Source: Prochlorococcus sp. AG-442-B03 (GTDB lineage Bacteria > Cyanobacteriota > Cyanobacteriia > PCC-6307 > Cyanobiaceae). Taken from it: a DNA stretch of 64,000 nt. The stretch is taken from contig QCPU01000001.1 of the NCBI GenBank assembly GCA_003212395.1, positions 1-64,000 on the forward strand. Reading direction: 5' to 3'. Under the pieces are notes generated by a model, which did no database searches, was not told the origin of the DNA, and saw nothing but the letters and a program-made list of their open reading frames with translations. Below, piece after piece: positions 1 to 64,000 of the stretch. The first letter of the stretch is position 1. Each line of letters opens with the position of its first letter. The translations under genes were made by a program, and so were the position numbers.

Positions 1-591
1 GACCATTCCATAAAGAAAACCAGTAGCTTTAATATCAACTAAAATCAAATCTTCTACTCTTTTAATATCTATATTTTTGATTTTTGTAATAGAGTTTATT
101 CTATTACTACCACTTTTCTGAAAAGCAAAAAAATCATGTTCTCCTTCCATTTTCTTTGATGCATTTAACATTAAAACTTCATCTAATACTTTTTGATACC
201 TATGCCATGACCAATTATTGATGAACAAGTTAGGGAATTGACTGTTATTAATTACATATCGATAATGTCTATACATTGCTGAATAGCATGCATGCCAACT
301 ATCTTTAACCTCAACTGATTCTAAGATTCTAATTGTTGAGGGTAAAAGACTATTTAAGACATCAGAATAACTATTTCCTGGGATAACACAATTAACATCA
401 AAGTGCACTACTTGGCCTGATGCATGAACGCCAGCATCAGTCCTGCCTGCTGCAAAAGTCTTTACTGTATGATTTGTAATCTTTAAGAGAGCTCTGTCTA
501 AAATTTCTTGAACAGTACTTGCATTTTTTTGTTTTTGCCAACCTGAATAATGAGATCCATCATATTGGACTAATAAAGCTACCCTTTTCAA
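1..591 (-). CDS. truA: tRNA pseudouridine synthase A (3' end cut by window)
   Basis: Isomerises uridines 38-40 in the tRNA anticodon arm to pseudouridine. The translation carries the family motif AAGRTDAGVHA, with the catalytic Asp at about residue 52, and an early QYDGSHYSGWQ segment typical of TruA. The start is TTG at 591: the same frame has a stop at 601-603 and no ATG or GTG between, and the residues that follow fit the family N-terminus. The C-terminus lies beyond the left window edge. It is the last visible gene of the ribosomal operon, 36 bp after rplQ, as in other cyanobacteria. Confidence 0.93.
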   Translation of the reverse strand, partial: MKRVALLVQYDGSHYSGWQKQKNASTVQEILDRALLKITNHTVKTFAAGRTDAGVHASGQVVHFDVNCVIPGNSYSDVLNSLLPSTIRILESVEVKDSWHACYSAMYRHYRYVINNSQFPNLFINNWSWHRYQKVLDEVLMLNASKKMEGEHDFFAFQKSGSNRINSITKIKNIDIKRVEDLILVDIKATGFLYGMV

Positions 592-627
592 AAGTTTTTT
601 TTAGTAAAAGCCCTTTTTTTAACAAAC

Positions 628-978
628 TTAAACAAGCTCAATTATGGCCATCTGAGCGTTATCACCTTTTCTAGATACAGTTCTGACTATGCGTGTATAA
701 CCACCATTTCTATCTCCATATCTTTCCTTTGCTTTTTCAAATAATGAATGAACTAATTTTTTATCATAAATATATCCAATAGCCCTTCTCCTTGAAGCCA
801 AACTTCCATCTTTGGCGAGTGAAATCATTCTTTCAGCTTCATTTCTTAAAGCTTTTGCCCGAGCTTTTGTTGTTGTTACTCTACCTTCCCTAATTAATTG
901 TGTAGTTAAACCTCTTAGAAGTGCTTTCCTCTGGTCAGCTGGTTTACTTAATAATGGAATTCTAAGTTGATGTCTCAT
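628..978 (-). CDS. rplQ: 50S ribosomal protein L17
   Basis: L17 is a structural protein of the large subunit near the peptide exit tunnel. The 116-residue product starts [20 protein letters not shown] and keeps the basic N-terminal region ([17 protein letters not shown]) and the C-terminal segment containing GGYTRIVR that define the family. Length is normal for the short bacterial form. It follows rpoA by 14 bp, the usual alpha operon order, so the two are almost certainly cotranscribed. Confidence 0.97.
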
Positions 979-992
979 AATCTTAAAAATGG

Positions 993-1931
993 TTAAACAG
1001 ATGTTCTGCTTTGTGGAATAGAAATACCGATGCGCTCAAGAGCCTCAATAACCTCATCTGCAGATTTAGAGCCAAAGTTCTTAATTTCAAGAAGATCTTC
1101 ATAGCTAAAGCCCATTAAATCCGAAACTGAGTTAACTTGAGCCCTTTTCAAACAATTATATGCTCTAACGGACAAGTTTAGTTCCTCCAGAGGAATTTGA
1201 GCTTCAGGAGATGGTTCAGGTTCTTCAGGAATTTCCTCAACCATTGTAACAGTAGCAAGGGGTTGGAAAAGTTCTATTAACTGATTTGCAGCTTCAGCAA
1301 TAGCATCGTCAGGACTTGTTGAACCATCTGTTACAACTTCCATTTTTAATCTTTCTCTTCCCGTTCCACCTTCTGCTACAGCAGTTTCATCAATCGTAAA
1401 ATTCACTCTCTTTACTGGCATAAATACAGCATCTATTTGAAGTAAATCAATAGCAGTTGTCTCTTCACTCTTACGATCTACGGGTCTATATCCAACACCC
1501 CTTTCAACATGGATTTCCAACTCTAAGTTATGACCCTCCTGAATAGTCGCGATAGGTTTTTCGCCATCAACAATTTCAACTTGAGAGGAGAATTGGATGT
1601 CATTAGCCTTCACCTCCATTGGACCACTCGCTACTAACCTACCGATTTCGAGCTCTGGATTAGAACTATTTATTGATAGTTGCTTGCAATTAAGAAGAAT
1701 ATCTAAAACGTCTTCTCTAACTCCAGGAATAGTGGCATATTCATGATTAATTCCTGCTATTCTTACTGCAGTAACTGCACTCCCTTCTAGTCCTCCCATA
1801 AGGACTCTTCTAAGGGAATTACCCAAAGTTGTAGCTTGTCCCCTTTCTAGAGGGCCAATTAAAAAAGTTGCTGTTTGGGAGCGATCATCTGCTATTTGAT
1901 GGTCGATTCTGTCAATCTGGTATTGCAACAC
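993..1931 (-). CDS. rpoA: RNA polymerase alpha subunit
   Basis: Scaffold subunit of RNA polymerase. The 312-residue product has an N-terminal assembly domain ([20 protein letters not shown] near residue 27, needed for dimerisation and beta contact), an acidic linker ([15 protein letters not shown]) and a C-terminal DNA/activator-binding domain ([17 protein letters not shown], then [15 protein letters not shown]). Start is GTG at 1931, giving the conserved LQYQIDRI N-terminus. Directly upstream, at 1953-1967, lies a T8-G7 homopolymer junction (+ strand), unusual in this A+T-rich sequence. Confidence 0.97.
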
Positions 1932-1984
1932 GGAAAATAATGAGGTTAAGAGTTTTTTTTGGGGGGGTTGAGAATGGTTAAGGC

Positions 1985-2377
1985 CTAAACGCGTCTCCGC
2001 TTAGGTCTTCTACATCCATTATGAGGTAATGGAGTTACATCTCTTATTAGAGTTATTTCTAATCCGGCCACTTGTAAAGCTCTTATGGCCGTTTCCCTAC
2101 CTGCGCCAGGCCCTCTAACAAGTACTTCTATTTGTCTCATACCTTGATCAAGTGCTCTTCTAGCTGCAGCTTCAGCAGCTGTTTGAGCAGCAAATGGCGT
2201 ACCTTTTCGAGCGCCTTTAAATCCACTTGCGCCTGCAGAAGACCAAGAAATTACATGACCAGAGGAATCAGTAATTGAGACGATAGTATTATTAAATGTA
2301 CTTTGGATATGTACCACACCATTGGGTACATTACGTTTAGATTTTTTTGAACCTGTTTTTTTTACTGTAGCTGCCAT
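1985..2377 (-). CDS. rpsK: 30S ribosomal protein S11
   Basis: S11 forms part of the platform of the small subunit near the E-site mRNA path. The 130-residue protein has the conserved [18 protein letters not shown] strand, the [20 protein letters not shown] loop and a basic C-terminus ([10 protein letters not shown]). Length matches the family. It sits between rpsM (43 bp upstream) and rpoA, in the standard alpha operon order. Confidence 0.97.
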
Positions 2378-2420
2378 GATGTTTTAATTTAATACTTTAG
2401 TTTGTAAATAGATTAGTTAT

Positions 2421-2786
2421 TTATTTTTTTCTTCCAGCAACTGTTTTCCTAGAACCCCGTCTTGTTCTTGCATTGGTTCTAGTTCTTTGACCTCTCACTG
2501 GAAGACTCATTCTATGTCTTCTTCCTCTTACACAACCTATATCTTGTAGACGTTTTAAAGCCATTCCTTCTTTTCTTCTTAAATCCCCTTCTAAAGTGAA
2601 TTCTTCTGTGGCACCTCTGAGCTTTTGAACATCAGAATCTGAAAGGTCTTTGACACGAGTATCGGGGTTTACACCCGTATTAGCAAGAATTAGCTTTGAT
2701 CTCGTTAAACCAATTCCATAGACGTATGTAAGTGCAATTTCAACTCGCTTTTCGCGAGGTATGTCAATTCCTGCAATCCTGGCCAC
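2421..2786 (-). CDS. rpsM: 30S ribosomal protein S13
   Basis: S13 lies in the head of the small subunit and contacts the P-site tRNA and the large subunit bridge B1. The 121-residue product begins [20 protein letters not shown] and shows the helix-two-turn-helix region [12 protein letters not shown] and the basic tail [20 protein letters not shown]. Length is typical. It follows rpmJ and precedes rpsK, as in other bacteria. Confidence 0.97.
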
Positions 2787-2827
2787 GTGTTTTAAATAAG
2801 TAAAAGTTTGAATTTAAGGGTTGAAAT

Positions 2828-2944
2828 TTAACCCTGACGCTGTTTATTGCGAGGTCTTTTCTTGTTAATAACATAGATTTTACCTCTTCTCCTCACGATC
2901 TGATCGTCAGGACTAATTTTTTTGACTGAAGATCTGACCTTCAT
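2828..2944 (-). CDS. rpmJ: 50S ribosomal protein L36, zinc-ligand-free form
   Basis: A 38-residue protein of the large subunit. The translation begins [10 protein letters not shown] and ends RPRNKQRQG, matching L36 at both ends. The four positions that bind zinc in the standard form (Cys11, Cys14, Cys27, His33) are Ser, Asp, Asn and Asn here, so this is a C-minus L36 that should not need zinc. It lies between adk and rpsM at the usual place. infA, which often sits here in other bacteria, is absent from the spacer. Confidence 0.93.
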
Positions 2945-2989
2945 AGGGGTTTAACAAAGTAAACATTAATACTATATTCTACATCATCA

Positions 2990-3538
2990 TCAAGCCATTT
3001 TTTGTTTGATATCAGAGGAAATGGTTTTTAAATCTCTATCGGCATTAATATATTCTAACAATGAGAGATCCTTAAAATATTGAATTAATGGTTCTGTAGT
3101 TTTTTTATAAATGTCAACTCTTGTTCTAATTGTCTCTTCCGTATCATCTTTTCTCCCTCTTAAAAGCAAACGCTTAATAAGTACTTCTTCTGGAATATCT
3201 AAATAAAAAACTAATTCCAAAGGTTGATTTATTTCATTCAAGACTTCATTCAATGAATTTGCTTGAGATAAATTTCTTGGGTAACCATCTAGAATCCAAC
3301 CTTTATTATCCCTGACTAAATTTTGTCTTACTATCTTTAATACAAGTTCATCACTAACAAGTTCGCCTCTATTCATAATATCCTTTACCTGAATACCAAG
3401 GGTAGTATTCATTTCGATTTCTTTTCTTAATAATTCACCAGTAGAAAGGTGTAAGTAAGAATTAGTTTGACTTAGCAATTCCGCTTGAGTCCCTTTTCCT
3501 GCTCCAGGAGCTCCTAAAAATAGTAAATGTTTCTTCAT
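2990..3538 (-). CDS. adk: adenylate kinase
   Basis: Catalyses ATP + AMP = 2 ADP in the cytoplasm. The 182-residue product has the P-loop GAPGAGKGT at residues 9-17, the AMP-binding segment [11 protein letters not shown], the WILDGYPRN motif and an arginine-rich LID region (LLLRGRKDD). It is of the short-LID type with no zinc-binding cysteines, normal in cyanobacteria. Its start codon abuts the secY stop, so translation of the two is probably coupled. It lies in the same secY-adk-rpmJ context as in many bacteria. Confidence 0.96.
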
Positions 3539-4857
3539 TAATTGTTAATTAGTCCCTCATACCTTTGTGAAATAACATAAGTTTGAATTTGCTTAGCAGT
3601 ATCTATAGCAACACCTACAAGGATAAGTAATGAAGTTGCTCCTAAACCTTGAAAGGTCTGAACATTTGTAGCTCTCTCTACTGCAGCTGGGATTATAGCT
3701 ACTGAACCCAGAAATAATCCTCCCAATAAAGTCAACCTATTTTGTATACCTGATAGGTACTTTGCTGTATTAGTTCCTGGTCTAACTCCTGGTATCGCTA
3801 CTCCTCCTTTCTTTAAATTTGAAGCCACATCAACTGGATTGATAGTAAGAGATGCATAAAAATAGGAGAACCCCAAAATTAAGGAGAAAAATGTAAGAGC
3901 ATATGGCCATGGATTAGAAGATCCGGGATTTAAACTACTTGCTAACTTGATTAAGACTGGATTGCCCGTAACATTTGCAATAGTTATAGGTAAAAAGATT
4001 AAAGCAGATGCAAATATGATAGGCATGACTCCTCCTGCATTTAATTTCAAAGGTAAATAACTTTGCCTTGTAGGAAGTAGTGTTGAATTTCCTATCTGCC
4101 TTTTTGCACTAACAATAGGAATGCGTCTTGCTCCCTCTTGGACAAAAATGATCCCAACAATTGTCAGCAAAAATACTCCAAGTAAAACTGCTATACCTAA
4201 AACATCTCCTCTATCGCCAGTTTGAGCTTTCTCAATGGTTGAACTTAAAGCCTTAGGTAAAGTCGAAACAATATTCAAAAAAATTACCAGTGAAGCTCCC
4301 TGACCTATCCCTTTTTCCGTAATAATTTCACTAAACCACATTACCAACATTGAGCCAGTAACCAAGGCAATAGAGGTTTGCAAGACAAATGTAGTTTCAC
4401 TTATCCCCTGAATAGCATATTGCCTGAGAATTAAGGAAAAAATTATACTTTGCAAAAAACCCCATCCTAATGAAACATATCTTGTTATTTGAGCAATTTT
4501 TCTTCTTCCCGCTTCTCCTTCATTTTTTTGTAAATCTTCAAGCACAGGTAATGAAGCTGTGAGAAGCTGAATAATAATTGATGCGTTGATAAATGGAAGT
4601 ATGCCTAATGCAAATATTCCTAAGGTTGAAATTCCTCCTCCAGTAAAAATATCTAAAAAACCTATTAATTGCCCCCCTTGATCTATAAAACTTTTAAAAG
4701 CAACCCTATCAATACCAGGCATAGGAATGTATATACCGAGTCTTACTAAGAGGAGAAGACTTAAAGTAGTTAAAACTCTACTCCTTAACTCTTTATTTAA
4801 AAATAATTGGGAAAGTATTTCAGAAGCGCTAGGATTTCTACTTTTGTTGACAAACAT
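3538..4857 (-). CDS. secY: protein translocase subunit SecY
   Basis: Channel subunit of the Sec translocon in the cytoplasmic and thylakoid membranes. The 439-residue protein has about ten hydrophobic segments. Family landmarks are [12 protein letters not shown] near residue 39, the plug region [18 protein letters not shown] and the cytoplasmic loop [17 protein letters not shown]. It lies 29 bp after rplO and overlaps adk by one base. Length and order are those of the bacterial spc operon. Confidence 0.97.
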
Positions 4858-4886
4858 TTTGAAGCTTACCTAAATTTTTAGTAAAT

Positions 4887-5345
4887 TTATTTATTATTTA
4901 TAAGCTCGCAGGATCCACCTGCGTCCTCAATTTTTTGTTTCGCAACTTTCGTGAATGCATGGGCTTGTACTTTTAACTTTACATTAAGTTTTCCGTTACC
5001 AAGGATTTTTAAAGGAAATTTTGGCTTGAAGATTAATCCTTTTTTAACTAGTGAGTCTAAATTAACAGTATCGTTATCTTCGAAATCGTTTAATTTTTCT
5101 AAATTAATTATGGAAAAGTTCTTTTGATTAATTATTTCAAAATGCTTTAATTTTGGAACTCTTCTATATAGTGGCATTTGGCCACCTTCAAAACCTGGAC
5201 GTGTGGGCCTTCCAGAACGTGACTTTTGTCCTCTCATTCCAAAACCACATGAAGCACCCTGACCGGCTGCAATACCTCTACCCTTTCTTAATTTTTTCTT
5301 TCTAGAGCCAGAGTTTGATTTTAGTGTATTTAATGTTGAAGTCAT
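4887..5345 (-). CDS. rplO: 50S ribosomal protein L15
   Basis: L15 is a late-assembly protein of the large subunit. The Gly/Arg-rich N-terminal region ([20 protein letters not shown], then [20 protein letters not shown]) is diagnostic. The ATG at 5345 is preferred over an in-frame TTG at 5354, because it gives the usual [12 protein letters not shown]-terminus and clears the rpsE stop by 5 bp. The product has 152 residues, close to the family norm. Confidence 0.95.
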
Positions 5346-5350
5346 AATTT

Positions 5351-5974
5351 TCAAGAATAGAGCTGTTCAAGTGAGATGCCTCTCTCTCTTGAGGCAGATT
5401 TGTGTGTTCTTAATTGAGATAAAGCGACCATAGCTGCTCTTGCATTATTTAAGGGTGTTTTACTACCCAATCTTTTTGCTAAGACATTTTTTATGCCGGC
5501 TAATTCTAAAACTGTTCTTATTGAACCACCAGCAATTACACCTGTACCTGGGGCAGCTGGTCTGATTAGTACATTAGCAGCACCATCTCGACCTTTAGAT
5601 AAAGTTGGTATTGAATTATTTGGGGTTAAGGGAACTCTAACAAGATTCTTTTTACCATCTGAAACTCCCTTTCTCACAGCACCAATTACATCTCCAGCTT
5701 TACCAACTCCAACTCCAACTTGACCTTTCTCATTGCCTACAACAACAATTGCTCTAAAACTCATTTTTTTTCCTCCCTTAACAGTTTTAGATACGCGACT
5801 TATTTGAACAACTCTTTCTTGCCAATCAGAATCTCTCTCTAGATTTTTCGAATCGCCTCTTCTATTTCTCTTTCGGTCGTTATTACGATTATTCTTTTTT
5901 TGTTCCATAGGCATAGCTCCAGGAACGCTATTGTTATTGGATTTAATTTCTTGTTTTGTTGGAGTGTCAGTCAT
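5351..5974 (-). CDS. rpsE: 30S ribosomal protein S5
   Basis: S5 helps control decoding accuracy and mRNA unwinding at the entry channel. The dsRNA-binding-like domain ([19 protein letters not shown], then [18 protein letters not shown]) and the C-terminal domain ([19 protein letters not shown]) are clear. The 207-residue length exceeds the E. coli protein because of a Lys/Asn/Arg-rich N-terminal extension of roughly 45 residues, common in cyanobacterial S5. It lies in the rplR-rpsE-rplO order. Confidence 0.97.
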
Positions 5975-5989
5975 AGTAAAAATTAAAAG

Positions 5990-6358
5990 TTAGAATTCTA
6001 GGCCGGCTTCACGAGCAGCATCAGCAAGTGCTTTAACTCTACCGTGATATAAATTACCTCCACGGTCAAAAATTACTTGCTTAATACCTTTTTTTATTGC
6101 TCTCTTTGCTAATAATTCTCCAACAATAGAAGAAGAATTACAATCTGAAGGTAATTTCTCAGATTTTTCTCTTAATTCTTTATCAACAGTTGAAGCTGAG
6201 CAAATAGTTTTTTGAGAGCTATCATCTATAACCTGGGCATAAATATGGTTATTAGAGCGAAAAACAGACAATCTTGGACGCGTTGCATCTCCAATTAAGA
6301 GCCTTCTTAATCTTTTATGTCTTTTTTGAGTTTTTAGTTTCCTAGAAAGTTTGGTCAT
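5990..6358 (-). CDS. rplR: 50S ribosomal protein L18
   Basis: L18 binds 5S rRNA in the central protuberance. The 122-residue product has the basic N-terminus ([13 protein letters not shown]), the motif [20 protein letters not shown] and the C-terminal [26 protein letters not shown] (shown here only as a landmark at roughly residues 96-121). Length is standard. It is 15 bp from each neighbour, rplF upstream and rpsE downstream. Confidence 0.96.
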
Positions 6359-6373
6359 TTTTTTAAATTGGAA

Positions 6374-6913
6374 TTATTTTTTGCCAGATTTACCAGCTTT
6401 TCTGAGAATTCTCTCATCATGATATTTAATTCCTTTACCTTTGTATGGCTCTGGAGGTCTTATTGATCTGATTTTTGCTGCTTCATTGCCAACAATCTCC
6501 TTATCAATTCCAGATACGGTAACGTTTGTATTACTCTCAACTTTGTATGTTATACCATCAGGGGGGATCATTTCTACAGGATGACTATATCCTGCACTAA
6601 CAACAAGATTTTTACCTTTTACTTGTGCTCTGGATCCAACGCCTACAATTTCCAGTTTTTTTGAAAAACCTTGACTAACCCCTTCAACCATATTTGCAAT
6701 TAAGGCTCTACATAACCCATGTCTTTGCCTTGAAAATATTTTAGTGGTAGTAGGAATTACGACAACAGTATTATCTTTTTTATCGAAACTAACTCCCTCC
6801 GGCATCTGACGTTTTAACTCACCCTTAGGGCCTTTAACTATAACTGTTAATCCATCAATATCAACAGTTACCTTATCTGGTATCGGCACTGGTGTTTTTC
6901 CAAGTCTTGACAT
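6374..6913 (-). CDS. rplF: 50S ribosomal protein L6
   Basis: L6 lies near the factor-binding site of the large subunit. The 179-residue protein begins [17 protein letters not shown] and contains the two repeated L6 folds, with the C-terminal signature [13 protein letters not shown] followed by a basic tail. Length and position between rpsH and rplR are standard. Confidence 0.97.
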
Positions 6914-6925
6914 GATTAATCCTCC

Positions 6926-7327
6926 TTAATAAACATAGCAAAGTACTTCACCACCTATACCTTGCTTCCGAGCATCACGATCACTCATGACACCTTTAGA
7001 AGTGGATATGATAGCAACTCCGAGACCTCCAAGAACTTTTGGTAAACCTCTAGTATTTTTATAAATTCTCAAACCAGGTTTACTAACTCTTTGCATAGAT
7101 CGAATAGTAGGGAATTTGTTTTTGCCACTATATTTCAGACCAAGTATTATTTGTGATTTATAGCCTTCACCTTCCTCATTAATATCAGAAATGAAACCCT
7201 CTTTTTGAAGCACTTTAGCGATACTTAAGGACATTTTTGAACCTGGGATTGTTGTGGTTGTATGCTTTTTTTGACTCGCATTTCTAATTCGAGTGAGCAT
7301 ATCTGAAATAGGATCGTGATTTGACAT
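6926..7327 (-). CDS. rpsH: 30S ribosomal protein S8
   Basis: S8 is a primary binder of the 16S rRNA central domain and the classical repressor of the spc operon in E. coli. The 133-residue protein shows [15 protein letters not shown] at the N-terminus and the C-terminal signature [20 protein letters not shown]. It follows rplE directly; no rpsN gene is present between them, unlike the E. coli order. Confidence 0.97.
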
Positions 7328-7336
7328 GGTTTTAAT

Positions 7337-7876
7337 TTAATTCTTACTAAAAGGCATTCCTAACTCCTGCAAAAGAGCTTTACCTTCTTGATCTGATTTT
7401 GCACTAGTGACAATAGTTATATCCATACCTCTTATTGAATCTATTTTATCAAAAGAGATTTCAGGAAAAATCAATTGCTCTTTCACTCCAACGGTGTAAT
7501 TTCCTCTTCCATCAAAACTTTTTGGATTAACTCCTCTAAAGTCTCTTATTCTTGGTAATGCTAGATTTATAAATCTCTCCAAAAAGGAATACATTCTGTC
7601 TCCTCTCAAAGTTACAGTACAACCAATCGGCATGCCCTCTCGAATTTTAAAACCCGCGATAGCTTTCTTAGCCCTAGTTACTAAAGCCTTTTGTCCTGTA
7701 ATTGTTGCCATTTCGTTTAAAGATGCTTCTAAAGCTTTTGAATTTGAAGCTGCCTCACCAAGACCTCTGTTAACGTTGACTTTAACAACTTTAGGTACTT
7801 GATGAATATTTTTAAGACCAAGGTCTTTTAAAAGTTTTGGTCTAATTGATTCTTTGTAGCGATTTTTTAGAGTCAT
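7337..7876 (-). CDS. rplE: 50S ribosomal protein L5
   Basis: L5 binds 5S rRNA and contacts the P-site tRNA. The 179-residue protein contains the conserved [38 protein letters not shown] and a [17 protein letters not shown] loop. Length matches the family. A 74-bp spacer separates it from rplX, one of the larger gaps in the operon. Confidence 0.97.
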
Positions 7877-7950
7877 AATTTTTTGTTAATTCTGGTCTTT
7901 GTCAGAATTGATAAATTAGAAAAAGTTGAAATCTAGTTTTTGATGAAAAA

Positions 7951-8307
7951 TTAATCAATTACTTCACCAGTTTTCTTCAATCTTCTTTTCTTAACCCCCT
8001 CTTTATCAATAAAGTATTCAATCTTACTTGTAAGATTTTTATCCTTTGAAAAGAACATTACATTTGATGCATGTAAAGATGCTTCTTCTGTAAGTATTCT
8101 TCCAGTTTCCCCTTCCTGAGTTGGTTTTACGTGTTTAGTCCTAAGGTTAATTCCTTTAACTACTACTCTATTTTCAAAAGGGATCGTTTTTAAAACCTCA
8201 CCAGTTTTCCCTTTGTCCTTGCCGTTAATTACTTTCACCAAATCTCCAGTTTTAATTCTCATTTTTATTCTCTGGAAATTTTTCTTTTGTTTTAATGAAT
8301 CCAACAT
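7951..8307 (-). CDS. rplX: 50S ribosomal protein L24
   Basis: L24 is an assembly initiator at the tunnel exit. The KOW motif ([20 protein letters not shown]) is near residues 19-38, and the strand [16 protein letters not shown] follows. The 118-residue product uses the ATG at 8307 and has a roughly 15-residue N-terminal addition before MRIKTGD, which is usual in picocyanobacteria; an internal ATG at MRIKTGD is a less likely alternative. Start directly follows the rplN stop. Confidence 0.94.
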
Positions 8308-8673
8308 TTAAATCACCTCCGGAGCAAGAGAAACAATCTTTGTATAATTTTTATCCCGTAGTTCTCTAGCTACAGGACCAAAGACTCTAGTACCTTTTGG
8401 ATTCTTATCTTCATTAATTAATACTGCAGCGTTGTCATCAAATCTTATTGAATTACCAGTATTTCTTCTTAATGTTGCTTTAGTTCTAACGATAACAGCT
8501 TTAACAACTTCAGATTTCTTAACCCCCATATTCGGAAGAGCATCTTTAACAGTTGCTACGATAACATCCCCAACATGTGCATACCTTCTATTAGAACCTA
8601 AAACTCTAATACATTGGAGTCTTTTTGCTCCGCTGTTATCCGCAACTGTCAAATAAGTTTCTTGTTGAATCAT
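8308..8673 (-). CDS. rplN: 50S ribosomal protein L14
   Basis: L14 forms an intersubunit bridge and binds 16S rRNA. The 121-residue protein begins [20 protein letters not shown] and has the signature [20 protein letters not shown] and [14 protein letters not shown]. It overlaps the end of rpsQ by 4 bp, an ATGA arrangement that suggests translational coupling. Confidence 0.97.
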
Positions 8674-8936
8674 TTTTTAACCTCCATAGCCTGACTTGTT
8701 TTATTGAGAATCTCTTCTATTGCCCATCTCTTATGAGCACTAAGCGGTCTAGTTTCTCTAATTTTAACTCGATCACCTAAAACACATGTATTTTCAGGAT
8801 CATGTGCCTTGTATCGTGTAGTTCTACTTACAATTTTTTTATAAGTGGGATGTGGATATCTGTTAATAACAGCAACAACAACTGTTTTGTCCATTTTGTC
8901 GCTGACAACAGTACCAATTCTTTCTTTAAGTGCCAT
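8670..8936 (-). CDS. rpsQ: 30S ribosomal protein S17
   Basis: S17 binds helix 11 of 16S rRNA early in assembly. The 88-residue product has the [19 protein letters not shown] strand and the signature [18 protein letters not shown]. Length is standard, with a short C-terminal tail. Order rpmC-rpsQ-rplN is the usual one; its stop overlaps the rplN start. Confidence 0.97.
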
Positions 8937-8945
8937 AACTAATAA

Positions 8946-9164
8946 TTAAGCAGAAGTAGTTTTAGAAGCAGATTGACTCTTACTGAGAGTAAGTAATTGC
9001 GCAACTTGTTTCTTGATGATTTTAAATTTATGAGTTTCATTGAGCTGTCTCGTAGCTTGCTTGAATCTCAAGTCAAAAAGATCTTTTCTTAATTGGTTAA
9101 TCTTTTCAGTAATTTGATCAGAATTTAATTTTTTAAATTCTTTAAAAGACTCTGAGTTTTTCAT
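8946..9164 (-). CDS. rpmC: 50S ribosomal protein L29
   Basis: L29 sits at the tunnel exit next to L23 and helps bind trigger factor and SRP. The 72-residue helical protein contains the family core [18 protein letters not shown]. Its start overlaps the rplP stop by 4 bp. Size and neighbourhood leave little doubt. Confidence 0.95.
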
Positions 9165-9634
9165 TGTTTAACCTCCTTTTGAGATTTTTTTAAATTTTCT
9201 TGGGAGGAATCATCTTGATTTTTATCAATGGAGATAAATTTAGTTTTTACAGGAAGTTTGTATTGAGCCAGACGCATAGCTTCCTTTGCAATTTCCTCAG
9301 TGATATCCTCACCACCCATTTCAAAAAGTATTCTTCCGGGTTTTACAACTGCGACCCAAAACTCTGGATTACCTTTACCAGAACCCATTCTAGTTTCGGC
9401 AGGTCTCATTGTTACAGGTTTATCAGGAAATATTCTTATCCAGATTTGACCACCACGTTTAATATATCTTGTCATAGCTCTTCTACTTGCTTCAATCTGA
9501 CGTGCAGTTACCCAGCCACAATCTTGAGCTTGGAGAGCAAATTGACCAAATGCAATTGTATTACCTTTTGAGGCTACCCCTCTCATTCTGCCTCTATGTT
9601 GTTTACGGAATTTAGTACGTTTTGGACTAAGCAT
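9161..9634 (-). CDS. rplP: 50S ribosomal protein L16
   Basis: L16 lies close to the A site and to the peptidyl transferase centre. The protein begins [19 protein letters not shown] and has [20 protein letters not shown] and [18 protein letters not shown]. It has 157 residues, longer than the usual ~137 because of a hydrophilic C-terminal tail (about residues 138-157). It follows rpsC by 11 bp. Confidence 0.97.
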
Positions 9635-9645
9635 TTTTATACCTC

Positions 9646-10377
9646 CTATGAATTCTCATTTGAACGATCCTCAAATTGCTGAGGTCTTCTATTAGCTTTC
9701 CTCTTAGGGCTTGCACCCACAGGGACAGTTTGTTCTTCTTTAGGGAGAACTTCACCTTTGAAAACCCAAACTTTAATGCCTAGAACACCGTAAGTTGTAT
9801 TAGCTTCACGGGTTGCATAGTCAATTTCAGCTCTCAAAGTGTGCAATGGTACTCTACCTTCTCTAGTCCATTCAGTTCTAGCTATTTCAGCACCATTCAA
9901 CCTTCCCCCTACTTGAATTTTAAGACCTAAAACTCCAGCCCTTTGAGCCCTTTGTAAGGCCATCCTTATAGTTCTTCTAAAGGCAACTCTTTTTTCTAGT
10001 TGTTGCGCAATATATTCAGCTAGTAAAAAAGCATCGGCATCCACGCGTTCAACTTCGACAACGTTTATTCTGACTTGCCTAGTTCTATCCCCTATAGTTT
10101 TTTGAATGCCAGATCTTAATTCTTCAATACCACTACCTTGTCTTCCAACTATAACTCCTGGTCTTGCTGTTTTTAATTCAAGTTCCAGTTGGTCAGCTTT
10201 TCTAGCTATTAAAACATCGCTAATACCAGCTGCTCCATATTTTTTTTGTATGAAAGTACGAATTTTAAAATCTTCTTGAAGAAGAATTGGATATGTTTTC
10301 GAGGTAGCAAACCACTTAGAGCGATGCTCTTGTGTAATTCCTAATCTCAGTCCCGAAGGATGTATTTTATGTCCCAT
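9646..10377 (-). CDS. rpsC: 30S ribosomal protein S3
   Basis: S3 forms part of the mRNA entry channel. The 243-residue protein begins [14 protein letters not shown]. It has the KH domain around residues 60-100 ([15 protein letters not shown] at about 73-87) and the C-terminal domain [14 protein letters not shown]. Length is normal for cyanobacteria, with a basic C-terminal tail. Its first base is shared with the rplV stop. Confidence 0.97.
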
Positions 10378-10763
10378 TAGCTTTGTACCTCCGCATTAGT
10401 TTGGGTAGAAGCAGATTCTACAGAAATGCTGATGTGGCAAGTCTGTTTTTTAATTGAAAACGCTCGACCTTGAGCTCTGGGCCTGTACCTTTTCATTACA
10501 GGACCACTATTAGCCCATGCAGAGGAAATCACTAAGGTAGATGGATCCATTCCAAGGTTATGTTCTGCATTAGCAACCGCAGATCTTAAAACTTTAGTAA
10601 TAGGGTCTGTAGATCTATAAGGCATAAATTCCAACATAATCAATGCATCTCTATAAGACCTACCCCTTATCTGATCCAAAACTCTTCTAACTTTAGAGGC
10701 TGATCCGCGAACATAATTCCCATGTGCAACGGCTGTTTTTTGTGTTTCAGGTGTTTTTGTCAT
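10377..10763 (-). CDS. rplV: 50S ribosomal protein L22
   Basis: L22 lines the peptide exit tunnel with an extended beta-hairpin. The 128-residue product has the core [37 protein letters not shown] and a [17 protein letters not shown] hairpin region. It has a short extension at each end compared with E. coli. It overlaps rpsS by 4 bp and rpsC by one base. Confidence 0.97.
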
Positions 10764-11038
10764 GATTTTGCTCCTTTCTTATCTCTAATATGACCTCGGT
10801 AAGTGCGTGTAGGAGCAAATTCACCGAGTTTATGACCAATCATTTGTTCAGTAATAAATACTGGAATGTGAGTCTTGCCATTATGTACAGCGATTGTGTG
10901 ACCGATCATTAAAGGTAAAATCGTAGAGGATCTCGACCAAGTTTTGATAACAGACTTGTCATTATCAGTATTTTGTTTTTCTACCTTCTTGAGCAAGCTA
11001 TCTGCTATAAAAGGTCCTTTTTTTAGTGAACGTCCCAT
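10760..11038 (-). CDS. rpsS: 30S ribosomal protein S19
   Basis: S19 lies in the small-subunit head and interacts with S13. The 92-residue product begins [20 protein letters not shown] and contains the signature [20 protein letters not shown] and the basic end [14 protein letters not shown]. The ATG at 11038 was chosen because it gives the universal [10 protein letters not shown] start; the open frame upstream (to 11131) runs into the rplB end and matches nothing. Confidence 0.97.
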
Positions 11039-11075
11039 GATTATGTAATAGAAATTGAAATAATAGATGTAGTAA

Positions 11076-11939
11076 TCAAGAGTCTCTTCCTCCTCTACTC
11101 CTCTTAGAAACGCGACGACGTCTTCGAACAACTAATTTATTACTTGGTTTGTTCTTTTTACGTGTCTTTAGTCCAAGAGCTGGCTTACCCCATGGAGTAA
11201 CTGGGCCTGCTCTACCAATTGGTGCTTTTCCCTCTCCTCCTCCATGTGGATGATCACATGGGTTCATTACACTACCTCTGACTTGAGGCCTTCTTCCAAG
11301 CCATCTTCTTCTTCCTGCTTTACCTAAGCTAGTATTTCTTATTTCAGAATTACCTACTTCACCAAGAGTTGCGTAGCATTCTTTTCTTACAAGTCTTACC
11401 TCAGTAGATGGGAGTTTTAAAGCAACATAATCTCCCTCTTTTGCCATAACTTGAGCACTAGCTCCTGCGGATCTAACCATTTGAGCACCCCTACCTGCGT
11501 ATAACTCAACACAATGAACACTAGATCCTAATGGCATAACAGAAAGCGGCATTGCATTTCCATCTTCAATTGGAACACTTTCTCCAGAAATGACATTTTG
11601 TCCGACTTTTACTCCTGCTGGAGCGATAATATATCTTTTCTCTCCATCTTCGTAAAATAAAAGTGCCAACCTTGCATTTCTATGAGGATCGTAGTGTATA
11701 GCTGCAACTTTAGCGTTGATATTTCTTTTATCTCTTCTAAAGTCGACCAATCTATATTGCCTTTTGTGACCACCCCCACGATGACGACAAGTGATAACTC
11801 CACGATTATTCCTGCCTTTAACTCTATGTTTTGAAACTATTAGTGATCTTTCAGGTTTTGCACTTGTGATTTCATTAAAGTCAGTAACTACTCTCTGCCT
11901 AGTGCCAGGTGTATAAGGTTTAAATTTACGTATTGCCAT
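11076..11939 (-). CDS. rplB: 50S ribosomal protein L2
   Basis: L2 is required for subunit association and peptidyl transferase activity. The 287-residue product contains [20 protein letters not shown] near the N-terminus. The C-terminal [19 protein letters not shown] carries the conserved histidine region. The tail is very basic ([13 protein letters not shown]). Length is a little above the E. coli protein. It lies in the rplC-D-W-B order of the S10 operon. Confidence 0.97.
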
Positions 11940-11951
11940 GATTAAAACTCC

Positions 11952-12254
11952 TTAAGATTCTGGGAATAGTTGGATTTTGTCTCCTTCAGCAAGACGTACA
12001 ATTGCCTTTTTGACCTGAGAACGTTTACCGGAAAATTTCCCGACTCTTCTTGTTCTCCTAGGAGGATTCATAGTGTTAACTCCTATGACTTTAACACTAA
12101 ACAAGGCTTCAATAGCTGCCTTTATTTGTGGTTTAGCCGCTCTATGATCTACTTCGAAAGTATATTGGTTAAGATCTAGTGCATTAGTAGCTTTCTCAGT
12201 AATAACTGGCTTTCGTATTACATCGGCTAAACGAGAGTCGAATAATTTACTCAT
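11952..12254 (-). CDS. rplW: 50S ribosomal protein L23
   Basis: L23 is the main docking point for trigger factor and SRP at the tunnel exit. The 100-residue protein contains [40 protein letters not shown] and [18 protein letters not shown], all family landmarks. It overlaps the rplD stop by 4 bp, suggesting coupling. Confidence 0.97.
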
Positions 12255-12883
12255 GATGCATAAACCTCCTGAATTTTATCTATCGCTGATTGACCTATTA
12301 CCAATTTATTGGCATTGAGAATATCAAATACATTTAATTGATCAGCGGCGATTAATTTTACTTTCTCAATATTATTAATGGATTTTTTTATAGTATCGGA
12401 AGGGCTATCAAGAATAACCAAAACTTTATCAGTTTTTTGTATACCTAATCGAGCAAGTCCATTGATGATATCACTTGTTTTAGGCTGCTTTAAAGTAGAT
12501 CCAAAATCTTCAACAGCCTTTATATCAGATACTCTGGACATAAGAGCTGTTCTAAGAGCTAATCTTCGTTCCTTACGATTCATATCAAGATTGTAAGAAC
12601 GTGGCTTCGGTCCAAAAATAATTCCGCCACCAGGTCTTAAGGGTGTCCTTATTGATCCTTGACGAGCTCTTCCTGTACCTTTTTGTTTGTATGGCTTTCT
12701 ACCGCCCCCGCGCACTTCAGATCTTGTCAAAGTTGATGCTGTCCCTTGTCTTTTATTTGCTAGCTGTCTAAGGACTGCTCTATGGATTAAGTCTGCCGAA
12801 GAAGTTTCTTTAGCAACTGCTAAATCAAGAGTAACTTTGCCTGATTTTTTACCATCCCACTTTAAAGTTTCAAGTGTTGTCAT
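12251..12883 (-). CDS. rplD: 50S ribosomal protein L4
   Basis: L4 lines the exit tunnel and, in E. coli, autoregulates the S10 operon. The 210-residue product has the tunnel loop region ([20 protein letters not shown], then [17 protein letters not shown]) and the C-terminal globular domain. Length matches the family. Its start overlaps the rplC stop by 4 bp. Confidence 0.97.
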
Positions 12884-13533
12884 GATTTTTCACCTCCTTT
12901 TTTGCCTACAACATTATTTGGCTTAATGTTGACAATTGAGCCGGGCTTACCTGGAACAGAACCCTTTACTACAAGCAAATTCTTCTGATCATCAATTTTT
13001 AGAACTAACAATCCTTTGGTAGTTATCTGTTTTCCTCCATATCTTCCTGCCATTCTTTTTCCTGGATAAATTCTACCCGGAGTTGTTCCTGCTCCTGTAG
13101 ATCCTGGTGCTCTATGATTTTTTGAACCATGACTCATAGGACCTCTGCTAAAACCATGTCTTTTCTGGTAACCTGCAAAACCTCTACCCATAGATTTGCC
13201 ACTGATATCAACTTTTTGACCAACCTCAAAGTTTTTTACAGTTATTTGTTTTCCGATTTCATAAGATGAAGTTTCTTCAACCCTATATTCTTTCAAATGC
13301 TTTAAAAGTTCTTCACCTGATTTCAATAAGTGTCCCTTTTCAGGTTTGCTTAAATGCTTCTCTTTGGACAAGCCATAACCTATCTGAACGGCGGTATAAC
13401 CATCCAAAGCAGTTGTTTTCAATTGAGTGACTCGGCACGGACCAGCCTCTATAAGAGTAACCGGTACCGAATTACCTTTATCATCGAAAAGTTGGGACAT
13501 GCCCAATTTCTTTCCTAAAATTCCGATAGACAT
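12880..13533 (-). CDS. rplC: 50S ribosomal protein L3
   Basis: L3 is an early-assembly protein reaching to the peptidyl transferase centre. The 217-residue protein begins [20 protein letters not shown] and has the signature [20 protein letters not shown] and [16 protein letters not shown]. It is the first gene of the operon here; rpsJ does not precede it, which is normal in cyanobacteria. The operon promoter should lie in the spacer 13534-13812. Confidence 0.97.
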
Positions 13534-13545
13534 AAGACTAAATTA

Positions 13546-13555
13546 GGCTAGCTTG
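13546..13555 (+). repeat. 10-bp direct repeat, copy 1
   Basis: GGCTAGCTTG occurs here and again, identically, at 13721-13730. The two copies flank the hairpins in the spacer between rplC and ndhN. No function is known; the contained GCTAGC is itself palindromic. Confidence 0.5.
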
Positions 13556-13656
13556 TAATAATTTTTCAATTATCTAAACCTTTCAGTTATTAAGGTGAAG
13601 TTAATAAAAAAACAATTAGTAAGGTCGAGACTTATCTGAAATAATAGATAGTTTCT

Positions 13657-13683
13657 CTCGGGATAAACCCACCTGAGTTTTTT
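13657..13683 (+). terminator. Rho-independent-type terminator hairpin with no obvious upstream gene
   Basis: CTCGGG (13657-13662) pairs with CCTGAG (13672-13677) through six pairs including one G-U, and six T residues follow immediately. On the plus strand nothing upstream of it is annotated, because rplC begins at 13533 and reads away. A second imperfect hairpin (GAGA...TCTC, 13627-13657) lies just before it. It could end an unannotated small RNA on the plus strand, or be a structured part of the rplC leader on the minus strand. Confidence 0.5.
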
Positions 13684-13716
13684 AACGAAACGCTAAAAAA
13701 TGTGAAATTTTCATAG

Positions 13717-13735
13717 GCTCGGCTAGCTTGCGAGC
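13717..13735. other. Small hairpin in ndhN upstream region
   Basis: GCTCG (13717-13721) and CGAGC (13731-13735) are inverted around a 9-base loop that contains the second copy of GGCTAGCTTG (13721-13730). It lies about 78 bp before the ndhN start. The role is unknown; it could be a protein-binding site or part of an RNA leader. Confidence 0.35.
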
Positions 13736-13812
13736 TTAAAAATTCACTGAGTTACAATTGTACATCATCAAGTACCATAAAATAAAATAAAATAGAAATA
13801 AAGGAAATTTTT

Positions 13813-14289
13813 ATGCCATTACTTCTCTCAGGGAAAAAGTTTCATAACGATTTAAAAACTAAAAAATGTCTCGCAATATTTGCTCCTCTTGAAGGTGGTT
13901 ATGAAACTCGTCTTTTGAGGAGAATGAGGGCCAAAGGCTTTAAAACTTTTATAACTTCAGCAAGAGGGCTTGGAGATCCAGAAGTTTTCTTGCTCAAATT
14001 GCATGGCGTTAGACCACCTCACCTTGGTCATCAGAGTGTAGGAAGAAACGGAGCGCTTGGGGAAGTTCAACAAGTAATCCCACAAGCTTCTGAGTTATTT
14101 AATGAAAATGATAAAAATAAATTACTTTGGTTATTAGAAGGTCAAGTATTATCTCAATCCGAATTAGAGAGCTTAATAGAGATTTGCACTAACGATAATA
14201 AACTAACAATAGTTGTTGAAATGGGGGGTTCAAGAAAACTTGAATGGAAACCATTAAGTAATTATATTTTGGATGAATTTGAAAGTTAA
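13813..14289 (+). CDS. ndhN: NAD(P)H-quinone oxidoreductase subunit N
   Basis: NdhN is a peripheral subunit of the cyanobacterial NDH-1 complex, which carries ferredoxin-dependent cyclic electron flow and respiration at the thylakoid. The 158-residue product contains [40 protein letters not shown] and [19 protein letters not shown], characteristic of NdhN. No membrane segment is present. It starts at ATG 13813 after the structured spacer and lies 5 bp before ldpA, so the two are probably one transcript. Confidence 0.94.
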
Positions 14290-14294
14290 ATTGT

Positions 14295-15302
14295 TTGATT
14301 AAAACCAAGAATAAAAAAGATAAATGGATTAAGTTAATTTGTGGTGCCAGTAATGAAGATATTGTTGCCATAGAAGATTTATGTGCAATTTATACTGCTG
14401 CTGGTGTCGACTACATAGATGTTGCAGCAGAAGAATCTATAGTTTATGCAGCAAAAAAAGGAATCGATTGGGCAAAAAAAGTCTTTAAAAACTCCCCTGG
14501 ATTAATGATAAGTATTAGTGATGGTAATGATATCCACTTTCGAAAAGCAAAATTTGATCCTTTAAAATGTCCCCCTAGTTGTCCAAGACCATGCGAAAAA
14601 GTATGCCCCACCTTTGCAATTGATAATTTCGGAATTAAAGAGAGTAAATGTTATGGATGTGGAAGATGTTTAAATAGTTGTCCTCTAAATCTAATTAGTG
14701 AATATGAATATAATTTGTCAAAAAATGATTTAGCATCAACACTTCAAACAATAAGGCCTAATGCAGTAGAAATTCATACAGAAATCAATCGCCTAGATTC
14801 TTTTACAAAAGTTGTAAGTATCCTTAAAAGTTCTGGAATTAAATTAGATAAAATATCTATTAGTTGTGGATTAAATCAATCTTTCAAAAAAGCCCAAGAG
14901 CCCAAAGATCTTTTGAAAGCTCTTTGGGAAAGATATGAAATCCTGAATGAGCTAGATATTCCCCTTATTTGGCAACTAGATGGAAGGCCAATGTCTGGAG
15001 ATCTGGCTCCTACAACAAGTAGAGATGCTGTTAAGTTGTTTGAAAAAATCGGTTCAGATCTTCCACCAGGATTAATTCAATTAGCAGGAGGAACAAATGA
15101 AAGAACTCATGAATTGTTGAATTCAAACAATCTCCCAGATGGAATAGCATTTGGAAGTGCTGCAAGAAAAATTATGCAGCCCCATATTGAATTTGCTCAC
15201 AAAAATAACAAAAAACTCTATGAGTATCCTGAAATAATGGGTTTGGCGATCAAAAAAGCTCAGAAATTTCTAGAGCCATGGAAATCGAGCTCATTCAAAT
15301 AA
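14295..15302 (+). CDS. ldpA: LdpA-type iron-sulfur protein
   Basis: In Synechococcus elongatus, LdpA is an Fe-S protein that conveys redox/light input to the circadian clock. The 335-residue product carries two cysteine clusters: C92, C96, C100, C104 (CPPSCPRPCEKVCP) and C119, C122, C125, C129 (CYGCGRCLNSCP). The second has the ferredoxin CxxCxxCxxxCP pattern. Start is TTG at 14295; no in-frame ATG precedes the conserved KLICGASNEDI. It follows ndhN by 5 bp. Function in a Prochlorococcus-like cell, whose clock is reduced, is inferred only. Confidence 0.86.
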   Translation: MIKTKNKKDKWIKLICGASNEDIVAIEDLCAIYTAAGVDYIDVAAEESIVYAAKKGIDWAKKVFKNSPGLMISISDGNDIHFRKAKFDPLKCPPSCPRPCEKVCPTFAIDNFGIKESKCYGCGRCLNSCPLNLISEYEYNLSKNDLASTLQTIRPNAVEIHTEINRLDSFTKVVSILKSSGIKLDKISISCGLNQSFKKAQEPKDLLKALWERYEILNELDIPLIWQLDGRPMSGDLAPTTSRDAVKLFEKIGSDLPPGLIQLAGGTNERTHELLNSNNLPDGIAFGSAARKIMQPHIEFAHKNNKKLYEYPEIMGLAIKKAQKFLEPWKSSSFK

Positions 15303-15396
15303 TATTTTTATTTTTCAAAACTAGCGCCATGTTTATAAAAAATTTGTATTTTTTGGATAGAAAAAAATCTTCTCATGTACTAAAGTGGTAATTCAA

Positions 15397-15468
15397 TGGG
15401 CCGTCGCCAAGTGGTAAGGCATCGGGTTTTGGTCTCGACATTCCTAGGTTCGAATCCTAGCGGCCCAG
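15397..15468 (+). tRNA. tRNA-Gln (anticodon UUG)
   Basis: A cloverleaf folds with acceptor stem TGGGCCG/CGGCCCA, an anticodon stem TCGGG/CTCGA closing the loop TTTTGGT with anticodon TTG, and a T arm containing GGTTCGAATCC. The discriminator is G and no CCA is encoded. It lies between ldpA and a HAD gene that starts 13 bp later. Confidence 0.96.
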
Positions 15469-15481
15469 TTTTAATATTCAA

Positions 15482-16261
15482 TTGGTGTCTTCTCAAAAAA
15501 TTTTTCTATTTGATTTTGATGGAGTAATAGTTGATGGAATGCAAGAATATTGGCATAGCTCCTTGCTGGCCTGCGAAAGATATTTAAATTCACCCAACAT
15601 CACTATTGATCAAAAACTTTATCAAGGAGTACCAAAATCTTTCAAAGAAATTAGGCCTTGGGTTAAATATGGTTGGGAAATGATTCTAATTGTTCACGAA
15701 ATTATAAAAACAGAAAATCCATTAAAAAGTGATAATAAAGATGATTTCATTAATAATTATCATCAAAATTGCCAGAGGATATTAAATGAAAATTCCTGGA
15801 TAGCAGAAGATATACAAAAAATGTTAGATAACTCTCGCAAGTACCAAATTGATAAAGATTTTAAATCGTGGGTAAATTTACATAAACCTTTTTTTGAAAT
15901 TATAAATTTCATGAAAGAATTAAGCAAAAGAGGAATAAAAACTGGAGTCATAACAACTAAAGGTAAAATATTTGCAGAAAAAATTCTTAAACAATTAAAT
16001 ATTTTTCCAGAATTTATTTTTGGTTATGAATCAGGAACAAAAATTAAAATAGCTGAAAAACTTACACAAACTTATGAAATTTTAGGCTTTATAGAAGATA
16101 GAAAAAAAACTCTAATCGATATTAAACAAAATTCAGAAACTTCTCACATTCCATGCTTCCTAGCTGATTGGGGATATTTGAAAGATTCAGATAAAAATAA
16201 GTTAAGTAATGAAATCAAATTATTAAAATTAGGAAACCTTGGAGAATTAGTTGCAATTTAA
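15482..16261 (+). CDS. HAD-superfamily hydrolase (phosphatase-like)
   Basis: A 259-residue haloacid dehalogenase-type protein. Motif I FDFDGVIVDG places the nucleophile Asp at residue 11, motif II is GVITTKGK, and motif IV GFIEDRKKT has the acidic pair. A helical cap region lies between (about residues 20-135). The layout suggests a phosphoglycolate-phosphatase-like enzyme, but the substrate cannot be read from sequence. The start is uncertain: TTG at 15482 or GTG at 15485 directly after the tRNA. Neither neighbour indicates a pathway. Confidence 0.78.
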   Translation: MVSSQKIFLFDFDGVIVDGMQEYWHSSLLACERYLNSPNITIDQKLYQGVPKSFKEIRPWVKYGWEMILIVHEIIKTENPLKSDNKDDFINNYHQNCQRILNENSWIAEDIQKMLDNSRKYQIDKDFKSWVNLHKPFFEIINFMKELSKRGIKTGVITTKGKIFAEKILKQLNIFPEFIFGYESGTKIKIAEKLTQTYEILGFIEDRKKTLIDIKQNSETSHIPCFLADWGYLKDSDKNKLSNEIKLLKLGNLGELVAI

Positions 16262-16275
16262 AGATAACCAGCTAG

Positions 16276-16289
16276 AGTACAGGTGTACT
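16276..16289. promoter_or_regulatory. LexA/SOS-box-like operator upstream of recA
   Basis: AGTACAGGTGTACT is a 14-bp inverted repeat (AGTAC, 4-bp spacer, GTACT). It fits the cyanobacterial LexA box consensus RGTACNNNDGTWCB at every position. It lies 84 bp before the recA start and is followed at once by TATAGT, a plausible -10 element. Damage-inducible repression of recA by LexA is the natural reading. Confidence 0.75.
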
Positions 16290-16373
16290 ATAGTTTGTAT
16301 TTATGAAGTTTGGTTTAAATAAAAATTTCCAAATTTAGAATAATTACAAGAACTTTAACCGATAAATCAAACA

Positions 16374-17471
16374 ATGAGCCTTGAAGAAAAGAAGAAAACT
16401 GAATCAAAAGAAAAAGACAAGGCATTAAGTCTTGTCTTAGGTCAAATAGAAAGAAATTTTGGACGAGGTTCAATAATGAGACTTGGTGACGCCTCAAGAA
16501 TGAAAGTAGAAACAATATCTACTGGAGCGCTCACCTTAGATTTAGCATTAGGAGGAGGCTATCCAAAGGGAAGAGTAGTAGAAGTTTACGGACCAGAAAG
16601 TTCAGGAAAAACTACATTAACGCTTCACGCGATTGCGGAAGTCCAAAAAAATGGAGGAGTAGCTGCATTTGTAGATGCTGAGCATGCACTCGATCCAGTT
16701 TATGCGGCCTCTTTAGGTGTTGATGTTGAAAATTTGTTAGTTTCACAGCCAGATACTGGTGAAATGGCTTTAGAAATAGTTGACCAACTTATAAGATCGA
16801 GTGCGGTAGATCTTGTAGTTGTTGACTCGGTCGCAGCACTAACCCCAAGAGCCGAGATAGAAGGAGAGATGGGAGATCACGTAATTGGAAGCCAAGCAAG
16901 GCTAATGAGCCAAGCAATGAGGAAAATAACAGGAAATATTGGCAAATCTGGATGTACGGTAATATTCCTGAATCAATTACGCCTAAAAATTGGCGTTACA
17001 TACGGCAATCCAGAAACAACCACAGGAGGTAATGCATTAAAATTTTACGCCTCAGTAAGACTTGATATCAGAAGAATTCAAACTCTTAAAAGAGGTACTG
17101 AGGAATATGGCATAAGAGCAAAAGTGAAAGTAGCAAAAAACAAAGTTGCACCACCATTTAGAATTGCAGAATTTGATATTCTCTTTGGGAAAGGTATTAG
17201 TACAACAGGATGCTTATTAGATTTAGCAGAAGAGACTAATATCATCATAAGGAGAGGTGCTTGGTATAGTTATGAAGGAGAAAATATTGGACAAGGAAGA
17301 GATAATACAATTATTTGGCTTGATCAAAACTTAGAAATCAGGAATAAAGTAGAATCTATGGTTAAAGAGAAATTAACAGAAGGAACTGAAGTCAGATCTA
17401 ATTCAATGAAAGCATTAAATAGCAACCCTGCTAATACAATCGCTGTTAATGATATAAAAACAGTAGCTTAG
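16374..17471 (+). CDS. recA: recombinase RecA
   Basis: RecA performs homologous strand exchange and activates LexA self-cleavage. The 365-residue product has the Walker A GPESSGKT at residues 73-80, the loop L1 region [40 protein letters not shown] (loop L2) and a C-terminal domain. It has an unusually charged, Lys/Glu-rich N-terminus (first 18 residues) compared with E. coli. It ends 2 bp from the convergent DUF2839 gene. The LexA-like box at 16276 indicates SOS control. Confidence 0.97.
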
Positions 17472-17473
17472 AT

Positions 17474-17719
17474 TTATAAAGAATCAGCTAAAGTCCACCA
17501 CCCAGCAGCAGGGCCTATAAATCTCACTACAATCCATAAGATTACTAACCCTCCGATTCCAAACCAACTGGCCTTAATACTTAATTTAATTAGGTTATCT
17601 CTTTGATTGATTGTAAAGGGAAGCCATTCAAATAATCTTGGAGACTCATCAATTTTAGTTTTAGTATTATTTTTTTTTGGAGGTAAACCAAGTGTTTTAC
17701 GTCTTTTTGCTTCTCCCAT
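17474..17719 (-). CDS. DUF2839 family small membrane protein
   Basis: An 81-residue protein starting MGEAKRRKTLGLPPK. A hydrophilic, basic N-terminal half is followed by one clear hydrophobic segment (about residues 55-72, GGLVILWIVVRFIGPAAGWW). The family is conserved in cyanobacteria and has no established function. It is convergent with recA (2-bp gap) and lies downstream of the DinG-like gene on the same strand (29-bp gap). Confidence 0.75.
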   Translation of the reverse strand: MGEAKRRKTLGLPPKKNNTKTKIDESPRLFEWLPFTINQRDNLIKLSIKASWFGIGGLVILWIVVRFIGPAAGWWTLADSL

Positions 17720-17748
17720 ATTTCTTTAGTTATTTACAAAATCATAAC

Positions 17749-19197
17749 CTAATCAAAAGGTAGCATATAGTTAATTTGTTTTGAGGGTTGAATGTTTTGC
17801 AAAAGTAATCTTCCCCAGTTTCTTTTATTTGCTCTTCCATCTAGGATTATTAACTTACCTGAATTTCTTCTTAAAGGAGAAATAGATCTTTCAAGTTTAA
17901 TTCTAGCTTGAGGAAGAAAGAAGTCTCTAAACCAATCTTGAGAAAGCTTCTTTTTATGAGAGACAGTAATTGCATTAATGGGTTCTGACATATTCGGAAT
18001 CGGAAGTAAAGGAATGATAATTTGTTCTGGAATTTGAATTAAATAAGAATTCATAATCCACCAGTCAAAACTAGAGCAAAGGATTTCATTTCTACCTGAG
18101 GGAATTGTCTCTAGCAATACTCTCTTCCCGTAAGTAGAAGCTAATTCTGTAGCAAGATTAGTTTTTAAATCAATATCATCAGACAACACTAAAGTTAAAC
18201 CCTTTCTAAAAAGTATTAACTTTTTGCATTTGTCCAAGATTGAATTGGTAAAAAAAGGATTATTAGGAAGCAACTGTTTAGAGGGTATATATAAAGAAAT
18301 TTTTTTCTCTTCAAAATTACTCTTAAAATTAATAACCAAGTCAATATCTAAACTATGCTTTTTAAAATACATTTGGAAAAAATTATCTTTTCTCAATGCT
18401 GATAAAAAAACAAATTTATTATTTGAAAAAAATTGCTTAATTTGAAAAAGTTCATCTATTGGTTGTAAATACAAATTCCAATCTAAATTTTTATCGTTTA
18501 ACTTTACCCAGCATGCCCAACCTTGAGATAATGCTTTGTTGACGCTTAAAAATTTATCAGAAAAAAAAGAATTTTCATGAAAAAAGTTTGACAAGAAACT
18601 AATTTCTTTTTCATCTAAATTGATGTAATTATTTCCTAAGACCTTTCTCAAGAAGAACTTTTTCTTCAACGAATCATATACTTTTATAAATTTTTGATTG
18701 ATTAATTCAAATTCTTTAAAATTTTTTGTCCAATCCTTTTTAAGTAAAGAAATCCTAAAATGATTTTTTAAATCCTGTTTTATATCCTCAATTCCTGAAT
18801 AAACTATTCGATGATTTCTAAGATTACGAGAATTGGGATCATTAAGAAATTTTTGGATAGTTATCAAGTGAACATGATGATTTGCAAAAATAAATTGATC
18901 ATTTTTCAAAATAAAATTAAAACCTAGATTTTTCAATGAATCAATCTGAAATTGGCTTATAAATTGGATTTTTTCTTTAGATAAAATAAAAGTTGAATCT
19001 TCTTCCTTTAAAAATAAAGAAATCAAAATAGGAGGTAACCAATCATAGCTAGAGAAAATTTCTGAATTAATTAGATAGGTAGAATCATTTTCAATACATT
19101 TAGAAACTATCCTCCCAAAAGAATATATATGCTCCCAATTAATACTTTGATCTCTCAAAAATTTTTTCAAATATTGATGACTTAAAATTTCAAGCAT
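17749..19197 (-). CDS. Degenerate DinG/XPD-like helicase
   Basis: A 482-residue protein whose C-terminal third resembles the second motor domain of DinG-type helicases: LPIPNMSEPINAI, WFRDFFLPQARIKLERSISP and a LIILDGRANKRNWGRLLLQ segment near residues 445-465 correspond to helicase motifs V-VI. The first domain has no recognisable Walker A (GxGKT/S), no DEAH box and no cysteine cluster, so ATP hydrolysis is doubtful. It may be a structural relic, a helicase-derived binding protein, or strongly diverged. Codon use matches its neighbours. Confidence 0.6.
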   Translation of the reverse strand: MLEILSHQYLKKFLRDQSINWEHIYSFGRIVSKCIENDSTYLINSEIFSSYDWLPPILISLFLKEEDSTFILSKEKIQFISQFQIDSLKNLGFNFILKNDQFIFANHHVHLITIQKFLNDPNSRNLRNHRIVYSGIEDIKQDLKNHFRISLLKKDWTKNFKEFELINQKFIKVYDSLKKKFFLRKVLGNNYINLDEKEISFLSNFFHENSFFSDKFLSVNKALSQGWACWVKLNDKNLDWNLYLQPIDELFQIKQFFSNNKFVFLSALRKDNFFQMYFKKHSLDIDLVINFKSNFEEKKISLYIPSKQLLPNNPFFTNSILDKCKKLILFRKGLTLVLSDDIDLKTNLATELASTYGKRVLLETIPSGRNEILCSSFDWWIMNSYLIQIPEQIIIPLLPIPNMSEPINAITVSHKKKLSQDWFRDFFLPQARIKLERSISPLRRNSGKLIILDGRANKRNWGRLLLQNIQPSKQINYMLPFD

Positions 19198-19292
19198 TTA
19201 TAATTAATTTAATTTCAAAAACATGCAAAATTTATGAACCTAATATACAAAAAATTGGTATCAATAAAAAAGGGTCTTGAATTAATTAATTT

Positions 19293-20132
19293 ATGAAAAT
19301 TGGAATAGTAGGATTAGGATTAATCGGTGGTTCTTTAGGATTAAAACTCCAAAGTCTAAATCATACAATTTATGGAATAGCAAATAATGAATTTAATGAA
19401 AAAAAAGCTAAGGATAAAAAACTTGCAAATTTTGTTAGCTGTGATCTGAGCTTATTAAAAAAATGTGAGCTAATAATTTTGGCATTGCCTATCAAAGATT
19501 TGATCAGTCCGTCGCAACAATTAGTAGCATCAATACCTCAGAAAACAATACTAACTGATGTAGGGTCTGTAAAAGAACCAATTGTAAATACATGGGAAAA
19601 TTCACATCCTCTATTTATTGGATCTCATCCAATGGCAGGCACAGAAAAAAAAGGAGTTGATTCAGGCTTTGAAGGTCTTTTTAAAAATGCAAAATGGATT
19701 ATTACCCCAACACAAAATAGTGATTTAAATTCAGTCAGAACTATTTCCGAGCTCATAAAATCAATGGATTGTGAAATTTGCCAAGCTTCGCCAAAAGAGC
19801 ATGATGAAGCAGTATCTCTAATTTCTCATTTGCCTATATTTTTAGCTTCTGCCCTCATAGAAACTGCGCAAACAAAAAATAATCAATCTTTATTAGATCT
19901 CTCGCAAAAATTAGCTGCTACCGGATTTGCTGACACTTCGAGAGTTGGCGGAGGCAATGAACAACTAGGCCTAGATTTAGCTATTAATAATCAGATTAAT
20001 GTTTTAAATTCCATAAATAATTTTAAAAATAAGCTGAATATACTGGAATCTCTTATTAAAGAAAAAAATTGGGATTTACTTTCTCAAAAACTTGCTGAAG
20101 CAAAAGAAAACAGACAAAATTTTATAAACTAA
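19293..20132 (+). CDS. tyrA: prephenate/arogenate dehydrogenase
   Basis: Oxidative decarboxylation step in tyrosine biosynthesis. The 279-residue product starts with the dinucleotide-binding motif GLGLIGGSLG at residues 7-16 and has the TDVGSVKEPI, IGSHPMAGTEKKGVDSG and ISHLPIFLASALIETA motifs of the TyrA family. No ACT domain is fused. In cyanobacteria the enzyme usually uses arogenate and NADP, which is not provable here. The 3' end overlaps the convergent crtD-like gene by 11 bp. Confidence 0.92.
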   Translation: MKIGIVGLGLIGGSLGLKLQSLNHTIYGIANNEFNEKKAKDKKLANFVSCDLSLLKKCELIILALPIKDLISPSQQLVASIPQKTILTDVGSVKEPIVNTWENSHPLFIGSHPMAGTEKKGVDSGFEGLFKNAKWIITPTQNSDLNSVRTISELIKSMDCEICQASPKEHDEAVSLISHLPIFLASALIETAQTKNNQSLLDLSQKLAATGFADTSRVGGGNEQLGLDLAINNQINVLNSINNFKNKLNILESLIKEKNWDLLSQKLAEAKENRQNFIN

Positions 20133-21627
20133 AATTTTCTATACCTTTGGAAGCTAAAATTTGCCTTGAAACCATTAATGCAGACTGACTAACACCTGCA
20201 GTCCCCTCTCCTGGATAAATAGAATCTCCACATAACCATAAACCTTCAAAAGGTGTCCTACTTGATAATCCAAATAAACCAAAAATATCTGGATTTTGAC
20301 CAAGCCCGCCTACTATTCCATTAGGTCTTTTTGTCCATTTTTCAAAGCCCAATGGAGTTGCTAATTCTCTATGTAGCCATTTTTCAGGATCAATATCAAA
20401 TTGACTTTCCAATTCAAGGGATATTTTTTTCATGAAACCATTTTTTTTCTTTAAGTAAGTTTGTTTATCTAGATCAAACCAATCTTTAGTTTTGGTAAAG
20501 ATACTGGCAATTAAAGTAACCTCACCTTTTGGCGCTCTTCCATCACCATCATCACTAATTGATACAAATAACGAACAAAATTCTTTTGAAACAAATTGAT
20601 AATGATTGGAGAATGTTTTTTTAATATGTTCCTTTTTTAATGCTGAGTAAAAAACTACAGCTCCACTTGGATCAGGCAAATTATTAAGTCGATTTTTATA
20701 ATTTTTTTTTCTTTCTAAAGGATCTTTCAAATGATTGAGCAAAGATTGTGGAGGTGCGGTATAAATCACATCTTTTGCTTGATAAATAAATGATTTTTTT
20801 TTCGAATTAGCAGATAGTTGCCAACACATATTTACTTCGTCAAAAGTTATAGAATTAACTTCTTGTCCAAAAATTAAATTAACTCCAGTTTTAATTAATG
20901 AACTTTCTAATGATTCACTTAAAGACTGCATAGATTTTTTAAGATGCCACAGACCATGTGGCTGTTGACACATCTGAAGAACAGTGGATCCATATAATGC
21001 TGCAGTACTATAAACATCCTCTTGAGAATAAAGTTTTAGTTGAAGATTTAAGAATTTAATCAAGCGCTCATTCTTGGATAATCCACATATCCGCAATAGA
21101 TCAAAAATAGTAGATTTAAGTAAGATACCTGTGACAAGGTTTGAAGGTACTAGTGCTTTGAGAAGTTGAGAAAAATCCCAAAAATTACTTATTGGTAATA
21201 CAGGATTATTATTAGCAAATATCCAATTACTTTCATGTATTAGGGTACAAAGCTTCCAAAATCTTTGACTCCCAGGAAACTGCATTTCTCGTTCAGCAAT
21301 CCATTTACTTTTTTCATACCAAATAGGTATAGGATTACCACCATCATTTAAATCAACAATGCAAGCAGGGTCTAAAATTGTAGCTTCTGGGGATGGAATA
21401 TCTAAAAAATCAAATATTCTAGAATGTATTCCTCCCTTCTCTAAACCAGCAACCTGAGTTGCGCCAACATCGAAAGTATAATTCTTTCTTTTAAAAGTAC
21501 CGGCACATCCTCCGGCTTGAGTATGAGATTCGATTAAAGTCACTGATAAGCCTTGTTTTGATAAAATCGCTGCAGAAGTTAGTCCTGCTATACCGGCGCC
21601 TACAACAATAACTTCAGACTTTTTCAT
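20122..21627 (-). CDS. crtD: CrtD-like carotenoid desaturase
   Basis: A 501-residue FAD-dependent phytoene-desaturase-family protein. The FAD-binding motif GAGIAG is at residues 10-15, followed by GGCAGTFKRKNYTFDVGATQ, and WLCGDSIYPGEGTAGVSQSA near the C-terminus is the typical closing FAD motif. DVGATQVAGLEKGGIHSRIF agrees with cyanobacterial CrtD (carotenoid 3',4'-desaturase of myxoxanthophyll synthesis) rather than CrtH or CrtP. As Prochlorococcus is not known to make myxoxanthophyll, the real substrate is open. Its start codon lies only 4 bp from the divergent gene at 21632. Confidence 0.75.
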   Translation of the reverse strand: MKKSEVIVVGAGIAGLTSAAILSKQGLSVTLIESHTQAGGCAGTFKRKNYTFDVGATQVAGLEKGGIHSRIFDFLDIPSPEATILDPACIVDLNDGGNPIPIWYEKSKWIAEREMQFPGSQRFWKLCTLIHESNWIFANNNPVLPISNFWDFSQLLKALVPSNLVTGILLKSTIFDLLRICGLSKNERLIKFLNLQLKLYSQEDVYSTAALYGSTVLQMCQQPHGLWHLKKSMQSLSESLESSLIKTGVNLIFGQEVNSITFDEVNMCWQLSANSKKKSFIYQAKDVIYTAPPQSLLNHLKDPLERKKNYKNRLNNLPDPSGAVVFYSALKKEHIKKTFSNHYQFVSKEFCSLFVSISDDGDGRAPKGEVTLIASIFTKTKDWFDLDKQTYLKKKNGFMKKISLELESQFDIDPEKWLHRELATPLGFEKWTKRPNGIVGGLGQNPDIFGLFGLSSRTPFEGLWLCGDSIYPGEGTAGVSQSALMVSRQILASKGIENFSL

Positions 21628-21631
21628 TAAA

Positions 21632-22510
21632 ATGCAAAAATTATCTCCTATTGAAATTAACGAAATTTGTGAAGAATTAGGTGAAACCTATCCAAAAAGT
21701 ATTGAACAAGTACATGGTGGCGATATTCATAATGCATGGCGAATAGAATTCTCAAACAAAAAGTTATTCCTTAAAAGAAACATTAGAATCAAAAAATTTC
21801 TTGAATTTGAAAAATATTGTCTCCAAAATTTGAGAAAATATATTAATCAAGAAAACTTAGTTATTCCTGAAGTTATTGCATATAAAAATATAAAAAATAT
21901 AGAAGTTCTTTTAATTGAATGGATAGATATGCATAACTTTGACCAAAAAAAGCTTGGAAAAGGTTTAGGTGAATTGCACTTGAAATCAGCTGAATCTAAC
22001 CCCAAAATGTTTGGGTTTCCAGTTGAGGGTTTTATCGGAACAACAGATCAGAAAAAAGGCTTGGAAGATAATTGGATAGATTGTTTTTTAAACTTAAGGA
22101 TAATACCTCAATTATTAAGTCTTAAATCGAGAATTCTAGATAAAGAAATTATAAATAAAGTTAAAGAAAAAATTAAATCAGAATTGCTGAATCACAAACC
22201 AATAAACGCTCTAGTTCATGGTGATTTATGGTTAGGCAATGCAGGAGTGGACAAAAATGGAAAGGGGGTTATATTTGACCCTGCATCTTGGTGGGCAGAT
22301 AATGAAGTAGATATAGCTATGACAAAACTATTTGGAGGTTTTAGAAAAGAATTTTATGAAGAATACCATAGAATTTTTCCTATAAAAAACGGATTTGAAA
22401 AAAGAATTATTATTTATAATTTTTATCACATATTGAATCACGCCAATATGTTTGGAGGAGGGTACTTAAACCAAGTTGAAGATTACGTAAAAGCAATTCT
22501 TAATATGTAA
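21632..22510 (+). CDS. Fructosamine-3-kinase-like protein
   Basis: A 292-residue APH-fold kinase. GGDIHNAWRIEF near residues 29-40 corresponds to the glycine-rich start, HGDLWLGN (196-203) is the catalytic loop with Asp198 and Asn203, and FDPASWWADNEVDIAM (from 215) holds the metal-binding Asp. These match the fructosamine kinase family, which phosphorylates glycated proteins or ribulosamines for deglycation repair. The exact substrate is not evident. It is divergent from the crtD-like gene with 4 bp between starts and ends 7 bp from the convergent CAAD gene. Confidence 0.85.
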   Translation: MQKLSPIEINEICEELGETYPKSIEQVHGGDIHNAWRIEFSNKKLFLKRNIRIKKFLEFEKYCLQNLRKYINQENLVIPEVIAYKNIKNIEVLLIEWIDMHNFDQKKLGKGLGELHLKSAESNPKMFGFPVEGFIGTTDQKKGLEDNWIDCFLNLRIIPQLLSLKSRILDKEIINKVKEKIKSELLNHKPINALVHGDLWLGNAGVDKNGKGVIFDPASWWADNEVDIAMTKLFGGFRKEFYEEYHRIFPIKNGFEKRIIIYNFYHILNHANMFGGGYLNQVEDYVKAILNM

Positions 22511-22517
22511 TCTTTAA

Positions 22518-22883
22518 CTACCCTAAATATGTCTTCTTAAGATTTTGTACCTTATCTAGAACAGCTTCACGATTTTCACTGGTACGAAGATTTTGCCAGC
22601 TCCATTGACCGACAACAATGACCCCTAGCAGTTCTAGTAAACCAGGAAGAATTGGGAAAAAGTTTATCGTATCAATGACAACTTTAATTATTATCTGAGC
22701 TATTACGACAACAGCAATTATGCCTGCCGCCTTGCCGTACTTGCCCATTTGAGTCCAATCAACATTACCAAGGGTTTCGTTGACTTTTCCCATAACATCA
22801 GAGTACTTCTCTGAAAAACTTTTGGTTTCTGAGCTTGTATCGGAGCCGGAGTCTTGGTTTGACTCTGGAGTGTTATCACTCAT
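22518..22883 (-). CDS. CAAD/CURT1-like thylakoid protein
   Basis: A 121-residue protein with a Ser/Asp/Glu-rich N-terminus, an amphipathic stretch, and two adjacent hydrophobic segments (about 51-72 IIAVVVIAQIIIKVVIDTI and 75-93 ending ELLGVIVVGQW), then a charged helical tail (LRTSENREAVLDKVQNLKK). This layout matches the CAAD domain shared with CURT1, which bends thylakoid margins. The assignment comes from segment order and conserved tail, not from an alignment. It is convergent with the kinase gene. Confidence 0.72.
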   Translation of the reverse strand: MSDNTPESNQDSGSDTSSETKSFSEKYSDVMGKVNETLGNVDWTQMGKYGKAAGIIAVVVIAQIIIKVVIDTINFFPILPGLLELLGVIVVGQWSWQNLRTSENREAVLDKVQNLKKTYLG

Positions 22884-23176
22884 GAATTCAGTAAACTTAA
22901 TATATGAACCAGACAGTATCGGAAAAAACGTCTATTGACTACCTTTTTGTTGTGCAAAATTCCGAACCGAAACATTTTGTATTTTTTAGTGGCGTTGGTA
23001 TGTAAGCTTTCTGGAGATATTTAAACTTAAAATTGATTTATAAAAACTTCACATTATCGTCTAGTTCTAACAAAAAAATTAATAAATTAAAGAAATAAGA
23101 AAAATTTAAAAGTCTAAAATTTTTATTTTAATTATTATATTTTCATAGTTTAGCTCGCAAAAATTAAAGGATCTCA

Positions 23177-24322
23177 ATGTCCAAAGATATAAAATTTAAT
23201 TTCTTAAACTCTGATGAAGAAGAAAGATATCAAAAACATTTTACCCTCAAAGAGATAGGGTATAAGGGCCAACTAAATCTTAAAAACTGCTCAGTATTAT
23301 GCATTGGAGCAGGTGGGCTTGGCTCTTCCGTTTTGCTTTATCTAGCTGCAGCAGGAATTGGGAGAATTGGAATAGTTGACAACGATCAAGTTGAAAAATC
23401 TAATCTCCAGAGACAGATAATTCATGAAACAAATACTATTGGCAATCTTAAGATTGATTCTGCTAGGGAAAGAATTAAAAAATTCAATCCTAATTGTGAA
23501 ATATTAACCTTTTCAGAGAGAATTAATCCTAAAAATGCTCTTGAATTAATAAAGGAGTTTGATGTTATTTGTGATTGCTCGGATAACTTTGGCACAAGAT
23601 ATTTAATAAATGATTCATGCCTGATATTAAATAAACCACTAGTCTTTGGAAGTGTACAAGGCTTTGAAGGGCAAGTGAGTGTTTTCAATTTATATGAAAA
23701 TAGTCCTAATTTAAGAGACTTACTTCCAGAATCACCTTCGAAAAATGCTGCCCCTAGTTGTGCAGAATACGGGGTTGTGGGTGTTTCAACAGGTTTAATA
23801 GGAATTCTTCAGGTTAATGAAATTATCAAAATCATTTTGAAAAAAGGTGAAATTTTAGATGGGAAGATTTTAATTTTTGATCTATTGAATATGAATATGA
23901 AAAAATTACGTCTAAAAAGTGATCAGTTAAATAAACGAATAAAAAATCTGTCTCAGTTTGAGAGCTTTTATGATGTTGATGAATATTGTGAGACAAACGA
24001 TGAAATTAACAGTATTAATGCTAATGACTTTAATATTTTATACAAAGCAAAACCCAACAAAATTCTTTTAATTGATGTTAGAGAAAATGAAGAATTTTCT
24101 ACATCTGCAATAGAGGGATCTATCTCAATTCCCTTAAGTCATTTGGACCAAGAATCTGACTTAAAATTTATTCAAAAAGAAAGTTTAAATAAAGAGATTT
24201 TCACTATATGTAAATCGGGGAAACGTTCTGAAAAAGCTTCAAGAATCTTGTCTAAATTTAAAATTCGGTCAAGATCTATTGAAGGCGGCATTGAAAAGAT
24301 AAAAAAAATATTGTGCAACTAA
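23177..24322 (+). CDS. moeB: MoeB/ThiF-family adenylyltransferase with rhodanese domain
   Basis: Activates the C-terminus of a ubiquitin-like sulfur carrier (MoaD or ThiS type) by adenylation, and its rhodanese part could supply sulfur. The 381-residue product has GAGGLGS at residues 44-50, VDNDQVEKSNLQRQ, and NAAPSCAEYGVVGVSTG. The E. coli MoeB zinc CxxC pairs are missing. The C-terminal rhodanese domain (about 290-375) holds the active loop CKSGKRS with Cys345. The upstream 293-bp spacer contains no recognisable gene. Confidence 0.85.
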   Translation: MSKDIKFNFLNSDEEERYQKHFTLKEIGYKGQLNLKNCSVLCIGAGGLGSSVLLYLAAAGIGRIGIVDNDQVEKSNLQRQIIHETNTIGNLKIDSARERIKKFNPNCEILTFSERINPKNALELIKEFDVICDCSDNFGTRYLINDSCLILNKPLVFGSVQGFEGQVSVFNLYENSPNLRDLLPESPSKNAAPSCAEYGVVGVSTGLIGILQVNEIIKIILKKGEILDGKILIFDLLNMNMKKLRLKSDQLNKRIKNLSQFESFYDVDEYCETNDEINSINANDFNILYKAKPNKILLIDVRENEEFSTSAIEGSISIPLSHLDQESDLKFIQKESLNKEIFTICKSGKRSEKASRILSKFKIRSRSIEGGIEKIKKILCN

Positions 24323-24336
24323 ATTTTTTAGAGTAG

Positions 24337-25497
24337 TTAGTAATCTACACCTCTTTTCAAATCGACTCCAACATTTGCATAATGCTTATGACAAACCATT
24401 TCAGAGTAAACATCAGCTAGTTCAAAGTATGAAGGTTCATTTTTACACCTACCAGTAATGACAACTTCTGTATCTACTGGTTTTTTTAAGAGCGTTTGAT
24501 GTATTGATTCCACTGGTAGCAGCTCTAAATCAACAGTTGGATTCAATTCATCTAATATTATTGTTTTATACAAACCAGACAAAATAGCAGCTTGAGCAAT
24601 TTCCCATGCTCTTTCAGCCTCAACATAGTCAATTGGTTGTTGCTGACCTCTCCACACGATGGCATCTCTGCCTGAACGCAAATGATCTACTAAGTGTGGG
24701 TAACTCTCTCTCAAAGCCTCTATGGCAGCATCTTCGGTATAACCATTTCCACCTTTTAACCACTGTAATATTAAAACTCTATGGCTTTTATCTTGAGATA
24801 TTCCTTTTCCGATAGCTTGAAGAGCCTTACCAAGTGCACTTGTAGATTTACCCTTTCCTTCACCTGTATAAATCTCAATTCCACCACTAGAACTACTTTG
24901 TCTGGTTGATATTGATAAATCTCCTGTGAAACGTGGTCTCATTTCTGAATGAAGTTCAGATATTCTTACCAAAGAGGAAGGGGCTGCCCTTCCGGTAATA
25001 ATTATTTCTAATCCATCTGGACGATTTTGAAGAGTATCAACTACTTCCTTGATATCAAGCATTCCTAAATCAAGAACTGGATTCAACTCATCTAGTACAA
25101 CTACAGAATAAAGAGAACTAGCAATTGCTCCTTTAGCAATATTCCAACCTCTCTCAGCCTCGCCAACATCAAACTTTGTCACTTGGTCAGCAGTAAAGAA
25201 TTCAGATCTTCCTGTCCTAACATGGTCAATTAAATGTGGGAAGCCTCTTTGCAAAGCCTCTATAGCTGCATCCTCGTCATATGATCTCTCAGGACCTTTT
25301 AAAAATCTTAGAAGTAAGACTCTTGACTGTCTTTTTTCGCATATTCCTAATCCTATTGTCCTGAGAACTACTCCCAAAGCAGCCTGACTTTTCCCCTTGC
25401 CTTCTCCATCATAAATATGTAGTTGACCTTTTGATCTTTCTTGACTGTCACTTGCAGTGACAATTCCAATGCCTCTATTTCTAATCGTATTGGCCAA
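24337..25497 (-). CDS. Tandem-duplicated CobA/CobO/BtuR-type P-loop protein
   Basis: A 386-residue protein made of two homologous halves. Each half has a P-loop GEGKGKS (31-37 and 212-218), an EDAAIEAL segment, a DHxR(S/T)GR segment, a VLDELNP/ILDELNP Walker-B-like motif and an ITGR motif. Single-domain relatives are ATP:cob(I)alamin adenosyltransferases, which use B12 precursors. The two halves are roughly 180 residues each and both retain key motifs, so both may be active. A role in B12 metabolism is inferred from family only. It is convergent with moeB. Confidence 0.78.
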   Translation of the reverse strand: MANTIRNRGIGIVTASDSQERSKGQLHIYDGEGKGKSQAALGVVLRTIGLGICEKRQSRVLLLRFLKGPERSYDEDAAIEALQRGFPHLIDHVRTGRSEFFTADQVTKFDVGEAERGWNIAKGAIASSLYSVVVLDELNPVLDLGMLDIKEVVDTLQNRPDGLEIIITGRAAPSSLVRISELHSEMRPRFTGDLSISTRQSSSSGGIEIYTGEGKGKSTSALGKALQAIGKGISQDKSHRVLILQWLKGGNGYTEDAAIEALRESYPHLVDHLRSGRDAIVWRGQQQPIDYVEAERAWEIAQAAILSGLYKTIILDELNPTVDLELLPVESIHQTLLKKPVDTEVVITGRCKNEPSYFELADVYSEMVCHKHYANVGVDLKRGVDY

Positions 25498-25605
25498 TTG
25501 AACAAAATTGATAAATTTAATCTAATATATAAATAAGGATATTATTAAAGATTTAATAATAAATTCAACCTATTTATATGTAATTTGAATTTTAAAGTAA
25601 TTAAC

Positions 25606-26430
25606 ATGTTCAATCAACTAGAAATTCTTTCTGATGAACAAAGTGAAAAGCTTTATACAATAAAAAGATACATTAAAAATCTAGAAAGTGTTTGTATTGC
25701 ATATTCCGGAGGAGTTGATAGTACATTAGTAGCAGCATTAGCATTCGAGCAATTAGGTAGCAAAGCAGTTGCAGTAACAGGCATTTCTCCTGCATTAGCC
25801 AATACTCTTAGAGAAGAAGCAAGAAGTCAAGCAAAATGGATTGGAGTAAAGCATTTAGAAATTAAAACATCAGAATTAGACCAATCAAGTTATAGTAAAA
25901 ATCCTAAGGATAGATGCTTTGCATGCAAAAAAGAGCTCCACAAACATACAACCTACCTCTCTAAAAAACTTAATTACAAGATTGTTTTAGATGGAGTTAA
26001 TCTTGATGATCTTAAAGATTACAGACCAGGTATACAAGCCTCAAAACAAGCAGGAGTTATCTCTCCCCTTGCAAAATGTAAATTCTCAAAACAAGATATT
26101 AGGGACATATCAAGAGCATTAGGTTTTCCTTGGTGGGATAAGCCTGCTCAACCTTGCTTATCATCAAGATTTCCTTATGGACATGAAATAAGTAGTGAAA
26201 GGCTAAAAATGGTTGAAAAAGCAGAAGAATACCTTAAAGAAGGTGGCTTATCGGAGGTTAGAGTTCGATGCCAAGGTTCAACTGCAAGAATAGAAATTCC
26301 CCAAGATGAATTAAAGCATTTTTTTAACAAATATAATTTTAGTGAGTTAGTTCAATATTTTTCTAATTTAGGATTTAATTGCACAAGCTTAGATCTTGAA
26401 GGACTAGTAAGCGGAAAATTAAATAGGTAA
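25606..26430 (+). CDS. larE: LarE-like ATP-dependent sulfur transferase
   Basis: A PP-loop ATPase of 274 residues. SGGVDS at residues 34-39 is the ATP pyrophosphatase motif, and PCLSSRFPYG places Cys184 where the sacrificial cysteine of LarE lies. LarE supplies sulfur to the nickel-pincer cofactor of lactate racemase, but no LarA, LarB or LarC gene is nearby, so the partner here is unknown. Start ATG 25606 (MFNQLEIL) is preferred over a TTG at 25585. Its 3' end is 14 bp from the convergent speD. Confidence 0.75.
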   Translation: MFNQLEILSDEQSEKLYTIKRYIKNLESVCIAYSGGVDSTLVAALAFEQLGSKAVAVTGISPALANTLREEARSQAKWIGVKHLEIKTSELDQSSYSKNPKDRCFACKKELHKHTTYLSKKLNYKIVLDGVNLDDLKDYRPGIQASKQAGVISPLAKCKFSKQDIRDISRALGFPWWDKPAQPCLSSRFPYGHEISSERLKMVEKAEEYLKEGGLSEVRVRCQGSTARIEIPQDELKHFFNKYNFSELVQYFSNLGFNCTSLDLEGLVSGKLNR

Positions 26431-26444
26431 TATTTAATATTATA

Positions 26445-26879
26445 TTAAACAGCCGTTCTAACCTGTTTAGGTACTGCTGAAGGTGGATTTCGCTCAATTA
26501 CACGCAAAGAATGCTCTTTAGCCATCAAAGATTCAATTAAATATTGACTAGCAAGTTCAGGCATCATATTTTGACCACATGTAAAAATATCGACTGCAGA
26601 ATAATTAGATTCAGGCCAAGTATGTATTGAAATATGAGATTCTGCCAGTAATGCAATTGCCGTGACCCCCTGAGGCTCAAATTTATTACTTATCAAATTC
26701 AAAACTGTTGCATTTGCCAATTTAGCAGCTCTGTTTAAAATGCAACGCAAAAAGGATTCGTCATTTAATTTTTCGCAATTGCATCTATAAAGTTCCAACA
26801 AAAGGTGTTTACTTTGATGACTTAATTTTTGCTCATCACTAAACGAACTTAAAATTTGGCTTTTTTTGTAGATTTCCAT
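26445..26879 (-). CDS. speD: S-adenosylmethionine decarboxylase proenzyme
   Basis: Makes decarboxylated SAM for spermidine synthesis. The 144-residue protein has the self-cleavage motif LLAESHISIHTWPE; Ser81 would become the pyruvoyl group. FTCGQNMMP supplies the conserved Cys. The N-terminal ~20 residues before the domain (HLLLELYRCNCEKL) are an extension relative to the shortest bacterial forms, and the C-terminus extends slightly as well. It shares its 3' side with larE. Confidence 0.9.
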   Translation of the reverse strand: MEIYKKSQILSSFSDEQKLSHQSKHLLLELYRCNCEKLNDESFLRCILNRAAKLANATVLNLISNKFEPQGVTAIALLAESHISIHTWPESNYSAVDIFTCGQNMMPELASQYLIESLMAKEHSLRVIERNPPSAVPKQVRTAV

Positions 26880-26931
26880 TTAAGAAATTTATATGAATTC
26901 AAGATTAGCTAAAAATCAAGGCTTTTTAAAA

Positions 26932-28036
26932 TTATAAGTGAATCATTTGTGACGAGCCTACAAAAGACTGATTAAATTTATCCAAATGTGTCGCACTTAT
27001 AAAACATTGACTATCTTTACCAACAGAATTTAATAACAAATTTTGCCTAGTTAAATCTAATTCCGCCAAGACATCATCTAATATAAGTATTGGAGGTACA
27101 TTTAATGTTTTTGTTAATAAATCTAGTTCAGCCATCTTTAAAGCCAAGATAAAAGTCCTTTGCTGTCCTGATGAACCATATTTTCTAACTGAAACATTAT
27201 TGATTAGAAACTCAATATCATCACGATGAGGGCCAAAATTACATTTACCAGTCAATGCTTCTATTGAACGCTGATTTAAGAGTTGCTCTGCTATTTTTTT
27301 ACTAATAACTTCTTCTTCTTCTTCTTCTGGACTTATATTTTGTATCCCCGAAAGATAATTTATGTCTATTTGCTCTTTAGATTTACTTAAATGATTATGC
27401 CAATATTCAACATATGGTTTTATTTTTAATAAAGCCCTTCTTCTACGCCTAAAAATTCTTGTACTTATTATTGACATTTGGATATCATAACTTTCAACAA
27501 TATCTGAGGATTGGGTTTTTAAGAAACTTTCCGAACGCCAAAAATGACTTCTTTGCTTTAAAAGCCTGTTAAATCTACTTATCAGGTCAAAATATACTGG
27601 TTCAAGCTGAGATACAACTTTATCAATCCATGTTCTTCGATAACTTGGTTCACTTCTAACGATATCTATATCATTAGAACAGAAACATACACTTCGAATA
27701 TAATTCTTTATTTCACTCTGTTTTTTCAAGATTGATTCATTGACGTAAATTCTTTTGGGGCCTTTTCGGAATAAATTTAACTTTAAATCGTCTTTGAAAT
27801 TTATCTGTCCTATGACTACAGCCATATCACTACCATTTTCTATTAAATCTTTATCGCTTAATGCTCTATTAGATTTTAATTGACTTAAAAATTCAACCGA
27901 TTCAAGTAAATTTGACTTGCCAATACCGTTACAGCCAAGAACAATTGCTCTTTGCTCTTTTAAATCAATTTCAAAACTTTTATGATTCCGAAAATTTTTA
28001 ATTTTTAATTTATTTAAAAAAATTTTTTTTGTGCAT
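26932..28036 (-). CDS. recF: DNA replication and repair protein RecF, with a one-base frame problem at the start
   Basis: RecF is an SMC-like ATPase that helps load RecA at gaps. The frame reads KLKIKNFRNHKSFEI, the Walker A GCNGIGKSN, YGSSGQQRTFILAL and the Walker B PILILDDVLAELD. These are all in one frame to about position 28037. No ATG, GTG or TTG occurs in that frame upstream before a stop. The only suitable ATG (28034-28036) is one base out of frame, just before a run of 8 A and 7 T. The ATG at 27825 would delete Walker A, so it cannot be the real start. The gene may start at a rare codon, or carry an indel. Confidence 0.75.
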
Positions 28037-28100
28037 TCAATAATTAAATTAGCTAAGTTTAAAGTATTTAGATTTTCTTTAAAGAAATTGAAAAATTAAA

Positions 28101-28174
28101 GGGCATGTAGCTCAGTTGGATAGAGCATCAGATTCCGGTTCTGAGAGTCGGGGGTTCGATTCCCTCCATGCTCG
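28101..28174 (+). tRNA. tRNA-Arg (anticodon CCG)
   Basis: Acceptor stem GGGCATG pairs with CATGCTC, and the anticodon stem TCAGA/TCTGA closes the loop TTCCGGT with anticodon CCG. The T arm contains GGTTCGATTCC. The discriminator is G and no CCA is encoded. It lies between recF, which reads away on the minus strand, and a GNAT gene that ends 11 bp beyond it. Confidence 0.96.
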
Positions 28175-28185
28175 TAACATGATTT

Positions 28186-28632
28186 TTAAAGTTTATATCC
28201 CATTACTCTTATTCCATTTGGATCTAGTATGAATCCATTTTCCTCTAAACTTATAAAAGAAGATACTGGAGCCTGTACAGAAATACTGCATCCAGGCATT
28301 TCTCTATTTATTTTCTCAAGAGTAACTTGAAGCAATATTGAATAAAAAAGTTGCTGATTATTACATGGCAATGCGCTTAAATTCCACAAGTTTGCATTCA
28401 ATCCCCTGTCGGAAGTAACCCTTACAAAGCCATATAATTTATTTTTCAATTCGCTCTGTATAGTAAAAAAGAAATTACTTTTCTGAATAGCCTCAGAAAG
28501 AGGTTTTATTGGAAATGTCTCACAACCACAATTAGCTAAAAGTTTATTAACTTCTTTAGCTAATGGAATTTGCGAAGAGTTAACAAAATAACCTTCTGGA
28601 AGAACAAGTTTGTTTTTAGAAAAATATTGCAA
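28186..28632 (-). CDS. GNAT-like acetyltransferase, conserved hypothetical
   Basis: A 148-residue protein. The strand LYGFVRVTSDRGLNANLWNL, the helix LQVTLEKINREMPGCSISVQ and the ending SLEENGFILDPNGIRVMGYKL resemble the beta4-beta5 and C-terminal parts of a GNAT fold. The substrate is unknown. It is 3 bp downstream of ppc on the same strand and is likely cotranscribed with it. Confidence 0.6.
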   Translation of the reverse strand: MQYFSKNKLVLPEGYFVNSSQIPLAKEVNKLLANCGCETFPIKPLSEAIQKSNFFFTIQSELKNKLYGFVRVTSDRGLNANLWNLSALPCNNQQLFYSILLQVTLEKINREMPGCSISVQAPVSSFISLEENGFILDPNGIRVMGYKL

Positions 28633-28635
28633 TTA

Positions 28636-31605
28636 TCACCCTGTATTTCTCATTCCAGCTGCTATCCCATTAATTGTTAAAAGTGCCCCCCTCAATAGTT
28701 CACTTCTGCTGTAAGCTCTTCTAGATTCATCTTTATCAATAATAAATTCGCTTATTGGGGGTTGTCTTGTCTGGTCTCTAAGTCTTCTTAAAAGTGAAAC
28801 CTGCAAAAAGCCCAATGGGATGATTGTCTTATTTCTCAAACTTACTGATGATTTCAAGTCCCTATCAGATTCGAGAAGCTTGTTTTTACCAGTAATTTCA
28901 AGTATTAAAGATTTTGTAAGTCTATATTCTTTAGAAATTACTTCAAAAATATCATCAAAAGAATCTTTATTTTCCTTACTGCCAAGAGTATCAACATAAT
29001 ATCTAGCAACTTCCAAATCCACCTTAGATAATGTCATTTCTACCTTAGATATAAGCATCCTGAAAAATGGCCATCTTTGATGTAAAACTCTTAATAATTC
29101 AATTTGTTGTGGATCTGAATTTAATTCAGATGACAATGCAGTACCTACTCCAAACCAACTTGGCAAAAGAAATCTACTTTGTGTCCAACCAAATACCCAA
29201 GGAATAGCTCTTAAGCTTGACAAATCTTTTGCACCTTTTTTTCTTCTAGCAGGCCTACTAGATATCTGTAATTTACTGATTTCTTCTATTGGAGTGACTT
29301 CTTGAAAGAAATTCAACAAATCAGGATTCTCATGCACTAATTTTCTATAGTGAGACCTTGATGTTTCTGCCAACCTAGACATTAATTGATTCCACTCAGG
29401 AGTAGCGTCAAGTCTATTATTTACCAAACTATTTTGAATTACCGCTGTAGTGACAGTCTCAAGATTGTAAAGAGCCAGTTCCGGAAGACTATATTTAGAC
29501 GCTAAAACTTCACCTTGTTCTGTTATTTTTATTCTTCCTTTTAAAGTGCCACTTGGTTGGGCCAATATTGCCTGATAAGCCGGTCCTCCTCCTCTCCCTA
29601 CAGAACCACCTCTTCCATGAAAAAGTCTTAGCAATATGTTATTTCTACTTGAAAGATTTTGAAGCGCTATTTGGGCTCTATGAATTTCCCAATTACTAGA
29701 AACAAACCCCGAATCTTTATTGCTATCAGAGTATCCAAGCATTAATTCTTGCAGAGGTTTAAAAGATTCTCCCACTTTTGGCAATAATGATCTATAGAAA
29801 TCTAATTTAAACAACTTTTCCATTACTTCTGGTGCTCTTTTAAGGTCTTCTACAGTTTCAAAAAGAGGAACAACTAATAATTTTGACCTTTGTGAATTTT
29901 GATCAAGCAGTCCCATTTCCTTTGCTAGTAAGAGCACTTCAAGCAAATCAGATGCACTATGACTCATTGAAATTACATAAGAATGACAAATGCGACTTCC
30001 AAATTCTTGCTGTAGCCTCTTAACCATTTTAAATACTGAAAAGGTTTCTTCTGTAGTTTTTGTCCAATTAACTTCAGAAGGAATTAAAGGCCTTTTTGTA
30101 TTTAATTCATCTATGAGCCATTTAATTTTATCTTCCTCAGACATTTGGTCATATTGCACAGATAAATCAAGATAATTTGTAAGCTCTTGTATGGCGTCAC
30201 TATGCCTTGTACTCTCTTGACGAATATCTAAACTTGCTAAAGAAAATCCAAAAATATGAACCTGAGTAAGTAAGGTGTTTACAGATTCGCAAGTTAAATC
30301 TGTACTAATAAGGCTATTTTTAATTAATTCGAGATCATAAGTGAATTCGTTTACTGACTTGTAATATAAGTTTTCAACTTTGTCTAGATTTTTGTTATCA
30401 ATTTCTCCTTCTAAGTCAAATTTCCACCCGCTATCAGCTAATAAATTATTTCTTTCTTGTGTTAACCTTAATTTTTCTAAAATATAACTTAATTTCAATC
30501 TATAAGGTTCTGATCTATACCTTGTAGCCCTCGCTTCATAGATTTCTGGGAACTTAACCCTGTCCGTTTCAAGCGACTCTAGTAGAGAAGAACTGACTTG
30601 ACTCCATTGCATCGAGACACTTAATTGATCTCTAAGATTAGATGTTGCGACTATATATCTTTCCAACATCAACTGCCTTTGATAGCAAGCAGTTCTCCAC
30701 GTTATATCAGGAGTGACTGATGGATTACCGTCCCTATCAGAGCCTACCCAAGAACCGAAGTTACAAAAAGATTCAGAGGGCAACTGAACATCTGGATAAT
30801 TTTCGGTGAGTGCTTCAGTGATCCTACCCCTCAATTGAGGCATCGCATTAAATAAAACTTGCTGAAAATAATGCAAGGCATAATCTACTTCGTCTAAAAC
30901 TGATGGTTTAAATTGATGTAATTCATCTGTTCTCCACCAAAGTCTTACTTCCTCTTTTAATTGGGTTTTTAGAGAATTTTTTTCTTCTTTTGTTAGAAAT
31001 TGCTCAATCTGTATTTTTTTTAACAAATTTGCTACTCTTGTTTGCTTATGTCTAATCGTATGTCTTACTATCTCAGTCGGATGTGCAGTAAAAACTAAAC
31101 GGATATCCATTTCCTGCAATAACTCCTCTAATTTCCCTGGTGGTACATTTAATTTCCTCAACCTATAAAATAATTCTCTAAAAGTTACTGGAGCATTCTG
31201 CCTAGCCAATGCTGGTGCAAAAGGATCAAGATTGTCGGGCGATTTTTGAACATCCTTATTGGTAAAGCTTTGTATATATCTATCTTCCTCAACTCTTTGT
31301 TCCAAAATATTTACGAGTTGAAAATACAATGAAAACGCCCTTGCTGCTGCAATGGATTCTGCTAAATCCATAGAATTTACAATATCAACTATTTCATTTT
31401 TAAAAGTTTTTGAACTATCACCATCAATTTGTTTTGAATAACTTAATTCTTTAAGCTGTATCAATCTCTCTGCTTGACCATCTGGGCATTCTTCTCTGAG
31501 TACAGATTCCCACAGATCTTCGATTAAAAGACGATTTTTATCAAGTGGATCATTGTTACTTATCAGATCCACGTTATTATTTTTTATCTGTCTAAAAGAT
31601 TCCAT
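28636..31605 (-). CDS. ppc: phosphoenolpyruvate carboxylase
   Basis: Carboxylates PEP to oxaloacetate, feeding the incomplete TCA cycle and amino acid synthesis. The 989-residue product has the catalytic histidine segment [16 protein letters not shown] (about residues 169-184), [51 protein letters not shown] and the C-terminal AGMRNTG. Length is typical for cyanobacteria, with an N-terminal extension over plant forms. It lies 53 bp after gshA. Confidence 0.97.
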
Positions 31606-31658
31606 ATAATCATTATGTCACAATTGAAAAAGTTCAGATCAAATGTTTATTTAAATCA

Positions 31659-32777
31659 TCAAACATTCTCGCCTTCAATCCTAATCATATCTTCGATAGA
31701 AATTTTCATTATTTGTTCAATAGAAAGACCTTTTTTATATTGATTGATCCATTTCATAGATTGATTACCTTCTTCAAGCACTTTATAGATAGGATCTAAA
31801 AGATGTGTCATACCAAAATTTTCTGCTGTGGATGATAAATCTGATAATAAGTTTTGAATCCATTCTCTACAAATAACTCTTTTACCATCTTGCCAGTGAA
31901 CTAACTCTGAATTCAGACTATCTTTAGCAGCATTAATTTCATTTTGATCACATATTTCTGACAACTCATCCATAGAAAAAGTACTAGCATTCATTGGATC
32001 TAAGGTATTTATATTTTCAAAAAGATTTAAAATCCTTAGTTCTATCATGGCCGTTATCCCTAAAAGCAGATTAATATCGTAAACAAAATCACAAATTCTT
32101 AATTCCAAACGATCAAGAATTAAAGGTCTTTGGGGACCATTTGGTCGGATTGACGACCAAAAATGCCTAATATTTTGCATGTTTTTATTAGATATATTTT
32201 CCTCGATCCAGTCGATATAAGAATTATGATTTACAAAAAAAGGCACCCTACTTGGTGTTTTAGGAAACTGAATCCATCTCTGAGAGTGATTATTCGTAAT
32301 TTTATTATTTAAAAAAGGTGAACTAGCACTTAATGATAGATATAGAGCAGCCTCAGATCTTATAAGTCTTATAGCTGTAAAAAGTTTATCTAAATCATTT
32401 ATTCCTATGTTTATATGGACACTTGAAGTTGCAATAGATATTCCATAATTATCTTCAATAAATTGATGATAGACGTTGTCAATATCAGATCTTTGAAATT
32501 GAATATCGTGTTTAAAACAAAGAGTGGATGAAGGAATGATTTTTAAATTTTTAGTATTTAGCCACTCCCTTAACTTTTTTCTTGGAGTTAGTAATTTCTC
32601 ATATAAAGAACTGTAGTCTTTTTCAGGTGTTGTTATGTATTCAACGTTTCTGTTATCTGGCTCTTTTACAAAATCAGGAAATTTTTTCTCAATTTCAGCC
32701 GAAATACCAATATGAGAATTTAAAGAACCTGTGAAAAGTTCCACTTCGAAACCCTTATAAAGATTATTTTGACTCAT
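31659..32777 (-). CDS. gshA: glutamate-cysteine ligase, cyanobacterial type
   Basis: First step of glutathione synthesis. The 372-residue protein starts KGFEVELFTGSLNSHIG, with GFEVELF carrying the conserved Glu of the family. SVHINIGINDLDKLF and RPLILDRLELRICDFVYDIN (a shared active-site strand) agree with cyanobacterial GshA (GCS2-related, short form). The start codon directly follows the trpE stop, so it is cotranscribed with trpE and probably ppc. No glutathione synthetase gene is in the window. Confidence 0.9.
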   Translation of the reverse strand: MSQNNLYKGFEVELFTGSLNSHIGISAEIEKKFPDFVKEPDNRNVEYITTPEKDYSSLYEKLLTPRKKLREWLNTKNLKIIPSSTLCFKHDIQFQRSDIDNVYHQFIEDNYGISIATSSVHINIGINDLDKLFTAIRLIRSEAALYLSLSASSPFLNNKITNNHSQRWIQFPKTPSRVPFFVNHNSYIDWIEENISNKNMQNIRHFWSSIRPNGPQRPLILDRLELRICDFVYDINLLLGITAMIELRILNLFENINTLDPMNASTFSMDELSEICDQNEINAAKDSLNSELVHWQDGKRVICREWIQNLLSDLSSTAENFGMTHLLDPIYKVLEEGNQSMKWINQYKKGLSIEQIMKISIEDMIRIEGENV

Positions 32778-34298
32778 TTATTGATCCAAACAGGCTAATG
32801 CTTTAAGTATCCCCTTTGCTTTATTTATCGTCTCTTGATATTCTTTTTCAGGCAAAGAATCAGCAACTATTCCAGCTCCTGCTTGCACTGATACATCATA
32901 TTTCCCATCTCTTGAGGGTTTAACTATCATGGTTCTTATCGTAATTGCTGTATTTAATGCACCATTAATATCAATAGATCCGTACACACCAGCATAAGGT
33001 CCTCTAGCATCTTTTTCAAAGTGCTTAATCAATTGCATAGCTCTTATTTTTGGGGCGCCAGTTACTGTCCCAGCAGGAAAGGATGCTTTGAGCAAATCCC
33101 ATACATCAGCATTGTTTTTTAAGATTCCCTCAACTTGACTAACTATATGCATAACATGTGAATATTTCTCAATAACCATTAAATCCTTAACCTTGACAGT
33201 ACCAATTTCACAAACTCTTCCAAGATCATTTCTCCCAAGATCAATTAGCATTACATGCTCAGCTATCTCTTTTGGATCTTTTAATAATTCCTTTTCTAAT
33301 TCCATATCTTGTTGATTATCAATACCTCTAGGTCTTGTGCCAGCTATTGGTCTTAAGCTTGCAACAATCTGACTATTTTTATTTTTTTCTGCTTTAACCA
33401 TTACTTCAGGACTTGAACCTATCAGATACCATGAGCCGAAATCAAAAAATGACATGTATGGAGATGGATTAACCATCCTCAAACTTCTATATAAATTAAA
33501 GGGATCATTATTGACTTGAGTTTGGAATCTCTGACTTATAACTATTTGGAAGATATCTCCCTTTCTTATGTATTCTTTTGCAGAGAGAACTGCGTCCTCA
33601 AAATCTTTTTTCTCCCAATTACTCTCTAAATCTACATTCAAATTCTCATTTTCATTCCAATCTAAAAACTCATTTGCTTTTAGAGGAACTCTCATTAAAT
33701 TTCTAGTTTTCTGAATTTTAGAAATTGAGTTTAGATACAACTCTTCAATTGAGCACTCTTTTGAAAAAGTTGTATCTGCATAAACCACTGCAGTAATACA
33801 TCTTTTTATTTGATCAAAAACAACTAACTGATCAAAAAACATCCAGGAACCATAGGGGATGTTGTTTTCTGGTATTTCATTTATTGGAACGCTTGGTTCT
33901 ATTCGATTTATTAATTCATAACCCCAAGAGCCATATAACTGTCCAATTGATGGTAAGTCATCAAGCATGGTTGACTTGTATACCTTTGTCCAACTTTTTA
34001 AAATATCAAAAGGGTCACCTTTATGTGTTTCAGTTTTTCCATTATTCCAAGTTTTAACTATTTCTTCTCCATGACAAACTGCTTCCCAAAGAGGTTTAGT
34101 AGCAACAATACTCCACCTACCCAAATTCTCACCACCTTCAACAGATTCAAGAAAAACACCATGGGAATCTTTTGAAGATAATTTTAACCAAGTCGATAAT
34201 GGAGTCTCTAAGTCTGCTGGCCAAGTTTCAATGATAGGTATAAAATTTTTACCTTCTTTGTAAGCCTTTAAAAAACTATCTTTCTTTGAACTGATCAT
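32778..34298 (-). CDS. trpE: anthranilate synthase component I
   Basis: Converts chorismate to anthranilate with TrpG. The 506-residue protein has [38 protein letters not shown] and [12 protein letters not shown], the standard chorismate-binding motifs. LES in [18 protein letters not shown] fits the N-terminal tryptophan feedback site. Upstream is psaD; downstream is gshA with no gap. No leader peptide could be seen in the 59-bp spacer. Confidence 0.95.
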
Positions 34299-34357
34299 AT
34301 TAATAATCTCAGCCCAAATTATAATTATTTTCTTCTTTTAAATCAACTTTAAGGAAG

Positions 34358-34780
34358 TTAATCAAAAGTATTCTTAGTTGTAAATTTCAAACCAGCTGGA
34401 TTAGGATTCTCACCTATTCTTCTAGGATTATGACCTACCTTCTCTCTGCCTTCATTTACTTTTTCAGGGAAAACACCATCCTTTGGGTGTAAAAATTCAA
34501 TATCGCCACCTGGGAAAATTCGGTAGATTTTAAAATCTTCAATTCTTGGTTTGAAAGCTCTTAATTGTGTCCCTAATGCAAGGCATTGTTCTTTTCTTGC
34601 AAAGTACATTAAATTATCGCCTTCATGCATAATAGCCGCTCCACCGGTGGGTAATTCAAATGCTTGTTCCTTTGAACTTTTCCATACGATTGCATATTTT
34701 TCTTCGGTTTCTGCTGAGTTTAATAAACCCCCAGTACTTCCTATATGCTTTGGAAATTGACCAACTAAAGTTTCAGTCAT
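34358..34780 (-). CDS. psaD: photosystem I subunit II (ferredoxin-docking)
   Basis: Stromal-side subunit of photosystem I that docks ferredoxin. The 140-residue product contains GGSTGGLL-like [40 protein letters not shown] and a basic C-terminal region ([13 protein letters not shown], then [11 protein letters not shown]). No signal peptide or membrane segment is present. It is the first gene of the psaD-trpE stretch; a 111-bp spacer separates it from the histidine-kinase gene. Confidence 0.96.
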
Positions 34781-34891
34781 CCTAATTTTTGAGTTATTTC
34801 TAATAAGAAATTAGCATTCATATTTTGCAAAATTCAAAATTAATAGGAAATTTTCTACATTATTTAATATATGTATAACTTAATTCTCATT

Positions 34892-36256
34892 TCATTTTGC
34901 ATCTGAAATCGGAAAAAATACTGTCAAACCTGTATCACGTCGTTGTGTGACATGCCCTCCTAAACTAGCTAACAACTTTTGAGTGGCATTTTGACTAAGT
35001 TGTAAACTGCCAGTTTGAGGGTTCCAATTTAAAACAGGACCAATATCAGAACCACACTCTTTTTTTAGATTTTCTTTTTGATTGTTATCTAATTTTTGTA
35101 CTTTGAGTTGAAGTTTGAGTTTTTGACCAGCTGGTCTTAATTCTAAAATCAATGTACTACCTTCTTTTAATCCTCTAGTATTTTTATCAATTAATCCTCT
35201 TAACATTAATTCTAATTTTTCAGAATCACTCAAAATTTGTGGGAGTTGTTTGGGGATATCTATCTTCAAAGAAATACCACGTCGATTTAATTGTTTATTC
35301 CACAAAGGAGCAAGCTTTTTGAAAATTTCGGCTAAATTAATTTTTGCCAAGTTATTCAATGATGGCACTTCATTACTAACTAATTCTGCGGCATTAAAAA
35401 TTAAACCAAACCTATCAATTTGTTCATTACATTCATTATCTATTTGCATTAAACGATTTCTCATTGATTCATCCATTTTATATTTTTTTAAAGTAGAACT
35501 TATTAGGGTTCTTATTGTTGCCAAAGGAGTTCTTACTTCATGAGAAATTGCACGTAATAATTTTGCTTCAGTTATTTGCACATTTTTTTCATCATTATTT
35601 ACAGAATTCTGTATGTTATGACTAGGCTTAATTTCTGCTAATTTTGCCGATAATATTGGCCAAAATAATTTTTCAAACTGATTGTTAATATTAAGATTAC
35701 CTAAATTATTTATTGCATTACGAAATTTTACTCCTTCCTCATAATTTTCTTGATTTAATTTTGCAAGCATTAATTCAATTGAAAGTTTTAAGCTTTCTTC
35801 ATCACACTTCATTAATAGAATTTTCTTATCTTTTTCTCCTACAATCGATAATACGCATTGAAAATTTGGGGTGATTATCATCAAAAAAGGTTCATAGCCA
35901 TCTTCCTGACAAAGATTTAAGACTTTATAATTACTAACTAAATCGAAATCTTTTTTTATATTTTCTGAATTATTGACTGGTAAAAAACCTGCATTCTCAT
36001 TTTGAAAGTATGGGAACCCCTCAGGAGACCAAAGCCATCCATGAAGTTGATTTAAAAATTTTTTATCATTAAAAGCTGGCAAAGGAGAGGCAACCCATAT
36101 CCCACCCTGTTTATAGTTCTGAGATAGGAAATCTTTTTGAATAACTTCTAAAGAAGCCCACCACATTCTTCTGGATGTATCATCATCCACATATATGGTT
36201 TGAATCCCTTTAATCAAAAGCTCTTGAATTTTTTTTATAGTTATTTGAGATTTCAT
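34892..36256 (-). CDS. Atypical sensor histidine kinase, degenerate ATP domain
   Basis: A 454-residue protein with an intact dimerisation/phosphoacceptor motif LRAISHEVRTPLATIRTL (His at about 239). N-terminal region (1-230) is soluble, with no clear membrane segment. The C-terminal region resembles a HATPase domain but has no canonical N box (LMLRGLIDKNTRGLKEGS) and no DxGxG G1 box. A GLTVFFPI ending is retained. Start ATG 36256 overlaps the rodA stop by one base (an upstream TTG is possible). No response regulator is adjacent. Confidence 0.68.
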   Translation of the reverse strand: MKSQITIKKIQELLIKGIQTIYVDDDTSRRMWWASLEVIQKDFLSQNYKQGGIWVASPLPAFNDKKFLNQLHGWLWSPEGFPYFQNENAGFLPVNNSENIKKDFDLVSNYKVLNLCQEDGYEPFLMIITPNFQCVLSIVGEKDKKILLMKCDEESLKLSIELMLAKLNQENYEEGVKFRNAINNLGNLNINNQFEKLFWPILSAKLAEIKPSHNIQNSVNNDEKNVQITEAKLLRAISHEVRTPLATIRTLISSTLKKYKMDESMRNRLMQIDNECNEQIDRFGLIFNAAELVSNEVPSLNNLAKINLAEIFKKLAPLWNKQLNRRGISLKIDIPKQLPQILSDSEKLELMLRGLIDKNTRGLKEGSTLILELRPAGQKLKLQLKVQKLDNNQKENLKKECGSDIGPVLNWNPQTGSLQLSQNATQKLLASLGGHVTQRRDTGLTVFFPISDAK

Positions 36257-37524
36257 CAACTTCTTAGTGATCTAGAACGTTTCAATATAGATAAAACAAA
36301 TCCAATAGATATAAAATTAGTCACCAATGACGTTCGACCATAGCTCATAAAAGGAAGGGGAATTCCAGTAACTGGTCCTAATCCAACAGTCATAAATAAG
36401 TTAATAATTATTTGAAATACAAAAGTTGAGGCTATTCCAATAACAATTAGAGATTCGAAGTTAGTCCTAGCAATTGATGCAGTATGAATAAGTTTTTTAA
36501 TCAAAAAAAAGAGCAAAAATAAAACTATAGTGCACCCCACGAAACCTAATTCTTCCCCTAAAGCACTGAATATAAAATCAGTATGCTGTTCAGGTATAAA
36601 TTGCAAATTAGTCAGCTTACCTTGTAGCAAACCAGTTCCAAATAATCCTCCAGAACCAATTGCAATTTGACTCTGTATCAAATGATATCCGCCACCTAAT
36701 GGATCTCTATTTGGATCTAAAAATAAAACTAATCTATCTTTTTGATATTCTTTTAAGCCATATTGCCACAAAATTGGTGTCAATTTTGCTATAGACAAAT
36801 GGAACGAAATAGCGAAAGCAGAAAAAATAATTTTCTTTTTTGAAGATCTATAAGCAAGATATCCTATAACTGGAATCCAGAAAATAAGAAGAGTTGGTAA
36901 GGTTAGATATAATATAGATGTAATAATACAAAATACTAATATCAAAATCCACTCTATGGGCATTTGTGACCAATAGAGCATCACAACTGTCAAAACAAGT
37001 AAAACTAAAGAGGTACCTAAATCCGGTTGAAAGAAAATTAATAACCAAGGAATAACTACTACTAATAAGGGCAATACTAAATCTCTTATTGTAAGAATTA
37101 CTTTTTTGTCGATTACTAAAGCAAGAGTTAATACAGTACTAAGTTTAGCTACTTCTGAAGGTTGAAAAGAAAAGATGCCCAAGTTTAGCCATCTTTGGGC
37201 TCCAGAAACTGAAATCCCAAAAAAGTAAATTAGTAATAAGGATATTAAAGTACACAAATAAAATGGAACCACATACTTTCTAATTCTCTCTAACGGTATA
37301 TAAGAAATTAAAAATGCTAAAAAATAACCTAAAAAACCAGTTAGGATATGACTTAGATAGTTCGATACTAAAAGATCACCCTGAATACTTTTTATTAATA
37401 AACCCGAAATAATGACTAAAAAGAGGGGAATTATAAGTAGTGGAGAAAATAAAAAACCTCTATTAAAGTTGTCTTTTTGTTGTAAAAATCCTCTTCTATT
37501 TAATAAAGAAATTCTCTTAAACAT
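36256..37524 (-). CDS. rodA: RodA/FtsW-type cell wall polymerase
   Basis: SEDS family glycosyltransferase that polymerises peptidoglycan for cell shape. The protein (about 422 residues) has around ten membrane segments and the SEDS landmarks SGAQRWLNLGIFSFQPSEV, FFQPDLGTSLVL, GSGGLFGTGLLQGK with FIPEQHTDFIFSALGEELG, and PLPFMSYGRTSLV. A start at ATG 37524 is used; a TTG at 37527 lies in frame one codon before it. It is packed directly after mrp and overlaps the kinase gene. Confidence 0.93.
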   Translation of the reverse strand: MFKRISLLNRRGFLQQKDNFNRGFLFSPLLIIPLFLVIISGLLIKSIQGDLLVSNYLSHILTGFLGYFLAFLISYIPLERIRKYVVPFYLCTLISLLLIYFFGISVSGAQRWLNLGIFSFQPSEVAKLSTVLTLALVIDKKVILTIRDLVLPLLVVVIPWLLIFFQPDLGTSLVLLVLTVVMLYWSQMPIEWILILVFCIITSILYLTLPTLLIFWIPVIGYLAYRSSKKKIIFSAFAISFHLSIAKLTPILWQYGLKEYQKDRLVLFLDPNRDPLGGGYHLIQSQIAIGSGGLFGTGLLQGKLTNLQFIPEQHTDFIFSALGEELGFVGCTIVLFLLFFLIKKLIHTASIARTNFESLIVIGIASTFVFQIIINLFMTVGLGPVTGIPLPFMSYGRTSLVTNFISIGFVLSILKRSRSLRS

Positions 37525-37527
37525 CAA

Positions 37528-38598
37528 TTAACTATTAACAAATTGATTCTTAATTAATTGAGCTAAATTACCAAATAAAACAGAACTTTCTTTATTGGGC
37601 TGACTTACTGAGATTGGTACACCTTTATTACTATCATCAACGAGAGGGATTTCAATAGGAATTTGAGCCAATAATGGTAAGTCATTTTCTTTAGCTAATA
37701 TTTGTCCACCACCTTTACCAAAAATTTCATATTTTTTACCTGGCATATCTGGCGGAATAAATACTGACATATTTTCTACAATTCCCAGTAAAGGTACTCC
37801 GAGTTGTTTAAACATTGCCAATCCCCTCCTTGCATCTTGCAAAGATACTTGTTGAGGAGTAGTGACAACTACAGCTCCAGAGATAGGAACAGATTGAGAA
37901 AGGGATATTTGAGCGTCTCCTGTTCCTGGAGGCAAGTCAATAACCAAAAAATCAAGATTATTCCATTCAACTTGATACAAAAATTGTCGGATAATACTAT
38001 TAAGCATTGGTCCTCTCCATATAACTGGCTGACCTTCTTCTATGAGGAAACCCATTGATACCAATGAAATTCCATATTTATGTATTGGTATTAACCTTTG
38101 ATCACTGCCACTACCTTCTGTAACCTTTGGATTCTGTTCGGCAACTCCCATCATTGAGGGAGTATTAGGTCCATATATATCGGCATCCAGCAAACCAGTT
38201 TTTAAGCCTAATTTAGCGAGAGAACAAGCGAGATTAACTGCAATGGTACTTTTCCCAACTCCACCTTTACCACTGCTAACAGCTATGATATGTCGAATCC
38301 CATCAATCTTCTGCAACTCAGGTGCATTACTTTGATTTTGAGATTCTGTTTTGGAAGGATTATTATCTATCTCTATTTGAACATCATCAATATCTTCAAA
38401 ATCTAGTAGTACTTCTCTAACCTCTTGTACAATTCTATCTCTCTGAGAATTTGCAAACGATGGTAATGATAAAGTTACGATTACTCTTGGTGTAGTTACT
38501 CTTACATTTTTAATCCAAGCTAATTCAATTACATTTTTCTTTGATCCAGCATCTAGAACTTTTTGTAAAGCAAAATTCGCATCTTCTATTGTGGTCAT
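37528..38598 (-). CDS. mrp: Mrp/ApbC-type iron-sulfur carrier ATPase
   Basis: A 356-residue protein with an N-terminal MIP18/DUF59 domain (about 1-80) and the deviant Walker A GKGGVGKS (110-117), as in Fe-S cluster carriers. DLPPGTGDAQISLSQ and VENMS-F are family motifs. The CxxC pair that follows VENMS in E. coli-type Mrp is replaced by IPPDMPGKKYEIFGKGGG, which is usual in cyanobacteria. It leads a mrp-rodA-kinase run. Confidence 0.9.
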   Translation of the reverse strand: MTTIEDANFALQKVLDAGSKKNVIELAWIKNVRVTTPRVIVTLSLPSFANSQRDRIVQEVREVLLDFEDIDDVQIEIDNNPSKTESQNQSNAPELQKIDGIRHIIAVSSGKGGVGKSTIAVNLACSLAKLGLKTGLLDADIYGPNTPSMMGVAEQNPKVTEGSGSDQRLIPIHKYGISLVSMGFLIEEGQPVIWRGPMLNSIIRQFLYQVEWNNLDFLVIDLPPGTGDAQISLSQSVPISGAVVVTTPQQVSLQDARRGLAMFKQLGVPLLGIVENMSVFIPPDMPGKKYEIFGKGGGQILAKENDLPLLAQIPIEIPLVDDSNKGVPISVSQPNKESSVLFGNLAQLIKNQFVNS

Positions 38599-38756
38599 TA
38601 AATTTTTAAATATTTTGACAAGGTAGTCGACTGTTTAAAAGGTTAAGAACTATGTCGAACTATCAAATAATAGGCAATAAGGACCCCCTAAGAGAAATTA
38701 TAAAGAGAAACTTATAATTAACCAAAAAATTTTTTTCTTCAAGATTTACTAAATAC

Positions 38757-39785
38757 ATGTTGAAAGAACCTCCTAAAAACTCGAGAGAAAAAACTAAAAA
38801 TCTCTTATTAACTCTACAAGACAAAATTTGTTCAGGACTTGAAAATGTAGATGGCAAAGGAAAATTTACAGAAGAATCCTGGCTCAGAGACGAAGGTGGC
38901 GGTGGAAGATCAAGAGTATTGAAAAATGGTTCTATTTTTGAGCAAGCAGGAGTAAATTTCTCGGAAGTACAGGGAAAAGAATTACCTCAATCTATAATCT
39001 CTCAAAGGCCTGAAGCGAAAGGTCATGAATGGTTTGCTACTGGCACTTCTATGGTTTTGCATCCTAAGAATCCCTATATTCCTACAGTTCATCTGAATTA
39101 TCGATATTTCGAAGCTGGTCCTGTTTGGTGGTTTGGGGGAGGTGCAGACTTAACCCCTTTTTATCCTTATCTTTCTGATGTAAGGAATTTTCACAACGAG
39201 CATAAAAAAGCTTGTGAGAAAGTTGATCAAGATTTGCATAAAGTTTTCAAACCATGGTGTGATGAATATTTCTTCTTGAAGCATAGAAATGAATCTAGAG
39301 GCATAGGAGGTATTTTTTATGATTATCAAGATGGTTCAGGCAATATTTATAGAGGAAATAATCAAAATGGAGAGGCATCAAAAGCTTCACAAAATATTGG
39401 CAGATCTAATTTAAATTGGGATAATTTATTTTCTTTAGCGGAAAACTGTGGGCAGGCATTCCTTCCTTCATATTTGCCCATTATTGAAAAAAGAGCTTCT
39501 CAAACATATTCATCAAAGGAAAGAGAATTCCAGCTATATAGAAGAGGTAGATATGTCGAATTCAATTTAGTTTGGGATAGAGGTACGATTTTTGGACTAC
39601 AAACAAATGGCAGAACTGAATCGATATTAATGTCCTTACCGCCTTTAGCTAGATGGGAATATGGATATAAAGCTAAAAAGGGTTCACGAGAGGAATTGCT
39701 CACATCAATTTTTACAAAACCCCAAGATTGGTTAAATGATAAAGAGTTAGAGAAATTCTGTATAGAGAATAATATTTTTGATTAA
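38757..39785 (+). CDS. hemF: oxygen-dependent coproporphyrinogen III oxidase
   Basis: Makes protoporphyrinogen IX for heme and chlorophyll. The 342-residue product contains [34 protein letters not shown] and a [15 protein letters not shown] segment, with [15 protein letters not shown] and [15 protein letters not shown], all HemF hallmarks. Length is normal. ATG start at 38757 follows a 158-bp spacer divergent from mrp. It converges on the gene at 39814. Confidence 0.96.
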
Positions 39786-39813
39786 AAATTATCGAATAAA
39801 AATTTAAAGTATC

Positions 39814-40371
39814 TTAAATAGGTGTTTTAAATAAAGAACCGTCACTTTTCAATTGAAGTTTTTCTCCAAGTTCATTTTCTAAAGAGATTAATTCATCCCT
39901 ATGTGCTCTTAGTCTCATGAAAGTTAAATCATCTTCATTTTTGTTGATCAACCTTAATTCAAATTTCTCCTCTCTTGCTGATTTCTTAAAATAAACAATC
40001 CCAGACAAAGGGCCCCCAATTAATCCTAAAAGAATAGGCCACCAACCTAATTCAGGATATATTTGAATAATTACTAATCCCAAAGCACAAGAACCAAAAC
40101 CGCCAAGAAGACCTAAAAAAATTGCCAAAAATTTACTAGAAACAACTTGTCCCTTAAATATTAAGATTCTTTGTTCAAAATCTCCTCCCGTTTGCTTCCA
40201 TCCCCTCAAATTAAGCCATTCACATAAACCATTTAAAACCTTAACTGGCTGTTGAGAAGATGAAATCTCAACGATGGTTGTTCTATCTTTACTCGAAGCT
40301 CTAAGAAAAAAAAATAATCCTATGGCTAAAAGAATTGTCAGCAATAATGTTGAATTTAAGTAATCGGACAT
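39814..40371 (-). CDS. CCB2/CCB4-like cofactor-assembly membrane protein (DUF2930)
   Basis: A 185-residue protein with an N-terminal hydrophobic segment (5-23), then a soluble part, and two further segments (about 82-101 AIFLGLLGGFGSCALGLVII and 110-125). The layout KGQVVSSKFLAIFLGLL, GWWPILLGLIGGPLSGIVYF and the charged tail fit the family linked to covalent heme attachment to cytochrome b6. This rests on segment pattern and remembered family features, not an alignment. Function in cyanobacteria is not firmly proven. Confidence 0.62.
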   Translation of the reverse strand: MSDYLNSTLLLTILLAIGLFFFLRASSKDRTTIVEISSSQQPVKVLNGLCEWLNLRGWKQTGGDFEQRILIFKGQVVSSKFLAIFLGLLGGFGSCALGLVIIQIYPELGWWPILLGLIGGPLSGIVYFKKSAREEKFELRLINKNEDDLTFMRLRAHRDELISLENELGEKLQLKSDGSLFKTPI

Positions 40372-40533
40372 TAAATGAAATTTTTCTAGTAACTCGAGAA
40401 TAAAAATTAAAGTTACATCTTATTATAATTTTTTAGATTTATTCTGTAAAATAATCTTATTAGATAAATCTTTAATTTAATCAACTCTTCAGTAATATTC
40501 AAAATCTTAAATTACTTTAAATAATTATCAAAA

Positions 40534-41169
40534 ATGACTATTGAAAATAAAAATATTGATCTTCTTAATAATGACTTAACAGGAGATTTATACAATATTT
40601 ATAAAAAATCATCCTTCCTAGCTATTGACACTGAAGCAATGGGGTTAATTCATGGCAGAGATAGGCTCTGTTTAGTACAAATATGTAATGAATTTAAAAA
40701 AACATCCTGTATAAAAATTGAACTTAACACATCTTCTTCACCTCATTTAAGAGCACTTCTTGAAGATGATAAAATTACTAAAATCTTTCATTATGCGAGA
40801 TTTGATATAGCGGCTCTAAAATGCAATCTTGAAATTAATACAAAAAATATTTTTTGTACAAAAATTGCTAGTAAGCTAGCTAGAACTTATACAAATAAAC
40901 ACGGTTTAAAAGATTTAATTAATGAATTATTAGGGATAGAATTAGACAAAAGCTCACAAAGCAGTGATTGGGGCAGCAACCAAGATCTAACCAAAGATCA
41001 ATTAGATTATGCTGCAAATGATGTTAGATATTTAATTGAAGCTATGCATAAATTAAAAGTTATTTTAGAAAGAGAGAATAGATATGAATTAGCTCAAAAA
41101 TGTTTCGAAACTGTTTCTGTACATGCTGATTTAGATATACAAAAATTCTCAAATATATTTGAACATTAA
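40534..41169 (+). CDS. rnd: RNase D-like 3'-5' exonuclease
   Basis: A 211-residue DEDD-family exonuclease. Exo I is AIDTEAMGL (Asp32, Glu34), Exo II is IFHYARFDIAALK, and Exo III is LDYAANDVRYL with the Tyr-x3-Asp pattern. It lacks the HRDC domains of E. coli RNase D, as in other short cyanobacterial forms. Probably trims tRNA or other stable RNA 3' ends. It starts after a 162-bp A+T-rich spacer and converges on a small unknown gene. Confidence 0.86.
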   Translation: MTIENKNIDLLNNDLTGDLYNIYKKSSFLAIDTEAMGLIHGRDRLCLVQICNEFKKTSCIKIELNTSSSPHLRALLEDDKITKIFHYARFDIAALKCNLEINTKNIFCTKIASKLARTYTNKHGLKDLINELLGIELDKSSQSSDWGSNQDLTKDQLDYAANDVRYLIEAMHKLKVILERENRYELAQKCFETVSVHADLDIQKFSNIFEH

Positions 41170-41172
41170 TAA

Positions 41173-41439
41173 TCAATCTTCAGTTAAAAAATGATCTTCA
41201 CCATCAAGAGTTTCCATAAGCTTATCAAGTATCTTTGAAGAACTTAATTTATCTCCATCATTTTTTTCACAAATTTCTAAGACATTTTGTGCAACTTGTA
41301 TTTTTTCTGGAATAGTTTTCGAGCCTTCTTTTGCAATTTGAATTTCTACTTTCTTCTTAGCAGAAGATAAGCTTATACTCATAAGTTTTGCAATCTCTGC
41401 GCAAATTTTTAGATATTGCCGATCATTTATTGGATACAT
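41173..41439 (-). CDS. Conserved hypothetical protein, 88 residues
   Basis: Not recognised. The product is predicted helical and charged (Lys/Glu-rich), with no signal peptide, membrane segment or cysteine motif. It lies between the exonuclease (3 bp, convergent) and the LpxB-related gene (34 bp), and shares base and codon character with its neighbours, which supports it as a real gene. Confidence 0.65.
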   Translation of the reverse strand: MYPINDRQYLKICAEIAKLMSISLSSAKKKVEIQIAKEGSKTIPEKIQVAQNVLEICEKNDGDKLSSSKILDKLMETLDGEDHFLTED

Positions 41440-41473
41440 AAAAGAATAAATAATTAATTCAATAGTCGCTTTA

Positions 41474-42703
41474 CTAAGATAACAAACGAAGGTTTATGAA
41501 ATCTACGATTTTCTGACTTGCTCCGGATTCCCCCATTCTTTTTTGTCCAATTTTTGCTTGTTCTAACCTATAAAATTTTTCTTTTAAAAGTAAACTTAAA
41601 CGTTTTAAAAGAATTTTTTTATTCTTGCAGACTAATACACTACCTCCCAATAATCTTGATTGCCTTTTTGCGAATGCTTTTGTAAATTGTGGTCCAGAAC
41701 CAGGTAGAGAAAGAGATGGAATTCCAAGGCCAGCAATTTGCTCTGTAGCAGTTCCTGCATTAGACAAGCCAACTTCTGCCATATTTGCCCATAAATTGAA
41801 TTTACCTTTTCCAATCACTACATATTGATCTTTCTTTTTCCATACTGAATCTTCATCAATTAAAAATTTAACTTTACTCTGTTTTATAAAACCATATTTA
41901 TTTAAATAACTTTGAATTTGAATCACACTAGCATTAAGGCTCAAAGGCAAAAGTATTAACAAATTCTCTGATAAATGAAAATCTTGCAAGCAATCAAGAA
42001 AATTATCAAGATTTTTAAGAGCTTCAGGGTATCTACTTCCAACTAATAAAATAATCCTTTTAAAAGAAATAATATTTGATATCTTATCGTTTGTTGGATT
42101 AACAAAATCCATCATTGGATTACCCAAGTATTTTGCATCAATATTTTTTCTATTCAAATTATTAGCTGTAATTTTATCTCTCATAATTAAATTTTTACAT
42201 CTTGGAGATTTCATTAAAAACATTTCCCATGGATCCCATTCAGAACCTTTCAACTTATGATAAAAATCGCTTATATCCCAACTTGGTCCACTACTCCAAG
42301 TATGATCACTTTTTGGAGTTCCAATGAAACTAAATTCGCATTCTGAACTCCAAGCGTAAAATAATGGCAATAAATCTCCTACTGCGATAATTTTGCAGTT
42401 ATATTTTGACTTTTGTTTTACAAGTAAAAAATTTCTTAAATTATCAATTAAAAATCCTGCAAACAAATCAAGCAAAAATCCCTTCAGACTTTGATTACTA
42501 AAACCTCCACTAGGCAGCTCTTTTAAATATCCTATTTTACGAAAATTATTGGATTTTATGGAATTAAATACATCTCCATTGCCTACTAAAGGCAAAACTT
42601 CAATATTTTTATTTCGTATTTTTTTTAGTAATCTTTTTATTATTTCAGATGCGATAACATCTTCTCCATGGCCATTGCATATAAATAGTAGAGAATGAGA
42701 CAC
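41474..42703 (-). CDS. LpxB-related glycosyltransferase-like protein
   Basis: A protein of about 409 residues of the lipid-A-disaccharide-synthase-related group. FICNGHGEDVIASEII near the N-terminus, VGDLLPLFYAW, GSGPQFTKAFAKRQ and AEVGLSNAGTATEQIAGLGI are the donor/acceptor-site-type motifs. Start is GTG at 42703. The open frame upstream runs through the antisense of a tRNA-Cys gene and is not coding. It may be a membrane-lipid or surface polysaccharide enzyme; substrate unknown. It is divergent from tRNA-Cys. Confidence 0.75.
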   Translation of the reverse strand: MSHSLLFICNGHGEDVIASEIIKRLLKKIRNKNIEVLPLVGNGDVFNSIKSNNFRKIGYLKELPSGGFSNQSLKGFLLDLFAGFLIDNLRNFLLVKQKSKYNCKIIAVGDLLPLFYAWSSECEFSFIGTPKSDHTWSSGPSWDISDFYHKLKGSEWDPWEMFLMKSPRCKNLIMRDKITANNLNRKNIDAKYLGNPMMDFVNPTNDKISNIISFKRIILLVGSRYPEALKNLDNFLDCLQDFHLSENLLILLPLSLNASVIQIQSYLNKYGFIKQSKVKFLIDEDSVWKKKDQYVVIGKGKFNLWANMAEVGLSNAGTATEQIAGLGIPSLSLPGSGPQFTKAFAKRQSRLLGGSVLVCKNKKILLKRLSLLLKEKFYRLEQAKIGQKRMGESGASQKIVDFINLRLLS

Positions 42704-42745
42704 CTTACTGTTAAGATCGTAAAAAGACTCAATCGAATCTTTTTC

Positions 42746-42816
42746 GGCGGCATGGCCAAGTGGTAAGGCAGAGGATTGCAAATCCTTTATCCCCAGTTCG
42801 AATCTGGGTGCCGCCT
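42746..42816 (+). tRNA. tRNA-Cys (anticodon GCA)
   Basis: The acceptor stem GGCGGCA pairs with TGCCGCC. The loop TTGCAAA has anticodon GCA, closed by GAGGA/TCCTT, and the T arm contains AGTTCGAATCT. The discriminator is T and no CCA is encoded. Its T arm and 3' end recur at 43534-43559, so this gene looks to be the attachment site of an integrated element. Confidence 0.96.
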
Positions 42817-42817
42817 T
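42792..42817 (+). repeat. attL-like repeat (3' part of tRNA-Cys)
   Basis: The 26 bases from CCCAGTTCG to CCGCCTT at the tRNA 3' end are repeated in the same orientation at 43534-43559 with a single mismatch (G to A at the 19th base). Such a partial tRNA duplication is the hallmark of site-specific integration at a tRNA gene. Confidence 0.7.
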
Positions 42818-42902
42818 TTTCAAACCAACCAATATATTCTCTGAAATCCTTTGCAGAATCAAGAGTTTTGAATATCGGTTAGTGTATTTCAAATGTTTAT
42901 TA

Positions 42903-42924
42903 CTGGTAGGAAACTGGTAGGAAA
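42903..42924 (+). repeat. Tandem 11-bp repeat CTGGTAGGAAA, two copies
   Basis: CTGGTAGGAAA at 42903-42913 and again at 42914-42924, 86 bp inside the tRNA-side border. The motif TGGTAGGAAA recurs in tandem at 43458-43479. This is suggestive of recombinase arm-type sites. Confidence 0.65.
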
Positions 42925-42987
42925 ATTACTTCACTAACTTAATAAAATATTATCGCATCAATATTCTTCATAGTTAAATTAGATTAT

Positions 42988-43371
42988 TTATTTATTTTCA
43001 ATATGATCAAGCAAACTTTTTGCTAAGGAGAAATCTGGATCTAATTTCAGAGAGATTGATAAATCTTTAGTTGCTTGTTGATATTTTTTCATAACTTCAA
43101 ATGCAAAACCTCTCCAGAAAAATAAATAAGCATTATGAGGGTCTATTTCAATTGCTTTGTTGTAATCAATAATCGCATCTCCATACCTACTTAAGAATAT
43201 TTTTGTATTACCTCTTAGATCATATGCCTCTACAATACGATTTTTATTGATAGGCAAATAACTCAGTTCTAATGCATTATCAAAATACTCTAATGCAATT
43301 AAATATGCTTCACACTCTTTTAATACCTTCCCTAATTCAACATATTCATTAAATTTAAAAAATTTATTCAC
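42988..43371 (-). CDS. TPR-repeat protein within the tRNA-Cys island
   Basis: A 127-residue protein made of about three tetratricopeptide repeats. Y-A/I-x-x-x-D-Y-x-x-A-I-x-x-D-P patterns are visible, e.g. RYGDAIIDYNKAIEIDPHNA (about residues 63-82). There is no signal peptide. Such proteins act as protein-binding scaffolds; partner unknown. It is the only gene between the tRNA-Cys gene and its partial copy, so it is likely an accessory cargo gene. Base composition is similar to the rest of the window. Confidence 0.75.
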   Translation of the reverse strand: MNKFFKFNEYVELGKVLKECEAYLIALEYFDNALELSYLPINKNRIVEAYDLRGNTKIFLSRYGDAIIDYNKAIEIDPHNAYLFFWRGFAFEVMKKYQQATKDLSISLKLDPDFSLAKSLLDHIENK

Positions 43372-43457
43372 TTTTTTAAATAAATTTATTTTAAATGCAA
43401 TTTTTCCTACCTTAATTATATAGAAATAGATTGAAAGTAAATATTCAACCCATCTAA

Positions 43458-43479
43458 TGGTAGGAAAGTGGTAGGAAAG
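43458..43479 (+). repeat. Tandem 11-bp repeat TGGTAGGAAAG, two copies
   Basis: TGGTAGGAAAG at 43458-43468 and 43469-43479, 54 bp before the partial tRNA copy. It shares TGGTAGGAAA and the 11-bp period with the pair at 42903-42924, in the same orientation. Confidence 0.65.
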
Positions 43480-43533
43480 TTTCTATTTTGATCTCAAAAA
43501 ATTCAATTATAGATTGATTTTTGCAATACAAAA

Positions 43534-43559
43534 CCCAGTTCGAATCTGGGTACCGCCTT
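43534..43559 (+). repeat. attR-like partial copy of tRNA-Cys
   Basis: Twenty-five of 26 bases match the tRNA-Cys T arm and acceptor 3' end at 42792-42817. The mismatch (A for G at 43552) would break one acceptor pair, so it does not encode a working tRNA. The flanking 5' bases (TTTTTGCAATACAAAA) only weakly recall the tRNA anticodon region. Confidence 0.7.
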
Positions 43560-43670
43560 CTTTAATTTTTTTACACGTCTAATTATGAAATTTTCGAAAA
43601 ACTTTAGTTTCAAATAAAGGGCAAAAAGTTTCAATTACTTATCGTTATTTATAGAAAATAATCTTATATT

Positions 43671-43688
43671 TATTATTTATAAATAATA
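43671..43688. other. 18-bp A/T-only perfect palindrome
   Basis: TATTATTTATAAATAATA is its own reverse complement. It lies about 80 bp beyond the stop of the minus-strand gene at 43770. It may be a weak terminator or protein site, or chance in A+T-rich DNA. Confidence 0.35.
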
Positions 43689-43769
43689 CCTTATATATTC
43701 ATTGATATAAAATTCAATGGATTTATTTATTATTTTCATCAGATTATTTATATATAAATTTGAACTATT

Positions 43770-43937
43770 TTAGTAATCATTATCTGCTACACACATTCCT
43801 AAACATCTAACACCATTTGATGCAGTCCTTTTGCAATGATTACATAAAATAGGATCTTTTTCTAAAGGAAGGTTAATTTTTGAATTATTATGATCCTTTA
43901 AACCAATTAACTCTTGTGTTGAATTAAATAGAGCCAT
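43770..43937 (-). CDS. Small Cys-rich conserved hypothetical
   Basis: A 55-residue product beginning MALFNSTQELIGLKDHNN. Its C-terminal part has CNHCKRTASNGVRCLGMCV, four cysteines in a CxxC...CxxxC pattern that could bind zinc or an Fe-S cluster. ATG 43937 overlaps the end of the upstream gene by 14 bp. The family is not recognised and function is unknown. A longer frame upstream to 43982 is less likely. Confidence 0.6.
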   Translation of the reverse strand: MALFNSTQELIGLKDHNNSKINLPLEKDPILCNHCKRTASNGVRCLGMCVADNDY

Positions 43938-44568
43938 TCTTAGAATCATCACTTGAGTCGATACTAACAACAAGTGGAGCATTTGTGTTGGAAGAAGGTA
44001 TATCCATGATTTTTACAGTTTCTTTGGGCTCTTCAATAATTTTATTTTCTTTAGTATTCTCATCAACTGCACATGCTTCAAGCGCCTCTCGAAGCAGTGA
44101 ATCAAAAGTTGCTCCAGGCAATCTATGTCTAGCAACTTCAAGAAAAGTTCTCGGTAACGATTCAGATGCAGCATCTCGTAAAGCAGGATTATTCTTTCTA
44201 TGATCTTGTTCTTCTTCTATTGATTTAATAAACCTCAGTGTGACATCTCTTTTGGTAGAGGCTTTTATCAGCGTATCGTTTTCAGGATTACTAACATTAG
44301 GTTCATTTTCAAGATCACTAAGTCTTTTTTCCAAACTATTTAAGACTTCATTAGCTTCTTTACTAATATGCGCTAATTGACCATCGGACAAATTAGGTAA
44401 ATCAGCGACAAAAACTTTCCCATGATCCCTTAGTGTCAAGAAAGTTGGTCTTGGACCTTGAGCCTGTCTACCACTCAATTCGGAATTATTAGCTATTAGT
44501 CTTTTTGGAGGTGTAGGGCCAGCTGAACTACGTCTACGTGTAATTCTTTGATTATTTGCAAAGGGCAT
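43924..44568 (-). CDS. Conserved hypothetical protein, 214 residues
   Basis: Not recognised. The N-terminus is basic and Ser/Pro-rich (NNQRITRRRSSAGPTPPKR). A charged, helical middle has coiled-coil character (LNSLEKRLSDLENEPN), SLPRTFLEVARHRLPGATFD is a distinctive segment, and the C-terminus is acidic and disordered. There is no membrane segment. It lies next to purM on the same strand with a 132-bp A+T-rich spacer between them. Confidence 0.7.
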   Translation of the reverse strand: MPFANNQRITRRRSSAGPTPPKRLIANNSELSGRQAQGPRPTFLTLRDHGKVFVADLPNLSDGQLAHISKEANEVLNSLEKRLSDLENEPNVSNPENDTLIKASTKRDVTLRFIKSIEEEQDHRKNNPALRDAASESLPRTFLEVARHRLPGATFDSLLREALEACAVDENTKENKIIEEPKETVKIMDIPSSNTNAPLVVSIDSSDDSKNGSI

Positions 44569-44700
44569 TGAATAAAGGTTAAATCTTAAAACTTAAACTT
44601 CCGATATAATTCGGCGGTAATTTTATTATATTACACCTAACTTTTTCATTTGGGTATAAAAAATAATTTTTTAAAACTGATTTAAAAAAGATAAAAAAAT

Positions 44701-45744
44701 TTAAGTTAAAATTTCAGGCAGAAATTTACTAATTGTTGAATCATTTTTTCGAACTATCTTTCCAATTTCCCAACTATCTATTTCATGATCTTTACAAATA
44801 GTTAATATCGCATCCTTAAATTGTTTATCAATAATTAAACAAAATCCCACTCCAAGATTGAAAGTATTCCAAAAATCTTTTTCAGGAATCGATCCTTTCT
44901 CTTTAAGGAATTTAAATAAAATAGGTATTTCCCAAGAACTGGTATTTATATAAGGAATAAAATCAGAAGGTATACATCTTGGTAAATTTTCTGGAATTCC
45001 TCCTCCAGTAATATGAGACATTGCTTTAATTTCTATATTTTCAGATAACATTTGGTTAATCACATTATTATAAATTTTTGTAGGTTTCAATAACTCATCA
45101 TAAAAATTTAGGTGAGAAACTTTTTCAAATTCTTTATCTATTAGATTATTGTTTTGAATAATTTTTCTTACTAAACTAAAGCCATTACTATGCACTCCAT
45201 TACTTTTTAAAGCAATTATTATGTCATTTTCAGATATTTTTTTTCCATTAATAAGCTTATCCTCATCAACTATTCCAACACAAAATCCTGCAAGATCATA
45301 CTTATTTTTTGAATAAAATCCAGGCATTTCAGCAGTTTCTCCGCCGAGTAATGAACAGTTATTTTCTCCGCAGCCATGTGAAATTCCCTGAACAACCCTC
45401 AATAATTGTTTCTTATCAAGTTTACCAGTAGCAATATAATCCAGAAAAAATAAAGGTTTTGCCCCACTAGTAATAATATCGTTCATGCACATAGCAACTA
45501 AATCAATCCCAACCTCAAAGTGAAAGTTTTTACTTTGAGCTAATTCTAATTTTGTTCCAACACCATCAGTTCCTGAAACTAGAACTGGTTTTTTAAAACT
45601 ATCTATAGGAATTCTAAAAAAACCTCCGAACCCACCAATACCCTCAATCACATTAGATGTATGAGTTCCTTCAACTGCCTGTTTAATTTCGGAAACAAAT
45701 TCTCGCCCAGCTTCTATATCTACACCTGATGTTTTGTAATCCAT
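44701..45744 (-). CDS. purM: phosphoribosylformylglycinamidine cyclo-ligase
   Basis: Fifth step of purine synthesis, making AIR. The 347-residue product has DYKTSGVDIEAGREFV, SGTDGVGTKLELAQ, LLGGETAEMPGFY and the SNGVHSNGFSLVRK and HITGGGIPENLPR motifs. Length is normal. It is divergent from panC-cmk (98 bp). Confidence 0.96.
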   Translation of the reverse strand: MDYKTSGVDIEAGREFVSEIKQAVEGTHTSNVIEGIGGFGGFFRIPIDSFKKPVLVSGTDGVGTKLELAQSKNFHFEVGIDLVAMCMNDIITSGAKPLFFLDYIATGKLDKKQLLRVVQGISHGCGENNCSLLGGETAEMPGFYSKNKYDLAGFCVGIVDEDKLINGKKISENDIIIALKSNGVHSNGFSLVRKIIQNNNLIDKEFEKVSHLNFYDELLKPTKIYNNVINQMLSENIEIKAMSHITGGGIPENLPRCIPSDFIPYINTSSWEIPILFKFLKEKGSIPEKDFWNTFNLGVGFCLIIDKQFKDAILTICKDHEIDSWEIGKIVRKNDSTISKFLPEILT

Positions 45745-45842
45745 GAAATAAAAATGATAGACTTTCCCTATATAGATATTCCTCCTAAGATTGCTTTTGT
45801 CCAGTAATTATTTATCAAATAGATTTATTTTTTAAAAACAAA

Positions 45843-47375
45843 GTGAAAAAAGTAATCATAAGGAAAACTGAAGAAATAGAAAATTGGAGGAGAAATATAA
45901 ATAGTGAAATTAACTTTATTCCAACAATGGGTAATCTTCATAATGGACATATAAAACTAATATCAACAGCAAAAAATGACAATTCTAATGTTAATTTAGT
46001 AAGTATTTTTATTAATCCCCTTCAATTTGATAACAAGTTAGATTTAGAGAATTACCCGAAAACAATTGATAATGATATAAAAATATCCTTTTCAAATGGC
46101 GCAGATGCCATCTTCATCCCAAGTAATGAAGATATATATCCACCGAATAATAAAAATATTAAATTCCTAAAAGCTCCAATAGAATTATCTTCTGCATTAT
46201 GTGGATTAAATCGAATTGGACATTTTGATGGCGTTTGTACAGTAGTTTATAGATTACTTAATCTCATCAAGCCAAAAAATCTTTACTTAGGAGAAAAAGA
46301 TTGGCAACAACTTTTGATTTTAAAAAATCTTGTTTTAAGAAAAAAATTAAATGTTGCCATTAAATCTATTCCCACACAAAGAGATTTTGATGGAATTCCT
46401 CTAAGTTCACGTAATTTACATTTATCAAAAAAAGAAAGAAAATTGATTAAGTTTTTTTCAAGTGAGTTATTAGAAGCAAAAAAAAATTTTCATCAAGACA
46501 AAAAAATCAATTTAAACGAAATAATTAAAAAGCTATCAGCAAAAAAAATTTCAATTGAATATTTAGAACATTTACACCCTCACACACTCCAAAAAGCAAG
46601 ACTTGAGGATAATATTTCTTTACTGGCTGGTGCGATAAGATGTGGAGAGACAAGATTAATTGATCACGTTTTTCTAATGAAAAGAAGGCCGATTATTGCA
46701 ATTGATGGCCCTGCAGGGTCAGGTAAAAGTACCGTCACAAAGTTATTAGCGAAAAAACTTAAACTTTTATATTTAGATACTGGAGCAATGTATAGGGCAT
46801 TGAGTTGGCTTATGATGAAAGAAAGTATTGATTATACAAAAGAAGAAAAATTAGAGAATATTCTTAAAGATATATCTATTGTTTTCAAGTCGAATACAAA
46901 TTCACATCAGGATGTTTATGTTAATAACTACTGTGTTACTGAAGAAATTAGGTCGCAAAAGGTAAGTTCCATCGTTTCTAAAATTTCCTCAATAAAAGAA
47001 GTAAGAAAATTCTTAGTAGAAGAACAAAGAAAAATTGGCGAATCAGGGGGTCTTGTAGCTGAAGGAAGAGATATAGGAACTACTGTTTTTCCTCATGCAG
47101 AACTTAAAATATTTTTAACTGCTAGCATCGATGAAAGAGCAAAAAGAAGAAAATCTGATAAAAATAGTAAAGAATCACAAGAAATAGACCTGCATACATT
47201 AAAAGAACTTATAAAGAAAAGAGATTTTGAAGATTCCAATAGGAAAATTTCACCTCTAACAAAAGCAAATGACGCATTAGAAATTATTACTGATGGATAT
47301 TCAGTTGATGAAGTAGTGGATAAAATTATTGAACTTTATGATGACAAGATTCCTAAAGAGACTGAGATCAAATAA
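45843..47375 (+). CDS. panC/cmk: Bifunctional pantoate-beta-alanine ligase / cytidylate kinase
   Basis: One protein of 510 residues joins two enzymes. The PanC half (1-~280) has PTMGNLHNGHIKL with HxGH at 33-36 and LYLGEKDWQQL. The Cmk half (from ~283) has the P-loop GPAGSGKST at 289-297, LDTGAMYRAL and EGRDIGTTVFPHA. PanC makes pantothenate; Cmk phosphorylates CMP and dCMP. The fusion is a known cyanobacterial feature. Start is GTG at 45843. Confidence 0.95.
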   Translation: MKKVIIRKTEEIENWRRNINSEINFIPTMGNLHNGHIKLISTAKNDNSNVNLVSIFINPLQFDNKLDLENYPKTIDNDIKISFSNGADAIFIPSNEDIYPPNNKNIKFLKAPIELSSALCGLNRIGHFDGVCTVVYRLLNLIKPKNLYLGEKDWQQLLILKNLVLRKKLNVAIKSIPTQRDFDGIPLSSRNLHLSKKERKLIKFFSSELLEAKKNFHQDKKINLNEIIKKLSAKKISIEYLEHLHPHTLQKARLEDNISLLAGAIRCGETRLIDHVFLMKRRPIIAIDGPAGSGKSTVTKLLAKKLKLLYLDTGAMYRALSWLMMKESIDYTKEEKLENILKDISIVFKSNTNSHQDVYVNNYCVTEEIRSQKVSSIVSKISSIKEVRKFLVEEQRKIGESGGLVAEGRDIGTTVFPHAELKIFLTASIDERAKRRKSDKNSKESQEIDLHTLKELIKKRDFEDSNRKISPLTKANDALEIITDGYSVDEVVDKIIELYDDKIPKETEIK

Positions 47376-47377
47376 AT

Positions 47378-47851
47378 TCAAGAAATACTTTCCAAAAAAC
47401 CGTTTACAGAGTCTTCTAAAATATCAAGGACATAATCGAAGCCTTCATCACCTCCAAAATATGGGTCAGGAACTTCTTGCTCATTAAAAACTGATCTAAA
47501 ATCTTGTATTTTTTTAATTGATGCAAGATCAGTTGAAGCTGTTCTATTTTTAAGATCTTGAATATTTCTAAAATTTGATTCGTCCATCGCAAGAATATAG
47601 TTAAATTCGTCAAAATCTTTGATAGTAAATTGACGAGCCCTGCTCAAGATATTTATATCTCTTCTTTCTGCTGCAATTCTCATCCTAGAGTCAGCTTTTT
47701 TTCCAATATGCCAACTTCCAGTTCCAGCGGAATCTACAATAAAGCCATCGGTTAATCCCTTCTTTTCGAGTAGACTTATAAAGATAGCTTCTGCTGCAGG
47801 AGACCTACAAATATTTCCCAAACATACAAAAAGAACAGAAATTTTTTTCAT
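47378..47851 (-). CDS. Low molecular weight protein-tyrosine phosphatase
   Basis: A 157-residue phosphatase. The P-loop CLGNICRS (Cys10, Arg16) is the family nucleophile motif, and VPDPYFGGDEGFDYV carries the general acid Asp. LSRARQFTIKDFDEFN and ILAMDESNFRN are also characteristic. Physiological substrate unknown. It is 2 bp from the convergent panC/cmk and 31 bp from pebB on the same strand. Confidence 0.92.
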   Translation of the reverse strand: MKKISVLFVCLGNICRSPAAEAIFISLLEKKGLTDGFIVDSAGTGSWHIGKKADSRMRIAAERRDINILSRARQFTIKDFDEFNYILAMDESNFRNIQDLKNRTASTDLASIKKIQDFRSVFNEQEVPDPYFGGDEGFDYVLDILEDSVNGFLESIS

Positions 47852-47882
47852 ATGATTTCAAATTTCAACAATTATAAGACTT

Positions 47883-48644
47883 TTAAGTAGTAAATAAAAC
47901 TTCTTTAATTAAAGATTCAGTAAATTCTTTACCAAACAAACTAGACAACATTGGCCTTGCTGGATCGTTATCTCTTCTATATTTCAAATAATTATTTTGA
48001 CCGTTTATTAATTCTTTCTGAATTTCCATATTTGCTTCTTTGCTTTCGAAAAGAATTTCCAAATACAAATCAAGATATTCCTTAAATGAGGTATAAAGCT
48101 GATTAGCAATTAAAAAATCACTTCTTTCTTCTTTTGGTAATTTTGACCAGATTACTCCTGGAGAAAAAAATCTAGCTAAATCTGCAGACATTTTTTCAGC
48201 TAGTGGGAGTGATGAATGACAATGATTTTTGAGTTTTATAAGTTTTTCTAATAACTGATTATTGTATTGATTTTGTATTTTCAATGAAGGCTGAAAATCT
48301 AATACTAATAAATGACTATTAGGAAAAGAAACAAAATCTACTCCAAAAAATGGCACGTTATAAATAGTATTAGGAATAATTAAAAAATTTAAAACAGAAT
48401 AATTTGGACTATTTATACAAACAGCTCTCGCGAATTGAATTCTTTTTTTATGCGTTACACCCCAAGTAGAAAGATTGACATTTTTTTTTGATTTTTTTGA
48501 ACCATAAGTTGAATCTTTATAAGAATATTCCGAGGGTATTATTTTTTCTAAACAATTATATTTATTTAAACTATTAGTTAAATATTTTAGAAAATTATGC
48601 CATCTCCAATCTGGCCTGTAAAAAATAGTATCTTGTATTAACAT
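47883..48644 (-). CDS. pebB: phycoerythrobilin:ferredoxin oxidoreductase
   Basis: Second reductase of phycoerythrobilin synthesis, reducing 15,16-dihydrobiliverdin. The 253-residue product has the bilin reductase landmarks [20 protein letters not shown] (positions about 92-111), LLVLDFQPS and the C-terminal [19 protein letters not shown] (a family signature). It starts directly at the pebA stop. The order ho1-pebA-pebB is preserved on this strand. Confidence 0.92.
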
Positions 48645-49355
48645 TCAATGAATAATCTCATTATTTAATGTAAAAAGAAATTTATTGATAAATTTTTTTG
48701 TCCATTTTTCGCCAAAAAAAGATTTAAACAATTTATCTGCAGGGTCTTTTTCAAAACTGTACTTATCATATTTAATTTGATTAATCTTTATTTCTTCTGT
48801 ATTTAAAAATTGATTCACAGGATTCGATTTATAAATGTTCAAATAATTATTTACAAATGAATGGAATATATTATTTAAATCTCTATCAAGATTTAATTTA
48901 TTTCCTCTACATATAATGACCCATGGGGAAAAATACTTTTTTGCATCATAAATATTCTTCATTTGATTATTATCAAATGCAGAATATTTTTTCTTGATAC
49001 TACCTAAACTTGAACAATATTTTTCAAGATATTTGCTTTCTTGAAGTAAAGGTTGATAATCAAGTATTGCTAATAACTTTTGAGAAGTTCCAAACCATAA
49101 AATATCAGCTCCTAAAATAGGTATTTCGCTATCAAAATTTGGATATGCGACCGTATTAAACACTTGCAATTTTTTGCCACCATCTAATCTCGTTATTCGC
49201 CACTTTCTATATTCGGGAGATGAAAAAAGCCAATTTTTAATAATATATTTTGAGTCTTCATTGTGATGTTCCTTAAATTCGCTAGATATTTGTAATTCAT
49301 GACCATTTAATTCATCAATATTGGTTTTAAGGAAATCAACTAATGAATCAAACAT
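48645..49355 (-). CDS. pebA: 15,16-dihydrobiliverdin:ferredoxin oxidoreductase
   Basis: First reductase, acting on biliverdin IXalpha. The 236-residue protein has [30 protein letters not shown] and [19 protein letters not shown], all typical of the ferredoxin-dependent bilin reductase fold. It lies 6 bp after ho1. In a cell without phycobilisomes the product would serve a residual phycoerythrin or another role. Confidence 0.92.
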
Positions 49356-49361
49356 AAATTA

Positions 49362-50072
49362 CTAGGTCTCAGTGCTTCCTTTCCTTACTTTTTTTGTAAT
49401 GTAATTGAATACAATCTTGCCTAAAACAGCAATCAAGTTACCTTCAAGCTCCTTAAACATTTTCATATTGTAGGTAAAAGCTTGATTAGCTTCATCAATA
49501 ATTTGATCAGCAGTCTTTTGGTTTATTGGAAGTTGATTCAAAGTAAGAGAATATTCTTCCTTGAATTTCTTTTCATCAGCAATTAATTCAAATTCATAAA
49601 AATTTAAACCATCATTTCCCTGCAAATTTAATGCTTTTTTAGCGATCCTTTTCAAAATTTGCCCCCCAGATAAATCTCCTATATAGCGAGTATAGTGGTG
49701 TCCAACCAATAGCTCTGGTGAATTTTTTGCGACCTCTCGGATTCTTTCAACGTATTCTTTTGCTGAGTGAGAAATATTAATTTCATTCTTCCAGTTTTCA
49801 CCAAAATAAAATTTAAGATCGTTTACAAGAGTTTCTTTCCTGAATAATGATTTAAAACCTATAGGTTTTATTACGGGATGTTCCTCATTAACCAGTCTTT
49901 CAATTTCTTCTTCCATAGCTTCATAAACAAAATATAAATCACTAATTAATTTTCTGTAAGATTTTTTTTCAACAACTCCTTTTAAAAAACAAGCCACAAA
50001 GCCGGTATTTTCTGCCATGGTGTGGGATTTTTTTGTCCCTTCTCTTAATTGTCCTGCAAGAGCGACTGCCAT
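49362..50072 (-). CDS. ho1: heme oxygenase
   Basis: Opens heme to biliverdin, giving the substrate for PebA. The 236-residue product has the proximal histidine near REGTKKSHTMAEN (His17) and the distal helix LVGHHYTRYIGDLSGGQILK. Length and motifs are those of cyanobacterial HO1. It leads the minus-strand bilin cluster and is preceded by a 57-bp spacer from a small unknown gene. Confidence 0.94.
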   Translation of the reverse strand: MAVALAGQLREGTKKSHTMAENTGFVACFLKGVVEKKSYRKLISDLYFVYEAMEEEIERLVNEEHPVIKPIGFKSLFRKETLVNDLKFYFGENWKNEINISHSAKEYVERIREVAKNSPELLVGHHYTRYIGDLSGGQILKRIAKKALNLQGNDGLNFYEFELIADEKKFKEEYSLTLNQLPINQKTADQIIDEANQAFTYNMKMFKELEGNLIAVLGKIVFNYITKKVRKGSTET

Positions 50073-50129
50073 ATATTTTGAATTATTTTTGTAAGTGTAT
50101 TTAATCTACAAGGAAAATACATAAAACAG

Positions 50130-50561
50130 CTAATTTTTGTTACCAGCAGATGTTGTAGAGAATAGTTTATAAAGTTCTTTACAAACCAAAAAAAGGTTAT
50201 CTTTTTGTTCCTTTTGCGGTAGATGAGTGCCAGTCATTTCCCAATCACCTATGGTAGCCACTCTCCATCTCTCGGCGGGAACAATCATACCTCGCATAAT
50301 TATTCCCAACAATTTCGGGACTCTGTCATTATTATCATTTTCAATTCTTAATTGTAAGAGTATTGCTCTACATTCAATAAGAGGACTCCAACCAGGGAAA
50401 TGAAACGCAAAATCAATAGTATCTTGCATAGATTCATTATTTGAATTATCCCAAGGACTAAAGTTTACGCTCGCATCTGGAAAATATTTCCGAAACAAAG
50501 CTGCAGTAGAAGCAATTTTATTAGCTATTTCAACATTACTTACATTTGAACTCGCATTCAT
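50130..50561 (-). CDS. Conserved cyanobacterial hypothetical protein
   Basis: A 143-residue protein with no recognised domain. FHFPGWSPLIECRAILLQLR and PAERWRVATIGDWEMTGTHL are distinctive segments. There is no membrane segment or signal peptide. It lies upstream of ho1 on the same strand, and could share its promoter region, but no link to bilins is shown. Confidence 0.65.
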   Translation of the reverse strand: MNASSNVSNVEIANKIASTAALFRKYFPDASVNFSPWDNSNNESMQDTIDFAFHFPGWSPLIECRAILLQLRIENDNNDRVPKLLGIIMRGMIVPAERWRVATIGDWEMTGTHLPQKEQKDNLFLVCKELYKLFSTTSAGNKN

Positions 50562-50771
50562 AAATAGCTGAGTATTTTTTTGAAAATGACATAATTTGTA
50601 TGAACTTGCTTATTAACTACTTTTTCTTTTAATAAAGATGTTGAAATGCTGATCAATAAAGTATTTTCTATTCACATTTGAATAATAAATTTCTAGGTTT
50701 TAAAGAAAATAACTCATCACAAATTACAATACGAAGAATTTCAATGACTTATCCTATATTAATTCAATGCT

Positions 50772-52196
50772 ATGCCAAAATTTGAAAAATTAACTTTACC
50801 TACTGAAGGCGAGATAATAACTTTTAATCAAGGCACACCTAATGTTCCTAATAATCCAATTGTCCCATTTATTAGGGGTGATGGTACTGGAGTTGATATT
50901 TGGCCTGCTACTCAAATCGTTCTTGATTCAGCGATTAAAAAAAGCTATGGAGATGAAAGAAAAATTAATTGGTTTAAAGTCTATGCAGGCGATGAAGCTT
51001 GTGAACTTTATGGAACATATAACTATCTCCCCCAAGATACTATTGAAGCAATCAAACACTTTGGTGTAGCCATCAAAGGTCCTTTGACAACTCCCATAGG
51101 TGGAGGTATTAGATCTCTTAATGTTGCATTAAGGCAAATCTTTGATTTATATAGCTGTGTTAGACCATGCAAATATTATTCGGGGACTCCAAGCCCCCAC
51201 AAAAATCCCCAAAATTTAGACGTTATTGTTTACAGAGAAAATACTGAGGATATCTACATGGGAATTGAATGGGAAGCGGAGGATAATAATTGTCTTGAAT
51301 TAATTAATCACTTAAATAACGTTGTCATTCCAAAAAGTAAAAATTTAAAAAATAGATCCATACCAAATGGATCAGGTATTGGAATAAAACCGGTGAGTAA
51401 ATCTGGTAGCCAAAGGCATATTAGAAAAGCTATTGAACATGCTAAAAGATTATCAGGAGATAAAAGGCATGTGACTCTTGTCCATAAAGGAAATATTATG
51501 AAATATACAGAAGGGGCATTTAGAGATTGGGGATATGAATTAGCAGTAAATGAATTTAGAGAAGATTGCATTACAGAAAGAGAAAGCTGGATTTTAGATA
51601 ATATTCAGAAAAATCCAGAAATTACAATTGAAAATAATGCTCGAAAAATTGAACCAGGTTTTGACAAGCTTACAAATAACAAAAAAGCATTCATTTGCGA
51701 AGAAATTAAAGAAGTTATTTCATCAATATCAAATTCTCACGGAGATGGAAAATGGAGAGAACTTATTCTTGTTGATGATCGGATAGCGGATAGTATATTT
51801 CAACAAATTCAAACTAGGCCTCAAGAATATTCAATTCTTGCAACATTAAACCTTAATGGAGACTATGTTTCTGATGCAGCTGCAGCAATTGTTGGAGGCC
51901 TAGGTATGGCTCCCGGTGCAAATATTGGAGATAATGCAGCAATTTTCGAGGCTACGCACGGTACTGCTCCAAAACATGCAGGCTTAAACAAGATTAATCC
52001 AGGCTCAGTAATTCTTAGTGGTGTAATGATGCTTGAATATTTTGGTTGGGAGGAAGCAGCTAACTTAGTTACTAATGGTTTAAGTAAGGCAATAGAGCAA
52101 AAAAAAGTAACCTATGATCTAGCGCGCTTAATGGAACCAAAAGTAGAACCCCTATCATGCAGCAGTTTTGCTGAAGAAATTATCTCAAATTTCTAA
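50772..52196 (+). CDS. icd: isocitrate dehydrogenase (NADP)
   Basis: Makes 2-oxoglutarate, the carbon skeleton for ammonium assimilation. The 474-residue product has IRGDGTGVDIWPATQ, KGPLTTPIGGGIRSLNVALR, YRENTEDIYMGIEWE and HGTAPKHAGLN. IKPVSKSGSQRHIRKAIEHA fits the cyanobacterial/E. coli-type NADP enzyme. No clear NtcA site (GTA-N8-TAC) was found in the 210-bp upstream spacer, though icd is often NtcA-controlled in this group. Confidence 0.96.
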   Translation: MPKFEKLTLPTEGEIITFNQGTPNVPNNPIVPFIRGDGTGVDIWPATQIVLDSAIKKSYGDERKINWFKVYAGDEACELYGTYNYLPQDTIEAIKHFGVAIKGPLTTPIGGGIRSLNVALRQIFDLYSCVRPCKYYSGTPSPHKNPQNLDVIVYRENTEDIYMGIEWEAEDNNCLELINHLNNVVIPKSKNLKNRSIPNGSGIGIKPVSKSGSQRHIRKAIEHAKRLSGDKRHVTLVHKGNIMKYTEGAFRDWGYELAVNEFREDCITERESWILDNIQKNPEITIENNARKIEPGFDKLTNNKKAFICEEIKEVISSISNSHGDGKWRELILVDDRIADSIFQQIQTRPQEYSILATLNLNGDYVSDAAAAIVGGLGMAPGANIGDNAAIFEATHGTAPKHAGLNKINPGSVILSGVMMLEYFGWEEAANLVTNGLSKAIEQKKVTYDLARLMEPKVEPLSCSSFAEEIISNF

Positions 52197-52198
52197 TT

Positions 52199-53548
52199 TT
52201 AAAAATTATTTTTATTTTCAAAAATTTTCCAAATATTAACCAGTGAATCTTTAGTGCCAATGTTTCCAGGATGAGTAACAATAGGAAGTTTTTCGTCATT
52301 TTTTAGGTTATGAGTTACCACTGAAATGCCTGTTAAAATTTGTCCCTCAAGATAAACATAATCTGCATTAAGTCCATTACTAAGAATCAAATTTGTTGTT
52401 ATTCCACCTTTTGAAATCAAATATCCTATTTCATACTTCAAATCTGCGACTAATTCAGCAATAAAACAAGAAAGTAAATTATAAAAATTAAATAATTCAG
52501 AAGAATCTAAGGACATAAATTTTCTTGAAGTAAACAAAACAGGAGTTTTTCCTTTCTCAAAAGAAAATCTAATTTCTTTCAAAAATTTATTTTTAAACAA
52601 ATTCCTTCGCTTTTGATTATTATCTGAAGAAATAATATTAAAGAATTTAAAAACATCTAATTCGACTGGATTGCAATTACTTATCTTTAATAAATTATTC
52701 AATTGTATTGTTGAAAGTTCTACATGAGATCCAACAATTATCAATCCTGGAAGAAAACTCTTTTCTTTATTTCTTATTCTTAAATTAGAAAAAAATATTT
52801 CACTATGAGAGATGCTTTTTTTCTCAGAAATTGAACTTATAAAACTTGCTGCAGTTCGAAAAAGAAATTTTTTTTGTTTAATTAATTTTTTAATTACTAA
52901 AGAAAATTTTTTTAGTTGATAATAGTTTTCTACATCTACAATTACATGTTTATTATTCTTCAAGTTCTTTATTGTTTTAAACACAATGTTATTTTCTTCA
53001 TCATTTAAAATTTTGATATCTGACAATAAAAGATTTTGAATATCTTCAAAATTTATTCGCGATTTACTCTGCTGAAATAAAAGATTCTTGACATTACTTG
53101 TCTCATATCCAAAAATTTTATCTCTCGCAAAAATTGTTTGACCAATAGGGGTTTGATCAACAAAATGTGTCCCATTAATTGTTAATCTTTTACCCTCTAT
53201 GAAAGCTGGAATATGAAAAGTAGCATCAAAAGGACCTAAGCAACTATTTAGGACACTTGGCTCTAAAAAGTTATGTCCTCGAAGAGTGGAGTCTCCTCTA
53301 CTTATAAAAATAATTTCTTCTTCATAGGCTTGAGAAGCAATTACAGTCTTAAGATTTTTGCAAATTTCCTCTATTATTAATTTCGCATCACTTTCTGATA
53401 GTGACCTTGTATTAGCCAAAATAAAAAATAAATTAGATTTAGATTCAAAACCTTTGATTAAAGTTGAGAAGTCCCACTTAAGCAGTAATAAGCAATCGTG
53501 AACAGTTTGAGAACCTGTGGGATCATCATCTATAACGACAAATTTCAT
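52199..53548 (-). CDS. Four-carbon acid sugar kinase family (DUF1537/YgbK-like)
   Basis: A 449-residue protein beginning with IDDDPTGSQTVHD (about residues 7-18), the family's N-terminal motif. IFISRGDSTLRGHNFLEP and the later LISKGGITTNLIL and HPGNIGTKDSL fit DUF1537 kinases, which act on D-erythronate, threonate or related acids. The usual partner dehydrogenase and aldolase are not nearby; a mutarotase is adjacent. Substrate is not evident. It is convergent with icd (2 bp). Confidence 0.75.
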   Translation of the reverse strand: MKFVVIDDDPTGSQTVHDCLLLLKWDFSTLIKGFESKSNLFFILANTRSLSESDAKLIIEEICKNLKTVIASQAYEEEIIFISRGDSTLRGHNFLEPSVLNSCLGPFDATFHIPAFIEGKRLTINGTHFVDQTPIGQTIFARDKIFGYETSNVKNLLFQQSKSRINFEDIQNLLLSDIKILNDEENNIVFKTIKNLKNNKHVIVDVENYYQLKKFSLVIKKLIKQKKFLFRTAASFISSISEKKSISHSEIFFSNLRIRNKEKSFLPGLIIVGSHVELSTIQLNNLLKISNCNPVELDVFKFFNIISSDNNQKRRNLFKNKFLKEIRFSFEKGKTPVLFTSRKFMSLDSSELFNFYNLLSCFIAELVADLKYEIGYLISKGGITTNLILSNGLNADYVYLEGQILTGISVVTHNLKNDEKLPIVTHPGNIGTKDSLVNIWKIFENKNNF

Positions 53549-53561
53549 AAGTATTGCATAA

Positions 53562-54416
53562 TTACTTAAGAGATTTTATTTGTATTGAGGCATTTAATCT
53601 TTTACTATCATTAGAAGGAATAATAATGTTTCTAAATCCATCAACAAATGAATTTCGGGGACTAGTCCAAGGTTCGAGACATATCATTCTTCTTGGAGGT
53701 TCACTCCAAATAACGCCCAAATCAAAAGGATATGGATGATTTAAAGTTATCTCTCTTTTAAAAATTTTATCTCGAAAAGAGCTTTTACCGGAAGTATACA
53801 TAAGTAGATCAACTCCTAAATTAATATTTTTCAACTCATCCAAAGTATTACTTATTACGTTTTTTTCTTGATTCTGACAATTCAGTGGATTAAAAATATA
53901 TTCTAAATTTTTGAAATCTGAAACATTAAAGTAAGGATGCAATCCAAAATTTATAGGCATAGCAATATCTGTTTTGTTGAAAATCGTAATTTCAAATTCT
54001 AAACAGTTAATCTTTAAGGTAATTTCTATTCTTAGTTCGAAATCAAAAGGATAATATTTTTTAGTTTTTTTAGATTCATTTAAAAATAAGCATAAAGATT
54101 TTTCATTTTCTTTAAAGGAGTATTGCCATTGCAAATCCCTCGCGAAACCATGTTGTGTTAATTGCAAATAATCTTTTCCAAAAACTGATGTAGAGGTATT
54201 AAGATTTCCACAAATTGGAAACAAGATTGGAATGCCACCCCTAATACTTTTTGTCTTATCCATAAATCTTTTTTCATCGAAATAAAGTATCTCTTTACCA
54301 TCCGAAACCCAATTTGTAATAACACCTCCTCTTTCAGGGCAAAATTTAATATAGTTATTTTGATCTAATTGAAAGACAAAAATTCCTTGCTCTTTATTAA
54401 GTAATTTAATTTGCAC
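53562..54416 (-). CDS. Aldose 1-epimerase / hexose-6-phosphate mutarotase-like
   Basis: A 284-residue beta-sandwich mutarotase. GGIPILFPICGN, LTQHGFARDLQW (active-site His) and INFGLHPYFNVS are the galactose-mutarotase-like signature segments. Distal SEPPRRMICLEPWTSPRNSF is also typical. It may interconvert sugar anomers; whether free or phosphorylated is not decidable. It sits between the kinase-like gene and the hydrolase on the same strand. Confidence 0.83.
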   Translation of the reverse strand: MQIKLLNKEQGIFVFQLDQNNYIKFCPERGGVITNWVSDGKEILYFDEKRFMDKTKSIRGGIPILFPICGNLNTSTSVFGKDYLQLTQHGFARDLQWQYSFKENEKSLCLFLNESKKTKKYYPFDFELRIEITLKINCLEFEITIFNKTDIAMPINFGLHPYFNVSDFKNLEYIFNPLNCQNQEKNVISNTLDELKNINLGVDLLMYTSGKSSFRDKIFKREITLNHPYPFDLGVIWSEPPRRMICLEPWTSPRNSFVDGFRNIIIPSNDSKRLNASIQIKSLK

Positions 54417-54425
54417 AATTCTTAC

Positions 54426-55325
54426 TTAAAGAGAATCAACCCAATCCAAAATATGCTGATTAACTAATTCAGGTATTTCATCATGAGGACAATGTCCAGC
54501 ATCAAGAATGATCTCTTGTGTGTTTTTTGGTGTAAATTTTTTATAAAGATTTCTTTTTTTTGGAGTATTCATCCAAGGATCTTTGCCTCCCCAGAGCAGT
54601 AATAATGGTGAATCGAGTTTTGCGAATAACTTATCCAACGGCAATCCCTGAGGACCTGATGGGTTAAATACACTTCTAAAAACATTAAAAGCTCCATAAT
54701 CTAAAGAAGGCTTTCTAATTGACTCAACTAAAAAATCATCCACATTTTTTTTATCAACATAAACTTGATTCAAAGTTTTTTTAATATTTTTTGGATTTCT
54801 CATATTCTCAAAAATCAAACGTTGAAGAACAATATTTTTCAAAAATATTCCAGCAACTGTTTCAATTGAAGTTTGCAACATATTCTTTTTAATAGTTTTT
54901 TCTTCACTAAAATATCCCGCAGCATTAAGTAATATCACTCCTGCATTGAGCTCATTTAATTCTGAACCAGCTGCTAATGCTGCATAACCACCTAATGAAT
55001 TTCCAACAATAATTGTAGGTTTTTTTATTTTCTCTTTTACATAGGCTACAACCTGATCCTTCCATAGAGATCCTGAGTATTCAACATCTTGGGGTTTAGG
55101 ACTTTTTCCAAAACCGAGAAGATCCATAGCATGAACTTCATATTTGTTACTCAAAGTAGGGATATTGAACCTCCAATGATCCGTGGAAGCTCCGAAACCA
55201 TGAATTAATAAAATTGCACATTCTCTTGATGTTTTCTCAGGCTTAGCAGAAACAGTATGTATTGGGTAATTTAAAAAATTCCAGTCATAATTTACATCAC
55301 TATCAATAAGAGCTGACTTTTCCAT
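54426..55325 (-). CDS. Alpha/beta hydrolase
   Basis: A 299-residue protein with the alpha/beta-hydrolase fold. LLIHGFGASTDHWR gives the oxyanion region, VGNSLGGY places the nucleophile Ser110, WGGKDPW gives Asp249 and DAGHCPHDE gives His278. MDLLGFGKSPKP is a common landmark. It has no signal peptide. The substrate cannot be told from sequence; similar genes in cyanobacteria are annotated only by fold. Confidence 0.85.
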   Translation of the reverse strand: MEKSALIDSDVNYDWNFLNYPIHTVSAKPEKTSRECAILLIHGFGASTDHWRFNIPTLSNKYEVHAMDLLGFGKSPKPQDVEYSGSLWKDQVVAYVKEKIKKPTIIVGNSLGGYAALAAGSELNELNAGVILLNAAGYFSEEKTIKKNMLQTSIETVAGIFLKNIVLQRLIFENMRNPKNIKKTLNQVYVDKKNVDDFLVESIRKPSLDYGAFNVFRSVFNPSGPQGLPLDKLFAKLDSPLLLLWGGKDPWMNTPKKRNLYKKFTPKNTQEIILDAGHCPHDEIPELVNQHILDWVDSL

Positions 55326-55368
55326 TTATTAAAAGTTCTATGTTGGTTGATTCTAATAAACTTATTCC

Positions 55369-56736
55369 CTAAAGAAGACCCACAGGATCAGCTGCAACAT
55401 CATCTGAAATTTTATTGCCATCATTTGGGGGCTTATCTTTTAGAACAATTCTCAAGAGAACAGGTGCAAGGAATGTCGTTCCAATGACCATTAATAAAAT
55501 AGCTGCTTCAAGAGAAGGAGTTAACAACTTAGCGCTTGTTCCTAGTCCAAGGAAAATTAAACCAACCTCTCCTCTAGGCATCATACCTAAACCTACAACT
55601 AATCTATTTGTAGGTTTATCACTTGAGAATACCCATCCTGCCGCAATTTTTCCAATAATTGCTACAACCAATAAAAATCCAGCAACTACAAGTGCTGACC
55701 TACTTGTTGGATCAAGTGGATTGATAACTGATAAATCCATTCCAGCTCCTACTAATACGAAGAAAATAGTTGCGAATAAGGATACTAAAGGTAAAACAGA
55801 TTGTTGAATTGCGTGATTATTTTTAGAACTACTAAGAATCAGTCCAGCTGCAAAAGCACCTAAAGCTGCTTCCAAACCAATTGCTGTTGCTACAAAACAA
55901 CACAACACTAGAATCACAAAAGAAGCTACAACTACGGCTCCAGGGGCCTTTAATCTATCTAATAACCAATCAAAACCAGGTGCGGCTGTTCTACTTAATG
56001 CGATAGCAGCAATAACAAATACTACAGCTGCTGCAACTAATTTAACGATAGGAGCAATTTCTAAAGAACCACCTGCAGCAAGGGCGACTACAACTGCGAG
56101 AATAACAATACCTAAAATGTCATCCAAAACAGCCGCTCCAATAACAATCTGTCCTTCTCTAGTTTTTAAATATCCCAACTCACCAAAAACACTTGCAGTA
56201 ATTCCTATACTTGTTGCTGTCATAGATGCTCCAGCAAAAACTGCAGGAATTAAATCTACTTGGAAAATAAACATTAATCCAAAAGTGCCAAAGGCAAAAG
56301 GTAAAATTACACCAGCCATAGCAACAGTGAAAGCTTGAGCTCCAACAGCTACTAATTCCTCTAACTCACTTTCTAATCCTGTTAAAAATAGAAGAGCATA
56401 TAACCCGAGAGTTGCCACTGCTTGGAGGGATGGGAAACTTTCGAAATAAACATCAGGTACAGCTTCTGGGGGGATCGAAGCTAATGAGCTAATAAGATTT
56501 ACAAGTCCTTCATTTAATTCAGTTCCTGCTGAAGGCGGTATCAACAAATGGAATCCTGATGCCCCTATTACAACCCCTGCAAGAAGCTCGCCTACTATTG
56601 TTGGTAAACTTAGTCTTACTAATACTTCTGCTAGTGCTCTTGCAGCTAAAAATATCAATAGAAACCTTATAACTCCTATCAATGTTTCAGCAACTTCTAA
56701 ATCATGTGCACTTAATTCAGCAAGTAAAGAATACAT
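55369..56736 (-). CDS. Cation:proton antiporter (CPA2 family)
   Basis: A 455-residue protein with around 12 membrane segments. LPTIVGELLAGVVIGASGF is a typical early helix, and ASMTATSIGITASVFGELG followed by VIGAAVLDDILGIVILAVV has the conserved Asp-Asp pair of CPA2 exchangers. The C-terminus has PRGEVGLIFLGLG. It probably exchanges Na+ or K+ for H+ in the cytoplasmic or thylakoid membrane. No regulatory TrkA domain is fused. Confidence 0.9.
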   Translation of the reverse strand: MYSLLAELSAHDLEVAETLIGVIRFLLIFLAARALAEVLVRLSLPTIVGELLAGVVIGASGFHLLIPPSAGTELNEGLVNLISSLASIPPEAVPDVYFESFPSLQAVATLGLYALLFLTGLESELEELVAVGAQAFTVAMAGVILPFAFGTFGLMFIFQVDLIPAVFAGASMTATSIGITASVFGELGYLKTREGQIVIGAAVLDDILGIVILAVVVALAAGGSLEIAPIVKLVAAAVVFVIAAIALSRTAAPGFDWLLDRLKAPGAVVVASFVILVLCCFVATAIGLEAALGAFAAGLILSSSKNNHAIQQSVLPLVSLFATIFFVLVGAGMDLSVINPLDPTSRSALVVAGFLLVVAIIGKIAAGWVFSSDKPTNRLVVGLGMMPRGEVGLIFLGLGTSAKLLTPSLEAAILLMVIGTTFLAPVLLRIVLKDKPPNDGNKISDDVAADPVGLL

Positions 56737-56872
56737 ATGAAATGAGAAAAAAAATAAACTACCTAATTGGAAGATAGTTTATTGAGGGCCCACTTTAAGA
56801 AATATGTAAGAAAAAAGCAAAAATACTCAACAAGTGTGGATCTGAAGTTACAACAAAGAAATTTTCAAAAAA

Positions 56873-59437
56873 ATGGCTATTCTCTGTTATATGGCTAATT
56901 CAATGAATACCAACGAACCCTTCGATCTACGTTTGCCTACCCCGGGCTGCTACTTAGATCCTGAGAAAGCTGGAATGGATTCTGATGCTGTTTTCCAAGG
57001 GATGACAGCGCATCTCTTTTATACTCTTGGAAAGTTAGCTACTTCTGCAAGTCCTCACGACTTGTATATGGCTTTAAGTTATGCAGTCAAAGATAGGCTA
57101 ATGACAAGATATTTAGCCAGCCAAGAAGCCATAAGAAAAAAACCACAAAAAACAGTCGCCTACTTATCAGCAGAATTTTTAATAGGCCCTCAATTAAGTA
57201 ATAATCTCCTCAATCTTGGAATAACTCAAGAGGCAGAAGATGCTTTAAAAAGATTCGGGATTGAATCATTGTCAACAATTCTCGAAGTAGAAGAAGAGCC
57301 TGGATTAGGTAATGGTGGACTTGGCAGACTTGCAGCATGTTATATGGAATCATTAGCATCTCTCCAAGTTCCAGCAGTTGGTTATGGTATCAGATATGAA
57401 TTTGGCATATTCAATCAGTTAATAAGGGATGGTTGGCAAGTAGAAGTAACTGACAAATGGTTAAAGGGTGGATGGCCATGGGAACTTCCACAACCGGACG
57501 AATCATGTTTCGTTGGTTTTGGAGGAAGAACTGAAAGTTATAGAGATGATAAAGGGAACTACAGATCAAGATGGATCCCTTCAGAACATGCGATTGGAGT
57601 ACCTCATGATGTTCCAGTTTTAGGATACAGAGTAAACACATGTGACAGATTAAGATTATGGAGAGCTGATGCAACTGAAAGTTTTGACTTTTATGCATTT
57701 AATATTGGTGATTATTACGGTGCAGTAGAAGAAAAAGTTGCATCTGAAACTCTTTCAAAAGTTTTATATCCAAATGACGGGACTGACGAAGGTAGAAGAT
57801 TAAGACTCAAACAACAACACTTTTTTGTAAGTTGTTCTCTTCAGGATATGTTAAGAAGCCTTGAAAAAAGATCAATACCAATCACAGAATTCGCTAAACA
57901 TTGGACAGTCCAATTAAATGATACACATCCTGCTATTGCAGTTGCAGAGTTAATGCGACTTCTTATTGACCAATATCAAATAGGCTGGGATAAAGCTTGG
58001 AATATAACAACCTCCTCAGTTGCTTATACCAACCACACACTTTTACCAGAAGCCTTAGAGAAATGGGATTTAGGTCTATTTAATGATCTGCTTCCTCGTC
58101 ATCTAGAAATTATTTATGAAATTAATTGGAGATTTCTACAACAATTAAGACTACGTTATCCAGGTGATGACAAAATCCTTCAAAAACTCTCAATAATTGA
58201 TGAAGAAGGTTCCAAATCAGTTCGGATGGCTCATTTGGCTACAATTGGAGCACATCATATCAATGGTGTTGCAGCTCTTCACTCAGATCTAATAAAAAGG
58301 CAACTTCTTCCAGAATTTGCAGCTCTATGGCCTGAAAAATTTACAAATGTAACTAATGGAGTGACTCCAAGAAGATGGGTTGCCCTATCTAATCCATCCT
58401 TATCAAACCTTCTAGAAAAAGAAGTTGGTCCAAATTGGATAACAAACATGGAACTTCTTAAGAAGTTAGAAGAAAAAAAAGATGACAACAATTTTTTACA
58501 AAAATTTGAAGAAACTAAACTAAATGGCAAAAGAAAATTAGCTAGTTTTATTCATTCAAAAACTGGAATACTTGTAGATCCATCAAGCTTATTTGATGTG
58601 CAAGTAAAAAGAATTCATCAATATAAAAGACAACATTTAAACGCCCTACAAATCATTGCTCAATATTTAAGAATCAAAAATGGTACAAACAAGTATGAAG
58701 TCCCAAGAACAATAATATTCGGAGGTAAAGCTGCGCCAGGTTACTTTATGGCAAAGCTGATGATTAGATTTATTAATGGTATTGCTGATGTAGTTAATTC
58801 TGATCCAGATATGGATGGTTTATTAAGAGTTGTTTTTCTACCAGACTATAACGTCAAACTTGGTGAAATAGTTTATCCCGCAACTGATCTTTCAGAGCAA
58901 ATTTCAACTGCTGGAAAAGAAGCATCTGGGACTGGAAATATGAAATTTGCCATGAATGGAGCGTTAACTATTGGCACCTTAGATGGAGCTAATGTGGAAT
59001 TAAGAGATCTTGTGAAAAAAGAAAATTTCTTTCTTTTTGGTAAAACTGAAAGCGAAATTATGGACTTAAAACATAATAATTACTCACCCAAAACTTTTAT
59101 TGATCAATGTCCAGAGCTTAAGGAAGTTATACGGCTTATTGAAATTGGCCACTTTAGCAATGGGGATAAAGAATTATTTAAACCTTTATTAAATAGCTTG
59201 ACTGGACATGACCCATTTTTTGTTATGGCTGACTTTGAAGACTACTTAAATAAACAGGATGTGGTCAGTGAATTCTGGAATCACAAAAAATCTTGGAATA
59301 AAATGGCATTATTAAATACTGCTAGATCAGGATATTTTTCTTCAGATAGATCTATTAGAGAATACTGTAAGTCTATTTGGAAAGTTACTCCAATGCCAGT
59401 TGAAATTACTTGCGACGTCGAAGAATTAACTAATTAA
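56873..59437 (+). CDS. glgP: glycogen phosphorylase
   Basis: Releases glucose-1-phosphate from glycogen, the night-time carbon source of the cell. The 854-residue product has the PLP site EASGTGNMKFAMNGALTIGT with Lys691, KVLYPND, and TNGVTPRRWVAL and the N-terminal YLSAEFLIGPQLSNNL. The start is open: ATG 56873, or downstream ATGs at 56891 and 56903; the family usually begins nearer MNTNEPFDLRLP (56903). Its end overlaps the convergent gene by 8 bp. Confidence 0.94.
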   Translation: MAILCYMANSMNTNEPFDLRLPTPGCYLDPEKAGMDSDAVFQGMTAHLFYTLGKLATSASPHDLYMALSYAVKDRLMTRYLASQEAIRKKPQKTVAYLSAEFLIGPQLSNNLLNLGITQEAEDALKRFGIESLSTILEVEEEPGLGNGGLGRLAACYMESLASLQVPAVGYGIRYEFGIFNQLIRDGWQVEVTDKWLKGGWPWELPQPDESCFVGFGGRTESYRDDKGNYRSRWIPSEHAIGVPHDVPVLGYRVNTCDRLRLWRADATESFDFYAFNIGDYYGAVEEKVASETLSKVLYPNDGTDEGRRLRLKQQHFFVSCSLQDMLRSLEKRSIPITEFAKHWTVQLNDTHPAIAVAELMRLLIDQYQIGWDKAWNITTSSVAYTNHTLLPEALEKWDLGLFNDLLPRHLEIIYEINWRFLQQLRLRYPGDDKILQKLSIIDEEGSKSVRMAHLATIGAHHINGVAALHSDLIKRQLLPEFAALWPEKFTNVTNGVTPRRWVALSNPSLSNLLEKEVGPNWITNMELLKKLEEKKDDNNFLQKFEETKLNGKRKLASFIHSKTGILVDPSSLFDVQVKRIHQYKRQHLNALQIIAQYLRIKNGTNKYEVPRTIIFGGKAAPGYFMAKLMIRFINGIADVVNSDPDMDGLLRVVFLPDYNVKLGEIVYPATDLSEQISTAGKEASGTGNMKFAMNGALTIGTLDGANVELRDLVKKENFFLFGKTESEIMDLKHNNYSPKTFIDQCPELKEVIRLIEIGHFSNGDKELFKPLLNSLTGHDPFFVMADFEDYLNKQDVVSEFWNHKKSWNKMALLNTARSGYFSSDRSIREYCKSIWKVTPMPVEITCDVEELTN

Positions 59438-59885
59438 AATTTTTCTTATCTGGTGAATCTGGAGTTTGATGAAATAATCTATTCAACATTAATCGATCCA
59501 TATTCAATGGGTCTGGAGCTAGTTCTTTCGCAATTTCTTTAAATTTTGATTCAATATTGTTTGAAATTTTTGTATCAAATATTCTTTCCATTAATGCTTC
59601 AATTGAATATAAATAGGCATTAACACTTTCTAGATCATCTAAAGCTTCAGTAATTTCTGTATCAGAAATATGTTTTTCTTCTGAACTGATATCTTTATTT
59701 GAATCTCTTTCAGATAATTCTTTCTGCAACTCATCAGTAATCTTAGTGCAAAGAGTTCTGAACGATTGAATAGATGCCCAATTCAATTCTTGTTGCTGCT
59801 TAAAAGTAGGAAATTCTCTGATAAGACGATCATGCTCTTTATAAAATCTCTGACAATCAGAGCATTGACATGGTTCTTCAGCCAA
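59430..59885 (-). CDS. Conserved hypothetical protein with N-terminal CxCxxC
   Basis: A 151-residue protein starting MAEEPCQCSDCQRFYKEHD; the cysteines at 6, 8 and 11 could bind a metal. The rest is charged, helical and possibly coiled-coil (DELQKELSERDSNKD), with no membrane segment. Function unknown. It shares the strand with the neighbouring unknown at 59917 (31-bp gap), and the two may form a small operon. Confidence 0.65.
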   Translation of the reverse strand: MAEEPCQCSDCQRFYKEHDRLIREFPTFKQQQELNWASIQSFRTLCTKITDELQKELSERDSNKDISSEEKHISDTEITEALDDLESVNAYLYSIEALMERIFDTKISNNIESKFKEIAKELAPDPLNMDRLMLNRLFHQTPDSPDKKNFN

Positions 59886-59916
59886 AAGGAAATATAATTC
59901 TCTTTATATCATCTCA

Positions 59917-60249
59917 CTATTTGGGCAAAATTGTAGGACCATCCAATAATTCGTCATTTTCATCGAGTGAATCTGGACTATCTGGCAAAGGTATCTCAAT
60001 ACTAGTAACCAAATTAATAACATCTCTTAGTCTCATAGAATCAGCAAACCATCCCATCGCTTGCTCGGCATCACCTCTTTTTTCGGCATCATTTGCTTGA
60101 TCTTCGTGAGCTTCTGCCAATAGAGCAAGCCAGCACAAGCATCTTGCTTGAACTATTGAAAGATCTAAATCATTAGGTTGGGATTTAGAAATGCGTTCAT
60201 GCTCTTGTTGAATTAAGAGCTTTAAACGCATATCATGCAACTTAGCCAT
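59917..60249 (-). CDS. Conserved hypothetical protein, 110 residues
   Basis: Not recognised. The central part (SIVQARCLCWLALLAEAHED, then AEQAMGWFADSMRLRDV) is alpha-helical and reminiscent of a helical-repeat protein, followed by an acidic C-terminus (DSPDSLDENDELLDGP). It lies downstream of a tRNA-Arg gene on the same strand and upstream of the unknown at 59430. Confidence 0.6.
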   Translation of the reverse strand: MAKLHDMRLKLLIQQEHERISKSQPNDLDLSIVQARCLCWLALLAEAHEDQANDAEKRGDAEQAMGWFADSMRLRDVINLVTSIEIPLPDSPDSLDENDELLDGPTILPK

Positions 60250-60327
60250 AAAAGATTTACTACTAACTATACGCTAGCTAGAGAGTAGCAAGTTTGCACA
60301 CATACTACATATAGTTTTTTATATTTA

Positions 60328-60401
<74 letters not shown>

Positions 60402-60439
60402 AATAGATGATTTTTGGAGTAATAAGCATTATGCTAGAT

Positions 60440-60816
60440 GAAAGCAGGAGAGGCAATCGCAAGAAAGTTTTATTTTGTTTCCAAAATAAAACTTTCTTGA
60501 GGAAAGTCCGGGCTCCCACTTGGTCAGGCTTGCTGGGTAATTCCCAGTGCGGGTAACCGTGAGGATAGTGCCACAGAAACATACCGCCTAATACTTTATG
60601 TATGGCAAGGGTGCAAGGGTGTGGTAAGAGCGCACCAGCAACATTGAGAAGTGTTGGCTAGGTAAACCCCGGCTGGGAGCAAGGCTTAGTAGATTTATGA
60701 CCATTACACAATCTACTTTTAAGCGCCGCTTGAAACTGTGAAGTAATTCCAGTTCTAGATAGATGATTGCCCATCTTAATTAAGATGAACAGAACCCGGC
60801 TTATGACCTGCTTTCT
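60440..60816 (+). ncRNA. rnpB: RNase P RNA
   Basis: The catalytic RNA that matures tRNA 5' ends. AAAGCAGG near the 5' end pairs with CCTGCTTT at the 3' end (P1). GAGGAAAGTCCGGGCTCCC, a GGTAACCGTGAGG segment, CACAGAAA and the distal GAACCCGGCTTATGACCTGC are the diagnostic conserved blocks. A long A+T-rich helix lies at 60461-60498 (P3 region). Ends are estimated to within a few bases. Confidence 0.94.
60461..60498 (+). other. Extended P3 helix of RNase P RNA
   Basis: Seventeen bases (60461-60477) are perfectly inverted at 60482-60498 around the loop TTTC; one further C-G pair can be added outside (60460, 60499). It lies where P3 falls in type A RNase P RNA and appears longer and more A+T-rich than usual. 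Confidence 0.6.
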
Positions 60817-60839
60817 AATTGTTGTGATCATTAAAACAG

Positions 60840-61589
60840 ATGACAAATATAATAAACGCAAAGAGAATTGATCAAATTACTACTTTTTTAGGGTCTTTAA
60901 ATATTAAATCAAGAAGATTTTCTGAAATAATTAGAACTCAAAATATTTCAGTTATTCAAGATTTTAATCAAGCATTTATCCATTCCTCTGAGGACAAAAT
61001 AAAAAATTACGAAAAACTAGAATTTCTAGGAGATGCAGTACTCAGATTGGCGGCTTCTAATTTTATTGAAAAAAAATATCCTCAAATGAATGTAGGAGAA
61101 AGATCAGAGCTAAGAGCACAAATTGTAAGTGATGAATGGTTAACTAAAGTAGGGAAAAAAATTAATATTGAGAAATTAATAATTAAAGGACCTAAAGCTC
61201 TTGGTGATGAAAATTCAAAAAATACTATTATTGGTGAAGCTACAGAAGCTTTAATCGGTGCTATTTACAATTGCTTTAATTCAATTCAGGAAGTAAATCT
61301 TTGGTTAGATGATATTTGGGAAGAAGATTCAGAAATATTTTTAAAAGCTCCATATAAATTCAAATCTAAGACAGTATTGCAAGAGTGGTGTCAAAGTAAA
61401 GGTTTTGATTTGCCAGTTTATAAAATAATTGAAGTCTCAAAAAAAAATGGGGACCCTAACAGATTTTCGTGCGATATATTTATTAAAGGATTAAAAGAAT
61501 CATCCGCATTCGGCAAGTCCCATAAACAAGCAGAAACAAATGCAGCAAGAGTTTTGATAGAAAAATTTATAACTATAGGTAAAATCTAA
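60840..61589 (+). CDS. rnc: ribonuclease III
   Basis: Cleaves double-stranded RNA in rRNA and mRNA maturation. The 249-residue product has the signature YEKLEFLGDAVLRL (Glu61, Asp65) and GEATEALIGAIYNC for metal binding, then a C-terminal dsRNA-binding domain (LQEWCQSKGFDLPVYKI, KSHKQAETNAARVL). It starts 24 bp after the estimated rnpB end and converges on ndhS with a 3-bp gap. Confidence 0.95.
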   Translation: MTNIINAKRIDQITTFLGSLNIKSRRFSEIIRTQNISVIQDFNQAFIHSSEDKIKNYEKLEFLGDAVLRLAASNFIEKKYPQMNVGERSELRAQIVSDEWLTKVGKKINIEKLIIKGPKALGDENSKNTIIGEATEALIGAIYNCFNSIQEVNLWLDDIWEEDSEIFLKAPYKFKSKTVLQEWCQSKGFDLPVYKIIEVSKKNGDPNRFSCDIFIKGLKESSAFGKSHKQAETNAARVLIEKFITIGKI

Positions 61590-61592
61590 TTT

Positions 61593-61778
61593 TTATACTA
61601 TTTCCAAATTTTTTAGCTGAAAAGTTATGAGTTTATCCCAATTACCCCCTTCAAACAGAACTGCTGCTCTTTTTTTTGTAACTCTCTGTACAAACCCTTT
61701 GTATCCTCTATATATAGAGTTCGTGTCTTTTACAACAACAAAAGAACCAGGGAGTATGGGTTTAGTAGATAATTCCAT
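61593..61778 (-). CDS. ndhS: NDH-1 subunit S-like protein
   Basis: A 61-residue protein with an SH3-like fold: [20 protein letters not shown] and [20 protein letters not shown] match the NdhS/Ssl0352 family (DUF3252), which docks ferredoxin to NDH-1. The length is a little short compared with Synechocystis. The start ATG 61778 is followed directly by the family core. The family pattern [10 protein letters not shown] is strong, but a function beyond this is by analogy. Confidence 0.75.
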
Positions 61779-61802
61779 AAATCACTCTTACTCATACAAT
61801 AT

Positions 61803-62342
61803 ATGATAAATAAAAATGAATGGTTGACTGTTGGATTGATAACATCATGTCATGGAATAAATGGACAGGTAAAGGTTAAATCTCTAAGTGATTTTGAAGA
61901 AAGATTTATAAAACCGGGAATGAGATGGTTGCAAAAAGAAAATGAACCTCCTTCAAAAATTGAACTTATATCTGGTTTCAAACAGCCTGGTAGAGAAACG
62001 TTTATCGTTAAGCTTAAGGGAATTAATACAAGAAATCATGCAGAGCAACTAAAAAAATTTAAAATACTTGTAAAAACCGATAAACTTCCCAAATTAAAAA
62101 AGGAAGAATTCCACTTGTTGGAACTTATAAATCTGGAGGTCAAAACTTTAGAAAATGATGAATTAAAAACAATTGGGAAAATTATCAATTTAGAAAATGA
62201 GAAAAATAATTTACTTGTTATTGAACTATTGAAAAATCAAAAAAAAGTTCTGATACCATTTGTTAAAGAAATCGTCCCACTAGTAGATATAAAAAATAAT
62301 TTTCTAATCATCAATCCTCCAAATGGACTTTTAGAGCTATAA
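61803..62342 (+). CDS. rimM: 16S rRNA processing protein RimM
   Basis: Assists maturation of the 30S head by binding S19. The 179-residue product starts with [21 protein letters not shown], has a central [15 protein letters not shown], and a PRC-barrel C-terminal domain ending [20 protein letters not shown]. Length is normal. Convergent with glmS; an inverted repeat lies in the spacer. Confidence 0.92.
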
Positions 62343-62364
62343 ATTTTAAAAATCAAAATTTATA
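62338..62364. terminator. A/T-only inverted repeat between convergent rimM and glmS
   Basis: TATAAATTTT (62338-62347) is inverted as AAAATTTATA (62355-62364) around a 7-base loop. It overlaps the end of rimM and ends just before the glmS stop at 62374. It could act as a bidirectional terminator, but lacks G-C pairs. Confidence 0.35.
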
Positions 62365-62373
62365 AGAAACTCA

Positions 62374-64000
62374 TCATTCCACAGTTACACTTTTAGCTAA
62401 ATTTCTTGGTTGATCCACGTCAAGTCCTCTATGAGCCGCAATATGGTAACTCAATAATTGTAAAGGCACTATGTTTAGTAAAGGGGAAAGCCATTCATTA
62501 TAGGTAGGAACTTTCATTAAATAATCAAAAATTTCAGTTCCATTACATTCAGGAGCGATGCCAATTAAAAATGAATCTCTAGCTTTTGCTTCTTGAGCAT
62601 TACTAATAACTTTATCGAAAACTTCACCAGGGGAAGCAATAGAAATTACAGGTACTTTTTTGTCTAACAAAGCTATTGGACCATGTTTCATCTCACCAGC
62701 TGGATATCCAGCCGCATGGATATAACTAATTTCTTTTAGTTTTAACGCTCCTTCAAGAGCAATAGGATAATTTATACCTCGTCCTAAAAAGATAACATCT
62801 TTAATATTAAAAAAATCATGTGCTAGCTTTTCTGAAGATTTATGATGCTGCTCTAAAAGATCTTCTATCATTGGAGGAAGTTTTATAAGTTCAGTTATTA
62901 AATTATTTATTTCATCTAAGCTTTGACTTCCTTTAATTTCCGCAAATTTTATAGCTAATCCATAAAAAGAAAGTAATTGAGCAAAAAAAGTTTTTGTTGC
63001 TGCAACCCCTACTTCTATTCCTGCGCAGATATCAATTATATTTGAAACCTGCCTTCCTATCGAGCTCTCTTTTCTATTTGTTATTGCAATAAGATTGGGT
63101 TTAAAATTTTTATCTTGAATAGAAGAGCGTCTTTTAATTTCCATATCAATAGCTGCAATTGTATCAGCAGTTTCTCCAGATTGAGTTACTCCAATCGTTA
63201 ATGTGTTTGGCAGCAATGGAGGTGGTGAATACCGAAATTCACTTGCGTAAAAGACATTTGTAGGTATACCTGAAAATTGTTCTAGTAAAAAGCTACCGAC
63301 CATTGCAGCATGTTTACTTGTACCACAAGCGATAATTTCAATTCTTTCTATTGATTCGAAAAACTTAGTATCAAAAGGATAATTAATTTGATAACGGCCT
63401 TCTTCTAAGTTTTGAAATAAGTAATTATCCAACCAGTTTTTTGCAGTTTTTGGCTGATCATATATTTCTTTCAACATAAAATGTTTAAAATTCATCTTAT
63501 CCATTATTTGCTCTGAGACTTTTAGAGAAACTGGATTTCGATATTGTCTCTCATTGTTTTTGTCATATATTTCTATTCCAAGAGGAGTCAACAAAGCTAT
63601 TTCTTCATCCTCCATAGGCAAAATAATATTTGTAAAATTTGCAATAGCTGGAGTATCACTTGCACAAATAAATTCTCCTTCGCCCAAACCAATAATCAAG
63701 GGCGCTTGTTTTCTTGCAACTACCAAAGAAGTTGGAGCATCAGCCCATAAAACGGCTAAGGCATAAGATCCTTCCAGATCAGATATTACATTTCTCACAG
63801 CTACTAATAATGTTGAGCCATTATTCTCAAGGTTAAGTTTACTTAAGGTATTTAATTCTCTTTTAATTAAATGAGGAATTACCTCGGTGTCTGTATCAGA
63901 ATTAAAAATGATACCTTCTTTCTCTAATTTATTTTTTAAGTCTTGGAAATTTTCAATAATGCCATTTTGAACAACAGCTATGGTTCCTGAACCGTCGAGA
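62374..64000 (-). CDS. glmS: glucosamine-fructose-6-phosphate aminotransferase (5' end cut by window)
   Basis: Makes glucosamine-6-phosphate for peptidoglycan and lipid A. The visible part has the glutaminase fold (GTIAVVQNGIIENFQDLK, DTDTEVIPHLI) and two SIS domains with IACGTSKHAAMVGSFLLEQF and TQSGETADTIAAID. The end DQPRNLAKSVTVE is the family C-terminus. The N-terminal catalytic Cys lies beyond the right window edge. An internal GTG at 63798 is not the real start, as the frame continues upstream. Confidence 0.96.
   Translation of the reverse strand, partial: LDGSGTIAVVQNGIIENFQDLKNKLEKEGIIFNSDTDTEVIPHLIKRELNTLSKLNLENNGSTLLVAVRNVISDLEGSYALAVLWADAPTSLVVARKQAPLIIGLGEGEFICASDTPAIANFTNIILPMEDEEIALLTPLGIEIYDKNNERQYRNPVSLKVSEQIMDKMNFKHFMLKEIYDQPKTAKNWLDNYLFQNLEEGRYQINYPFDTKFFESIERIEIIACGTSKHAAMVGSFLLEQFSGIPTNVFYASEFRYSPPPLLPNTLTIGVTQSGETADTIAAIDMEIKRRSSIQDKNFKPNLIAITNRKESSIGRQVSNIIDICAGIEVGVAATKTFFAQLLSFYGLAIKFAEIKGSQSLDEINNLITELIKLPPMIEDLLEQHHKSSEKLAHDFFNIKDVIFLGRGINYPIALEGALKLKEISYIHAAGYPAGEMKHGPIALLDKKVPVISIASPGEVFDKVISNAQEAKARDSFLIGIAPECNGTEIFDYLMKVPTYNEWLSPLLNIVPLQLLSYHIAAHRGLDVDQPRNLAKSVTVE

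Follow-up and report, generated by a model that had tools for sequence, protein, structure and literature searches.

A recombinase-less 742-bp unit at tRNA-Cys of Prochlorococcus as a probable non-autonomous integrative element

Results

A 742-bp unit between two copies of the tRNA-Cys 3' end

We analyzed a 64,000-nt stretch (the window) of a Prochlorococcus-like genome (G000; 1.49 Mb, 93% complete) in which a tRNA-Cys gene is followed by a 742-bp unit. Sequence comparison leads us to regard this unit, with a probability of roughly two in three, as a complete non-autonomous integrative element that has att sites at tRNA-Cys, arm repeats at both ends and one cargo gene, and that would be mobilized in trans. 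Its architecture, the empty and occupied sites, the matched arms, the lack of an integrase, the larger relatives and the spread between lineages are all evident from comparison among genomes. The features of the locus, in window coordinates, are as follows.

41474..42892, minus strand: lipid-A-disaccharide synthase-related gene (TIGR03492), its frame running antisense through tRNA-Cys into the element
42746..42816, plus strand: tRNA-Cys (gca), called by ARAGORN; integration target, with the attL core at its 3' end
42792..42817, plus strand: left core repeat (attL core), direct repeat
42817..42892, minus strand: left end of the element, reading as N-terminal module (KYTNRYSKLLILQR...) for the antisense TIGR03492 gene
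42904..42924, plus strand: left arm pair, two tandem 11-bp units TGGTAGGAAA(N)
42988..43371, minus strand: sole cargo gene, 127-aa TPR protein (TPR_1, E 1.1e-14)
43403..43412, minus strand: inverted third arm copy AGGTAGGAAA, one mismatch, 55 bp before the right arm pair
43458..43478, plus strand: right arm pair, two tandem 11-bp units TGGTAGGAAA(N)
43534..43559, plus strand: right core repeat (attR core), direct repeat with one mismatch; displaced 3' end of the target
43560..43634, minus strand: displaced chromosomal version of the N-terminal module, now behind attR, of the type found in empty sites
43770..43982, minus strand: conserved flanking gene, 70 aa, right anchor, overlapping 43924-44568
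43924..44568, minus strand: conserved flanking gene, 214 aa, right anchor

The sequence-only reading had described a recurrence of the tRNA-Cys 3' end about 740 bp downstream, enclosing one TPR gene, paired 11-bp repeats and no recombinase, and all of this holds. The two core copies lie on the same strand, 742 bp apart from start to start, and match over 26 bp with a single mismatch (32 nt at 91%); by the ARAGORN end, the core comprises the last 25 tRNA bases plus one. The 11-bp unit TGGTAGGAAAN forms a tandem pair inside each core copy, and the TPR gene starts with GTG in the window element and with ATG in its relative in G199. There is no recombinase gene inside the window element, nor was any relative of the tRNA-Cys integrase described below found in the 93% complete G000 genome. 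Promoter-like sites between 42700 and 43700 numbered 4, vs 6.8 in shuffles, and a PADLOC scan of four cargo proteins and one integrase for defense functions returned no match.

Occupied and empty sites in relatives

With two mismatches allowed, the tRNA-Cys end was found as a pattern in 150 of 200 genus genomes and in at least two copies in 23 of them. We compared 24 one-core genomes, mostly near-complete and hand-picked from 127. In 15 of these, the very first base of the window's right flank already aligns immediately after the tRNA-Cys core, so that the tRNA is joined straight to the flank as anticipated for an empty site; the other nine carry an element-type left end followed by extra or changed DNA, with no clear right end. 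At occupied sites, 27 elements of 190-9508 bp were delimited in 26 genomes. Twenty-one of these genomes came from the two-copy list, where G157 and G187 could not be delimited; in both, the core copies are split over separate contigs, and what the contig ends reveal of the arms is of a single type. The other five were reached through the integrase (G238), an arm scan of genome_contigs (G269 and G271) and an arm search (G029), or taken from the one-core sites on account of a weak second core (G129); G137 holds one further weak core copy.

Larger, integrase-bearing elements at tRNA-Cys, the other variant that the sequence-only reading had led us to look for, are represented by G155 (7131 bp), G173 (9508 bp), G238 (9458 bp) and G269 (6582 bp). 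Presence at a fixed position in all relatives without any integrase-bearing variant is thus excluded by the empty sites and these larger elements. Indeed, the proposed footprint of a tRNA-targeting integrative element is supported by empty sites, occupied sites, arms and integrase-bearing relatives: the tRNA 3' end is duplicated where empty sites exist elsewhere, and regularly spaced arm repeats lie inside both ends. Only these 4 of the 27 delimited elements encode the integrase, so that integrase-less elements outnumber integrase-bearing ones at tRNA-Cys by 23 to 4; likewise, no integrase relative was detectable in 21 of the 23 genomes with at least two tRNA-Cys ends, many of which are incomplete.

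Integrase-less elements carry one to three ORFs of at least 60 aa, or none in four cases, and their cargo includes TPR proteins, zinc-ribbon membrane proteins and small, possibly exported proteins. A single polysaccharide-export gene is the cargo in five (G003, G023, G029, G109 and G192; L096, L098, L100, L106 and L016), as identified by the Poly_export/SLBB Pfam profiles in G029 (L016) only and by similarity in the others. The arms of these five are of the GGACAGC type at the right ends and, except in L016, at the left ends, some of them eroded; such elements possibly constitute a surface-variation cassette. Two further 629-bp elements (L107 and L108), 97.7% identical and with good arms, lack an ORF of at least 60 aa, and their cargo may be a small RNA or a peptide. 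The smallest units, of 197 bp in G153 (L101:569-785) and 190 bp as the second unit of G060 (L094:1894-2103), retain both cores and one arm pair. They look like deletions by recombination between left and right arm pairs and are in this respect comparable to solo LTRs. The cultured strain MIT 9302 (L021) carries an element of 1107 bp. A further unit stands beside the first at some sites (G060, G078, G269 and G271). In Prochlorococcus AG-363-B04, the right core of the element is followed by another left end, with different, GGAATGTG-type arms (L164:8505-8650), and therefore tandem arrays occur at the tRNA-Cys site.

Arm pairs are rare, regularly spaced and matched within elements

A single 10-mer with one mismatch is not rare: seven occur in the window, and 36 of 100 shuffles reach as many. 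The tandem pair GGTAGGAAANNGGTAGGAAA, with up to two mismatches, occurs at two places only in the whole G000 genome, and its backwards control at none. Across 200 genus genomes, the arm pattern with one mismatch matched in six, the window genome included, and in all six at a tRNA-Cys end. In 6/6 Prochlorococcus loci, 109 bp separate the core start from the start of the left arms, and the right arms lie 79-81 bp before the right core in the four of four loci with a clear right end. A tandem score of at least 8/10 was reached at both ends by 21 of the 27 elements, and by 60 of 3000 windows at random places in the same loci, some of these windows falling on real arms. Full-score arms at both ends are present in the window element, G144 and G271.

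About seven arm types were distinguished across elements (TGGTAGGAAA, TGGTAGGTGA, GGGCGGTAAG, GGACAGCAAG, GGTCGGCAAG, GGATGGTAAG and GGACGGT). Both ends of one element carry the same type, and types differ between elements. With two elements shorter than 250 bp left out, the mean within-element arm mismatch was 0.25 over 25 elements vs 0.40 with right ends shuffled, a value reached in 0 of 10,000 shuffles. The same outcome (0/10,000) was obtained for the 21 integrase-less elements (0.26 vs 0.41) and for the 14 of them found by the tRNA end alone (0.27 vs 0.42).

Conservation of the arms relative to the remainder of the ends depended on the class. In five integrase-less elements of the TGGTAGGAAA class, arm positions were 98% (left) and 99% (right) conserved vs 54% and 66% elsewhere in the ends, with 0/180 and 0/174 shifted masks, respectively, reaching these values; this test is biased, because all five elements were met through the arm pattern (four via the one-mismatch search, one via the exact search). 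The GGACAGC class, found without arms, showed no such contrast (40/171 and 25/180 shifted masks), and the GGGCGGT class, of four members including one with integrase, showed it at the right end only (54/180 left, 2/173 right). A poor arm pair was scored in 6 of the 21 integrase-less elements above 250 bp vs none of the four with integrase, and decay is thus real in this family. From their place and pairing, we infer that the repeats are candidate arm-type binding sites of an integrase.

Similar arms also turned up outside the family. In Chlorogloea, Leptolyngbya and Chroococcus (L023:1562-1582, L026:5443-5463 and L033:1122-1142), tRNA-Pro(cgg) is followed at 119-121 bp by the same tandem TGGTAGGAAA pair, which adjoins a PF00589 integrase gene; the protein tested, that of Chlorogloea, contains an Arm-DNA-bind_2 domain. 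This likeness may be due either to convergence or to shared arm recognition. The 390-aa Chlorogloea integrase was considered as a helper and rejected upon finding no relatives in 266 genus genomes, a weak search run without a positive control. Four more exact tandem matches were recorded in unrelated bacteria, namely Lactiplantibacillus, Gilvimarinus, a Chlamydiae MAG and a Spartobacteria MAG (L022, L027, L029 and L031), with no tRNA gene in the 8-kb stretches that contain them.

The integrase of the larger relatives

The integrase of the four larger elements is 459-473 aa long and reads inward from the right end of the element; three of the four also encode a serine recombinase. In profile searches, the G155 protein matched nothing in Pfam up to E 0.05 and nothing in PHROG; that of G269 matched nothing in NCBIfam and a single PHROG profile, at E 0.049. 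Alignment of 24 full-length integrases revealed invariant R290, R396, H397 and Y434, together with K318 in 23 of the 24 (G298/G269 numbering). We read these five positions as the putative active-site residues of a tyrosine recombinase that has no first histidine, which agrees with the residues listed in PMC10187409.

Eight of 266 genus genomes contain a relative of this integrase, as do 35 of 300 family genomes, where some of the relatives are fragments. Just upstream of every one of the 24 full-length genes lies the 3' end of either tRNA-Cys (14) or tRNA-Phe (10), and a tandem arm pair stands beside 23 of them, G212 being the exception with no clear pair. From the integrase-side pair to the core, the distance is mostly 80-83 bp at tRNA-Cys (104-114 bp in three) and 111-112 bp at tRNA-Phe. 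Of the four larger elements, that of Prochlorococcus AG-363-B04 (L164, 6582 bp) combines the arm type of the window element, its left units reading CGGTAGGAAA, with an integrase and a serine recombinase; the small genes next to its integrase may include one for an excisionase. No other integrase-bearing element with these arms was found, and this one (G298, identical to the G269 element) comes from a different genus of the family and from a cell that does not harbor a mini-element.

A picocyanobacterial mobile element defined by a new tyrosine integrase, which sits at tRNA-Cys or tRNA-Phe and in many cases close to a small serine recombinase, is described in PMC10187409. Judged by this description, the integrase of the larger relatives probably belongs to that family: the sites agree, as do the missing Pfam match (G155), the serine recombinase in three of four elements and the conserved R, K, R and Y (PMC10187409). 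In viral_contigs, the exact arm pattern was found in 0 stretches, and neither the AG-363-B04 integrase nor the TPR protein had a confirmed relative there. Similarly, 50,697 phage records yielded no match of that integrase (tblastn) or of the window element (blastn); these negatives denote absence in those collections at that sensitivity only.

Spread between lineages without an integrase gene

The window element and its G199 counterpart, which has lost the right core, are 94.2% identical over 657 bp, in coding and non-coding DNA alike, whereas the flanks of the two genomes are only 75.3% (left, tRNA excluded) and 78.8% (right, over 9.4 kb) identical. Elements at 94% between flanks at 75-79% identity therefore argue for spread without an integrase gene; on this comparison, the G000 and G199 copies share an ancestor that already lacked one. 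Two further pairs show the same contrast. G144 and G271 elements are 88.1% identical over 370 bp and 80.7% over 1042 bp in total vs 68.5% in the left flank, with no right flank found, and the element ends of G025 and G006 are 89.3% identical over 168 bp vs 77.7% and 73.9% in the flanks. Related hosts carry dissimilar elements in G109/G192 (81% vs 90-94%), and there is little contrast between element and flank in G064/G168 and G029/G192. Homologous recombination could have carried the unit, and integrase loss could have been recent and independent.

The left end reads as coding sequence of an antisense gene

The TIGR03492 gene is open on the minus strand through the whole of tRNA-Cys and 25 codons beyond, to 42892, and the TIGR03492 profile begins at residue 69. 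N-terminal regions of this protein are named here NRYSKL or KAAPRFELGIKDLQSSALPLGHAA. In this frame, the left ends share the consensus ..NRYSKL..LERF..N.V..LKKAAPRFE (36 sequences matched the pattern, which missed variants in G023 and G173; G269, with another version, was left out). Empty sites carry a different module version (LKLYTLYLKLKFLENF), and other genera have RKRDLIIEFLQL (RKRDL) or LATRYTWSI versions.

Among codons of the left ends differing by one base, the synonymous fraction was 0.468 vs 0.202 expected, the highest ratio of the six frames; it was 0.65 vs 0.21 for RKRDL (5 distinct sequences) and 0.57 vs 0.23 for LATRY (10 distinct). The tRNA-attached module copies have no stop in 51 of 51, whereas 5 of 29 displaced copies behind the right core do (Fisher p = 0.005, only indicative with related genomes). 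A stop also falls inside the match in a few family members, for example, G384, G430, G337 and G288, and in the empty-site flank another frame scored a higher synonymous ratio despite stops in 26 of 26. For the left ends, the excess of synonymous changes in a single frame argues for coding and against the alternative that they are conserved as an integrase-binding feature. Together, these data suggest that the left end of the element probably supplies the 5' coding part of the antisense TIGR03492 gene. Translation of this gene apparently proceeds in frame across the antisense strand of tRNA-Cys, and mobile elements seem to provide exchangeable N-terminal modules for it.

Discussion

Mobilization in trans and its alternatives

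According to the mechanism that we infer, a larger relative present in the same cell would provide, in trans, a tyrosine recombinase of the picocyanobacterial tRNA-Cys/tRNA-Phe family, which would bind the arms and the core, excise the unit and then reinsert it; upon insertion, the left end would replace the 5' coding part of the TIGR03492 gene. Such an insertion would spare two overlapping host genes.

The most serious competitor, though clearly the less probable account, is that an integrase-bearing element at tRNA-Cys lost its integrase and most of its genes by deletion and is now immobile. Decay is indeed visible elsewhere in the family: at least one arm pair is poor in G029, G129, G137, G109, G183 and G023, the 197- and 190-bp units resemble arm-pair deletions, the G199 copy is missing its right core, and the nine one-core sites with no clear right end may be counted here as well. 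What speaks against decay for the window element is the full-score arms at both ends, as in G144 and G271, the left-right matching of arms among the 21 integrase-less elements (not reached in any shuffle), and the common ancestor with G199, already integrase-less and yet spread. The sequence-only reading had left the choice between a decayed remnant and a minimal cargo unit mobilized in trans. We favor the latter for the window element because both arm pairs are intact and the G000/G199 ancestor was already devoid of integrase; the former is less favored here and applies to other members. In our reading of these sequences, window-type units would remain usable by an integrase acting in trans, with others in the family decaying.

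Alternatively, the element could be moved by the resident 389-aa tyrosine recombinase (PF00589; G000 C16, L019:11887-13056), the only PF00589 match in G000. This protein is at hand, because it is encoded in G000 and in 98 of 100 genus genomes, including 76 of 76 near-complete ones. However, it is the product of a core gene, whereas about seven arm types go with individual elements, and matching arms stand beside a different integrase. Moreover, with up to two mismatches the tandem pair occurs nowhere else in G000, and in the 14 kb around the 389-aa gene there is one arm match, with four mismatches and 2.9 kb away; we thus deem this explanation very improbable. Chance or non-mobile duplication of the tRNA end by slippage or illegitimate recombination, conceivable as a general possibility, is practically discounted by the empty sites, the different cargo at the same junction in related genomes, the repeated arm geometry and the integrase-bearing versions.

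A possible cassette economy

Gene travel between Prochlorococcus cells is only partly known. We tentatively propose, with nearly even chances of being right, that picocyanobacterial tRNA-Cys hosts an integron-like cassette economy: recombinase-less one-gene units would bear an address code, made of tandem 11-bp arms of several types, that integrases encoded by larger elements passing through would read in trans. The units would line up in tandem arrays, exchange cargo while keeping their conserved ends, and come with their own replacement N-terminus for the antisense gene, thereby preserving two overlapping genes. Units below 2.5 kb and without a recombinase would escape island finders based on integrases, and the arm pairs offer a handle for finding both such units and the helper of each. 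In addition, the coding module at the left end suggests a way of inserting where a tRNA and a protein gene on the opposite strand overlap while breaking neither.

Comparison with known systems

Among titles and opening lines of abstracts, our literature search returned nothing on integrase-less elements or arm sites at picocyanobacterial tRNA-Cys, some of which the tycheposon paper may cover. Tycheposons, reportedly described by Hackl et al. in Cell in 2023, have Prochlorococcus, tRNA sites and cargo genes in common with the window element. They are quoted as 4-200 kb long with a tyrosine recombinase (PMC10872708). The window element has 742 bp and no tyrosine recombinase. The tycheposon label, mentioned by the sequence-only reading, is therefore unsupported, because the element is far below that size range (PMC10872708) and its larger relatives have an integrase that fits a family set apart from the integrases of tycheposons in PMC10187409. 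With the element of PMC10187409 itself, the present ones share the host group and the two tRNA sites; that element is defined by its integrase, whereas the window element has neither integrase nor serine recombinase in its 742 bp, and the parts of the source known here contain no arm sites, exact ends, integrase-less units or antisense gene.

The ssrA islands of Dehalococcoides, 16 with an integration module and 15 without in the parts of PMC3146451 known here, are like the present elements in tandem and bounded by repeats of an RNA gene end, but depend on a serine recombinase system and, in those parts, have no arm sites. CIMEs, as portrayed in the available parts of PMC5704250, keep their att sites, lack integration and transfer genes and occur in tandem with other elements at one site. 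The window element likewise retains attL and attR and has no integration or transfer genes. Yet CIMEs are described as arising by decay and as liable to be trapped in tandem when another element arrives (PMC5704250, same parts), whereas here a single one-gene unit has spread between lineages, with arms matched without an integrase in cis. The unit was also considered as a MITE, a class marked by terminal inverted repeats, a target-site duplication and scattered copies; this assignment was rejected given that its ends are direct repeats of the tRNA end and that, within G000, its arm pair occurs at this locus only.

Integron cassettes rely on an attC site and IntI. Like the window element, they and CALIN are small recombinase-less units at one site that can be moved in trans (PMC11389934, in the parts available). 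The present ends differ from theirs in being tRNA-type att sites with arm pairs on both sides. Integrative elements that target genes restore the coding end of their target gene; here a target end would be restored likewise, in addition to the tRNA. Collectively, integrase-less elements bounded by att sites are already known, and the unit described here, with its well-defined attachment sites, is a non-autonomous, single-cargo variant at the site of a reported recombinase family.
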